Shown here: piece after piece, positions 1-47,140 of the stretch
Position numbering within the stretch: the stretch's first letter is position 1
How the letters are laid out: every line of letters begins with the position of its first letter
From: Lentisphaerota bacterium
Lineage (GTDB): Bacteria; Verrucomicrobiota; Kiritimatiellia; PWTM01
DNA: 47,140 bases
Direction of reading: 5' to 3'
NCBI GenBank assembly: GCA_016873715.1
Contig: VGWF01000017.1
Location: 1-47,140, forward strand
The notes under the pieces: generated by a model
What the model saw: only the letters and a program-made list of their open reading frames with translations
Database searches by the model: none
Told to the model about the DNA's origin: nothing
Program-made: the position numbers and the translations under genes

Positions 1-58
1 CCCGGCTCAAGGGGCTGCGGGGGACGCGGGAGCGAGAGGTCTGTCCGCGGCGGCCGGA

Positions 59-1411
59 CTACAACGTCCACGATCCACGGTAGGGCTTCAGGAGATGCCG
101 GTTCGCATCGTCGGCGCGCGGACCGGTGAAGCGCTCGGCCGCGGGATCCCACTGCAGCTTCGCCTTCATCTCCATCGCAATGTTGCCCAGGTGGCAGATC
201 GCCGCCGAGCGGTGGCCCACCTCGACGGGCGCCACCGGGTCGCGCCGGTCGCGGACGCAGTCGAGGAAGTTCCGCATGTGGTCGTCGGACTCGTAGAGGT
301 GGATCTCGCCCGGACCGACTTGCTCGCGGAGCAGGGCGGGGTCGGAGGCGTGCATCTTGTCGTCGTAGGCGAGCCATCCCCGGTCGCCCTCGAACTTCAC
401 GTAGGCGAAGTGGTCGCCGGTGTGGCATTCGAAGGTGACGCCGTCGGCGTAGCGGCAGCGGAAACGGGCGGGATCGGCGACGTCGAAGAGGCCGTCCGTC
501 GGGAACACGCCGCCGAGGTCCTCGACCTCCACCGGCCCGCCGTCGTCGTGGCCCGTCGCCCACTGGACCATGTCGATCATGTGGGCGCCGAGATTCGTGA
601 CATTGCCGCCGGAGTAGTCGGAGATGAACCGGAAGGAGTAGAGGCATCGGTCCTTGTGGTACGGCGCCCACGGCGCCGGGCCGAGCCATGTTTCGTAGTC
701 GAGCCACGCAGGGACGGGCTGCGGCGTCCAGTTCCTCGGGCTCTCGCGGTGGTTGCGCCCGATCACGACGCCGATGTGCCGGAGCTTTCCGATGCGGCCG
801 TTGCGGACCAGTTCGCAGAGCTGGCGCGCGGAGGCGGCCGAACGGCGGTAGGTGCCCGTCTGCAGGATGCGGCCGTGGCGGCGGACGGCCTCCACCATCG
901 CGCGCCCCTCGCCGAGCGTGAGCGACAGAGGCTTCTCGCAGAAGATGTCCTTCCCTGCCCGGGCGGCGGCGATCGTGATGACCGCGTGCCAGTGGTCGGG
1001 CGTGACGACGGTCACCGCGTCGATGTCGTCGCGCGCAAGGACCTCGCGGAAGTCGACGTACGCCGCGCACCCGTCGTAGCCGGTCCGGCCCGTCTTCCTC
1101 GCGTAGTGGTCGTTGACGACGTTCCGCGCCGCGTCGCGTCCGAACCACGGTCCCTGCCAGCCGTCCTTGAACCAGTGGCCGTATTCGTTCGACGAGCGGA
1201 CGGGATCGCACGCGGCCACGATCTGCACGTCGTCGTGGCCCAGCGCCGCGCGCAGGTTGCGCATGCCCATCCCGCCGACGCCGATGCACCCCATGACGAT
1301 GCGTTCGGACGGCGGGTTCGCGCCGATCACGCTCGCCGGCACGAACGCCGGCGCCGTCGCGGCCGCCGCCATCCCGAGGAACACGCGCCGGTTGATCCGG
1401 TTCTTTCGCAT
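59..1411 (-). CDS. Tat-exported Gfo/Idh/MocA-family oxidoreductase
   Basis: 450 aa. The N-terminus is a twin-arginine signal (NRRVFLGMAAAATAPAF, residues 7-23), so the protein is probably exported folded with its cofactor. A Rossmann NAD(P)-binding motif GCIGVGGMGM follows at 41-50, then TPDHWHA at 137-143 and the family EKP motif at 159-161, whose Lys is the usual catalytic residue. The C-terminal half is the alpha/beta substrate domain. The family oxidises or epimerises sugars and inositols with NAD(P) or acts on glycosides; the substrate cannot be read here. The ATG at 1411 has a GGAGGAGG ribosome site upstream. It is the last of three oxidoreductase genes in the same direction (gap 40 bp) and is probably co-transcribed with them. 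Confidence 0.88.
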   Translation of the reverse strand: MRKNRINRRVFLGMAAAATAPAFVPASVIGANPPSERIVMGCIGVGGMGMRNLRAALGHDDVQIVAACDPVRSSNEYGHWFKDGWQGPWFGRDAARNVVNDHYARKTGRTGYDGCAAYVDFREVLARDDIDAVTVVTPDHWHAVITIAAARAGKDIFCEKPLSLTLGEGRAMVEAVRRHGRILQTGTYRRSAASARQLCELVRNGRIGKLRHIGVVIGRNHRESPRNWTPQPVPAWLDYETWLGPAPWAPYHKDRCLYSFRFISDYSGGNVTNLGAHMIDMVQWATGHDDGGPVEVEDLGGVFPTDGLFDVADPARFRCRYADGVTFECHTGDHFAYVKFEGDRGWLAYDDKMHASDPALLREQVGPGEIHLYESDDHMRNFLDCVRDRRDPVAPVEVGHRSAAICHLGNIAMEMKAKLQWDPAAERFTGPRADDANRHLLKPYRGSWTL

Positions 1412-1451
1412 GGCGGACGTTCCTCCTCCGCCGCATCCGGCCGCGGTCGGG

Positions 1452-2828
1452 CTACTTCGCCTGCAGGGCGATTTCGCGGGCCTTCGTGGTGGTGTAGTAC
1501 TTCGCGATCGTGTTCGGCACTTCCCAGGCCGGGAGTTTGCCGTCGCGGAGGAAGCGGAAGTACTTGTCGGCGACCTGCGCGAAGTGCGCTTCGTGGCCGT
1601 CGCGGTACGAATCGGGGATCAGGATCTCCCATCCCTTGTCGATCCGCTTGAGGCCCACGCCCGGATACTTCGCGGTGATCTTCGGCAGCGAGGCCGCGAG
1701 CGCCTGCTCGAAGGCGCCGGCGTCGACCCCCGCGACGGGCTCGACGCAGAGCGTCGGCTTGAAGGCCTGCTCCTTGCCCTGACGGATCACGAGGTTCGCC
1801 TTCGACCCGCGCAGGATCGAGTAGTGAGTGTCGCCCGCGCCCGCGGGGGCCTCGAAGTTCCACACCACCGAGACCTTGGCGCACACGCCGCGCAGGCGGT
1901 AGACGATCTCGCCGTTGGCGAAGACGTTCAGGGCGCCGTCCTTGACGTCCTTCTTCAGGTAGTCCGGCCACGGGTCCTTCTTCGTCACGCCCTTGAACTG
2001 CTCCGGGGAGATGACCGTCGGCCAGCGCTTCGCCGTGACGATCTCGATGTCCTTCGTGTGGTCGAGGACGACCTCGGGGAAGCACTCCCACTGGATCAGG
2101 TCGACCAGGTGCGTCGTGACGTCGACGATGCCCTCGCCCTGCTGCTCGACGTCGAAGAACCACGCCGGGCGCACGAGCGGCGAGCCGCTGACGATCTTCG
2201 AGAAGTGGTGGATGCTCTCCTTCGTGACCGCCGGATTCTGCGGCGTGCCCTTCTCCATCTGTCCGAACACCGCCGGGATCAGCGAGAACTCCTTCTGGAG
2301 CATCGTCGTGATCTCGTAGCGCTCGGTCATGATGTCGTAGAGAAGGACCTTGTTCTTCTCCGCCGAGGCGTAGGCCTCCAGCAGCGTCGCGAACCCCTTC
2401 GCGTTGATCGCCATCGGCTTGTCGGCCAGCACGTTCAGGCCCGCGTCGACGGCGCTCTTGATGTACTCGAGCTTCCGGCGGTTGTTGCCGGAGGTGACCA
2501 TCACGTTGCCCTTCTTCTCGGCCAGCATCCGCTCGAGGTAGTCGGGGCCGCGGTAGACCTCCGTCTTCCAGGCCGTCGGCTTCTCGGCCCGCTCGTTGAA
2601 GGACTTGATCCGCGCGAGGTGCGCCTCGACCTCCTCGCCCGCGGGCGCGTAGACGTGGACGACCGGATCGACGCCCGGGGTCATGGACTTCTGCACGAGC
2701 GCCGCATGAAAGTGACCCGGATCGAGCGTGAGCAACTTCACCGTGCCGCCTCCTCCGGTTCCCATCGTTCCGCAGGCCGCCAGGCCCGCCGCCGCCGCGC
2801 CGACCGCCATCATCGTCATTGCCTTCAT
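1452..2828 (-). CDS. Lipoprotein-type putative oxidoreductase, Gfo/Idh/MocA-like
   Basis: 458 aa. The N-terminus is a short hydrophobic signal ending in a lipobox, LAAC, about 20 residues in, so the mature protein should be lipid-anchored. The next segment, KLLTLDPGHFHAALVQKS, and the rest of the chain resemble the putative oxidoreductases common as lipoproteins in Bacteroidetes, with a degenerate Rossmann start and an LADKPMAI segment where EKP normally sits. ATG 2828 is chosen because GGAG lies 7 nt upstream; a GTG two codons earlier is possible. It lies 40 bp from the downstream Tat oxidoreductase and about 100 bp from the upstream one. The substrate is unknown. Confidence 0.8.
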   Translation of the reverse strand: MKAMTMMAVGAAAAGLAACGTMGTGGGGTVKLLTLDPGHFHAALVQKSMTPGVDPVVHVYAPAGEEVEAHLARIKSFNERAEKPTAWKTEVYRGPDYLERMLAEKKGNVMVTSGNNRRKLEYIKSAVDAGLNVLADKPMAINAKGFATLLEAYASAEKNKVLLYDIMTERYEITTMLQKEFSLIPAVFGQMEKGTPQNPAVTKESIHHFSKIVSGSPLVRPAWFFDVEQQGEGIVDVTTHLVDLIQWECFPEVVLDHTKDIEIVTAKRWPTVISPEQFKGVTKKDPWPDYLKKDVKDGALNVFANGEIVYRLRGVCAKVSVVWNFEAPAGAGDTHYSILRGSKANLVIRQGKEQAFKPTLCVEPVAGVDAGAFEQALAASLPKITAKYPGVGLKRIDKGWEILIPDSYRDGHEAHFAQVADKYFRFLRDGKLPAWEVPNTIAKYYTTTKAREIALQAK

Positions 2829-2896
2829 CGCCACACTCCGTTTGTCCGTCCCGGCGCCGACGGAGCGGCGCCTTCCACGATCCCGGCCGGATGGAG

Positions 2897-2916
2897 GGGC
2901 GCGCTCCGTCGCGCCC
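2897..2916. repeat. GC-rich hairpin with CTCCGT loop
   Basis: Perfect 7-bp arms GGGCGCG / CGCGCCC around the loop CTCCGT, in the 103-bp gap between two oxidoreductase genes. A second hairpin with the same loop lies at 31185-31204, also intergenic, so this looks like a member of a dispersed repeat family rather than a terminator; no T-run follows it. Confidence 0.55.
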
Positions 2917-2931
2917 GCCGGCCCCGTTCGC

Positions 2932-4293
2932 CTACACCGCGTACTTGGGCCGCATCGTCTGCGTCAGGGCCGCACTGGCCTCGGCGTCGCCGACGAAGTC
3001 CTCCTTCGCCGGATCCCACTTCAGCGTCCGGCCCAGCCGCATGGCGATGTGGCCGATGTTGCAGACGCCGCTGGACCGGTGGCCGATCTCGATCGGACAG
3101 ATCGGCTTCTTGCCGGTCTTGATGCAGTCGAGCCAGTTCACGTAGTGGTTGGGACTCTCGTAGAGCTTCACCTTCGGATCGGCCAGCGGCCCGATCAGCT
3201 TCGGGGCGCTGGCGTCGAGGGCCTTCATGGGGCGCGTGCCGCTGGTCGGGTCGCTCGCGGTCGCCTTCTGCGCGCCGCGGGAAACGAAGATCCAGCCGTC
3301 GGACCCGATGAACTTGATGCCGTTGGGGTACTTGTCGCAGATGCGCAACGTGACGCCGTTGGCATACTTCATCTCCAGCAGGTAGGGGCCGTGGACGGTC
3401 CACAGGCCGCTGGTCGGGAACTCGCCCTTGCCGGAGACCTCGACGGGGCCGGTGAGCTCGGTGTCCATGCCCCAGTGGGCGATGTCCATGTGGTGAACGC
3501 CCCAGCCGGTGATCATGCCGCAGCAGTACTGCTCGCAGCGCAGCCAGCCGGGCCGGCCGAAGCCCTTCTGCGGATGCACGCGGTCCTCGGTGTACGGGAC
3601 GACGGGCGTCCAGCCCAGCCACGCATCGTAGTTGAGGTTCGCCGGGACCGGCATCTCCGCGGGATTGCCGCCGGAGGGATCGGTCGGCAGTCCGACCTCG
3701 ACCTCCTTGAGCGTGCCGACGCGGCCGTTGCGGACGAACTCCGCGGCCTGGCGGAACTGCTTGTCCGACCGCTGCTGCGTGCCGAACTGGATGATGCGGT
3801 CGGTGGAGCGCCCCGCATCGCGCATCGCGCGGCCCTCGGCGTAGATGCGGCCGGCGGGCTTCTGGACGTAGACGTGCTTCCCGGCCTTCACGGCGTCGAC
3901 CGTCGGCCGCGCGTGCCAGTGGTCGGGCGTGCTGATCGTGACGGCGTCGATGTCCTTGCGCTTGAGCATCTCCGCGTAATCGCCGAAGGTCTCGATCGCC
4001 GCGCCGGCCTTCTTGTTCTTCTTGCACCAGTCGTCGATGTACGCCTTCCCCAGCTCCGCGCGCGTGGTGTCGATCTCGCAGACGGCCACGTAGACGCCGC
4101 CCGCCTTCAGCGTGCCGGGGATGTCCGCGTCGCGGGCGATGCGGCCGCAGCCGATGGCGCCGACCTGGATCCGGTTGCTGGGCGCGTCCGCGCCGAGCAC
4201 GGTGGAGGGAACGATGGTGGGGAACGCGAGCGCGCCGGCCGCCGCGGTGCCGGCCTTCAGAAAGTCGCGGCGTTTCACGGATGAACTCTTCAT
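2932..4293 (-). CDS. Tat-exported Gfo/Idh/MocA-family oxidoreductase
   Basis: 453 aa. A twin-arginine motif (KRRDFLKAG, residues 7-15) and hydrophobic stretch indicate Tat export. The nucleotide-binding loop GAIGCGRIARD is at about 42-52, STPDHWHARP lies near residue 130, and the catalytic-region motif reads VQKP instead of the family EKP, keeping the Lys. The reading frame stays open 165 nt upstream, but ATG 4293 is preferred: the Tat signal begins there and GGAGGAG precedes it. This is the first gene of the three-gene oxidoreductase run. A 40-bp palindrome (4447-4486) lies 154 bp upstream and may control it through the neighbouring PaaX-type regulator. Confidence 0.88.
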   Translation of the reverse strand: MKSSSVKRRDFLKAGTAAAGALAFPTIVPSTVLGADAPSNRIQVGAIGCGRIARDADIPGTLKAGGVYVAVCEIDTTRAELGKAYIDDWCKKNKKAGAAIETFGDYAEMLKRKDIDAVTISTPDHWHARPTVDAVKAGKHVYVQKPAGRIYAEGRAMRDAGRSTDRIIQFGTQQRSDKQFRQAAEFVRNGRVGTLKEVEVGLPTDPSGGNPAEMPVPANLNYDAWLGWTPVVPYTEDRVHPQKGFGRPGWLRCEQYCCGMITGWGVHHMDIAHWGMDTELTGPVEVSGKGEFPTSGLWTVHGPYLLEMKYANGVTLRICDKYPNGIKFIGSDGWIFVSRGAQKATASDPTSGTRPMKALDASAPKLIGPLADPKVKLYESPNHYVNWLDCIKTGKKPICPIEIGHRSSGVCNIGHIAMRLGRTLKWDPAKEDFVGDAEASAALTQTMRPKYAV

Positions 4294-4446
4294 GACCCGT
4301 CTCCTCCGGCGCCCGGGGCTACGCATGCGCTGGCTGGTCGGGCGCGCCATCCGGCCTTCGTAGCACGCCCCGCCCCCCACGCGCAAGCCGCGGCGCACGG
4401 GAACCGTCCGCCGGCGTCCGCCCGGCCCATCGCGGGCCGACGGGGG

Positions 4447-4486
4447 TCTTACATCCAAAGATGCGATCGCATCAACAGATGTAAGA
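4447..4486. promoter_or_regulatory. 40-bp palindrome A, candidate PaaX operator
   Basis: The two 20-bp halves match at 16 of 20 positions around a central GCGATCGC; the outer arms are TCTTACATC / GATGTAAGA and GGG/CCC pairs extend them. Bases 4462-4493 are identical to 5363-5394 in palindrome B. On the minus strand it contains TTGATG, 18 nt, TAAGAC, a possible -35/-10 pair pointing at the oxidoreductase run. It begins 12 bp beyond the stop codon of the regulator gene. The inverted repeat is seen; the operator role is inference, and a REP-like mobile repeat is the alternative. Confidence 0.6.
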
Positions 4487-4497
4487 CCCGGCGACCG

Positions 4498-5319
4498 TCA
4501 GGAAGACGCGGACGCAAGACGGGAGACGAAACGATGGTGGGCCTCGAAGACCTCGGAGCCGCGGTAGCCGACGGGCCAGAGCGCCCGGGGCAGGAGGGGG
4601 TCGGGCTCCATGGCCGAGAGGTAGGCGGACATCTCTTCGCGCACCATCGCCGATCGCGATGCCCGGTCGCCCCGGGACGCGGCCGTCTTGCGGAGGGTCT
4701 GCTCGACGCCCGCCAGGTACCACCGGTGAAGCTCGTCGATGCGGTGCCAGTCCCACGCGAACCGGACCATGTCGGCATCGGTGCGGCCGAGCGTCGCGCG
4801 GGACTCGAACAAGTAGGACGAAAGGTCCAGGTGCGTGGCCCGGATCAGGTCGGCGTAGTCCGGGCGGATGTCCCGCGGACTGATCCACACGCTCTTCTGG
4901 AGGCATCCCATGCGCATCCGGCGCAGGAATCGCCGCAGGAGGTTGCGCGTCGTCCGTTCGGTTTCGGGCACGTCGTAAGCCAGGACGGACCAGACGCCGC
5001 TCCATCGGTGTTTCCACATCCGGTCCGCCCGCAGCGCATCGCGCGGAGTCCAGTCCCCCGCGAGGCGGAGGACCGGCGGCCCCTCCCGGCGGGGCTCGGT
5101 CACCACCAGTCCGGCCTTGCGCAGCCGCCAGGCGGCCATGTAGTCCGCCTCGCTCCTGCGGTCCGTTCGCAGGTTGATCGCCGACCGGCCCTTTGTGACA
5201 CACGCCTCGCCGTAGGCGTAGAACAGGTCCAGCAGTTCATCGCCCAGTCGGCGACGAAGCACCGTCACGCTGACCCCCGGACGGTGAAACCACGTCCATT
5301 CCACGGGCCTTCCAGGCAT
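4498..5319 (-). CDS. PaaX-family transcriptional regulator
   Basis: 273 aa, close to the usual PaaX length of about 300. The N-terminal 85 residues look like a winged-helix DNA-binding domain. The central part (WSGVWSVLAYDVPETER, then RRMRMGCLQKSVWISPRD) matches the Cas2-like ferredoxin fold of PaaX proteins. The C-terminal DPLLPRALWPVGYRG corresponds to the conserved DPLLPEELLPAHWAG-type end of PaaX. PaaX proteins are ligand-responsive repressors, classically of phenylacetate catabolism; no phenylacetate gene is visible here, so the ligand is probably carbohydrate-related (inference). ATG 5319 has AGGAGG 7 nt upstream. Near-identical 40-bp palindromes sit 28 bp upstream of the start and 11 bp past the stop, which suggests autoregulation and control of both neighbouring units. 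Confidence 0.85.
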   Translation of the reverse strand: MPGRPVEWTWFHRPGVSVTVLRRRLGDELLDLFYAYGEACVTKGRSAINLRTDRRSEADYMAAWRLRKAGLVVTEPRREGPPVLRLAGDWTPRDALRADRMWKHRWSGVWSVLAYDVPETERTTRNLLRRFLRRMRMGCLQKSVWISPRDIRPDYADLIRATHLDLSSYLFESRATLGRTDADMVRFAWDWHRIDELHRWYLAGVEQTLRKTAASRGDRASRSAMVREEMSAYLSAMEPDPLLPRALWPVGYRGSEVFEAHHRFVSRLASASS

Positions 5320-5347
5320 GGCGCCGCCTCCTTTCGTCCGCGCGGGA

Positions 5348-5387
5348 TCTTACATCTGTTGGTGCGATCGCATCAACAGATGTAAGA
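5348..5387. promoter_or_regulatory. 40-bp palindrome B, candidate PaaX operator
   Basis: Near-perfect palindrome: the halves match at 19 of 20 positions, centre GCGATCGC, outer arms TCTTACATCTGTTG / CAACAGATGTAAGA. It lies between the PaaX-type gene (start 5319, minus) and the GH99-like gene (start 5483, plus). On the minus strand it holds TTGATG, 18 nt, TAAGAT, which would start transcription about 20 nt before the regulator ATG; on the plus strand TTGGTG, 18 nt, TAAGAC points at the glycosidase-like gene. A repressor bound here would cover both promoters (inference). Confidence 0.65.
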
Positions 5388-5482
5388 CCCGGCGGCGCGG
5401 CGGGGAGGGACGATGGTCCGCTTCCTGTCGCCGCGCGGCGGCGAATCCGATACGCTGGGACGGATCACGGAGGCGCGGCGGC

Positions 5483-8128
5483 ATGATCACGGGCGTGGTG
5501 GCGGCGGTGGGGATCGCAACGAACGCGGCGGCATGGACGTTCGACGGGGGGCTGGAGGGCTGGGTGCCCAACTCGCACGTCTCGCGCGTCGAGGTGACGT
5601 CCGGCGTGGTCCGCTGCGAGACGGTCGACTGGGATCCGATGTTCATCCGGCGCGACCTGAACCTGCGCGCCACACCGTGGCAGTTCGTCGTCCTCCGCCT
5701 GAAGGCAAGCCGGGCCGGGGACGGCGAGCTCTTCTGGACGGGCCAGACCACGGGCCGCCACGGCGGCTTCGAGCCGGAGAAGTCGACGCCGTTCACGGTC
5801 GCGGCCGCCGACGGCTTCCAGGAGATCCTCCTTGCGCCGTTCTGGCAGGGCGAGCGCACGATCCGGCAGCTTCGACTCGACCTGTACGACGACGCGACGT
5901 TCGAGATCGACTCGATCCGAATCGTCGACTGGGGCGGCGCAGCGGCGCCGCAGACCAACACCTTCGAGTGGGCGCTCGGCGGCGATCCGGCGCGGGGGCG
6001 GCCGCACCCGGCCTGCCCGGATCTCTACCTGCCGCCGCTGAACCTCGACGTGCGCCAGCGCGGATGGGCGGCGGTGACGATCGACGCCTCCGCGCCGGGC
6101 CATGCGTCGCTCCTGTGGAGCCCGACCGGCGGCCGCGGCGGGGAGGCCCTCGCCTTCGAATTCCGCCCGGGACTGCACACGTACAATCTCGAGCTCACCG
6201 GCGCGCCGGGGTGGACGCGGATCGCGGCGCTCGGCCTGCGCCTTCCGGCCGGCGGACCCGCGCGTCCCGTGTCGATCCGCATCGCGGCGGCGCCGTCGGG
6301 GCCGGCCGAGCTCACGACCGACTACCTCGGCCTCGAGGACGCCCTCCCCCGGCCGGGCGTTCCGGTCCGCATCCTGGCGCTCATCCGCAACCTCGGCGGC
6401 GGAGCGTCCGGGGCTGCCGCGGCGCGGCTGACGCTGCCTTCGGGGCTTGCGCACGCCGGGGGGGGCGCGGCGGACGCCCCCCTGCCCGGCCTGGAGTACG
6501 GCGAGCAGGCGGAGCTCCGGTGGTCCGTCATGGCCGAGGCGGCGGGCGCCTTCGACCTCGCTCTCGCCGCGCCGGGGTTGCCGGCCACCACCGGGCGGGT
6601 CACGATCGGGGCGGCCCCCGCGGGCGCGGCGAAGGCGGTGGACGGCGTGCCCGAGCCGCGGCCCGTGGCGACGGATGTCGAGATCTGCGCCTACTACTTC
6701 CCGGGCTGGAACACGGACGCGAAATGGGACTGCATCCGCCGCGTCGCCCCGATTCGCAAGCCGGCGCTCGGCTACTACGACGAGGGCAACCCGGAGTGCG
6801 TCGACTGGCAGATCAAGTGGGCCGTCGAGAACGGCATCTCCACCTTCCTCGTCGACTGGTACTGGCAGGCGGGGTCGCGTCACTACGAGCACTGGTTCGA
6901 CGCCTACCGGAAGGCCCGGCACCGCGACCGGCTGAAGGTGGCGATCATGTGGGCGAACCACAACGCGCCCGGAACGCACTCGGCGGAGGACTGGCGGACG
7001 GTCACGAAGCACTGGATCGAGCGCTACTTCCCGCTGCCGGCCTACCAGTCGCTGCACGGCAAGCCGGCGGTCTACCTGTGGGATCCGCGCAACCTCCGCC
7101 GCGACGTCGGCGGATCCGACGCCGTCCGCGCCCTGCTGGCGGAATCGCAGGCGATGGCGAAGGCCGCCGGCCACGCCGGCATCACGTTCATCGCGATGAA
7201 CGGCGACTTCTCCTCGTCCGAGATGAAGCGCTGCGCGGACGAGGGCTACGCCGCAACGACGACGTATCACGAGTGGGGGTCGCGCGCGCCGGGCGCGAAG
7301 CGGGCGCGCTACGAGCATGTCGTCGAGGACGGTCCCGCGGCGTGGACGCGGAAGCTCGCGGCCTCCGCGCCCATGGCCTACCTGCCGGTGGTCGACACGG
7401 GCTGGGACTCCCGCCCGTGGCACGGCGACGCGGCGCGCGCGATCGAGGGCCGCACCCCGCAGCTCTTCCGCCGGCTGCTGGAGTCGGCGCGCGACTTCGC
7501 GCGGACGAACGGGATCCGGACGCTCGTGCTCGGCCCGATGAACGAGTGGGGCGAGGGCAGCTACATCGAGCCGAACCTCGAGTACGGCTTCGAGATGGTC
7601 GAGGCGGTCCGCGCCGTGTTCGGCCGGGGCGATCCCGCCGGCTGGCCGGTCAATGCCGGTCCTCGCGACGTCGGCCTCGGACCGTACGACTACCCGCCGC
7701 TCCCGGCCGCGACTTCGTGGACGTTCGACGGCCCGGCGCGCGACTGGAGCGCGATGATGGGGGTCGAGGACCTCGGCGTCTCCGACGGCGCGCTGCGGTT
7801 CCGCACGTCGACGCGCGATCCGGCGCTGCAGATCCAGACGCGCGGGATCCGCGCCCGGGAATTCCCGCGGGCCGACCTGACGATCCGCATCGCCGACGCG
7901 GGCGCCCCGATCGCGCGCGGGCAGCTCTTCTGGTCCGCCGACGCCGCCGCGGTCACGGAGTCCACCAGCGTGGCCTTCGAGATCCCGGCCGACGGCGCGG
8001 CGCACACGATCGCGATCGACCTGGCGGCCAATCCGCGCTGGCGCGGGCGAATCACGACGCTGCGGCTGGATCCGTGCGCCGTGCCCGGCGCCCGCGTGGC
8101 GATCGAGGCGTTCGTCCTCCGGCGGTGA
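5483..8128 (+). CDS. Secreted GH99/WbsX-like glycoside-active protein with beta-sandwich modules
   Basis: 881 aa. The start ATG 5483 opens a short signal peptide (MITGVVAAVGIATNAAA). A beta-sandwich, CBM-like module beginning WTFDGGLEGW covers about 20-150, a second similar module about 155-275, and a CARDB-like spacer about 280-385. The domain at about 397-730 is GH99/WbsX-like: it opens with CAYYFPGWN, has FLVDWYWQ, and ends with NEWGEGSYIEP, a hallmark of WbsX-type proteins. A last module (from about 735) again starts WTFDG and contains GQLFWSA, paralleling GELFWTG in the first, so the modules are probably duplicates. Expected role: hydrolysis or remodelling of alpha-linked glycans outside the cytoplasm; the specificity is unknown. 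It is divergent from the PaaX-type gene across palindrome B. Confidence 0.8.
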   Translation: MITGVVAAVGIATNAAAWTFDGGLEGWVPNSHVSRVEVTSGVVRCETVDWDPMFIRRDLNLRATPWQFVVLRLKASRAGDGELFWTGQTTGRHGGFEPEKSTPFTVAAADGFQEILLAPFWQGERTIRQLRLDLYDDATFEIDSIRIVDWGGAAAPQTNTFEWALGGDPARGRPHPACPDLYLPPLNLDVRQRGWAAVTIDASAPGHASLLWSPTGGRGGEALAFEFRPGLHTYNLELTGAPGWTRIAALGLRLPAGGPARPVSIRIAAAPSGPAELTTDYLGLEDALPRPGVPVRILALIRNLGGGASGAAAARLTLPSGLAHAGGGAADAPLPGLEYGEQAELRWSVMAEAAGAFDLALAAPGLPATTGRVTIGAAPAGAAKAVDGVPEPRPVATDVEICAYYFPGWNTDAKWDCIRRVAPIRKPALGYYDEGNPECVDWQIKWAVENGISTFLVDWYWQAGSRHYEHWFDAYRKARHRDRLKVAIMWANHNAPGTHSAEDWRTVTKHWIERYFPLPAYQSLHGKPAVYLWDPRNLRRDVGGSDAVRALLAESQAMAKAAGHAGITFIAMNGDFSSSEMKRCADEGYAATTTYHEWGSRAPGAKRARYEHVVEDGPAAWTRKLAASAPMAYLPVVDTGWDSRPWHGDAARAIEGRTPQLFRRLLESARDFARTNGIRTLVLGPMNEWGEGSYIEPNLEYGFEMVEAVRAVFGRGDPAGWPVNAGPRDVGLGPYDYPPLPAATSWTFDGPARDWSAMMGVEDLGVSDGALRFRTSTRDPALQIQTRGIRAREFPRADLTIRIADAGAPIARGQLFWSADAAAVTESTSVAFEIPADGAAHTIAIDLAANPRWRGRITTLRLDPCAVPGARVAIEAFVLRR

Positions 8129-8175
8129 CCGGAGCGTGCGGCCGCCGGGGGCGGGACGCCCGGAACGGTCGCGGA

Positions 8176-9177
8176 TCAGTATTCCAGCTTCGACGCCCCG
8201 GTGAGGCGCTTGCGGAAGATCCAGTAGGTCCAGCCCTGGTACAGAAGGACGATCGGAACCATCGTGCAGGCGACGATGGTCATGACCTTCAGCGTGTACG
8301 GGGTCGAGCTGGCGTTGTAGATCGTCAGGCTCCACGCGGGATCCAGCGACGAAATCATCACGTTCGGGTACATCGCGCGGAACGCGGAGACGGTCAGCAC
8401 GACGACGGTCGCCGACGTGAGCGCGAACGCGGCGCCCGGCTTCTTCACGAGGCCGGCGCCGACGAGAGCCCCCGCCGCCACGGCGGGCAGGATGTAGGCG
8501 ATCGCCCCGCCCTTGAAGAGGCCGGTCTGCTTCCACGAGAACACGAGAAAGCACACGGCGACCAGCACGGCCATCGACCACAGCCTCCTTGCCGCCCCCT
8601 CGACGCGCTCGAGAACCGGTCCGCTGACGCGCAGGCGGAGAAAACTGGCGCCGTGCAGCAGGAAGAGCAGGACGAAGGCGAGGCCGGCAACCACCGAGTA
8701 GGGATTGAGCAGTCCGAGGAACGTGCCGGTGTAGGTCTTGGTCTGGTCGATCGGAACGCCCCGGAGCAGGTTGCCGACGGCCACCCCGAAGATCAGGGCG
8801 GGCAGCAGGCTGCCGGTGAAGATGGCCCAGTCCCAGCCCGCGCGCCACGCCGCACCCGGGGCCTTGCTGCGGAACTCGAAGGCGACGCCGCGCAGGATCA
8901 GGCCCAGGAGCACCAGCAGCAGCGCCAGGTAGAACCCGCTGAACATCGTCGCGTACCAGTGCGGAAACGCGGCGAAGATCGCACCGCCGGCGGTCAGCAG
9001 CCACACCTCGTTGCCGTCCCAGACCGGGCCGATCGAGTTGATCACCATGCGCCGTTCGCGGTCGTCGCGTCCGACGAACGGAAGCAGCATGCCGACGCCG
9101 TAATCGAAACCCTCCAGCAGGAAATACCCGCAGAAGAGGATCGTGACCAGGATGAACCACGCCGTGTTGAGTTCCAT
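8176..9177 (-). CDS. cydB: Cytochrome bd ubiquinol oxidase subunit II
   Basis: 333 aa polytopic membrane protein, typical CydB length. It shows the family motifs GFDYGVGMLLPF near residue 23 and DGNEVWLLTAGG near 54, and multiple hydrophobic helices. With CydA it forms the quinol-oxidising terminal oxidase that reduces O2 to water with high affinity. ATG 9177 is chosen because the CydB N-terminus MELNTAWF begins there and GAGGAGAGG precedes it. It starts 10 bp after the cydA stop, so the two are one operon. No cydX-like small ORF is evident in the 47 bp before the next (convergent) gene. Confidence 0.95.
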   Translation of the reverse strand: MELNTAWFILVTILFCGYFLLEGFDYGVGMLLPFVGRDDRERRMVINSIGPVWDGNEVWLLTAGGAIFAAFPHWYATMFSGFYLALLLVLLGLILRGVAFEFRSKAPGAAWRAGWDWAIFTGSLLPALIFGVAVGNLLRGVPIDQTKTYTGTFLGLLNPYSVVAGLAFVLLFLLHGASFLRLRVSGPVLERVEGAARRLWSMAVLVAVCFLVFSWKQTGLFKGGAIAYILPAVAAGALVGAGLVKKPGAAFALTSATVVVLTVSAFRAMYPNVMISSLDPAWSLTIYNASSTPYTLKVMTIVACTMVPIVLLYQGWTYWIFRKRLTGASKLEY

Positions 9178-9187
9178 GATCCTCTCC

Positions 9188-10546
9188 TCAGGCCTCCTGC
9201 TCCTCGATCGCGGCCGGGCCCATGCAGGCGTACTTCCTGAGGAGCCAGACATCCGCGACCATCAGCGCTCCGTACAACAGGGTGAAGGCGATCAGCGAGA
9301 AGAGAACCTCGCCGGCCGTGACCGCGATCGAAAGGCCCTGGTCGACGCGAAGCAGGTCCTGGACGATCCACGGCTGCCGGCCGATCTCGGTCATCATCCA
9401 TCCGGCGCTGTTGCCGATGTAGGGCAGCAGCACGGCCCACACCAGCGCCGGCAGGAGCCAGCGGGGCGGGGCGGCGGCGTTCCTTCGCGACGCCCGCACG
9501 GCAAGAACGGCCAGCAGAAGCAGAAGGAGCCCCGAGCCGACCATCACGCGGAACGACCAGAACGTCACGGTCACCGGGGGAATGTAGTTCCCGGGGCCGT
9601 GTTTCGCCTCCGCTTCCTTCTGCAGCTCCCGGATGCCGCGGATCTCCCCGTCGAGCCGGTTGTAGGCCATCAGGCTCAGCATGCGGGGAATGCGGACCGC
9701 CACCGTGTTCGTCTGCGCCTTCTCATCGATGACGGAGAAGAGGGAGAGCCCGGCCGGGGACTCGGTCTCCCAGAGCGCCTCCGCGGCGGCCATCTTCATC
9801 GGCTGCTGGCGCACCACGCGGCGGCCCTGCTCGTGGCCGACGGCGCTCGTCGCCAGGATGCCGACCAGGGCGTACACCGCGGCGGCCCGGAACGAGCGAC
9901 GGAAGAACTCGAGATCCGCCACCCGCTTCCGCCACAGGTGCCAGGCGCTGACGGCCAGCACGAAGAAGCCGGCCGTCGTGACGCCGGCGAAGAACACGTG
10001 GAGGAACTGGGCCGGAAAATGCGGGTTCGTCACAACGGCAAGGAAATCGGTCATCTCGGCCCGGCCGTTGCGGATGGCGTAGCCGACGGGCTCCTGCATC
10101 CACGAGTTGGCCAGCAGGATCCAGACCGCCGAAACGTTCGATCCGATCGCGACGGCCCACATGCAGGCGGCGTGGGCCTTGCGGGAGAGCTTGTCCCAGC
10201 CGAAGACCCAGATCCCGAGGAACGTGGACTCGAGGAAGAACGCCAGCAGGGCTTCCACCGCCAGCGGTGCGCCGAAGATATCGCCGACGTAGCGCGAGTA
10301 CTCCGACCAGTTCATGCCGAACTGGAACTCCTGCACGATGCCGGTCGCGACGCCCATGGCGAAGTTGATGAGGAAGAGCTTGCCCCAGAACTTGGTCATT
10401 CGCCTGTAGGTCTCGTCCCCGGTGCGGACATACATCGTCTCAAACAGCGCCACGAGGATCGACAGGCCCAAGGTCAACGGGACAAAGAAGAAGTGATAGA
10501 CCGTCGTCACGCCGAACTGCCAGCGCGCCAGCGTCAGTGCATCCAT
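9188..10546 (-). CDS. cydA: Cytochrome bd ubiquinol oxidase subunit I
   Basis: 452 aa. RWQFGVTTVYHFFFVPLTLG (residues 8-27) includes His18, the axial ligand of haem b595; LAVEALLAFFLEST carries the conserved proton-channel glutamates, and GRQPWIVQDLLRV is the conserved post-Q-loop motif. The length fits the short-Q-loop class rather than the roughly 520-aa E. coli type. ATG 10546 has GGAG 6 nt upstream; an in-frame ATG at 10558 is the alternative. A strong promoter lies at 10584-10611, giving a leader of about 30 nt. First gene of cydAB. Confidence 0.95.
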   Translation of the reverse strand: MDALTLARWQFGVTTVYHFFFVPLTLGLSILVALFETMYVRTGDETYRRMTKFWGKLFLINFAMGVATGIVQEFQFGMNWSEYSRYVGDIFGAPLAVEALLAFFLESTFLGIWVFGWDKLSRKAHAACMWAVAIGSNVSAVWILLANSWMQEPVGYAIRNGRAEMTDFLAVVTNPHFPAQFLHVFFAGVTTAGFFVLAVSAWHLWRKRVADLEFFRRSFRAAAVYALVGILATSAVGHEQGRRVVRQQPMKMAAAEALWETESPAGLSLFSVIDEKAQTNTVAVRIPRMLSLMAYNRLDGEIRGIRELQKEAEAKHGPGNYIPPVTVTFWSFRVMVGSGLLLLLLAVLAVRASRRNAAAPPRWLLPALVWAVLLPYIGNSAGWMMTEIGRQPWIVQDLLRVDQGLSIAVTAGEVLFSLIAFTLLYGALMVADVWLLRKYACMGPAAIEEQEA

Positions 10547-10583
10547 GATCGGCTCCATCCCCCGGCCCGGCCGGGGATCGGTC

Positions 10584-10611
10584 ACTATAGGGTCTGAAGT
10601 CCGGATTTCAA
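10584..10611 (-). promoter_or_regulatory. Promoter of cydAB
   Basis: On the minus strand TTGAAA (10611-10606), a 16-nt spacer and TATAGT (10589-10584). The predicted transcription start is about 30 nt before the cydA ATG. Both hexamers are close to the sigma-70-type consensus and stand out in this GC-rich sequence. Confidence 0.7.
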
Positions 10612-10673
10612 GCGAGCGGCCGGCCGACGGGACGCGGGCTGTCCTTCATGCCGCCGATGGCCGGACGCCGTTT

Positions 10674-11423
10674 CTACTTCTTCCGCACCTGGTTCAGCAG
10701 CCACTCATAGACGGCGGGGTTGTCGTACGTGGCCGTCCACGAATCGTGCTGGGCCTCGGGATAGACGGTGAACTCGACCGTGCCGCCGGCCTTCCGGAGG
10801 GCGTCGACCATCTTCTCGGACTCGACCAGGGGAACGACCGGGTCCCTGGCCCCGTGGAAGACCCAGGCCGGGACCTTCCGCATGGCGCCGACGGTGAACC
10901 ACCGGCCTCCGCCGCAGATCGGGATGACGGCGGCGAAGCGGTCCGGGTTCTCGCTGACCAGCCGCCAGGTGCCGTAGCCGCCCATGCTCAACCCGGTGCA
11001 GTAGACGCGGTCGGGGTCGATCCGGTGCTTCGCCTGCACCTCGTCCAGCAGCGCGACGAGGGTCAGGCACTGCCTCGTGCTCTCCCACCAGTCGTTGCTG
11101 GGGCACTGCGGGGCGACGACGACGAACGGGAGGTTGGTGCCGGACGCGATGCGCTTGAGGGGCCCGTGCTTCTTCACGATCTCCAGGTTGGTCCCGCGCT
11201 CTCCGGCTCCATGGAGGAAGAGCATCAGCGGCCAGCGCCGGCCCGGGTCGGCGGCGTACCCGTCGGGGAGCGAAAGCCAGTAGTTGCAGGACACGGACTC
11301 CGTCCGCGCCGCCTGGAAACTCGCGGTCCTCACGGGCGCGGCGTCCTCCGCGCGGACATCGACCGAGACCAGTCCCGCCGCAAGGGCGGCGGCAACGACA
11401 CCTCGGCTCCGGACTGCATGCAT
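10674..11423 (-). CDS. Secreted alpha/beta-hydrolase, esterase/prolyl-oligopeptidase-like
   Basis: 249 aa. A signal peptide (about MHAVRSRGVVAAALAAGLVS) is followed by an alpha/beta-hydrolase core: LMLFLHGAGERG holds the oxyanion HG motif, GLSMGGYG is the nucleophile elbow with Ser, HGARDPVVP supplies the acid Asp, and PEAQHDSW the His. This layout matches the secreted phospholipase/carboxylesterase or PHB-depolymerase-like enzymes often found beside polysaccharide-degrading genes; the ester substrate is unknown. ATG 11423 has GGGGAG about 7 nt upstream. It stands 71 bp after the TPR-deacetylase gene on the same strand and may share its transcript. Confidence 0.8.
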   Translation of the reverse strand: MHAVRSRGVVAAALAAGLVSVDVRAEDAAPVRTASFQAARTESVSCNYWLSLPDGYAADPGRRWPLMLFLHGAGERGTNLEIVKKHGPLKRIASGTNLPFVVVAPQCPSNDWWESTRQCLTLVALLDEVQAKHRIDPDRVYCTGLSMGGYGTWRLVSENPDRFAAVIPICGGGRWFTVGAMRKVPAWVFHGARDPVVPLVESEKMVDALRKAGGTVEFTVYPEAQHDSWTATYDNPAVYEWLLNQVRKK

Positions 11424-11494
11424 GTCGGATCTCCCCGGTTCATGAACCGGACGATAGGCCGTTCCCGGACGCGGGATCAAGCCGGGGCCGGGGT

Positions 11495-14026
11495 TCAGTA
11501 CGGGCGGACCGTCTCGCGGCGGAGGTCGTCTCCCGCCGACGCGCCGTCATCGGCGGCCCCGCCCGATCGGCGCGGAAGAGGGCGCAGGATCTCGGTGTCC
11601 GTCACGGCCGGCGGTTTCGTTGCCGGGGCCGGCGTGGGCGCGACGCCGGGCTGTTCCGGCGTCTTCGGAGGTGCGGCCGGATCCGGCGGGGGATCCGCCT
11701 TTTCCGCGGATGTCCGCTTCCAGAACGGCCAGCGGAAGAGGGAGCCGCCGAGCATGCGCCGGACCTTGGCCTTGAGCGGATCGAGCTTCTCGGCCGGGTA
11801 CCCGTCCCGTTCGAGCAGGGCGAGCATGGCGTTCGCCAGGTAGGGCTTGTCGGCGGTGGCCGCCATCTCGGCGCGCGTGGCCCGCGCGAGGAAGACCGGG
11901 TGCGCCGAGAGAAGCCTCACGACGAGATTCGATCCGCGTTCGTTGCGGTAGGGCTCGGTCCGCTGGAAGAGCAGCGGGTTGCTGCCCTTCACGGCATGGC
12001 CGAAGTGCGACTGGATGAAGCCGACCTTGTAGTACTTCGCGGCGATCTCGAGGTTGATGCCGGGGGCGTTGGTCATGTTGCTGTGGGAGAGCTGCCCGAT
12101 GTCGCCGAACGGATAGGCGAACACATCGGCCTCGACCGGGCGTTTCAGCTCGGCGACGATGGCGTCCCGGCTGCCGCCGTACTCGCGGGTCAGGCGGGCG
12201 CGGTACTCCTCCTCCGTCTCCTGGCGGCCGGCCTCGGGACGCCAGAGGCGGTTGGCGAGCGGATGAACCACGTACCCGTTCTGGACGGCCGGGCGAGGAT
12301 CGTGGCCGTCGTAGGCGTGGCTGCTGAAGTGCCAGGTGCTGTTGTTCTGGGACGCGCGGAGGTCGTTCCACCCGGCGATGAACGGATGGTCCTGGTTCAC
12401 GTAGCCGACGGGGACGTGCATGGTCATCGGGACCTTCAGTTCCCGGCTCAGCGGGGTGCCGAGGGTCATGGCGTCGCGGCGGGCATCGTCCCACGTGATG
12501 CAGGCGACCCGCATCGGGACGTGCCGGGACAGGTCCTCCGGGGGCTCGGACACGCTGAGGGCGGCGGGGAGGTCGTGGGCGGAGACGAACCGGTAGCCCG
12601 CGGCTTTGAGCGCGTTGACCTGCTCGCGAAGGATGCCGACGGAAGGAAGGTCGGTCCAGTCGCTCTCGCCGAGCCCATGGTAGAGCAGGACAGCGACGGC
12701 CCCGGCCGCCCCGGCCCGCTCCAGATTGTCCAGCGCCTCGAACGCGGCCGCGTGGTGGCCGACGGCCGCCTCCTTGCGCGCCTCGAGGTACCAGAGGTAC
12801 GGGTCGTTCGGTTCGAACTGGCGCACCCGGTCGAGCCAGCGGCCCGCCTCTCCGTAGCGCCCCGACGCGACGCACACCTCGAACATGCCGCGGCAGGCGC
12901 GGATGTTCTGCGGATTGTACTCGGCCATCGCCTTCTCGAAGGTCTCCCGGGCCTCGTTCCACCGCGCGCTTTCGATGTACAGCTCGCCGAGCAGCAGGCG
13001 CACGTCGACGTCGTAGGGCTGCGCGCCGAGGTAGTCCCTGACCACGAGGATCGCCTCTTCGATGGAGTACCGGTCGGGATGGATCTCGTGAAGCCCCGAG
13101 ACGAGATCCGAGGCCCGGAAGGCGGCACGGGCCTTCTTCTTGGGATCCTTCTCGACCGTGAGGACGCGCTTCACGTACCCGAGGGCCTCCTCCTTGCGAC
13201 CTCCGCTTTCCGCGAGGTCGGCCAGCGTGTAGAGCGCGAGCAGGTTGTTCGGATAGCGTTCGAGATAGGCGACGGCATCGCGGATCGCCTCGGGGCTGCC
13301 GGAGGCATAGGCGCGCGAGGCGATCTCGCGAAGCTCGGCGTCCTCGTCGCCGGGGCGGTCGCGCCGGACCTGCGCCCACAGGGTGGCGGCCTCGGTGTAC
13401 TCGCGGTTGGCGAAGAGCGCCGCGGCCAGTTCGCGGCGGAGATCGGCGCGATCGGGATGCCGGGCGACCAGCGTCCGCATCGTGGCGGCGGCCTCCTCGA
13501 TATGGCCGAGCCATCGATGGATGCGCGTTCTCTGGAATTGGACCTCGGCGCTGTCCGGCACAAGCTTCAGCGCGCGATCGAAGGCCGCGAGGGCCTCCGG
13601 CAGCTCGTTCCGCGCGGCCCTCACCTCGCCCAGCCAGATGTGGGGCTCGGGGTGATCGCCCGCCGCGACCCCGTACCGGGTCCACACGGCGATCGTCTCG
13701 TCCGTCCGTCCCGCCTTCCAATGGATGAGCCCCAGCACCTCCCAGAGCCGCGACATGTCCGGCATCTGCAGGATGGCCTCCTCCAGCCGGGCCACGGCGG
13801 CCGCCCGATTGCCGGCGGCGTCGAGGGCAATCGCGTCCCGGACGGCGGCCGGGTCGCCGGGCGTGGCCGCCAGGTCGTGGGCCATCGGCACGTCGGAGAT
13901 GATCGGCGTCTCGTTCCTCTCCGGCGCCTCGCGGTAGGCATCGTAGGCCGGCGCGCCGGTCGCGGCCCAGAGGGCGACCGTCAGCGGCACGATCCAGGCC
14001 GGCCGGTTCCTGATACGAACGCTCAT
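11495..14026 (-). CDS. TPR protein with PgaB-like polysaccharide deacetylase domain
   Basis: 843 aa. A signal peptide or N-terminal anchor (about 8-30) precedes a tetratricopeptide array, roughly residues 60-440, with repeats such as ALAAFDRALKLVPDSAEVQF. A NodB-type deacetylase domain follows at about 445-725: VLLYHGLGES, the metal-binding ITWDDARRDA and the HxxH-like HFSSHAYDGHD. It resembles PgaB/IcaB enzymes that N-deacetylate poly-beta-1,6-GlcNAc; TPR plus deacetylase also recalls HmsH/PgaA-PgaB export systems. The tail from about 760 is Pro/Ala-rich. No pgaC-type synthase is in the window, so the polymer is unknown. ATG 14026 has GGAGGGG upstream. Confidence 0.8.
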   Translation of the reverse strand: MSVRIRNRPAWIVPLTVALWAATGAPAYDAYREAPERNETPIISDVPMAHDLAATPGDPAAVRDAIALDAAGNRAAAVARLEEAILQMPDMSRLWEVLGLIHWKAGRTDETIAVWTRYGVAAGDHPEPHIWLGEVRAARNELPEALAAFDRALKLVPDSAEVQFQRTRIHRWLGHIEEAAATMRTLVARHPDRADLRRELAAALFANREYTEAATLWAQVRRDRPGDEDAELREIASRAYASGSPEAIRDAVAYLERYPNNLLALYTLADLAESGGRKEEALGYVKRVLTVEKDPKKKARAAFRASDLVSGLHEIHPDRYSIEEAILVVRDYLGAQPYDVDVRLLLGELYIESARWNEARETFEKAMAEYNPQNIRACRGMFEVCVASGRYGEAGRWLDRVRQFEPNDPYLWYLEARKEAAVGHHAAAFEALDNLERAGAAGAVAVLLYHGLGESDWTDLPSVGILREQVNALKAAGYRFVSAHDLPAALSVSEPPEDLSRHVPMRVACITWDDARRDAMTLGTPLSRELKVPMTMHVPVGYVNQDHPFIAGWNDLRASQNNSTWHFSSHAYDGHDPRPAVQNGYVVHPLANRLWRPEAGRQETEEEYRARLTREYGGSRDAIVAELKRPVEADVFAYPFGDIGQLSHSNMTNAPGINLEIAAKYYKVGFIQSHFGHAVKGSNPLLFQRTEPYRNERGSNLVVRLLSAHPVFLARATRAEMAATADKPYLANAMLALLERDGYPAEKLDPLKAKVRRMLGGSLFRWPFWKRTSAEKADPPPDPAAPPKTPEQPGVAPTPAPATKPPAVTDTEILRPLPRRSGGAADDGASAGDDLRRETVRPY

Positions 14027-14069
14027 GTCGTCCCCTCCCCGCATCCGCGGGCTTCCGCGCCGTGGCGCG

Positions 14070-15755
14070 TCACACGTAGCGGAAGCTACTCCTGCCGACG
14101 AATTCCCGCAAGATCGAGGTCGGCGGCACGTGGCCGTAGGGAAGCGTCAGGAAGCTGTCGAGGAACAACATGAGCCGTCTCGCCTCGGCGTACTGGGCGT
14201 GGTACGGCTTCACTTCCTTCAGCAGGGGCTCGGCGAGCGGCTTGAGAACGGCCAGTTCGTAGTCCAGCGCCGAGTTGAAGGCGGCCTCGGCCTCGTTCTG
14301 GTACGGGAAGATCCACCGTTTTTCGCCGCGGCGCACGCTGGGCCACATCCCGAGGGTCTTCAGCGCGTTGTGTCCCCGGAACTGGTGGTCGCGGACGAGC
14401 CGCCGCAGCAGGCGGTTGTCCGTCGTGGCGATCCGGTTGTGATCGTCGAGGTTGAGCTGCGTCAGCGCGCTGACGTAGATGCGGAAGCCGTGCGCGGCCG
14501 GGAGCCCCTCGCCCAGTCTCGGGTTGAGGCAATGGATGCCCTCCACGATCACCATCTGGTCCGCGCCGATCCGGAGCGTCCGCCCGCGGAACTCGCGGCG
14601 GCCCTCGGCGAAGTTGAAGGAGGGAAGCTCGACCTCCTCCCCCGCGTCGAGCCGCGCGAGGTGCTCGTTGAACAGGGCGAGGTCGACCGTTTCGAGATGC
14701 TCGAAATCGTGTTCGCCGGCCTCGTCCTTCGGCGTGCGGTGGCGGTCCACGAAGTAGTCGTCCACCGAGATGGCGACCGGCCGCAGGCCGTTGACGCGGA
14801 GCTGCACCGAGAGCCGCTTGGCGAAGGTGGTCTTGCCCGACGAGGACGGCCCGGCGATGAAGATCCACCGGGCGCCGGGCTGGCGCTCGAGAAGCCGGTC
14901 CGCCAGGCGCGCGATCGTCTTCTCGTGGAGGGCCTCGGCGATGCGGACGATCTCGTCGGCCTGGCGCTCGGCCACCAGGCGGTTCAGGTCGCCCACCGTG
15001 CGGAGCCCGAGGATGCGGCCCCATTCCTTGTGCTCGGCGAAGATGCGGAACAGGAAGGGCTGCGGATCGAACGGCGCGATCGCGGGCGCGCGGTCGCGCT
15101 CGGGGAACTGGAGGACGAAGCCCGGCGCGTGGGGGATGAGGTCGAAGTGCCCGAGGGCGCCCGTGCGGTCGGCCAGCACGCCGTGGGCGAGGTCCGTGAA
15201 CCCGGCGCAGTCGTACACGACGACCTTCGGCGGGTTCCGGAAGCGCAGCAGGTCGTACTTGTCCTGCTGGCCCGCCTCCTCGAATCGCTTCAGCGCCTCG
15301 GCGAAGGCGATCTTGCGTCGTTCGATCGGGAGGTTTCGCGCCGCCAGGTCGCGCATCCGGTCCCGGATGCGCGCGAGGGCGCCGTCGGCCAGGCCCGCGC
15401 CGCCGGCGGCGAAGCTGCAGTAGAAGCCGTGACCGAGGGAGTGCTCGACGGCGAACCGGGCGCCCGGGTGGAGCTCGCGGACGGCCATGGCAAGCAGGAA
15501 GGCGACCGAGTTGCGGTAGATCCGCCATCCGCGCCCGTCGCACATGGTCAGCAGCGTGACGTCGCTGTCGATCTCGATCGGGTACGACAGCGTCACCACC
15601 TCGTTGTTGACCAGCGCCCCGAGCCAGGCCAGCCCGTTCGGGGGCTGAACCCGTTCGCAGAGTTCGCGGACCGGCGTTCCGAACGGCACGGCGAACGGCT
15701 CCCCGCCCTGCATGCGGACCTGGATCCCGCGGGAAGGCTCGTGGCTCATGTCCAT
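14070..15755 (-). CDS. Nucleoside (uridine-type) kinase with TGS and ThrRS-like SAD domains
   Basis: 561 aa. Residues 1-65 look like a TGS domain. The segment HSLGHGFYCSF has the HxxxH of the threonyl-tRNA synthetase second additional domain. A P-loop kinase domain follows from about 290 (IAGPSSSGKTTFAKRLS), with SVDDYFVDRHRTPKDEAGEH as in uridine kinases. This three-part architecture is that of the widespread TGS-containing nucleoside kinases, which phosphorylate uridine-like nucleosides. ATG 15755 (AAGGA upstream) or ATG 15749 could be the start. It lies 31 bp after the prepilin-like gene, same strand. Confidence 0.82.
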   Translation of the reverse strand: MDMSHEPSRGIQVRMQGGEPFAVPFGTPVRELCERVQPPNGLAWLGALVNNEVVTLSYPIEIDSDVTLLTMCDGRGWRIYRNSVAFLLAMAVRELHPGARFAVEHSLGHGFYCSFAAGGAGLADGALARIRDRMRDLAARNLPIERRKIAFAEALKRFEEAGQQDKYDLLRFRNPPKVVVYDCAGFTDLAHGVLADRTGALGHFDLIPHAPGFVLQFPERDRAPAIAPFDPQPFLFRIFAEHKEWGRILGLRTVGDLNRLVAERQADEIVRIAEALHEKTIARLADRLLERQPGARWIFIAGPSSSGKTTFAKRLSVQLRVNGLRPVAISVDDYFVDRHRTPKDEAGEHDFEHLETVDLALFNEHLARLDAGEEVELPSFNFAEGRREFRGRTLRIGADQMVIVEGIHCLNPRLGEGLPAAHGFRIYVSALTQLNLDDHNRIATTDNRLLRRLVRDHQFRGHNALKTLGMWPSVRRGEKRWIFPYQNEAEAAFNSALDYELAVLKPLAEPLLKEVKPYHAQYAEARRLMLFLDSFLTLPYGHVPPTSILREFVGRSSFRYV

Positions 15756-15786
15756 CGGTTCCTTGTCGTCCAACCCCGGCGCGGGA

Positions 15787-16470
15787 TCAGCGGATCCCGA
15801 GCGTATCCTGGATCTGCCGGCCCTGGGGGATGTAGGTCCGGTTCCATTTCTTGTCCCAGACCATGGCCAGGTCCACTCGGTCGGCATGCCCGTCGCAATA
15901 GCTCATGCCGATCGCCTTCCGGTGCCGGTCGATGCACCAAATGCTGCTGCCGCTGCTTCCGCCGGCCAGGTTCGGGGGCCAGGCCACCGCCGTGACCGGG
16001 GCCGTGATGTGCTTGCATCCGTCCATGAAGGCCGGCGTGGTGGAATCCGGCTGCGACATGGTGGTGAAGTCGCTCGCCGTGGGTTTCTCGGCGGCCAGGT
16101 GGTAGTTGATGGCGATGCTGCCGATCCACCCTCCGGGATTCACGGTCCATGCGCGGTCCACCTTGCCGTCGCCCGGGTTCTCCCGGGTCGCGTTGGGGCA
16201 CAGCCGCGCCTCCGCCCGAGGGCCGAGATTCAAGAAACGGTCGAGCGCCACCATCCAGTTGTTCGTGCTCACGGTGCGGTTCCGGTTCACCGCCGCATAC
16301 TGGCTCAGCGCCTTGGCGTGCTGCCCGACGTTGTTGATGCAGTGAAGGTCCCGCGACCGGGCCATCGCCCCGCTCAGCGCCGGAAGCAGGATGCCGATCA
16401 GGATGCCGATGATCGCCACGACCACCAGCAACTCGACCAGGGTGAATCCGCGGCGGGATCGGAGTTTCAT
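15787..16470 (-). CDS. Prepilin-like (type II pseudopilin) protein with H-X9-DG motif
   Basis: 227 aa. The N-terminus SRRGFTLVELLVVVAIIGIL is a textbook type IV prepilin cleavage/methylation signal (cut after Gly, methylation of Phe), followed by one hydrophobic helix. Near the C-terminus His and Asp-Gly are separated by exactly nine residues (HRKAIGMSYCDG), the H-X9-DG signature of a family greatly expanded in Planctomycetes, Lentisphaerae and Verrucomicrobia. Individual functions in that family are unknown; a role in a type II secretion-like pseudopilus is the usual guess. ATG 16470 has GGGAG 10 nt upstream. No pilus assembly gene is nearby. Confidence 0.85.
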   Translation of the reverse strand: MKLRSRRGFTLVELLVVVAIIGILIGILLPALSGAMARSRDLHCINNVGQHAKALSQYAAVNRNRTVSTNNWMVALDRFLNLGPRAEARLCPNATRENPGDGKVDRAWTVNPGGWIGSIAINYHLAAEKPTASDFTTMSQPDSTTPAFMDGCKHITAPVTAVAWPPNLAGGSSGSSIWCIDRHRKAIGMSYCDGHADRVDLAMVWDKKWNRTYIPQGRQIQDTLGIR

Positions 16471-16559
16471 GTGTGTTGGTCTCCCGGCGCAGCCGTTTCG
16501 CGCCCGCATCATCCTACCACCGGCCCGCGGGTGCGTCCACGGCGCAGTATCCGCAAGGC

Positions 16560-16777
16560 CGGGCCGACGCCTCCTCCTTGCCGCAGGAGTCCCGGCCAGC
16601 CGGCGGAGCGCGGAGTCGCGGGTGGCCGCCGGGAGCCCTTGCGGTTGCGGGAGTGCGGCGCCTTTGCCTTGATTCGAGAATCGTTTGGCTGGGCCCTCCC
16701 CTTCTCGGCGATGGAAGGGGAATCCTAGAGTCGGGGCGCCTCTGCAGTTCATGGAGCTGATCCTGCGGGCGCCTCCC
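16560..16777 (+). repeat. Degenerate dispersed repeat, copy 1
   Basis: Aligns by eye with the reverse complement of 24491-24900, but lacks two internal blocks of about 105 and 85 nt. One end (GGGCCGACGCCTCCTCCTTG) matches 15 of 20 positions with the corresponding terminal repeat of the better copy. The core contains a hairpin (CTCCCCTTC / GGAAGGGGA). Both copies can be read as ...SFGW.LPF.AMEGES followed by a stop, which may only reflect shared ancestry. Confidence 0.6.
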
Positions 16778-16822
16778 GGAGTCCGGGGGGCCGCCGGGGG
16801 CGTTTCGCCGCTCCGAATCCGC

Positions 16823-16850
16823 TTGAATCCGGCCGGAATCCGGGGATACT
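16823..16850 (+). promoter_or_regulatory. Promoter of thrS
   Basis: TTGAAT (16823-16828), a 16-nt spacer and GATACT (16845-16850). The predicted start lies about 60 nt before the thrS ATG. It has the same spacing as the cydAB and tRNA-Gln promoters. Confidence 0.6.
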
Positions 16851-16919
16851 GCCGATTCCCGGCCGGAATCCGGCGCCCGCGCATTCGTCCGCGCCCGGCG
16901 ATCGGAGGCTGGAAACCTG

Positions 16920-18674
<1,755 letters not shown>

Positions 18675-18709
18675 ACCCGGGGGACTTCCCACCGAACCCC
18701 CCGCAACGC

Positions 18710-18724
18710 AGGAGGACCGCCATC
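18710..18724 (+). promoter_or_regulatory. Shine-Dalgarno and ATC start that set the infC N-terminus
   Basis: AGGAGG (18710-18715), 6 nt, then ATC at 18722-18724. This is the strongest ribosome site near the gene and falls exactly where IF-3 homology starts. Selection against a non-AUG start is the job of IF-3 itself, so the arrangement implies autoregulation (known for E. coli infC, inferred here). Confidence 0.8.
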
Positions 18725-19354
18725 AGGACATTCATCCGCGCCAACTTCCGGATCCGGGTTCCCGAGGTCCGGCTCATCGGCTCCGACGGCAGCCAGATCG
18801 GGGTCATGAACACCCGCCAGGCCCTTTCCATGGCCGAACGGGAGGGCCTCGACCTCGTCGAGATCTCGCCGAGCGCCAGCCCGCCGGTCTGCCGCATCAT
18901 GGACTTCGGGAAGTACAAGTACGACCTGGAGAAGAAGGACCGCGAGGCCCGCAAGCACCATACGGCGACGCGCATGAAGGAGGTCCAGTTCCACGCCAAC
19001 GTGGAGGACCACGACTACCAGACGAAGGTGCGCAAACTCAAGGGCTTCGTCCTCGATGGACACCGGGTCAAGGTCTCCCTCTACTTCCGCGGCCGCGAGA
19101 ACGCCCACCAGGACCTCGGCTACGCCCTGATGAAGCGCGTCATGGCCGACTGCGAGGACGTCGCCTCGCCGGAGCAGGTTCCCACGCCCATGGGGCGTTC
19201 GTTGATCATGATGATGGGCCCGAAGCGCGGGCTCCGGCAGCAACAGCAGGAAGCCAGGACTCCCAGGCCCGGCGCCCCCGCGCCGGCTTCGGTCGCCCCG
19301 CAGGCGCAGGCCCCGGCCTCGCCCGGCGGTTTCCGGAATCCCGCCATCCGCTGA
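18722..19354 (+). CDS. infC: Translation initiation factor IF-3, non-canonical ATC start
   Basis: 210 aa. The first in-frame ATG (18806) would remove the conserved N-terminus. From ATC 18722 the protein reads RTFIRANFRIRVPEVRLIGS, the typical IF-3 beginning, and AGGAGG sits 6 nt before ATC. The core LVEISPSASPPVCRIMDFGK and the C-terminal domain with RGREN are intact. IF-3 binds the 30S subunit, checks the start codon and prevents 50S joining; infC classically starts at AUU/AUC/AUA so that IF-3 represses its own translation. The C-terminus carries an extra Gln/Pro/Ala-rich tail of about 45 residues. rpmI and rplT, the usual next genes, are absent. Confidence 0.93.
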   Translation: MRTFIRANFRIRVPEVRLIGSDGSQIGVMNTRQALSMAEREGLDLVEISPSASPPVCRIMDFGKYKYDLEKKDREARKHHTATRMKEVQFHANVEDHDYQTKVRKLKGFVLDGHRVKVSLYFRGRENAHQDLGYALMKRVMADCEDVASPEQVPTPMGRSLIMMMGPKRGLRQQQQEARTPRPGAPAPASVAPQAQAPASPGGFRNPAIR

Positions 19355-19379
19355 CATCCGCCGCGGCGGGTGCGGCCGC

Positions 19380-20405
19380 ATGAACCGCACGCTGACACTC
19401 CTCCTCCTGCTCGCGCCGGCCGCGTTTGCGGACGGCGCGGGCGGAGGCGCGGCCCCGCCTCCCGGCGGGACCGAACGGGACTCCGACCGGGTCGAGGCCC
19501 TCGATTTTCCCGACCGGATCCGCGCGGCGTTCCGCCCGGACGCCCCGGGCCTCGTCCTCACCTACGAGTTCTCGCTGCGCCTGCTGGGCGTCACGCTCTT
19601 CCGCCTCGGCGAAATGCGCATCGAGGCCATGACCGGATCCATGGCGGACGACGCGGACGCGGCCCCCGCCTGCCTGCTCGACTGCCGCATGAGCCCGCCG
19701 ACCGCCGCCGATCCGCGCGCCGTCCTCCGCGACCGCTTCGTCCTGCTCGCCAACGCGGGCGGCAGCAAGACGCTCGTCTTCACGCAGCTCGCGGACAAGT
19801 CCTACCGCATTCTCGGCGGCCGTCCGAAACGCTACCTGCGCTTCGACGTGAACGACTACCGCGGCGCGGAGCCCTACACCTTCCGCACCAACCTCATCAC
19901 CGGCACCAGCGCCGCCCGCATCGGCGAGCGGCCCGGCCGCGAACGCCCGGGCGAATCCGTCATGGCGCTGCTGAACCTGCTCGCCTCCGTTCACGCGGGA
20001 TCGAAGGCCGACGTCGACGAGCAATCGAGCCCCCGGTTCTTCGCTCACGTCGACGGGGAGTCCCGACCGTTCGTCGTCCGAACCTCCCGCGGCGATCCGC
20101 CGGGGGAGTTCCCGCGCGCGCGGCTCGACGCCCTTCGCGCCGATGTCCGCGCCGCCCCCGAGGCGAAGACCCACCAGGGCCGCCTGTCCGCCTGGGTCCT
20201 TCCCTTTCCCGATCTCGCCCGCGAGGCCGGGCTCGCGGTCCGCGCCGACCTTGTCCGCCGTCCCCCCGTGCCCATTGTGCCCCTGGCGGCGGATGTTGAA
20301 CTCGCCGTGGGTACCGTTCGCGCCGTGTTGAAGGGCGTCGCGTCCATGGAAGCGCACGCGGAGGCGCCGCAGACCCCGGGCAACAGCCGGAACGGCGGGT
20401 CGTGA
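19380..20405 (+). CDS. Secreted protein, DUF3108-like
   Basis: 341 aa. A signal peptide (MNRTLTLLLLLAPAAFADG) indicates export. LVLTYEFSLRLLGVTLFRLG and the following strands resemble the DUF3108 pattern, a beta-rich periplasmic domain of unknown function; this match is by pattern only. It is not otherwise recognised. It begins 26 bp after infC and may be read through from the thrS-infC transcript. The ribosome site is weak. Confidence 0.6.
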   Translation: MNRTLTLLLLLAPAAFADGAGGGAAPPPGGTERDSDRVEALDFPDRIRAAFRPDAPGLVLTYEFSLRLLGVTLFRLGEMRIEAMTGSMADDADAAPACLLDCRMSPPTAADPRAVLRDRFVLLANAGGSKTLVFTQLADKSYRILGGRPKRYLRFDVNDYRGAEPYTFRTNLITGTSAARIGERPGRERPGESVMALLNLLASVHAGSKADVDEQSSPRFFAHVDGESRPFVVRTSRGDPPGEFPRARLDALRADVRAAPEAKTHQGRLSAWVLPFPDLAREAGLAVRADLVRRPPVPIVPLAADVELAVGTVRAVLKGVASMEAHAEAPQTPGNSRNGGS

Positions 20406-20505
20406 GGATGAACCTCGGGAACCGGAGGAAGGCAGCGGTTGACGGCGTCCACCCTCCGGGCGCGCGGGGCGGCGCGAGTCCCTGATTTCGAAGGAGGACG
20501 CGGAC

Positions 20506-21699
20506 ATGGCTCGGATCAAGGGCGGCGGGTTCGGCGGGATGCTGTTCTTTACCCTCTTCTGGTGCAGCATCACCGGCGTGTTCGTGGGGTTTCTCGTGTA
20601 CGGCTTCGCGCGGGCCACGGATGCGAAGCGGCGCTTCGTGCCGGCCGAGGGCCGCGTGATCGAGAGCGCGGTCGACACGCACTCCGACAGCGACGGCAAC
20701 ACCTACGGCTTCAGGATCCGCTACTCCTACGAGGCCGGGGGAACGACGCACGAGGGTAAACGCTACGCCTTCGGCGAGATGAAGTCCTCCGACGGCCAGA
20801 CCCGCGCACGGCAGCTTGTCCGGCAGCACCCCGCGGGGTCGGCGATCACCGTCTACTACGATCCCGGGGATCCGGCGGATTCCGTCATCGTCCGCGACCC
20901 GGACCCGTCCCTCTACTTCATGCTTCTCTTCCTGACGCCCTTTGTCCTCGTCGGCCTTGGCATGGGCACCGCCACGTTCATGATTCCGGCGAAGCGGCGC
21001 GCGGTTGCGCGGTTCATGGAGGCCCCCGCCCGCGTGCCGTGGGAGATTCCCGGCTGGGGGGTCATGCGGCAGGACTTCGATGGCTACGTTGTCCGTCCGC
21101 GCGCCTCGCCCGGCGGCCTCCTGATGGCCGGCGCGATCGGCATAGGCGTGACGTGCTTCGTGGGCATCTTCGTGGTCGGGATCTTCGGCGGCGGGTTCGG
21201 CGCGGCGCGGCCGGCCGTCGCGCTGGGGGTTGTCGGGCTCGGCCTCGGCCTCGGGGGTCTGGCGGCGTGGCGGACCGCGGCGGCCGCGCGGAAGAAGGCG
21301 GTCTTCTCGATCGATCCTTCCGGGAAGACCCTCCGTCTTCACGGTCCCGCGCGCAACGTGACCGTCCCCTTTCATCAGATTGCCCGGTGGAAGGTGCGGA
21401 GAATGCTCAACCCGCGGCAGGTGAAGCGCGAGGGCGATCCGCCGGAGGTTCCCATCGTGGCGCTGGACACCGCGTCGGGCGAGGAGGTCCCGGTCCACGT
21501 GTTCGGCGCCGGACGGGACGAGGCGGACATCGCCCGCAAGGTGGCCCACGCCTTCAGCCACTGGACCGGTCACGCCGTGCCGGATATTCCGGTTGAGACC
21601 GACGCGAGACCCTCGTTCAAGCCGGGCAACCTCCGCGAGGCGATCGCCGAGGCGCGGAAGCAGTCGTCGGCGTTCAAGTCCTTCCAGGACCTCGTCTGA
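20506..21699 (+). CDS. Membrane protein with DUF3592 domain
   Basis: 397 aa. One N-terminal helix (about 10-35), then an extracytoplasmic DUF3592-like domain (PAEGRVIES...YGFRIRYSYEAGG...ITVYYDPGDPADSVI), a second helix near 145-165, two more near 205-260, and a soluble C-terminal half from about 265. DUF3592 proteins are widespread and of unknown function. The start ATG 20506 has AGGAGG upstream. It is convergent with dus, 17 bp between the stops. Confidence 0.75.
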   Translation: MARIKGGGFGGMLFFTLFWCSITGVFVGFLVYGFARATDAKRRFVPAEGRVIESAVDTHSDSDGNTYGFRIRYSYEAGGTTHEGKRYAFGEMKSSDGQTRARQLVRQHPAGSAITVYYDPGDPADSVIVRDPDPSLYFMLLFLTPFVLVGLGMGTATFMIPAKRRAVARFMEAPARVPWEIPGWGVMRQDFDGYVVRPRASPGGLLMAGAIGIGVTCFVGIFVVGIFGGGFGAARPAVALGVVGLGLGLGGLAAWRTAAAARKKAVFSIDPSGKTLRLHGPARNVTVPFHQIARWKVRRMLNPRQVKREGDPPEVPIVALDTASGEEVPVHVFGAGRDEADIARKVAHAFSHWTGHAVPDIPVETDARPSFKPGNLREAIAEARKQSSAFKSFQDLV

Positions 21700-21716
21700 C
21701 TCCGTTCGCGGCCCGC

Positions 21717-22763
21717 TCAGGCGCCGGCCGGCTCGCCGCCCCGGAGGGCCAGGTCCATCGCGGCCTCCACATCCGCGGGCGAACGGACATCGTTCAGCCT
21801 GCGCCGCATCGCCGCCGCGCCGGGCAGACCGCTGACGTACTTCACGAGGTGCGCGCGGAACTGGCGCGACGCGATCTCTTCCGGGTCAACCTTCTTCCGC
21901 CGGTTCTGGAACAGGGTCCTCGCAAATTCGATCTGCGCGCCGAGGTGTTCCAGCATCATCGCGCGGCGTTCCGAAGGCGCCGGGGGCGGCGGCGCGGCGC
22001 CGCCGTCCAGGATCGCCGCGGCCTGGGCGAAGAACCACGGATTGCCGATCGCCGCGCGGCCGATCATCACGGCATCGACCCCGTGGCGCCCGAGAAACTC
22101 CACCGCCTGCGCGGGGGTTGTCACGCCGCCGTTGCCGATCACGAGCATCCGGCCCGCCCCTGCCTTGATGCGGGCGATGGTCTCCCAATCCGCCGGGCCG
22201 CTGTGGCGGTCGACCGTGAACCGCGCGTGCAGGGCCAGGGCGTCCGCGCCCGCGTCGGCGACGCCGCGCGCGACGTCGTCGATGTTGAAGAGGTCCTTGG
22301 ATGCGCCGATGCGAGTCTTCACCGTCACCGGGAGCTTCACGGCCGCGCGCACGGCGCGGACGATCTCGAAGAGGCGTTCCGGCTTCTTCAGGAGCCCCGC
22401 CCCCGCGCCGCGGCGGACGACCTTCGGCACCGGACAGCCGGCGTTGATGTCGATCCAGTCGAACCGGTCCATCCGCTCGACGATCGCCGCGGCCTCGGCG
22501 AAGACCGCGGGATCGCTGCCGTAGAGATGCGCGGCCGCCGGCCGCTCGGCGGGATCGCCGGAGAGCATGTGCAGCGTCTGGACCGAGCCGCGGACCAGGC
22601 CGTCGACGCTGACCAGCTCCGTGTAGACCGCGCCCGCGCCCATCCGACGGCAGATGCGGCGGAACGGGAGATCGGTGTAGCCGGCCATCGGCGCGAGCAC
22701 CACCGGCCCGGCGAGCGTCACGCCGCCGATCCGGATCGGCGGCCTCTGGGCATTCCCCGTCAT
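21717..22763 (-). CDS. dus: tRNA-dihydrouridine synthase, DusB type
   Basis: 348 aa. It has the family features: the FMN-domain opening VVLAPMAGYTDLPFRRICRR, the catalytic NAGCPVPKV with Cys, VKTRIG, HARF and the phosphate-binding GNGGV. It reduces uridine to dihydrouridine in the D-loop of tRNAs with NADPH and FMN. ATG 22763 is preferred over the open upstream frame because homology starts at IRIGGVTLAGPVVLAPMAGY. No clear ribosome site. An inverted repeat (22819-22869) lies in the divergent gap to the HMG-CoA reductase gene. Confidence 0.92.
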   Translation of the reverse strand: MTGNAQRPPIRIGGVTLAGPVVLAPMAGYTDLPFRRICRRMGAGAVYTELVSVDGLVRGSVQTLHMLSGDPAERPAAAHLYGSDPAVFAEAAAIVERMDRFDWIDINAGCPVPKVVRRGAGAGLLKKPERLFEIVRAVRAAVKLPVTVKTRIGASKDLFNIDDVARGVADAGADALALHARFTVDRHSGPADWETIARIKAGAGRMLVIGNGGVTTPAQAVEFLGRHGVDAVMIGRAAIGNPWFFAQAAAILDGGAAPPPPAPSERRAMMLEHLGAQIEFARTLFQNRRKKVDPEEIASRQFRAHLVKYVSGLPGAAAMRRRLNDVRSPADVEAAMDLALRGGEPAGA

Positions 22764-22818
22764 GCGGCCGCGGAGAATGGCATAGCCGCCGCCCGCGGGC
22801 GAGCCCCGGCGAAGGGCG

Positions 22819-22869
22819 GCTTCCAAGGGTTGGAAAGCCGCGCTATCCTTCCGTCCAATCCTTGGAAGC
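22819..22869. repeat. Paired TTCCAA/TTGGAA hairpins forming an inverted repeat
   Basis: GCTTCCAAGGGTTGGA (22819-22834) and TCCAATCCTTGGAAGC (22854-22869) pair with one mismatch over 16 bp. Each half is itself a small hairpin (TTCCAA-GGG-TTGGAA; TCCAA-TCC-TTGGA). It sits between the divergent dus and HMG-CoA reductase genes, 28 bp before the latter start codon, so it could be an operator or a dispersed repeat. Confidence 0.65.
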
Positions 22870-22897
22870 TCCGGCGCGGCCGGGAGGAAAGGCGACC

Positions 22898-23926
22898 ATG
22901 CAGGATGCCGCACATGTGCCGATGAAGTCCGTCGGGCCGGTCCGCCTCGCGGGCCCGGAGGTCGAGGCGGAGGTCCGCGTGCCGCTGGCGACCTACGAGT
23001 CGCCGCTGTGGCCCTCGGTCGCGCGCGGCGCGAGGGTGACGTCCGCCGCGGGCGGTATCCGCGCCGTTGTGCTGGACGAGCGCATGGCGCGGTCGGTCCT
23101 GCTGGAGGCCCCCGACGCGGCCGGGGCGGCGGCGGCCGTGACGGGCCTTGCGGCGCGGCGCGACGAGATCGCCGCGGCGGCGCAGCGGGGCAGCCGCTTC
23201 GCGAAATTCCTCGGCGTCCATACGCAGGTCTGCGGCTCGCTGCTGTTCGTGCGCGTCGAGATCTCCACCGGCGACGCGGCGGGGCACAACATGGTCACGC
23301 GCGCGGCGCAGCAGGTCCTCGACTGGATGACGGCCGAGTTCCCGGCGCTGCGGCCCGTGTCGGTGTCGGGCAACTACTGCACCGACAAGAAGGCCTCGGC
23401 GGTCAACGGCATCCTCGGTCGCGGCCGGTCGGTCGTCGCCGACGTGACGGTTTCCGGCGACCTCTGCCGGACGCTGCTGCGGGCGGAGCCGGCGGCCATC
23501 GCGGACCTGAACGTGAAGAAGAACCTCGTCGGGTCGATCCTCGCCGGCGGGGTCCGCTCGGCCAACGCGCATTACGCGAACATGCTGCTGGCCTTCTACC
23601 TCGCGACCGGGCAGGACCCGGCGAACCTCGTCGAGGGCTCGCAGGGCATGACGTCGGCCGAGGCGCGCGGCGACGCGCTTTACTTCGCGGTGTCGCTGCC
23701 GAACCTCGTCGTCGGCACGGTCGGCGCCCCCAAGGATCTCGCCTTCGTGCAGGACAACCTCCGCGCGCTCGGCTGCCTCGAGCCGCGCGCGCCGGGCGCC
23801 AACGCTCGGCGCCTCGCGGTGATCGCCGCCGCGACGGTCCTCTGCGGCGAGCTCTCGCTCCTGGCCGCCCTTGCGAACCCCGGCGAGCTGGTCCGCGTCC
23901 ACGAGCGCATGGAGCGCGGCCGGTAG
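22898..23926 (+). CDS. Hydroxymethylglutaryl-CoA reductase (class I-like)
   Basis: 342 aa, the catalytic portion only. Catalytic residues can be placed: Glu in ATYESPLW, Lys in SGNYCTDKKASAVNG, Asp in ATGQDPANLVEGS and His in ELVRVHERM near the end; GDAAGHNMVTRAA and VVGTVGAP are the cofactor motifs. NYCTDKK is the class I form. It reduces HMG-CoA to mevalonate with NADPH, the committed step of the mevalonate route to isoprenoids. ATG 22898 has GGGAGGAAAGG upstream. The remaining mevalonate genes follow after a 1-kb repeat island. Confidence 0.9.
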   Translation: MQDAAHVPMKSVGPVRLAGPEVEAEVRVPLATYESPLWPSVARGARVTSAAGGIRAVVLDERMARSVLLEAPDAAGAAAAVTGLAARRDEIAAAAQRGSRFAKFLGVHTQVCGSLLFVRVEISTGDAAGHNMVTRAAQQVLDWMTAEFPALRPVSVSGNYCTDKKASAVNGILGRGRSVVADVTVSGDLCRTLLRAEPAAIADLNVKKNLVGSILAGGVRSANAHYANMLLAFYLATGQDPANLVEGSQGMTSAEARGDALYFAVSLPNLVVGTVGAPKDLAFVQDNLRALGCLEPRAPGANARRLAVIAAATVLCGELSLLAALANPGELVRVHERMERGR

Positions 23927-23939
23927 CATCTCCGGTCCT

Positions 23940-24458
23940 GCGCAGGGTGACGGCCGGGGGCGGGCGCCAACGTAGTCCTCACGCTCCGCGTGAGGACATC
24001 TCCGCAGTCCGGATGGTCATCACGCGGAGCGTGATGACTACCCTGCGGCGCCGCCGTTGATCTTGCGCGGGGTGATGGCCGGGGGCGGGCGCCAACGTAG
24101 TCCTCACGCTCCGCGTGAGGACATCTCCGCAGTCCGGATGGTCATCACGCGGAGCGTGATGACTACCCTGCGGGGCCACCGTTGATTTTGCGCAGGGTGA
24201 TGGCCGGGGGCGGGCGCCAACGTAGTCCTCACGCTCCGCGTGAGGACATCTCCGCGGTCCGGATGGTCATCACGCGGAGCGTGATGACTACCCTGCGGGG
24301 CCACCGTTGATTTTGCGCAGGGTGACGGCCGGGGGCGGGCGCCAACGTAGTCCTCACGCTCCGCGTGAGGACATCTCCGCAGTCCGGATGGTCATCACGC
24401 GGAGCGTGATGACTACCCTGCGGCGCCACCGTTGATCTTGCGCGGGGTGATGGCCGGA
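23940..24458. repeat. Tandem array, 4 x 125 bp plus partial unit, each with two hairpins
   Basis: Units start at 23940, 24065, 24190 and 24315, with a 19-bp partial unit from 24440; units differ at only a few bases. Each unit holds hairpin A (GTCCTCACGC-TCC-GCGTGAGGAC; 23975-23997 in unit 1) and hairpin B (GTCATCACGC-GGA-GCGTGATGAC; 24016-24038). B is an inverted copy of A with a compensatory C:G to A:T change in the stem, so the structure resembles paired REP sequences (BIMEs). There are no unique spacers, so it is not CRISPR. Confidence 0.9.
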
Positions 24459-24535
24459 GGGGCGCATCATCCGGTCCTGTGCAGCAATGAGGAAGGCGCC
24501 CGCATGATCAGGTTCATGAACCGGAGATGCGCCCC
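24459..24535. repeat. 77-bp segment with 10-bp terminal inverted repeats
   Basis: GGGGCGCATC (24459-24468) and GATGCGCCCC (24526-24535) are perfect inverted repeats, and the match continues inward imperfectly (CCGG). The interior TCCGGTCCTGTGCAG resembles the left flank of the tandem array (TCCGGTCCTGCGCAG, about 23930), suggesting the array grew inside or beside an older copy. Similar sequence lies next to the degenerate repeat at about 16735-16777. Confidence 0.5.
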
Positions 24536-24551
24536 CGCGGCCGGTAGCGCC

Positions 24552-24900
24552 CATGGCAGACGCATCTTGTTCCTGTCGAAACCGGGCCGTGTGCGCGGGA
24601 TCCTCAGGATTCCCCTTCCATCGCCGGGAAAGGGAGATCCCAGCCGAACGATCCTTGAATCAAGGCGAAGGCGGTGCCGCGGCGCGCACCGGGTGGCCCC
24701 GAGCCCGCGAGGGGTCCGGCCGGGAACGCGGCAGACCGCCCCGGATGCAAGGCGCCGAAGGCGGGGCGGGATCCCGCGCGATCCGGCCGGCCTGGTGCGC
24801 GTCGCTCCCCCGCAACCGCAAGCGCTCCAGCGTCCACCAGCCACTCCGCGCCCCGCCGACCGAAAGGTGCCACGACCTCGAGGAAGATGCGTCTGCCCTG
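24552..24900. mobile_element. MITE-like element with terminal inverted repeats and 10-bp target duplication
   Basis: The ends CATGGCAGACGCATCTT (24552-24568) and the reverse complement of 24884-24900 match at 16 of 17 positions, 14 of them consecutive. CGGTAGCGCC stands directly outside both ends (24542-24551 and 24901-24910) as a direct repeat, the expected target duplication. At 349 bp it has no room for a transposase, so it would be moved in trans; a 9-12 bp duplication recalls the IS4 group (association only). The interior contains the hairpin GGATTCCCCTTCC / GGGAAAGGGAGATCC and is related to 16560-16730. Confidence 0.75.
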
Positions 24901-24955
24901 CGGTAGCGCCTCTTCCGCCTGTCCGGCGGACTCCGGATGTGGTATGTCTGCGCGG

Positions 24956-26014
24956 ATGGACGCGCAGCCGACGAACCGGCGCAAGGAGGAGGCGATCGAC
25001 GTCATCCGCTCGGACGCGGAGGCCGACCGCCGGCGCCGTCATTTCGACTCGGTGCGGCTGATCCACCGCGCGCTGCCGGAGATCCACCTGTCGGACGTCG
25101 ACCCCTCGATCGAGTTCCTCGGCCGCCGCCTCTCGTTTCCCCTGCTGATCTCGTCGATGACCGGCGGCGACTCGGATCGCCTTCGCACGATCAACCGCAA
25201 CCTCGCGACGGCTGCGGAGATGACCGGCGTCGCGATGGGCGTCGGCTCGCAGCGCGTCATGTTCGAGAACCGCGCGGCGCGGGAGAGTTTCGAACTTCGC
25301 GACCTGGCGCCCAACGCGCTGCTCTTCGCCAATCTCGGCGCGGTGCAGCTCAACTGCGGCTTCACAACGGACCATTGCCAGGCCGCGGTGGAGGTGGTCG
25401 GCGCCGACGCGCTGGTGCTGCATTGCAATCCCCTGCAGGAGGCGATCCAGCCCGAGGGCGACACGCTGTTCGGCGGCGTGATCTCGAAGATCGCCGCGGT
25501 GGTCGAACAACTCCCGGTTCCCGTGGTCATAAAGGAAGTCGGCGCAGGCGTCTCGGCGCCCGATGTCGAGGCCCTGATGCGGGCCGGCGTCCGGATCATC
25601 GACGTGGCCGGCTCCGGCGGTCTCTCGTGGAGTCGCATCGAGGGCCATCGCCGCGCGGCGGCGGGCCTGCACGACGGCCTCGGAGCGGCGTTCCAGGATT
25701 GGGGCATTCCGACGCCCGATGCGCTGCGCGCGCTGCGCCGGTACCGCGGACGGCTCGTGCTGATCGCCTCCGGCGGCATCCGTAGCGGCGTGGACATGGT
25801 CAAGGCGATGGTGCTCGGCGCAACGATGGCGGGGATGGCCCATCCCTTCCTCGAGCCGGCGATGGAATCGGCGGAACGGGTGGTCGATGTGATCGCTCAA
25901 CTGAAACGGGAATTCATGACGGCGATGTGGCTGCTGGGCATCGACCGCGCGCAGAAGCTCATCGCCAACGACGCCCTTCTTCTCGGGCCGCGGCCGGCGG
26001 CGGAGAGCGCATGA
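24956..26014 (+). CDS. fni: Isopentenyl-diphosphate delta-isomerase, type 2
   Basis: 352 aa, usual length for the FMN-dependent type 2 enzyme. Motifs: LISSMTGGDSDR, AMGVGSQR, LHCNPLQEAIQPEGD (active-site and Mg region), VIKEVGAGVS and VAGSGGLSW, ending with the FMN phosphate loop IASGGIRSG. It interconverts IPP and DMAPP using reduced FMN. ATG 24956 is preferred; ATG 24944 four codons earlier is equally possible since neither has a clear ribosome site. Its stop overlaps the start of the HMG-CoA synthase gene (ATGA), so translation is coupled. Confidence 0.92.
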   Translation: MDAQPTNRRKEEAIDVIRSDAEADRRRRHFDSVRLIHRALPEIHLSDVDPSIEFLGRRLSFPLLISSMTGGDSDRLRTINRNLATAAEMTGVAMGVGSQRVMFENRAARESFELRDLAPNALLFANLGAVQLNCGFTTDHCQAAVEVVGADALVLHCNPLQEAIQPEGDTLFGGVISKIAAVVEQLPVPVVIKEVGAGVSAPDVEALMRAGVRIIDVAGSGGLSWSRIEGHRRAAAGLHDGLGAAFQDWGIPTPDALRALRRYRGRLVLIASGGIRSGVDMVKAMVLGATMAGMAHPFLEPAMESAERVVDVIAQLKREFMTAMWLLGIDRAQKLIANDALLLGPRPAAESA

Positions 26015-27180
26015 ACGTCGGCATTGACCGCCTGTCGTTCTACGCCCCGTCGTACTTCCTCGACCTGCACAAGCTGGCCGCGGCGCGCGGCGTCGACAAG
26101 GACAAGTACGTCCTCGGCCTCGGCCAGGAGCGGATGGCCGTGCCGCCGCCGGACGAGGACGTCGTCACGATGGCCGCCAGCGCGGCGCTGCCGATCGTCG
26201 AGGCCGGCGGGGCCGGCGATCTGGATCTGCTGATCTTCGCGACCGAGACCGGCGTGGACCAGTCCAAGGCCGCCGCGCTCTTCGTCCACGGCCTCCTCGA
26301 GCTGCCGTCGTCCTGCCGGGCGATCGAGATGAAGGAGGCCTGCTACGGCGCGACCGCCGCCCTGCAACTGGCCTGCGCCTGGGTGGCGGCGCACCCGGAG
26401 CGCTCGGCGCTGATCCTGGGTGCGGACATCGCCCGGTACGACTTGCGCAGCCCGGGCGAGCCGACGCAGGGCGCCGGCGCAATCGCGATGCGCATCGCCG
26501 CCAACCCGCGCATCCTGGCGATCGACCCCGAACACGGGGTCCACGCCGAGGACGTGATGGACTTCTGGCGGCCGAACTACCGCGAGGAGGCGCTGGTCGA
26601 CGGCCAGTACTCCACGCGCGTCTACCTCGCATCGCTGGTCAGCGCCTGGGAACGCTATCGTGCCGCCAGCGGCCGCGGCCTCGACGCCTTTCGCCGCCCG
26701 TGCTTCCACCTCCCGTTCACGCGCATGGCCGAGAAGGCCCAGATGCGCCTGCACCGCGCCGCGGGCCTCCCCGCCCCGACGCCGGAGGACCTGCAGCGCA
26801 TCCTCGGCGATTCGCTCGGGTACAATCGCAACACCGGCAACACCTACGCCGCGTCGCTCTACGAGGGCCTCGTGAGCCTGCTCGACACGTGCCCCGAGGA
26901 TCTCGGCGGCGCCCGGGTCGGCCTCTACAGCTACGGCTCCGGCTGCATGGCCGAGTTCTTCAGCGGCGTGGTGCAGCCGGGGTACCGCGAGGCGCTTTTC
27001 GCCGCCCGGCATCGCGCGATGTTCGACGCGCGGATCGAACTCGACTACCAGCAGTACGAGGATATCTTTCACCTGGCCCTTCCGAAGGACGGCGGCGAGC
27101 ATGCGTTCGCGCAGTACCGGACGGGTTCGTTCCGCTTCGCCGGCTTGAGCCAGCACAAGCGGATCTACGAGGCGCTATGA
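26011..27180 (+). CDS. mvaS: Hydroxymethylglutaryl-CoA synthase
   Basis: 389 aa. The thiolase-fold catalytic residues are visible: general-base Glu in GLGQERMAVPPPDED, nucleophilic Cys in EMKEACYGATAAL, His in PCFHLPFTRMAEKAQ, and the NTGNTYAASLYEGL and YSYGSGCMAEFF motifs. It condenses acetyl-CoA with acetoacetyl-CoA to HMG-CoA, the substrate of the reductase encoded upstream. The start overlaps the isomerase stop, and its own stop overlaps the mevalonate kinase start, each as ATGA. Confidence 0.95.
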   Translation: MNVGIDRLSFYAPSYFLDLHKLAAARGVDKDKYVLGLGQERMAVPPPDEDVVTMAASAALPIVEAGGAGDLDLLIFATETGVDQSKAAALFVHGLLELPSSCRAIEMKEACYGATAALQLACAWVAAHPERSALILGADIARYDLRSPGEPTQGAGAIAMRIAANPRILAIDPEHGVHAEDVMDFWRPNYREEALVDGQYSTRVYLASLVSAWERYRAASGRGLDAFRRPCFHLPFTRMAEKAQMRLHRAAGLPAPTPEDLQRILGDSLGYNRNTGNTYAASLYEGLVSLLDTCPEDLGGARVGLYSYGSGCMAEFFSGVVQPGYREALFAARHRAMFDARIELDYQQYEDIFHLALPKDGGEHAFAQYRTGSFRFAGLSQHKRIYEAL

Positions 27181-28190
27181 AGGCGATAGCCCCGGGCAAG
27201 CTGATCCTGAGCGGCGAGCACTCGGTCGTCTACGGCCGGCCGGCGATCGCGATGGCGATCGACCGCAGCGCCGTGGCCGAGATCACCGCCGGCGCGGAGG
27301 GTGAGGACCGCGTTTCGATCGACCTCAGCGACCTGCGCCAGCGCGAGTCCTACACGCTCATGGCCCTTCGGGATTTCAAGGGCCGCGTCCTCAAGAATTA
27401 CCGGATGTTCCTCAACGGCGAGCTCGGCATCCGCGACGTGCTTCGCAAGCCGATCGACCTGTTCCAGTACGCGTTCATCATCGTCCTCGACGGCCTTCAC
27501 ATGAAGCTGGGCCAGGGCCTCGACATCCGCCTCCGGTCGAACATCCCGATGGGCTGCGGGATGGGCTCGTCCGCCGCGACAATCCTCAGCGTGCTCCGCG
27601 GCGTCGGCCACTACTTCCGCGTCGACTTCCGCCCGGACTGGTACTACGAGTACAGCCTCGAGGCGGAGCGCATGCAGCACGGCTTCCCGAGCGGCGTCGA
27701 TTCCTACATCTCGTTGCACGGCGGCTGCGCGCGCTTCCGGGACGGCAAGGCCGAGCGCATCCCGCTTCCGCGGCTTCCGATCACGCTCGTCAACACCGGC
27801 ACGCCCGCGACGACGACCGGCGAGTGCGTCGCCGAGGTCCGGCGTCGCCACGAGAAGGACGCCGCCCTGTGGAACGCGTTCGAGGCGACCACCCTCCGGC
27901 TCGAGCAGGCGCTCGCGCGCAACGATTCCGAGGAGGCGATGGCCGCGATCCGCGGAAACCAGCGGCTCCTGACCCGGATCGGCGTCGTCCCGGCCCGCGT
28001 GTCCGACTTCATCGCCGCCGTCGAGAACCGCGGCGGCGCGGCGAAGGTGTGCGGCGCCGGCGCGGTCGGCGGGGATGCGGGCGGCGTCGTCATGGTCACC
28101 GGAATCCGGCCGCCCGCCGACCTCTGCGAGGCCTTCGGTTACTCGTTGGTGCCCGTCCGCGGCGAGCCGCTGGGCGTGCGGATCGTCTGA
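27177..28190 (+). CDS. mvk: Mevalonate kinase (GHMP family)
   Basis: 337 aa. APGKLILSGEHSVVYGRPA is the N-terminal substrate motif of mevalonate kinases, PMGCGMGSSAA is the GHMP ATP-binding loop, and GAAKVCGAGAVGGDAGG is motif 3. It phosphorylates mevalonate with ATP. The gene overlaps mvaS by 4 bp and closes the operon. Phosphomevalonate kinase and diphosphomevalonate decarboxylase are not in the window and must lie elsewhere if the pathway is complete. Another GHMP specificity is possible but unlikely in this context. Confidence 0.9.
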   Translation: MKAIAPGKLILSGEHSVVYGRPAIAMAIDRSAVAEITAGAEGEDRVSIDLSDLRQRESYTLMALRDFKGRVLKNYRMFLNGELGIRDVLRKPIDLFQYAFIIVLDGLHMKLGQGLDIRLRSNIPMGCGMGSSAATILSVLRGVGHYFRVDFRPDWYYEYSLEAERMQHGFPSGVDSYISLHGGCARFRDGKAERIPLPRLPITLVNTGTPATTTGECVAEVRRRHEKDAALWNAFEATTLRLEQALARNDSEEAMAAIRGNQRLLTRIGVVPARVSDFIAAVENRGGAAKVCGAGAVGGDAGGVVMVTGIRPPADLCEAFGYSLVPVRGEPLGVRIV

Positions 28191-28214
28191 CCCCGCGGCG
28201 CGTCCTGCCCCCGC

Positions 28215-28242
28215 TTGACCGCCACGCTTTCTCGCGTACGTT
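28215..28242 (+). promoter_or_regulatory. Possible promoter of the zinc-ribbon gene
   Basis: TTGACC (28215-28220), 16 nt, TACGTT (28237-28242), 33 nt before the ATG at 28276. The -35 is good and the -10 is weak. Confidence 0.4.
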
Positions 28243-28275
28243 GATGGGGTCCGTCGTGCGAGGGAGAGGGGTATC

Positions 28276-28680
28276 ATGTCTGTCTACTGTCCTGATTGCG
28301 GTCACCTTCTGCAGAACAGCGCCGGGCAGGACGCCGTGGATCTTTCGTGCGGCCGCTGCCGGCGCCCGCTGGGAGATCCGAATCACACGCCGGTCCCCGC
28401 GCTGGCCGAGCGCGGTCTGAAGATCCTCCTCACCGGGTCGATTCCGATGGCGGTCGCCTGGGTCCTGGCCGGCGCGCTGCTCGTGGCGCTCGCGGCCTGC
28501 CTGGCCTTTCCGGTCGCGGTTCACCGGGCGCTTGCCTCCCTGGGTCCGGCGGTCGCCGGGGGCGGCGGGGCGGGAATCCCGCTCCGGCTGGTGGAGATCC
28601 TGTCCGTCGTGATCGGGCTTTGCGCCCTGTTCGTCCTGGTCCGTCTGCCCACGCGGCGGCGGTCACAGGGCCGGATGTGA
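28276..28680 (+). CDS. Small zinc-ribbon membrane protein
   Basis: 134 aa. Two Cys pairs (CPDC at residues 5-8 and CGRC about 20 residues later) form a zinc-ribbon, followed by two hydrophobic helices (about 51-80 and 100-120) and a basic end. No family is recognised; zinc-ribbon plus two helices is a common layout of uncharacterised bacterial proteins. GGGAGAGGGG precedes the ATG. The last 18 bp overlap the 3-prime end of the convergent GltD-like gene. Confidence 0.7.
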   Translation: MSVYCPDCGHLLQNSAGQDAVDLSCGRCRRPLGDPNHTPVPALAERGLKILLTGSIPMAVAWVLAGALLVALAACLAFPVAVHRALASLGPAVAGGGGAGIPLRLVEILSVVIGLCALFVLVRLPTRRRSQGRM

Positions 28681-30399
28681 TGCGGCCCCTTCGCCCCGGG
28701 GTGTCCGCACCCACGACACCCTCTGCACGCCGATGCACTTCACGGGACAGACCTCGAGACACGCGTTGCACCGGATGCAGTCGGCCTGGTTGATGAAGTA
28801 GTCGTGCCGCGCCGCATCCGGAGCGAGGCTCCAGTCTCGTTCCTGCCATCCGGCGAGCCGTTCTTCAGGATCCCGGTCGATCCGCTTCACGCGAACGATG
28901 CACGCGGGCCGCGGCTTCACCTCGACGCACTGGTCGCAGTAGATGCAGCGGCTCATGTCGATCTCGTACTTGTAGTGGCAGAGGTAGCAGCGTTGCGCCT
29001 CCGTACGCGCCGCCGCGTCGCCGAAGCCGGTCTCCACCTCGGCCGCCGCCGTTCGTTCCTCGAGCGGGATCGCCGGCATCGGCTGCCGGGGGATCGCGTC
29101 CAGCGCCCGGCCGCGGGGCTGCGCCCGGCCGTTCCGGATCCGCGCGGCTTCCGCGACTCGCCGGCCGCCCATCAGCCGGGCGTCGACCTGCGCGGCAATC
29201 TCCTTCGCGTCGGCGATCGCCCCGATCAGGGACGACGATCCTCGTGCGAAATCGCCGGCGAACACCACGTTCGGCGGCAGGTCCCGTCCCCCGAGCCATG
29301 CCCGGTCCGGCGTCTGGCCCGTGGCGGACAGCACATGATCCGCCTCGATCTCGAACTCCGAGCCGGGAATCGCCTCCGGCCGCCGCCGGCCGGATCCGTC
29401 GGGTTCGCCGGGCCGCGTGCGGATGAACCGGACCCGCGCCACTTTCCCGGCGCTCCCGATGTACGCGACCGGCGCCACCTGCAGGTCGAACGGGATCCCC
29501 TCGTGCTCGACCTCCTCGCGCTCGCCGGGTGTCACCGCGATCTCCTGGAGCGAGCGGCGGTAGCAGACCTTCACCGACTCCGCCCCGAGCCGAAGGGCGA
29601 CCCGGGCACAGTCCATGGCCGTGAACCCGCCGCCGATCACCGTAACGCGCCGGCCCACCGCGGTCCGCCCGCCCTCGTTCACCGCCGACAGGAACGGAAG
29701 GCCCGCTTCCACGCCTTCGAGGTCCGATCCCGGCAGCGCCGGCAGGTTCGGCCGGAATGCGCCGGCCGCAACGATGACCGCATCGTGCTCCGCCGCCAGC
29801 CGCTCCAGCGGCAGATCCGCCCCGCCGGCGTCCACGCCGCACCGGATCTCCACGCCTTGCGCCTCGACCTGGCGAATCTCCCTGTCGACGATCGCCCGGG
29901 GCAGTCGGAACGCGGGGATCCCAAGCCGCAAGAGGCCGCCGGGCCTTTCGTGTCGCTCGAAGACCGTCACCCGGTGGCCCCACAGCGTCAGCTCCCGCGC
30001 GGCCGCGAGGCCCGCGACCCCGGCGCCGACGACGGCGATCCTCTTTCCGGTGGACGCGAAGATCCGCGGGAGGATGACCGGCTCCGAACGCCCCAGGAAG
30101 TCGGCGGCCGATCGCTTGGAAAAGCAGATGGCGACGGACTCGCCGAGCCCCTCCCATCCATGGCGGCACGGCTTCTCGCACGGACGCGAACAGACCCGGC
30201 CGAGGATCGCGGGAAAGACATTGTCGGCCAGGTTGATCCGGTAGGCCGCCTCGTAGTCGCCCCGGGAGATGGCCTCCAGGTAGCCCGGGATGTCCGTGTG
30301 CGCCGGACACGCCGCCTGGCACGGGATGTTCCGCGCCAGCCAGTCGAAGTCCTTCGGCCTTGCGGCGAGTCCTTCGCGCTCCGACAGGGCGGTGTCCAT
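28663..30399 (-). CDS. GltD-like FAD/NAD(P) oxidoreductase with C-terminal ferredoxin domain
   Basis: 578 aa. The N-terminal Fe-S domain has CQAACPAHTDIPGYL and CSRPCEKPCRHGWEG; the FAD site GAGVAGLAAARE lies near 125 and the NAD(P) site GGGFTAMDCAR near 255, as in the glutamate synthase small subunit. The C-terminal 100 residues add two Fe-S motifs, CIYCDQC...PAC and CIRCNACLEVCPVKC. The enzyme should pass electrons between NAD(P)H and an iron-sulfur partner, as in GltD or SfrB-type proteins; no partner subunit is adjacent, so the acceptor is unknown. It follows the membrane protein gene by 12 bp. Confidence 0.85.
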   Translation of the reverse strand: MDTALSEREGLAARPKDFDWLARNIPCQAACPAHTDIPGYLEAISRGDYEAAYRINLADNVFPAILGRVCSRPCEKPCRHGWEGLGESVAICFSKRSAADFLGRSEPVILPRIFASTGKRIAVVGAGVAGLAAARELTLWGHRVTVFERHERPGGLLRLGIPAFRLPRAIVDREIRQVEAQGVEIRCGVDAGGADLPLERLAAEHDAVIVAAGAFRPNLPALPGSDLEGVEAGLPFLSAVNEGGRTAVGRRVTVIGGGFTAMDCARVALRLGAESVKVCYRRSLQEIAVTPGEREEVEHEGIPFDLQVAPVAYIGSAGKVARVRFIRTRPGEPDGSGRRRPEAIPGSEFEIEADHVLSATGQTPDRAWLGGRDLPPNVVFAGDFARGSSSLIGAIADAKEIAAQVDARLMGGRRVAEAARIRNGRAQPRGRALDAIPRQPMPAIPLEERTAAAEVETGFGDAAARTEAQRCYLCHYKYEIDMSRCIYCDQCVEVKPRPACIVRVKRIDRDPEERLAGWQERDWSLAPDAARHDYFINQADCIRCNACLEVCPVKCIGVQRVSWVRTPRGEGAASHPAL

Positions 30400-30411
30400 G
30401 ACCCTCGCGCC

Positions 30412-31059
30412 CTACGGCGCGGGTGCGGCCGGCGGAGGCGGGCTCAGCCGGACCAGCGGATCACCCTCCGCCGCCGCGGGCGCGCCGGGCCCCCCGTTCA
30501 TCTTCCGGTACGCAACGGCGAGCACGCAGTAGTAGAACGGCATGGTCACGAAGATCCCGATGCAGCAGGCGATGAACCCCAACGTGGACACGATGCTCGC
30601 GACCACGACCAGGGCCAGCAGCACCCAGAAGTTCTCCTTCACCATCTCGTAACTCGCGAGGATGGACGGCCAGAAATCCATCTTCTTCTCCACGATCAGG
30701 AAGATGGAGAACATCGTCAGCGTGGAGAGCACCCATGTCGCCACGGACGACAACGGCCCGAGCACCATCCCGACCAGCATGGATACGCCCAGCACAACCA
30801 GCATCAGAAGAAACGACGGAAGGAAGAACTGGAAGCCCTTGAACACATCGCCGGCCTGCGGCTTCGGCGACGTTCCGTCCAGAAGCCCCAGCGTCACGAT
30901 GACCACGCCTGCGTAGAGCGGCCCGCTGAGGATGAACGCCGTGAAGCTTGAGAGAATCATCGCGATCAGGTTTGCGAGCAGCAGAACCGCGAAGTTCTCC
31001 TTGTAGAGTTTGAAGGCCTCCTGCATCCATCCGCCGAAGTCCACGTCGATCTTGCTCAT
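30412..31059 (-). CDS. Polytopic membrane protein, DUF975-like
   Basis: 215 aa with four to five hydrophobic helices starting near residue 20, spaced as in DUF975-type or glycerophosphoryl-diester-associated membrane proteins (EAFKLYKENFAVLLLANLIA, later EMVKENFWVLLALVVVAS). The C-terminus is Pro/Ala-rich. No function is known. ATG 31059 has GGAGGG upstream; the longer open frame to 31248 has no support. It probably forms an operon with the GltD-like gene. Confidence 0.65.
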   Translation of the reverse strand: MSKIDVDFGGWMQEAFKLYKENFAVLLLANLIAMILSSFTAFILSGPLYAGVVIVTLGLLDGTSPKPQAGDVFKGFQFFLPSFLLMLVVLGVSMLVGMVLGPLSSVATWVLSTLTMFSIFLIVEKKMDFWPSILASYEMVKENFWVLLALVVVASIVSTLGFIACCIGIFVTMPFYYCVLAVAYRKMNGGPGAPAAAEGDPLVRLSPPPPAAPAP

Positions 31060-31184
31060 GGCAATCCCTCCGCCGGCGCCGGTTTCGCACGGATGCGCCT
31101 GCCGCGACTCTAAACCCCCGCCCCGCGGGCCGCAAGCCACGTCCGAAACCTGTTCCATGGAGACACGAGACGACGGATCTGGAG

Positions 31185-31204
31185 GGCGCCGCTCCGTCGG
31201 CGCC
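31185..31204. repeat. GC-rich hairpin with CTCCGT loop, second copy
   Basis: Arms GGCGCCG / CGGCGCC around loop CTCCGT, same loop and size as 2897-2916. Just beyond it, GAAGGATCG (31220-31228) and CGATCCTTC (31258-31266) form another inverted repeat 16 bp past the ABC-F stop codon, which could terminate that gene although no T-run follows. Confidence 0.5.
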
Positions 31205-31281
31205 GTTCGGGAGGCCCTTGAAGGATCGTTCGTTCCCGATCGCCCCACCGTGGCCGCCGATCCTTCGGGCCCTGGCGGGCG

Positions 31282-33222
31282 TCAGTTTCCGTCCAGTTCC
31301 TGGAGCTTCACGCCCGCGCTTTCCCACTCGGTCATGGCCAGCGGTAGCTCCGTACGGATCTCCCCGAGCCGCCGGCTGACGGCGGCGTAGTCCACCAGGG
31401 AGGGATCGTCGAACCGCGCGATCAACTCCGCCTGTTCCTTCTCGAGCGCGGCGATCCGCTCCTCCGCCTCGCGCACCGCCTTCAGGAGTGGAAGCCTCAG
31501 TTTCCGGACCTCCTCGCGTTTCAGGGCGCGCTCGCGACGGCCCGTCTTCCGGTCAGTCCCGTCGGGTGCCGTCGCCGGGCCCTCCGCGGCCGCGGGCCCC
31601 GCCGCCGCCGCATCGGCCGCCACCTTCTCGCGGTAGTAGTCGTACCCCCCGGCGTAGGGCGTGATGAACGGAGGGGTCATCGCGATCACCGTGGTCGCCA
31701 CGCGGCGCACGAACTCCACGTCGTGGCTCACGAAACAGAGCGTTCCCTGGTAATCCGCCAGCGCCCGCTCCAGCGCCTCGCGCGCCGCGATGTCGAGGTG
31801 CGTCGTCGGCTCGTCCAGGAGCAGGAAGTTCGGCGGGTTGGCCAGCAGGCGGGCGAAGGCCAGCCGCATCGTCTCGCCGCCGCTCAGCACGCGGACCTTC
31901 TTCTCGACCGTGTCCCCGCTGAAGAAGAAGCCGCCGAGCAGGCTTCGCAGTTCCCGCTCGCCGCGATCCGGCGCGGCGGCCTTGACGGTCTCCAGCACCG
32001 TCCGGTCGGGGTCGAGGATCTCGGCGAATTCCTGGGACTGGTACCCCGGAACCACGTTGTGCCCGGGCACCCTCCGCCCCTCCCCCGCCTCGATCCGCCC
32101 GGCGAGCAGCCGGAGCAGCGTGGTCTTTCCGAACCCGTTGTAGCCGACGAGCGCGATCTTGTCGCCGCGCATGATTCGCAGGGTGATGTCCCGGAGCACC
32201 CAGCGCGTCCCGTCGTACGTCACGCCGGCGTTCTCGATCCTCATCACCTCCGCCCCGCAGGGCGGCGGCGGCGCAATGCGGATCTCCACGGCACGCGGCG
32301 CCGCCACGGCCTCCTCCACGGGATCCATCCGTTCCAGCATCTTGATGCGGCTCTGGACCTGCGCCGCCTTGCTGGCCTTGAACCGGAAGCGGTCGACGAA
32401 CCGCTCGATCTCCTCCCTGCGCTTTGCCGCGGCGGCGCGGCCCGCCTCGAATTGCTCCCAGCGCAGGTCGCGCTGCTTCGCGGCGAAGGCCTGGTTTCCC
32501 TCGTAGCGCGTCACGCGACCGCCCGTCACGTCCACCGTCACCGACGTCAGCGTGTTCAGCAGGAACCGGTCGTGCGAGATCAGCAGCAGCGTGCCGGCGA
32601 AGTCGCGCAGGTGCCGCTGCAACCACTCGACCGCGGGCAGGTCGAGGTAGTTCGTCGGTTCGTCGAGAAGCAGCAGGTCCGGCCGGGCGATCAGCGCGCG
32701 CGTCAGCTCGGCGCGCATCTGCCAGCCGCCGCTGAATTCGCGCAGCGGACGGTGCAGCTCCGACGCCTGGAATCCCAGGCCGCCCAGCGCCGCGGCGGCC
32801 CGGTTGCGCAGTTCGTATCCCCCCTCGTGTTCGAAGGCGCTCTGCAACTCGCCGAGGCGGCGGAGGTCGCGGTCGTGCGCGGGGCCCGCGTCCTCTTCGG
32901 AAAGCCGCGCCTCGATCGTCTCGATCTCGTGCTGCATCTCGCGCACGGCCGGCAGCGCGTCCTCCGCGAAGTCCAGGACCGTCAGGTCCCCGGAGGCCCC
33001 AACCCCCTTCTGGCGCAGGTGCCCGATGCGGACATCGCGGGGAACCTGGATCGATCCCCGGTCGGGCGCGAGATCGCCGACGACCAGGTGAAACAGCGTG
33101 GTCTTCCCGGCGCCGTTCGGGCCGACGATGCCGACCCGCTCCCGCTCGTTGATCCGGAGCGAGACCTCGTCAAGGATCGGCCGTCCGCCGAGCGCGACGG
33201 ATACGTTGTGAAAGTCCAGCAT
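31282..33222 (-). CDS. ABC-F family ATPase (Uup/YheS-type)
   Basis: 646 aa with two ABC domains and no membrane segment. Domain 1: GPNGAGKTT (34-42), FSGGWQMR, LLLLDEPTNYLD; the linker FRFKASKAAQVQSRIKMLER is the ABC-F P-site tRNA interaction region; domain 2: GYNGFGKTT, LSGGETMR, LLLDEPTTHLD. A Glu/Arg-rich coiled coil ends the protein. ABC-F proteins act on the ribosome, relieving stalls or conferring antibiotic protection; the Uup/YheS-like layout favours a housekeeping role. The gene is monocistronic, ending 222 bp from the upstream start of the membrane-protein gene. Confidence 0.9.
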   Translation of the reverse strand: MLDFHNVSVALGGRPILDEVSLRINERERVGIVGPNGAGKTTLFHLVVGDLAPDRGSIQVPRDVRIGHLRQKGVGASGDLTVLDFAEDALPAVREMQHEIETIEARLSEEDAGPAHDRDLRRLGELQSAFEHEGGYELRNRAAAALGGLGFQASELHRPLREFSGGWQMRAELTRALIARPDLLLLDEPTNYLDLPAVEWLQRHLRDFAGTLLLISHDRFLLNTLTSVTVDVTGGRVTRYEGNQAFAAKQRDLRWEQFEAGRAAAAKRREEIERFVDRFRFKASKAAQVQSRIKMLERMDPVEEAVAAPRAVEIRIAPPPPCGAEVMRIENAGVTYDGTRWVLRDITLRIMRGDKIALVGYNGFGKTTLLRLLAGRIEAGEGRRVPGHNVVPGYQSQEFAEILDPDRTVLETVKAAAPDRGERELRSLLGGFFFSGDTVEKKVRVLSGGETMRLAFARLLANPPNFLLLDEPTTHLDIAAREALERALADYQGTLCFVSHDVEFVRRVATTVIAMTPPFITPYAGGYDYYREKVAADAAAAGPAAAEGPATAPDGTDRKTGRRERALKREEVRKLRLPLLKAVREAEERIAALEKEQAELIARFDDPSLVDYAAVSRRLGEIRTELPLAMTEWESAGVKLQELDGN

Positions 33223-33298
33223 CCGGGAATCCTACGGAATGGCGCCCCCGAACCAAGATCCAAGTTCCGCGCGCCGGCCGGTCCTTCGTTTGGGCTCC

Positions 33299-33326
33299 TT
33301 GACTTTGCCCCGGAATACCCGATAAT
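33299..33326 (+). promoter_or_regulatory. Promoter of tRNA-Gln
   Basis: TTGACT (33299-33304), 16 nt, GATAAT (33321-33326); the mature tRNA begins 15 nt later. It is the best match to a sigma-70-type promoter in the window. Confidence 0.8.
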
Positions 33327-33340
33327 CCGCGCGTTTCGAC

Positions 33341-33414
33341 TGCCGGATGGTGTAATGGTAGCACCGCAGACTCTGGATCTGCTTGTCTAGGTTCGAATCC
33401 TAGTCCGGCAACCA
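33341..33414 (+). tRNA. trnQ: tRNA-Gln (anticodon CUG)
   Basis: The acceptor stem TGCCGGA / TCCGGCA closes the cloverleaf; the anticodon stem GCAGA / TCTGC frames the loop CTCTGGA with anticodon CTG, which reads CAG (Gln); the T-arm is CTAGG-TTCGAAT-CCTAG. The CCA end is encoded (33412-33414). No integrase or attachment-site duplication is seen next to it. Confidence 0.95.
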
Positions 33415-33427
33415 CCCGCGCCGCGAC

Positions 33428-35197
33428 TCAGCCATTGAAGTACAGGTACGCGGCCACGATCACCGCCATGACGACGGCCGAGCCGGCGATGTCGCGCCAA
33501 TCGTAGCTCGTCCGGGACGCCGCCCGGTCCTCGTCGCTCACCGTTCCGTACGTCAGCCCCGCGATCCGCGCGTAGTCGGGCTTCGCCGTCGCCAGGCTCA
33601 CGCCGATCATCACCGCCACGGTGACCAGGAAGATCAGGAGGCTGTAGTACTGGAAGTAGATCTTGTGCACGATCCAGAGCAGCGAGCCCTCGGCGTACTG
33701 GTGCCCGAAGAGCTTCACCGGCGTGTCCACCCCCAGCCGGAACAGCCCGAGCAGGAACCCCACCACGAGGGCCGAGAGGCAGCCCTTGCTGTTGGCCCGC
33801 TTCATGAACACGCCCAGGAAGAACACGGTGAAGATCGGCGGGGCCAGGTACCCCTGCACGCTCTGGAGGTAGTCGTAGAGGCCCTTGGCGCCGCGGATCA
33901 CCGGGATCCACATCAGCCCCACGATCACCATCACGCCCGTCGCCACTCGGCCGATCCATACGAGCTGGTGTTGCGATGCGTTCCGGTGGAACTTCGAGTA
34001 GAAATCCATCGTGAACAGCGTCGAGCAGGCGTTGAACACGCCAGCCAGCGAGCTCATCAGCGCGGCCAGCAGCCCGGCCACCACGATGCCTCTCACCCCC
34101 ACCGGCAGCAGATGCATGACCATCAGCGGAAACGCCGCCTGGCTGGCCCCGGGATCCAGTTTTCCGCCGGGCATCAGCGTGGCCGTGAGCGCGGGCGACG
34201 CTCCGGACTTCGCCACGGCGTAACAGATCATGCCGGGCACGATGAAGATGAACACCGGCAGCAGCTTCAGGAACCCGGCGAAGATGCTCCCCCGGCGCGC
34301 CTCGCGCTCCCCGTTTGCGCCGAGAGCCCGCTGAACGATGTACTGGTCCGTGCACCAGTACCACAGGCCGATGATCGGGGCGCAGAACAGCATTCCAAGC
34401 CACGGGTAGTTTCCGTTGAAGTACCAGGCCTGGCGGACGACCTGGCCCGCGGCGTTCGTGACCTCCACCGGCGCCCACGTTCCTTCCACGCCGTGGGGAA
34501 CGAGGGGCTTCCAGAGGTTGAACATCTCGCTGCCGCACACCTCCCGCAGTTCCGACCATCCGCCCAGCGCCTTCAATCCGAAGACCGTGACCAGCGCCGA
34601 TCCGAGGATCAGGATCAGCGTCTGCAACGCCTCGGTGTAGGCAACCGCCCGCATCCCGCCGAGAACCGTATAGGCCCCGGTCAGCACCACCACAAGCAGG
34701 GAGCCCACCCAGAAGCTGTCCAGGGTCACCGAACCGACCTGGATCTGCAGTTCCGGCAGCAGATAGCCGAACACGATGCCGCCGGCAAAGATGCCGACCG
34801 CGATCTTGGTCACCACGTACGCGAAGAGTGAGATGATCGACAGAACCCACCGGCTGTTCGGCGAAAAGCGTCGTTCGAGGAACTCCGGCATCGTGAACAC
34901 GCGGGACCGCATGTAGAACGGTACGAAGACCCACGCGAGCACCAACAGGCACCAGGCATGCAGTTCGTAGTGGGCCATCGCCACTCCGTCCGTGCAGCCC
35001 GACCCGGCAAGGCCCACCAAGTGCTCCGACCCGATGTTGGATGCGAAGATCGACGCGCCCACGATCCACCAGCCGAGGTTCCGGCCGGCGAGGAAGTAGT
35101 CGTCGGCCGTGTCCTTCGCCTTGTTGATCACCCACCAGGCAAGACCCAGCAACAACGCGAAGTACCCGCCGATCACGACCCAGTCCAAGGTTGCCAT
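33428..35197 (-). CDS. Sodium/sugar symporter, SGLT-type (SSS family)
   Basis: 589 aa with about 14 helices. Stretches typical of the SGLT branch are clear: SNIGSEHLVGLAGSG, GMRAVAYTEALQTLILILG, WCTDQYIVQRALGA and LAALMSSLAGVFNACSTLF. Such proteins import glucose, galactose or myo-inositol with Na+. The start ATG 35197 is preferred over the longer frame because GGGGAGGGG precedes it and the first helix begins there. It ends 14 bp from the convergent tRNA-Gln. The sugar is unknown; it may serve the oxidoreductases at the left end of the window, but nothing links them directly. Confidence 0.88.
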   Translation of the reverse strand: MATLDWVVIGGYFALLLGLAWWVINKAKDTADDYFLAGRNLGWWIVGASIFASNIGSEHLVGLAGSGCTDGVAMAHYELHAWCLLVLAWVFVPFYMRSRVFTMPEFLERRFSPNSRWVLSIISLFAYVVTKIAVGIFAGGIVFGYLLPELQIQVGSVTLDSFWVGSLLVVVLTGAYTVLGGMRAVAYTEALQTLILILGSALVTVFGLKALGGWSELREVCGSEMFNLWKPLVPHGVEGTWAPVEVTNAAGQVVRQAWYFNGNYPWLGMLFCAPIIGLWYWCTDQYIVQRALGANGEREARRGSIFAGFLKLLPVFIFIVPGMICYAVAKSGASPALTATLMPGGKLDPGASQAAFPLMVMHLLPVGVRGIVVAGLLAALMSSLAGVFNACSTLFTMDFYSKFHRNASQHQLVWIGRVATGVMVIVGLMWIPVIRGAKGLYDYLQSVQGYLAPPIFTVFFLGVFMKRANSKGCLSALVVGFLLGLFRLGVDTPVKLFGHQYAEGSLLWIVHKIYFQYYSLLIFLVTVAVMIGVSLATAKPDYARIAGLTYGTVSDEDRAASRTSYDWRDIAGSAVVMAVIVAAYLYFNG

Positions 35198-35312
35198 GCG
35201 TTCCCCTCCCCTTCCGCCGTCCTGCCGCCCCGCGGTCCGGCTCCCATTCCTTAGTGCTCTTAACAAATCCTCGGGCCCGCAGCAAGATCCTGCGGGGTGC
35301 GGGCGGTGCGGA

Positions 35313-36404
35313 TCACGACATCCGCATGGGCATGATCACGTACAGGAACGGCTCATCCGTCTTGATGACGCCCGGACTTGTCTCGTCGTTGAACTCGAGA
35401 TAGACCTGATCGGCCACGAGGTTCTTCAGGGGATCCGTGATGAAAGCCGGATTGAAGGAGACGGCGATTTCCTTGCCGGCGTACTTCACCGGGACGCTTT
35501 CCTTGGCCTCGCCGACATCCGGCGTCTGCGCCGTGATGTCGATCTTGTTGCGTCCGATCGTCAGCTTCACCGCATTGTTGGTCTCGTTGGTCAGCAGCGC
35601 CACGCGGCGGACGGCGTTCATGAACGATTCCCGCTCCAGCGCGATTCGTTCCTCGCATTGACCCGGAATCACCTGGCGGTAGTTCGGGAACGTCCCCTCC
35701 ACGAGGCGGCTGTACAGCACCGTGTCACCGGCGTCCACCGCAAGCAGGTTGGCCATCGCGTTCAGGGTCACGGGGCCCTGTCCGTCCAGCATCAGGATGA
35801 TCTCGCTGACCGCCTTGGTCGGCACGATCAGCTCGGCAGGCTCCTTGGCCATCTCGACTTCCTGCTCCACCATCGCCAGCCGCCGTCCATCCGTGGCCAC
35901 CACCGTCAGCCGCCCGTCCCGAAACGCAAGGAGAACGCCGTTCAGAACCTGCCGCGACTCGTCGGAGGACGCCGCGTACGCCGTCCTCTGCAGCATGCTT
36001 CGAAGAACCTCCCTCTCCATCGTGAACGTCCGGGCGCCGGAAATCTTCGGCAGCGCCGGGAAATCCTCGGCTGCGATGCCGTTCAGGTGGAAGACGGCCG
36101 CCCCCGAACGCAGGGCGCTCACCTCCCTCTCGCTGGCCTCCAGCTCGATCTCCGCCCCCGCGGTCTCCCGCGCAATCGCGAAGAGCCGCTTCGCGGGCAG
36201 CGTCGTGGCCCCGGCTTTCGCGACCTCCGCCGACATGGACGCCATGACCGTCATCGAGAGATCGCTGGCCGTGAGCTGGAGACGATCCCCGTCCGCACGG
36301 ACCAGGATATTGCCCAGAACCGGCAGCGTGGTACGCGCGGCCACGGCTGGCTGGACCCGTTGAAGCCCCGCAAGGAGGTCGTCCTTTTTCACCTTCAGTT
36401 TCAT
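35313..36404 (-). CDS. dnaN: DNA polymerase III beta sliding clamp
   Basis: 363 aa, normal length. Three repeated clamp domains are recognisable, with LVVATDGRRLAMVEQEVE-like central sequence written here as TVVATDGRRLA, EGTFPNYRQVIP in domain 2-3, and the C-terminal PMRMS corresponding to the usual PMRL end. The clamp encircles DNA and tethers the polymerase. GGAG lies 9 nt before ATG 36404. It follows dnaA after a 280-bp gap, the conserved origin order. Confidence 0.96.
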   Translation of the reverse strand: MKLKVKKDDLLAGLQRVQPAVAARTTLPVLGNILVRADGDRLQLTASDLSMTVMASMSAEVAKAGATTLPAKRLFAIARETAGAEIELEASEREVSALRSGAAVFHLNGIAAEDFPALPKISGARTFTMEREVLRSMLQRTAYAASSDESRQVLNGVLLAFRDGRLTVVATDGRRLAMVEQEVEMAKEPAELIVPTKAVSEIILMLDGQGPVTLNAMANLLAVDAGDTVLYSRLVEGTFPNYRQVIPGQCEERIALERESFMNAVRRVALLTNETNNAVKLTIGRNKIDITAQTPDVGEAKESVPVKYAGKEIAVSFNPAFITDPLKNLVADQVYLEFNDETSPGVIKTDEPFLYVIMPMRMS

Positions 36405-36684
36405 CGCGTGCGTCTCCGGATGAGGCGGTTCTTCGATCTCCGATCGTATCTAGATCTTAATCGTCGTCACAGTATCGCTGTTCATAACGACGGAAACAAG
36501 AGAAACGTTGCTCTCCGGGCGGCGAAGACGCACCGGACGCTTGTGAACGATCCTGTGCATCACGAACGGCGGCGGACGGAATCGCGGGCCGGGGATCGCA
36601 CGAGCATGACGGCGGCGGTCACTGTGAACAGGGTATGAACATTCAGTGCACGGAAGACTGTGGATTCGGACCGCCGCGGAGAGT
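36405..36684. other. dnaA-dnaN intergenic region
   Basis: 280 bp, relatively AT-rich at 36430-36510. Only weak DnaA-box resemblances are present (two or more mismatches), for example the inverse of 36659-36667 and around 36620. It presumably holds the dnaN promoter. An origin here is possible but less well supported than at 38044-38433. Confidence 0.35.
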
Positions 36685-38043
36685 CTAGTCCGCCCCAAGG
36701 CGGCGGCGAAGCGTGGAGACCATTTCCTTGAACGCGGGATCGTGGCGCATGCGATCGGTGACGAGCCGGCAGGCATGCAGAACCGTCGCGTGGTTCTTCC
36801 CGAACGCATCGCCGATGGCGGGAAGAGAGCGGCCGGTCAGCGTGCGCGAGAGATACATGGCCACCTGGCGGGGGACGACCACGGTCTGCATCCGGCGCTT
36901 GCTTGTCATGTCCGACAGGCGGACGTCGAAGAACTCGGCGACCGTCTTCTGAATGACGTCGATATTCGGTCCGTCACTTGCGGTGCGGTCCAGGCACCCG
37001 CGCAGAACCTGCATGGCGGTTTCCCGCGTCATGGCGGTTCCTTGCAGGGCGGCGTAGGCGGCGACGCTCTTCAGGGCGCCTTCCATCTTCCGGATGTTGT
37101 TCCGGATGTTCTCGGCGATGAAGAGGATGGCGTCGTCCGACAGGCGGAGCTTGATCGCCTCGGCCTTCTTCCGAAGGATCGCCACGCGCGTCTCCACATC
37201 CGGCGGCTCGATCTGGGTCGTCACGCCCCACTCGAACCGTGAGACGAGCCGCTTGTCCAAGCCCTGGATCTCGCTCGGGGGACGGTCCGACGTCAGAACG
37301 ATCTGGCGGCCCCGCGTATGCAGCTCATTGAACATGTGGAAGAACTCTTCCTGGAGGCCGGCCTTGCCCGCGAGGAAGTGAATATCGTCGATCAGGAGAA
37401 GATCCACGCCGCGGTACTTCTTCCGGAACGCGACCATCCGGTTGTGCTGGAGACACTCGATGTACTCGTTGAGGAAGGCCTCGGCGGACGTGTAGCACAC
37501 GACGGCCGATCGTGCCGTCTTCAACACATGATGCCCGATGGCCTGCATCAGGTGGGTCTTGCCCAGGCCGGACCCGCCGAAGATCAGCAGCGGGTTGTAC
37601 GCACGGCCCGGAGTCTGGGCGACCGCCAGGCAGGCGGCGTGCGCAAAGGTATTCGAAGGACCCAGCACGAACGATTCGAAGGTGAACCCGTTGTCGAGGG
37701 GAATGGAAACGGACTCCCTCGGCGCCGATGGCGCGCGCGGCCGCGGCGGAGAAGAAGCAGCGGGAACAGGCTCGGGCGCGCGTGCCGGCAGACGGTCCTC
37801 CACCGCGAGCGTCACGCGCAATTCGCGTCCGGCAACCAGCGTGGTTGCAGCCGTGATCAGCGGAAGATAGTTCTCCTCGAGCCAGAAGACGTAGAAATCG
37901 TTGGCAACCGAGAGTTCAAGATGGTCGCCCTCGAGACGGCACGGCCGAATCACGCGGATCCAACGAGAGAAAACCTCTTCGGAAAGGCGCGCGGCCAGCT
38001 CCACGCAAACCCTCCCCCAAAGTTCCTCGCCTGCTGTTTGCAT
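36685..38043 (-). CDS. dnaA: Chromosomal replication initiator DnaA
   Basis: 452 aa. Domain I (1-85), a Pro/Arg-rich linker (about 90-115), the AAA+ domain with Walker A FGGSGLGKTH and Walker B LLLIDDIHFLAGK, and the C-terminal DNA-binding domain with SLPAIGDAFGKNHATVLHAC. DnaA-ATP melts oriC and represses its own gene. The ribosome site is modest (GGAAGGG about 10 nt upstream). It is the first gene after the candidate origin and is followed by dnaN. Confidence 0.97.
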   Translation of the reverse strand: MQTAGEELWGRVCVELAARLSEEVFSRWIRVIRPCRLEGDHLELSVANDFYVFWLEENYLPLITAATTLVAGRELRVTLAVEDRLPARAPEPVPAASSPPRPRAPSAPRESVSIPLDNGFTFESFVLGPSNTFAHAACLAVAQTPGRAYNPLLIFGGSGLGKTHLMQAIGHHVLKTARSAVVCYTSAEAFLNEYIECLQHNRMVAFRKKYRGVDLLLIDDIHFLAGKAGLQEEFFHMFNELHTRGRQIVLTSDRPPSEIQGLDKRLVSRFEWGVTTQIEPPDVETRVAILRKKAEAIKLRLSDDAILFIAENIRNNIRKMEGALKSVAAYAALQGTAMTRETAMQVLRGCLDRTASDGPNIDVIQKTVAEFFDVRLSDMTSKRRMQTVVVPRQVAMYLSRTLTGRSLPAIGDAFGKNHATVLHACRLVTDRMRHDPAFKEMVSTLRRRLGAD

Positions 38044-38433
38044 CGACCGAACACCCTTCCGCCATCAAGCGTCCTCCACCGCGAGGGTCGCTTGTACACA
38101 ACCAAACCACCAAAAAGCCAAGAAATCGAAGCCGAAACCCGACTTATCCACAGGTTGCAAACAGCCCGGGTCCTTGCCCCCCGCGGACGAGCCCGCACCG
38201 TACCGGGGTCGCCTTTCGGAGACAATGGCCCAGTGGGAGCAAAGAAGTGCTAGAGAGAGGCACCGCTAGATGTTGGATGCCGCGGGTTGCGGGACACCCT
38301 TTGTTGACGGCGGATGATCGTCGTTGAGGTTGACAATCGAAAAGGGACCGCGGGGACCAAGGTCGGACCCGCGGGAAGAAAACGACGGCGGAAGGCCGAA
38401 AAAGCGTGAAAATCGCCAGTAATTAACAAAGGA
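38044..38433. other. oriC: Candidate replication origin (oriC)
   Basis: 390 bp between dnaA and murA without a gene. A perfect DnaA box TTATCCACA is at 38144-38152 and a one-mismatch box TTGTACACA at 38092-38100, separated by an A-rich stretch (38098-38140). Further AT-rich, repeat-like sequence with GTTGA motifs lies at 38300-38345 and 38395-38430. Position beside dnaA, and mnmE/mnmG and parS-like sites within 7 kb, agree with an origin. It also contains the dnaA promoter, not clearly resolved. Only two boxes are convincing. Confidence 0.6.
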
Positions 38434-39717
38434 TCACGCCCTTCGAATATCGGCACCCAGGGCGGCCAGTCGCTCGGCGAGGCACTCGTAGCCGCGATCG
38501 ATCATGGCGGCATTCTCGATGACGCTGGTGCCCCGGGCACACAGGGCGGCCACCACCATGCTCATTCCCGCGCGGATGTCGGGGCTTGTCGTGGTGGTTG
38601 CGTGAAGCCGGGCCGGGCCCGAGACGAGAACGCGGTGGGGGTCGCATGCGACGATGTGCGCGCCCATTTCAATCAGGCGGTCGACGAAGTACATGCGGCT
38701 CTCGAACATCTTCTCGAAGAACAGCGTGGTCCCGCGGGCCTGCGTTGCGACCACGATGGCGATGCTCATCAGATCCGAGGGAAACGCCGGCCACGGGCCG
38801 TCTTCGATCTTCGGCACCGGGCCATGGGAGGCCTTGGCCACGCGCAGCGTCGCGCGGGCGCGCTGTTCGAGAACGTTGGCACCGCACTTCCACGAGAGAC
38901 CGAAGACGCCGAACGCGCGACTGCAGACGAGACACGTCCGGGAGTCGGGACAGCCCTCCACCTCCAGGGCGCCGCCCGTGACGGCGGCCGCGGCGAGGAA
39001 ACTTCCCATCTCCACGAAGTCGGGACCGACGGTCATCTCGGCGCCATGAAGGGAGGCGGCTCCGAGGATTCGAAGGCTGTTGGTGCCGATCCCCTCGATG
39101 GTCGCGCCCATCATGACGAGAAGGCGGCACAGATCCTGAACATGCGGCTCACAGGCTGCGTTGTAGACCTGGGTCGTGCCGGGCGCGAGCGCGGCGGCCA
39201 TGAGGATGTTCTCGGTCGCCGTCACGCTGGCTTCGTCGAGAAGAAGATCCGCCGGGCGGAGGCCGGTCCGGCGAAAGACAAAGCGGGAACCGATTTCAAC
39301 GTCGATGCCCAGCGACCGGAGAGCGGCGACGTGAACGTCCACGCGCCGCCGGCCGATGACATCGCCTCCGGGGGGCGACAAGACCGCGCGGCCGAATCTC
39401 GCGGCCATGGGCCCCGCCAGCAGGATGGACGATCGCACGCGCCGGCAGAGCGCGTCCGGAAAGAAGCGCCGGCGCACGCGGGCAGCGCAGAGGCGGGCCG
39501 TATGGTCCTGAAAGGAGACGTCGACGCCGACCGATGACAGAAGCTCAAGCATGACCCGGACGTCGAGGATGTCCGGAACGTTGTGAAGGACCATGGGCTC
39601 GTCGGTGAGCAGGGAGGCGGCGAGCATTGGCAGCGCCGCGTTCTTGTTGCCCATGGGGCGATAACGGCCGCCGATCGGGCGGCCGCCGCGGATGATGAAT
39701 CGGGGGACGGCGTTCAC
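38434..39717 (-). CDS. murA: UDP-GlcNAc 1-carboxyvinyltransferase, Asp-type MurA
   Basis: 427 aa. GNKNAALP holds the conserved Lys25, FPSDLMS the catalytic Asp, and the flexible active-site loop reads SPPGGDVIGRR: Asp119 (codon GAT, 39361-39363) replaces the Cys that most MurA proteins have. MurA transfers enolpyruvate from PEP to UDP-GlcNAc, the first step of peptidoglycan synthesis. The Cys-to-Asp form occurs in chlamydiae, mycobacteria and Borrelia and is active but insensitive to fosfomycin, which alkylates that Cys. The start is GTG 39717 with no ribosome site; a TATCAT -10 element lies 6 nt upstream, so the mRNA may be leaderless. Confidence 0.93.
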   Translation of the reverse strand: MNAVPRFIIRGGRPIGGRYRPMGNKNAALPMLAASLLTDEPMVLHNVPDILDVRVMLELLSSVGVDVSFQDHTARLCAARVRRRFFPDALCRRVRSSILLAGPMAARFGRAVLSPPGGDVIGRRRVDVHVAALRSLGIDVEIGSRFVFRRTGLRPADLLLDEASVTATENILMAAALAPGTTQVYNAACEPHVQDLCRLLVMMGATIEGIGTNSLRILGAASLHGAEMTVGPDFVEMGSFLAAAAVTGGALEVEGCPDSRTCLVCSRAFGVFGLSWKCGANVLEQRARATLRVAKASHGPVPKIEDGPWPAFPSDLMSIAIVVATQARGTTLFFEKMFESRMYFVDRLIEMGAHIVACDPHRVLVSGPARLHATTTTSPDIRAGMSMVVAALCARGTSVIENAAMIDRGYECLAERLAALGADIRRA

Positions 39718-39772
39718 GTGCGGATGATAGCAGGCCGTGCGACGGAGAAAAGCCCCCAGGGAAACCGCGCAG

Positions 39773-39800
39773 TTTGCGTCCGGAAGATGCCCAGGATACT
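39773..39800 (+). promoter_or_regulatory. Possible lgt promoter (leaderless transcript)
   Basis: TTTGCG (39773-39778), 16 nt, GATACT (39795-39800). The lgt ATG starts only 9 nt after the -10 element, so a transcript would begin at or within a few bases of the ATG. On the other strand TATCAT (39729-39724) stands 6 nt before the murA GTG. Confidence 0.45.
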
Positions 39801-39809
39801 CTGGCCCGC

Positions 39810-40535
39810 ATGGACCCCGTGTGTTTTCACATCGGCGCGCGACCCGTCTACTGGTTCGGCGTGCTGGCCGCGATGGGGTTCGGCGCGGCGCTCTGGCATT
39901 GGACGCGGCTGGCCAGAATCGAGCGCAAGCCGGCGGAGTATGCGTCGGACGTCGTACTGTGGATCATGGTCGGCGGGATTCTCGGTGCGCGCCTGACCTA
40001 CGTGGTGGCGAACTGGGAGGTCTACGCAGCGGATCTGGTGGGGATTCTGCGGATCGACCGCGGCGGTCTCATCTTCTACGGCGGCTTCATCGGCGGCACC
40101 CTGGCCGTCCTCCTGCTGGGAATGAGGCGGCGCGAGAACCTTCTCTCCCTGGGAGATCTCGTTGTGTCCGGAGTTCCGCTCGGGCACGCCTTCGGCCGGG
40201 TGGGATGTTATCTCAACGGGTGCTGTCACGGCGACTGGACCCGGCACTGGATCGGCCAGTTGGGGGGCGGACGGCAGCCAGTACAGCTGTATGAGGCCGT
40301 TGGAGATGTAGTCATATACTATTTTCTGGCAAAGCAATACGCAAGAGGAGGACGAGCCGGGAGCATTGTGGCTCTCTATCTTGTGACCTACCCGGCGCTC
40401 CGGTTCATGCTGGAGTTCCTTCGTGGGGATGAGCGGCACATGATGGGGCCGCTCTCGCTGGCTCAGTGGATCAGCATCGGCCTGCTGGTATCCGGCATCG
40501 TCGCGTTGCAACGGTTGCGGATGCGCCGGACGTGA
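39810..40535 (+). CDS. lgt: Prolipoprotein diacylglyceryl transferase
   Basis: 241 aa inner-membrane protein with about seven helices. GHAFGRVGCYLNGCCHG is the Lgt signature, preceded by LIFYGGFIGG and followed by RFMLEFLRGDER. It attaches diacylglycerol to the lipobox Cys of lipoproteins, such as the oxidoreductase at 1452-2828. Start ATG 39810 fits the family N-terminus (MDPVCFHIG); no ribosome site is visible. It is divergent from murA and 9 bp ahead of rluD. Confidence 0.95.
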   Translation: MDPVCFHIGARPVYWFGVLAAMGFGAALWHWTRLARIERKPAEYASDVVLWIMVGGILGARLTYVVANWEVYAADLVGILRIDRGGLIFYGGFIGGTLAVLLLGMRRRENLLSLGDLVVSGVPLGHAFGRVGCYLNGCCHGDWTRHWIGQLGGGRQPVQLYEAVGDVVIYYFLAKQYARGGRAGSIVALYLVTYPALRFMLEFLRGDERHMMGPLSLAQWISIGLLVSGIVALQRLRMRRT

Positions 40536-40544
40536 GGAGCCCCG

Positions 40545-41474
40545 ATGCCCTCGGTTGCAGTCCCTGTGGAAGATGCTGGCGGGCGCCTTGACGTGTGCCT
40601 GGCGAGAATCCTGCCCGAGCATTCGCGGTCACGGTGGCAGGGGTTGATCGCCGACGGACGCGTCAAGATCAACGGCGAGATCGTCACCAAGGCCCGGACG
40701 ACCGTATCGGGCGGTGACCGCGTGGACTACGAAATACCGCCGCCGAGAGCCAGCGCCCTCGTGCCCGAGGACCGGCCGCTGGATGTGCTCTTTGAAGATC
40801 AGGACCTCCTCGTCCTGAACAAGCCGCCCGGCTGGGTTGTTCACCCGGGGCCCGGACACGAGGGCGGAACCCTCGTGCATGCGTTGCTGCATCATTGCCC
40901 GGACCTCAGCGGGATCGGCGGGGAGCTTCGTCCGGGAATCGTGCACCGCCTGGACCGGGACACCAGCGGACTCCTGTTGGTGGCCAAATCCCAACGGGCC
41001 CATCGGGCGTTGGTCGAGCAGTTCAAGGAGCGCAAGGTCACGAAGGAATACGTGGCCATCGTGTTCGGCAGGCCGGAACCCGAAACAGGCACCGTCCGGA
41101 CGCTGATCGGCCGAAGCGCGTCCAATCGACAGAAGATGACCACCGACACAGAACACGGCCGAACCGCCATTACGCGCTACGCGGTGGTCGCAAGCAACGA
41201 ACGGATCAGCCTCGTGAGGCTTTGGATCGAAACGGGAAGAACCCATCAGATCCGCGTCCATATGACACACATCGGGCACCCGATCGTCGGCGATGCTATG
41301 TACGGCGCAAGGAAGAAGGAAAGCGCATCGATCGGAGCATCACGACAAATGCTTCATGCAGAAAGAATAGCATTTACTCATCCGATATCATTGGAGGATC
41401 TTGAGTTCTCGGCTCCCCTTCCGGATGACATGCGGGCGATTCTATCCGGGATCGTTGGAAGACAGGCGTCGTAG
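40545..41474 (+). CDS. rluD: 23S rRNA pseudouridine synthase, RluD type
   Basis: 309 aa. An N-terminal S4 domain ([20 protein letters not shown]) is followed by the catalytic motif [15 protein letters not shown] with the nucleophilic Asp, and [12 protein letters not shown] near the end. RluD-type enzymes modify uridines in the helix 69 loop of 23S rRNA. The 3-prime third (from about 41300) is clearly richer in A+T than the surroundings. GAGGAG precedes the ATG. It overlaps the convergent mnmG by 33 bp. Confidence 0.92.
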
Positions 41475-43361
41475 CCGGTGGATGTGAACCTGAAGGAGAG
41501 CCAGATCGGCCGGGCTCACCCCGGGAATCCTCTGGGCCTGGGAGAGGTCCCTCGGGCGGATACGAGCCAGCTTCTCTTTGGATTCGTGACGAAGGCCGGA
41601 TAACGCCCAGTAGTCCAGATCTTCCGGAATCGCGGTGCGGTCGAGGTTCCTCAGCCGATCCGATCGGGCCGCCTCGATGGCGATGTATCCCTCATACTTG
41701 ATGTCGTTCTCCACTTGGGTAACTTCCTCGGAAGACAAATCCGCCCTGGCAGAAGGCAGATCGCGATACGAACAACCAGGTCTAGCGAGAAGCTGAGCCA
41801 GGCTTGTTCCCTCGACACGGATCGAACGCAGCCTCAGAACCTCGTCCGAAATACGTGCCGCCGATGTTTCCGTATCACGAAGTACGGCAGGCGGAAGGAT
41901 TCCAATTGCCATTGCCTTTCCAAGCAATCGATAGGGCGCGCTATCCTGTCGGAGCAGCAGCCGGAACTCCGCGCGCGACGTGAACATCCGGTACGGCTCG
42001 TCCGTTCCTCGGGTGACAAGGTCGTCGATCATCACGCCCAGATAGGCCTCATCGCGAGAAAACACCAGCGGCCGGAGCCCTCGCGTCGCCAGGGAAGCGT
42101 TGATCCCGGCCACGAAGCCCTGTCCCGCGGCCTCCTCGTAGCCCGTGGTCCCGTTGATCTGCCCTGCGAGGTAAAGGCCGGCCACGAACTTCGACTCCAA
42201 GGTGGCCCGGAGGTCCCTCGGATCGAAGAAATCATATTCAATGGCATAGCCAGGCCTGATCACGCGAACATGCTCAAACCCCGGAATACTCCTTAGCATC
42301 TGAAGCTGGACCGATGCAGGAAGGGAATTCGAAGTTCCGTTAGGATAGACGCGGATGTCGTCTCGGCCCTCGGGCTCGACGAAGACATGGTGCCCAGGTT
42401 TGTCGGGGAACCGGACGACCTTATCCTCGATGGACGGGCAGTACCTGACGCCCGTTCCCGTGATCAGACCCCCGTACAACGCACTCTTCTTCAGATTCCT
42501 TGAGATCACGTCGAAAGTAAGCTCGGTGGTGTGGGTGAGGAAGCAAGGGAGTTGGGCGGATCCCGGGGGCCACGGGGCGCCGAGGGAGCACAGGTGTTCC
42601 ACGTGGAACGATTCCCGGACCGGGCAACCCCCAAAGGCGTGTTCCACGTGGAACGTGGAGCGAATACGGCGCAGGCGCGACGAGAACAGCGGCGGCGGGT
42701 CATCCGGCAACTGGACCGTCATTCGCCGGTAATCGAGGCTGTCCCTGTGAACTCGTGGCGGCGTCCCGGTCTTCAGCCTTTCCCGGGAATGACCGATGCG
42801 ATCGAGAGCGCTCCCCAGAAGCTCGGACGCCGCCTCTCCGGCACGGCCGGAAGGGACGACGTGATGGCCGACGTAGATGCGCCCATTCAAGAAAGTGCCC
42901 GCACAGACAATCACCGCGCTCGCCCGGATCAGGCCGCGGGCCATAAGAAAAACGCCGCGAATCCGACCATCAGCAACGTCGATTCCAACAGCCTCGTCGT
43001 AGCATAGTTCCAGACACATCTGTCCAGATACTACTTCTTGCATCATATTTGAGTACAATCGCTTATCGCACTGACATCTTGTCGCTTGGACGGCTGGACC
43101 CTTGCGGGTGTTCAAGGTCTTCGCGTGGATGGACGTCAGGTCGGCGTTCAGGCCGATCTCGCCGCCAAGGGCGTCGAGTTCAGAGACAATGTGAGACTTG
43201 GCCATTCCGCCGACGGCGGGATTGCAGGACATCCTTTTTATGGCATTCCGAGCCGGGACGACAAGGAGCGTACGGCAGCCCGTGCGCGCGGAAGCGAGAG
43301 CGGCTTCAATGCCGGCATGTCCGGCACCGATGACGACGATGGGATCCTGGGTTGCGTTCAC
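41442..43361 (-). CDS. mnmG: tRNA uridine-5-carboxymethylaminomethyl modification enzyme MnmG (GidA)
   Basis: 639 aa. FAD-binding [15 protein letters not shown] opens the protein; [29 protein letters not shown] and [16 protein letters not shown] are MnmG motifs. With MnmE it modifies U34 of tRNAs for two-fold split codon boxes. GTG 43361 overlaps the mnmE stop as GTGA, so translation is coupled. Between DDPPPLFS and LPCFLTHT there are about 30 more residues than in E. coli, including two copies of FHVEH; each is encoded by a parS-like palindrome (42640-42655 and 42595-42610). The frame is intact on both sides. Confidence 0.95.
42595..42610. promoter_or_regulatory. parS: parS-like centromere site 1 inside mnmG
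   Basis: TGTTCCACGTGGAACG: the 14-bp palindrome GTTCCACGTGGAAC is a recognised variant of the ParB site (consensus TGTTTCACGTGAAACA). It is translated as FHVEH in mnmG. Confidence 0.75.
42640..42655. promoter_or_regulatory. parS: parS-like centromere site 2 inside mnmG
   Basis: A second TGTTCCACGTGGAACG, identical to site 1 over 16 bp and 45 bp away. Two identical sites near the origin fit ParB loading and spreading. No parA or parB is in the window. Confidence 0.75.
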
Positions 43362-44737
43362 TTTCCGATACAGAAGGCCGAGAAGATTCGATCCAACAGG
43401 TCGTCGTCGAATCGGGCGCCGGTGACGGCGTCCAGGTTCTCCACGCCGTCCCGGATGTGAGCGCATGCAAGTTCCGGGGCGTCGTCCCGCGGGGAACCCA
43501 GGAGATCCGCGGCTTGGGAGAAAGCAGCGGAGGCCGCATCAAGAAGAACGCGGTGGCGCTCGGAGACGGCGGGCGCGCCGTCCTCCTGGGCGCCCATGCT
43601 GCGCACGATAAGATCCGCCACGGTACTAATAACAATCTCTGCAGTAGATCCTTCTGTGCAAGATGTAGAAACCGATGGCCAGGGATCCTGCGGATGGACC
43701 GGGGCCGCATCATGAAGAAGGTCGATCTTGTTCCACACGATCAGGACCCTGGCCGGGCCAAGGCCGCGGAGGGTGGCTTGATCGTCGTCCTGGAGCCCTT
43801 CGTTTGCATCAATCACATAAAGAACGAGATCGGACGACACAAGCTCGTCCATTGACCGACGAACCCCTTCCTGTTCGATCTCGCAAGGGGAGGAGGCGAT
43901 GCCGGCCGTATCGATGAGAAGCACCGGATATCCGGCAATGGAAAGCCACTCCTCGATCGTGTCGCGGGTGGTTCCCGCGCGGGGGGAGACGATGGCGCGC
44001 CCGTGGCCGACGAGGAGATTGAAGAGGGACGACTTCCCCGCGTTGGGGCGGCCGGCGATGACGATCCGGATGCCGTCACGAAGGAGGCGGCCCTGCCGGC
44101 ACGAAGCGGCAAGGGCCCGGCACCGGGCCGAGCATCCGCGAAGGGCGGTCATGAGGGCGGATCGATCGTACGGAACGGGATCTTCCTCCGGGAAATCCAG
44201 CGAGGCCTCCAGGACGGCGGCGGTTTCCATTGCGGGCCGCCGCGCCGCCTCCAAGGTCTCGCGCAACGCGCCGCGAAGCTGTCGCAGCGCCATGTCGGCG
44301 GAACGGTCCGAATGGGAGCGGATAAGGTCGAGGACGGCCTCGGCCTGGGTGAGGTCGATGCGTCCGTTCAGAAAGGCGCGTCGGGTGAACTCCCCGGGAG
44401 CCGCTGGGCGCGCGCCGCATTCCAGCAGTCTCTGAAGGCACCGGGTCGCAGGCATGTGTCCGCCATGACAATGGAACTCCACAACGTCCTCGCCGGTGAA
44501 CGACCGGGGGCCCCGCATGATCAAAAGAAGAACCTCATCGAGGGGCGCGCCGTGATCCGAGACCACGAAACCATGATGAACCGTGTGGCTGGGGCAGGAG
44601 GACGGCGCCGGCCCGTGTCCCCGGAGCGCCCGATCGGCGGCGGCCAGAGCGCCGGGACCGGACAGGCGGACCACGGCGATCCCGGCCGCCCCCGGGGCGG
44701 TGCAGATCGCCGCAATGGTGTCGAACAGCGGATCCAT
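43358..44737 (-). CDS. mnmE: tRNA modification GTPase MnmE (TrmE)
   Basis: 459 aa. The N-terminal folate-binding domain opens with [35 protein letters not shown] follows; the G domain inserted in the helical domain has GRPNAGKSS (G1), GTTRDTIEE (G2), DTAGI (G3) and NKID (G4); the C-terminus is FCIGK, carrying the essential Cys. It partners MnmG in U34 modification. ATG 44737 begins the homology; ATG 44758 is an upstream alternative, and neither has a strong ribosome site. It is the first gene of mnmE-mnmG. Confidence 0.96.
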
Positions 44738-44764
44738 CAAGGGCCGGATGTAGCACAAACAGGA

Positions 44765-44793
44765 TTGGAATCAAGAGAAGGCGGGCCTATACT
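44765..44793 (+). promoter_or_regulatory. Promoter of the secreted low-complexity protein gene
   Basis: TTGGAA (44765-44770), 17 nt, TATACT (44788-44793), about 37 nt before the ATG at 44831, in the divergent gap to mnmE. Confidence 0.6.
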
Positions 44794-44830
44794 GGGCGTG
44801 ACGGGCCCGAACACCCGGGCGGTCAAGGCC

Positions 44831-46147
44831 ATGAAGAGCACAGCATTCACAGCGTGCGGGGTTCTGGTTCTGCTCCTCTCCGCGCACCCGGACGGCGTCC
44901 TGCCCGCCGCCGCCGAGGACGACGCCGTCAGCGACGGATCAACAACCAACGGGCTGATCTTCAAGAAGCGCACGCGGCGGATGTACACGTCCGAGGTCTC
45001 GATCAACCGGCCGGAGGGCGCGGTTTCCGCGCCGGTGGAGGAGGAGAAGGACGACCGGGCCGCGAAGATCGAACCCAACCGGCAAGAAGTCTCCGTCGGC
45101 AGGAACTCCGTGCAGCGCACGATGCAAATCACGCCCCGGATGCCTTCGCGGCAGGGAAAGGACAGGAAGAAGGACGAGGAGGATTGGCTCCTCACCCCGC
45201 AGCAACGGATTCAGAAGGAGATCGACCTCCTGAGCGGAAAGCAAGAGGAAGAGGAGGAGGAGAGCGCCTACGGCTGGCTTGCGGACGAGGTTGAGAGCCT
45301 CCGGGACGAGAAGATCAAGGAACAGGAGCGGCGCAGGAAGCAGGAGGAGGAGGAGGCCGAGGCCGAGGAGATCGCCGCGATCATGGGACGGGACCTGTTC
45401 GGGTCCGCGGCGGAGAAGCGGGCCACCGGGCTGCTGCGTGACGATCGGGGCCGCCTGCAACTTCCCGCGGGAAGCGAACAGCGCGGCGGGTTTGGAGCGG
45501 ACGGGACGAACGGGATTTCCGCGCCGTCGCTTCGGGTTCAAGACGAAGACCGCCGGGACGCGGCCATGGCGCGGCGCCCCGCAGGCGGCGTACGCGGGGC
45601 CGATGCGGCGCCGGGCCGGGAGGACGCCAAGGGATCGCCCGCATCATCCACAGCAGGCGGGCCCGGAACCGTCCCCGGAATCGCGGCCAAGACGCCGGAC
45701 CACGAATCGAACACCGCCGATGGACGAAAGCCGTCCTCGGAACGAGGCGCGCAATCCGCCGAGCTGCAGCCGGTCTCCACCGGCGTGCCCTCGATCTTCT
45801 CCTGGAATCAACGATCGGGCGGCGGGTACGCGGGTCTTCCCGCATCGGTTGCGCCCAGCATCATGCCGGCGCAGGGGGCGGCGTCCGCGGGGATCGCAAG
45901 CGGAGGGTGGACGGTCAACTCCGGCGGATCGCCAGGTTCACAGGGAAGCCCGGGCGGGCTGAGCCGTCTGAGCGAAACCCGCTACTCCTACACCTCCCCG
46001 GGCGCCGGGCTGGATCGGGGCATCCGCGCGTCCGAAGGAAGCCCGGCCGGCGGCGCCGCCACCATCCGCACGCCGTTCATGAGCCCCATGACGCCGGGCT
46101 TGCAAGGTGGGTCCGGCTACGGCACCTTGCCGGCGCGCAGGCCCTGA
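44831..46147 (+). CDS. Secreted low-complexity protein of unknown function
   Basis: 438 aa. A signal peptide (about 1-28, ending VLPAAAEDD) is followed by a charged region, a Glu/Arg-rich probable coiled coil at about 130-185 (LSGKQEEEEEESAYGWLADE, then EKIKEQERRRKQEEEE), and a long Gly/Ser/Pro/Ala-rich disordered half. No domain is recognised. It is divergent from mnmE and precedes purB by 65 bp. The composition suggests a periplasmic or surface scaffold, but this is a guess. Codon use and base composition follow the neighbours. Confidence 0.65.
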   Translation: MKSTAFTACGVLVLLLSAHPDGVLPAAAEDDAVSDGSTTNGLIFKKRTRRMYTSEVSINRPEGAVSAPVEEEKDDRAAKIEPNRQEVSVGRNSVQRTMQITPRMPSRQGKDRKKDEEDWLLTPQQRIQKEIDLLSGKQEEEEEESAYGWLADEVESLRDEKIKEQERRRKQEEEEAEAEEIAAIMGRDLFGSAAEKRATGLLRDDRGRLQLPAGSEQRGGFGADGTNGISAPSLRVQDEDRRDAAMARRPAGGVRGADAAPGREDAKGSPASSTAGGPGTVPGIAAKTPDHESNTADGRKPSSERGAQSAELQPVSTGVPSIFSWNQRSGGGYAGLPASVAPSIMPAQGAASAGIASGGWTVNSGGSPGSQGSPGGLSRLSETRYSYTSPGAGLDRGIRASEGSPAGGAATIRTPFMSPMTPGLQGGSGYGTLPARRP

Positions 46148-46212
46148 CGGAACCGGGGCGCCGAGCCGGCGCCGCGAATCGGATCCGCCGGGAATGCAAT
46201 GAGGACAGAGAG

Positions 46213-47140
46213 ATGATCCCGAGATACACACGACCGGACATGGCCGCCATCTGGGCCGACGAGAATCGGTTCGCGATCTGGCTCCGCATCGAGATTCTGG
46301 CCTGCGAGCAAATGCACCGCCTGGGAGAGATTCCGGCGGCGGATCTCAAGAACATCCGGACGAAGGCGGCGTGCGAGGCGGCCCGAATCGACGAAATCGA
46401 ATCCCGGGTGCATCACGATGTCATCGCGTTCCTGACCAACGTGGGCGAGCATGTCGGACCGTCGGCGCGGTTCATCCACAAGGGGCTGACGAGCAGCGAT
46501 GTTCTCGACACCGCCCTGGCCGTCCAGATGGTCCAGGCGGCGGATCTCCTGATTCGCGGGGCCAGGGCCGTGCGTGCCGCCGCGGGCCGGAAGGCGCGAA
46601 AGCACAAGTTCACGCCCATGATGGGCCGTTCGCACGGCGTCCACGCGGAGCCGATCACGTTCGGCCTCAAGATGGCCCTCATGTACGACGAGTTCGGGCG
46701 CGCGATCGAACGGCTCGAGCGGGCGAAGGACATCGTCCGCGTGGGCAAGCTCTCCGGCGCCGTCGGAACGCACGCCCACCTGGACCCGTCGGTCGAGGCC
46801 TACGTCTGCCGAAAGCTGGGACTGCGACCCGCGGCGATTTCGACGCAGGTGCTCCAGCGCGACCGGCACGCGGAGTACCTGGCGGCCCTGGCGCTCGTGG
46901 GGTGTTCCGTCGAGCGCTGGGCGCAGGAGTTCCGCCACCTGCAGCGGACCGAGGTCCACGAGGTCGAGGAGTTCTTCGGCAAGGAGCAGAAGGGATCGTC
47001 CGCGATGCCGCACAAGAAGAACCCGATCATCGGGGAACGCCTTTGCGGCATGGCGCGCCTGCTGCGCGGATACGCGCTGGCCGGGATGGAGAACGTTCCG
47101 CTCTGGCACGAACGCGACATCTCGCATTCCTCCGCGGAGC
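46213..47140 (+). CDS. purB: Adenylosuccinate lyase, 5-prime part (cut by window end)
   Basis: The first 309 codons, open to the window edge. It begins MIPRYTRPDMAAIWADENRF, has HHDVIAFLTNVGEHVG, GLTSSDVLDTALAVQM, GRSHGVHAEPITFG with the catalytic His, and the fumarase/aspartase signature SSAMPHKKNPIIGERL. The enzyme releases fumarate from SAICAR and adenylosuccinate in purine synthesis. GAGG stands 9 nt before ATG 46213. About a third of the usual 430-480 residues is missing beyond the window. Confidence 0.95.
   Translation, partial: MIPRYTRPDMAAIWADENRFAIWLRIEILACEQMHRLGEIPAADLKNIRTKAACEAARIDEIESRVHHDVIAFLTNVGEHVGPSARFIHKGLTSSDVLDTALAVQMVQAADLLIRGARAVRAAAGRKARKHKFTPMMGRSHGVHAEPITFGLKMALMYDEFGRAIERLERAKDIVRVGKLSGAVGTHAHLDPSVEAYVCRKLGLRPAAISTQVLQRDRHAEYLAALALVGCSVERWAQEFRHLQRTEVHEVEEFFGKEQKGSSAMPHKKNPIIGERLCGMARLLRGYALAGMENVPLWHERDISHSSAE

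Follow-up and report, generated by a model that had tools for sequence, protein, structure and literature searches.

Does a run of near-identical hairpins between two mevalonate genes serve those genes, or does it belong to a mobile repeat? This question was raised by the DNA downstream of the HMG-CoA reductase gene in a 47,140-nucleotide stretch (the whole of which is termed the window) of contig VGWF01000017.1, from the Lentisphaerota bacterium assembly GCA_016873715.1 (host genome G000; 5.13 Mb in 289 contigs). A sequence-only reading had described four nearly identical 125-bp units at 23940–24458, each holding hairpins A and B, and these were confirmed by Tandem Repeats Finder (period 125, 4.2 copies, 96% matches) and by the positions of the palindromes. 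The array does lie there, but it is the interior of a larger element, about 23922–24534, which with its flanking repeats overruns the described extent on both sides, at about 23915–24548 (Table 1). This feature is very probably an ISKra4-type MITE that carries an inverted pair of GTAG-REPs, was moved in trans and had its unit amplified after insertion. The product of the next gene downstream is probably a type 2 IPP isomerase, an assignment made by inference, and its listed ORF begins upstream of the likely start near 24955. The ~400 bp between the element and this likely start (24549–24950) held no recognised feature, and ORF 24553–24906 within it gave no Pfam match.

Table 1. Positions in the window of the array, its palindromes, the ends of the element and the neighbouring genes.
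Feature	Position	Strand	Basis
Tandem array, 4.2 x 125 bp	23939..24457		Tandem Repeats Finder
GTAG-REP A, unit 1	23972..23997	+	REP pattern search, fold
GTAG-REP B, unit 1	24016..24041	-	REP pattern search, fold
GTAG-REP A, unit 2	24097..24122	+	REP pattern search
GTAG-REP B, unit 2	24141..24166	-	REP pattern search
GTAG-REP A, unit 3	24222..24247	+	REP pattern search
GTAG-REP B, unit 3	24266..24291	-	REP pattern search
GTAG-REP A, unit 4	24347..24372	+	REP pattern search
GTAG-REP B, unit 4	24391..24416	-	REP pattern search
HMG-CoA reductase ORF, stop codon abutted by element	22862..23926	+	PF00368, E 2e-80
Left copy of 13-bp direct repeat CGCGGCCGGTAGC, target-site-duplication-like; holds HMG-CoA reductase stop TAG 23924-23926	23915..23927	+	identical to 24536-24548
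Left TIR GGTAGCATCTCCGGT, 2 mismatches to consensus GGGCGCATCTCCGGT	23922..23936	+	locus alignment, end-sequence search
Right module, ~74 bp	24460..24534	+	same sequence stands alone at L148, L150, L154
Right TIR ACCGGAGATGCGCCC	24520..24534	-	end-sequence search, locus alignment
Right copy of 13-bp direct repeat	24536..24548	+	direct-repeat comparison with 23915..23927
Next downstream gene, FMN-dependent dehydrogenase-fold protein	24674..26014	+	PF01070, E 2e-24

Each palindrome was found to be a 26-bp GTAG-tagged REP, GTAGTCMTCACGCTCCGCGTGAKGAC, two of which stand inverted in every unit. Read 5' to 3', REP A is GTAG TCCTCACGC TCC GCGTGAGGAC and REP B is GTAG TCATCACGC TCC GCGTGATGAC. From their own 5' ends both follow one formula (GTAG + TCMTCACGC + TCC + GCGTGAKGAC), so that A and B represent a single repeat in two subtypes, and the change from C:G to A:T on both sides of the stem, which had been claimed to separate them, is real. 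Each 26-mer folds with a 10-bp stem and a 3-nt loop (z = -4.7 and -6.0), with a predicted energy for the single palindrome of -16 to -17 kcal/mol. The claim of covarying stems was borne out in 43 distinct copies drawn from the host and from Planctomycetota, where 24 stem cells were changed on both sides compared with 9.2 after shuffling (0/500 shuffles reached 24), a count that is somewhat favoured by the choice of copies with a pattern near the consensus. The column pair 7/23 was CG in 20 of these copies, AU in 16, GC in 1 and UA in 1, and the signal was lost when the stem partners were slid. An unpaired 5' GTAG tag beside a short palindrome, a 9–10-bp stem, a 3-nt loop and covarying stem residues, by which the palindrome is maintained through compensatory changes, are properties of the GTAG REPs and BIMEs associated with RAYTs (Nunvar 2010, PMC2817692; Di Nocera 2013, PMC3733652), as are the high copy number, the extragenic position, the head-to-head inverted pairs and the tandem groups.

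The 125-bp unit was dispersed at about 40 places in the host genome in 1–5 copies each, and 39 of these loci were parsed: 21 held a single unit, that is, one A/B pair of the kind that the sequence-only reading had proposed to look for, while two units were present at 5 loci, three at 7, four at 4 and five at 2. The palindrome itself was present in 179 copies at ≤2 mismatches, and the reversed pattern in none. The suggestion of an amplified BIME-like repeat therefore held, single and multiple copies being dispersed in the genome. Units were more similar within a locus (0.929) than between loci (0.889; 0/1000 label permutations reached this), and the four units of the window were 95–99% identical to each other, with 95% for the best match outside. 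Hence, the arrays grew, or were homogenised, in place. Furthermore, direct repeats of ~19 bp (TGCGCRGGGTGAYGGCCGG) bracket the REP pair already in single-unit copies, so that slippage or unequal exchange between them would yield 125-bp steps, and tandem growth needs neither transposase. When relatives were searched with the 125-bp unit, only short REP matches were obtained, in one genome (G013).

The description as a BIME-like repeat was nevertheless incomplete, as the unit sits in a transposon with TIRs and 9-bp target duplications. This longer element was recognised by aligning the host loci together with their flanks. It has TIRs GGGCGCATCTCCGRTTC and consists of a GGGCGCATCTCCGGT start, at least one REP-pair unit and a 74-bp module that closes with the inverted repeat (consensus GAATCGGAGATGCGCCC). 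The end sequence gave 102 matches in the host genome at ≤1 mismatch and none with the reversed control. Direct repeats were observed just outside the elements, such as GGCCGAAAC (L027), GGTGGCGGT (L029), GCGCGGCGA (L035), CTTCCAAGG (L148) and ACATGATTC (L150). In a fixed 9-bp register, 11 of the 33 complete host elements matched at ≤1 mismatch, compared with 0.14% of re-paired flanks; exact 9-mer duplications were present at 7 host elements, and a freer test found duplications at 17/34 against 1% in the control. The elements occur as short, non-coding forms of 74–240 bp with TIRs and have a target duplication of fixed length, 9 bp, as is expected of an ISKra4-type MITE. The 74-bp forms (L148, L150 and L154) lack REPs, and two of these three have perfect 9-bp duplications. 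Other host forms measure 127–143 bp and 203–226 bp, and several of the latter enclose another GTAG-type palindrome, GTAGGGCCGGGCCGCTGGCCCGGCC, as an inverted pair.

The direct repeat in the window measures 13 bp, against the usual 8–9 bp, as the left end is degenerate and its six outermost bases read GGTAGC, like the target, in place of GGGCGC. The HMG-CoA reductase stop codon falls within these six bases, so the element lies precisely at the 3' terminus of the gene. A few copies share this trait (window 23922–23927; L015): their left terminal bases match the target and not the consensus, the direct repeat being 13–18 bp, and in the window these bases leave the upstream stop codon intact.

Ends of the same kind were found across the class of the host. 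A search of relatives for the TIR at 2 mismatches of 17 was near background in most genomes, and a 23-bp end was used instead. A related end, GGGCGCATCTGCGATTCGGTGCA, was present in 33 of the 288 genomes of the class (reversed control 0), and 13 of 25 paired elements in genomes other than the host were flanked by 9-bp duplications at ≤1 mismatch (10 of them perfect), compared with 0/4811 re-pairings. Their interiors vary by genome: inverted pairs of GTAG-type palindromes were observed at L223, L229, L233 and L235, and other palindromes elsewhere. Across genomes, arms of one kind carry three or more mutually unrelated GTAG-type REP pairs, and some copies have no pair at all.

These ends are related to those of ISKra4-like insertion sequences. 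At L231, a 353-aa transposase ends 2 nt from the end sequence and matches the ISKra4 family model NF033572 with E 3e-44, which is below the curated cut-off of the model; ISLre2 was weaker. Whole insertion sequences were sought in 346 genomes, and elements of 1730–1805 bp that combine a related transposase with such an end on either side were found at L271 (1730 bp), L272, L274 (1805 bp), L276 (1776 bp) and L278 (1802 bp), with perfect 9-bp duplications at L274 and L276. The ends at L278 are GGGCGCATCTCCG, like those of the window element, and GGGCGCATCTSCG-type ends were present at L231, L271, L274 and L278, and with one mismatch at L276. ISKra4 has been grouped with the prokaryotic Mutator-like DDE transposases, and the p-MULT 4 family, which includes it, has been found in Planctomycetes among other phyla (PMC3942029). 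The related transposase, the GGGCGCATC-type ends, the 9-bp duplications and the short non-coding derivatives resemble the ISKra4 group (PMC3942029) and MITEs generally, and ends shared with an autonomous insertion sequence of that family are a mark of its MITEs; the interior differs from both in being a REP pair and not the remnant of a transposase gene.

We infer that the feature is a non-autonomous MITE with TIRs GGGCGCATCTCCGRTTC and an inverted GTAG-REP pair (a BIME-1-like dimer) as cargo, and that a DDE transposase of ISKra4-like (prokaryotic Mutator-like) type, acting in trans, would have moved it; insertions of this family make target duplications of 9 bp or, in some cases, 8 bp. The copy in the window would have inserted where the HMG-CoA reductase gene has its 3' end, and the REP pair with its flanks would then have grown on the spot from one unit to four, the simplest route being slippage or unequal exchange between the ~19-bp direct repeats. 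Rolling-circle growth driven by a RAYT is a published alternative route of amplification (PMC2817692). On this reading, the hairpins would primarily be single-strand DNA recognition structures for a RAYT (Y1 HUH transposase), and any influence on mevalonate-gene mRNA would come second. Four findings count against the MITE: neither partner was found in the host assembly, whether the ISKra4-like transposase or, among the RAYT-like genes examined, one with the window REP; the end sequence common to host MITEs and autonomous insertion sequences is only ~13–15 bp; the left end in the window is degenerate, with a duplication of its own outside the standard 9-bp register; and some host copies lack the right end. 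An autonomous copy in the same genome is usual for such MITEs, not strictly required. The search of the host for an ISKra4-like transposase matching that of L231 returned none, and neither G000 nor G052 yielded an autonomous insertion sequence; fragmented assemblies often lack such sequences.

Exact matches of the REP in the GTDB collection were found in 57 stretches, all of them, except one from Verrucomicrobia, in Planctomycetota or groups within it, and the Planctomycetota copies were mostly plain single or paired repeats without transposon arms. GTAG REPs in Planctomycetes had already been reported (PMC2817692, PMC3733652). By comparing REP and Y1 positions within the same genomes, a 225-aa Y1 gene with pairs of the window REP on both sides, most with one mismatch, was detected in a genome of Planctomycetia (L203:1698-2375, the genome of L101); an initial sample of 33 Y1 loci had included no gene with this REP. 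Its product was above the cut-off of Pfam Y1_Tnp and below that of NF047646 (REP_Tyr_transpos; E 1e-17). REP pairs on either side of a RAYT gene are the textbook REP-RAYT arrangement (PMC2817692, PMC3733652). The RAYT-like gene that the sequence-only reading had proposed to seek thus exists with the window REP in another genome, but not among the host genes examined, some of which have other repeats beside them. Since REPtrons can be absent from some species (PMC3733652), a host without a RAYT bearing the window REP does not speak against its belonging to this family.

The RAYT-like genes of the host have repeats of their own. The one most similar to that of L203 (37% identical; L204:1435-2115, on contig C117) was missed by the Pfam Y1_Tnp search of the host and found with a protein query, and lies between the tandemly repeated palindromes GGTAGCGCCACGGCTACGACGTGGCG and CGCCGCGGGTCGTAGCCCCGCGGCTACC, which make up a further REP system of the host. 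Further RAYT-like genes were seen at L205:1441-1941 (contig C170), among its own repeats ATGGAGGGCCGAGCTACGCGAGGCCG, and at L049. The genes on C117 and C170 therefore indicate several REP-RAYT systems in the host, none with the window REP among the genes examined.

A plain BIME that owed both its dispersal and its amplification entirely to a RAYT, the TIR arms being conserved inter-REP or flanking sequence, would accord with a REP of the GTAG family that has its RAYT in Planctomycetia, with the plain REP pairs without arms that form most of the Planctomycetota copies, and with the published model of RAYT-driven BIME amplification (PMC2817692). As an account of the whole element it is unlikely, being largely refuted by the 9-bp target duplications, by the TIRs common to the element and the ISKra4-like insertion sequences, and by the occurrence of the same arms without the window REPs or with other REPs; for the amplification step alone it is a candidate.

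A regulatory RNA or attenuator under selection between the mevalonate genes is less probable still. The array does stand directly after a stop codon and between co-directional genes, and the A/B pair as one RNA is predicted to form a single long hairpin of -49 kcal/mol (z = -8.7), compared with -33.4 kcal/mol for two separate hairpins. In this predicted fold, however, the exchanged stem pair turns into two mismatches, whereas it is paired within each palindrome; hence, it is the individual palindrome whose stem is maintained, and this modelling points to the palindrome as the unit recognised singly. The loops TCC and GGA are complementary, as had been claimed, but trivially so, B being an inverted A; as this is automatic for inverted copies it lends no independent support to the kissing loops that had been proposed, and the long hairpin is favoured over them. 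Additionally, about 40 copies are dispersed at unrelated places, the stem covariation spans a dispersed family of DNA repeats beyond this locus, a simple scan detected no hairpin followed by a T-run (a terminator-like site), and Rfam had no family there. As REPs can act on the ends of mRNAs, the mevalonate genes may be affected. An assembly artefact, the danger that the sequence-only reading had itself raised, or a meaningless tandem duplication is scarcely credible, since many loci differ in flanks, unit counts, unit variants or point differences and target duplications, although several contigs of this 289-contig genome end inside copies and exact unit numbers are thus uncertain.

REPs, BIMEs, MITEs, ISKra4 and REP elements inside palindromes (PMC3733652) are known already. 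In the mostly open-access literature covered on REP pairs inside MITEs and on ISKra4 MITEs, the single precedent was that of Di Nocera (PMC3733652), in which a REP dimer or element lies regularly inside another palindromic repeat in Anabaena variabilis (GTAG-15), T. roseum and H. neapolitanus, as here. For that outer palindrome the passage concerned reports no target duplication or transposase, whereas both were found here; no REP-free palindrome was found in A. variabilis or H. neapolitanus, whereas arms without REPs exist here; and, unlike in those three species as described there, one kind of arm serves several unrelated REP pairs. The host further departs from known GTAG REPs and BIMEs in having its REP pairs almost only inside transposons with TIRs, with no RAYT found for the window REP. 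As far as this literature shows, the target duplications and matching insertion sequences of the outer element, and one arm type with several unrelated REP pairs across the class, are new.

These findings bear on the spread of REPs and on the reasons for their persistence where a matching RAYT is lacking. Tentatively, and with somewhat more doubt than confidence, a class-wide system of two layers may be envisaged, in which constant ISKra4-like MITE arms would be the vehicle and host REP pairs would be loaded and exchanged, so that palindromes of a RAYT (HUH) would be spread by a DDE transposase, also into genomes without the cognate RAYT. RAYT insertion, recombination and capture during transposition are candidate routes by which REP pairs may have entered the arms. 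Arms with 9-bp duplications provide recognisable insertion events, with and without pairs, for studying the loading, loss and amplification of REP dimers. They also advise caution, as intergenic tandem hairpins need not be regulatory.

Some copies showed further variation. Contigs C46 (1–212) and the start of C92 (L149, L152) overlap end to end at one MITE, with identities of 118/119 and 103/104, yet only one of the two contains a REP pair of another type, which spans 77 bp and is bounded on either side by CGAACGG; this difference could reflect polymorphism within the population sampled or an effect of assembly. At L217 (G052:C13; 505 bp), a MITE of the same end family with a perfect 9-bp duplication, CCTCGCGCG, the inner palindrome unit also stands in tandem, and amplification of the cargo is therefore not unique to the genome of the window.
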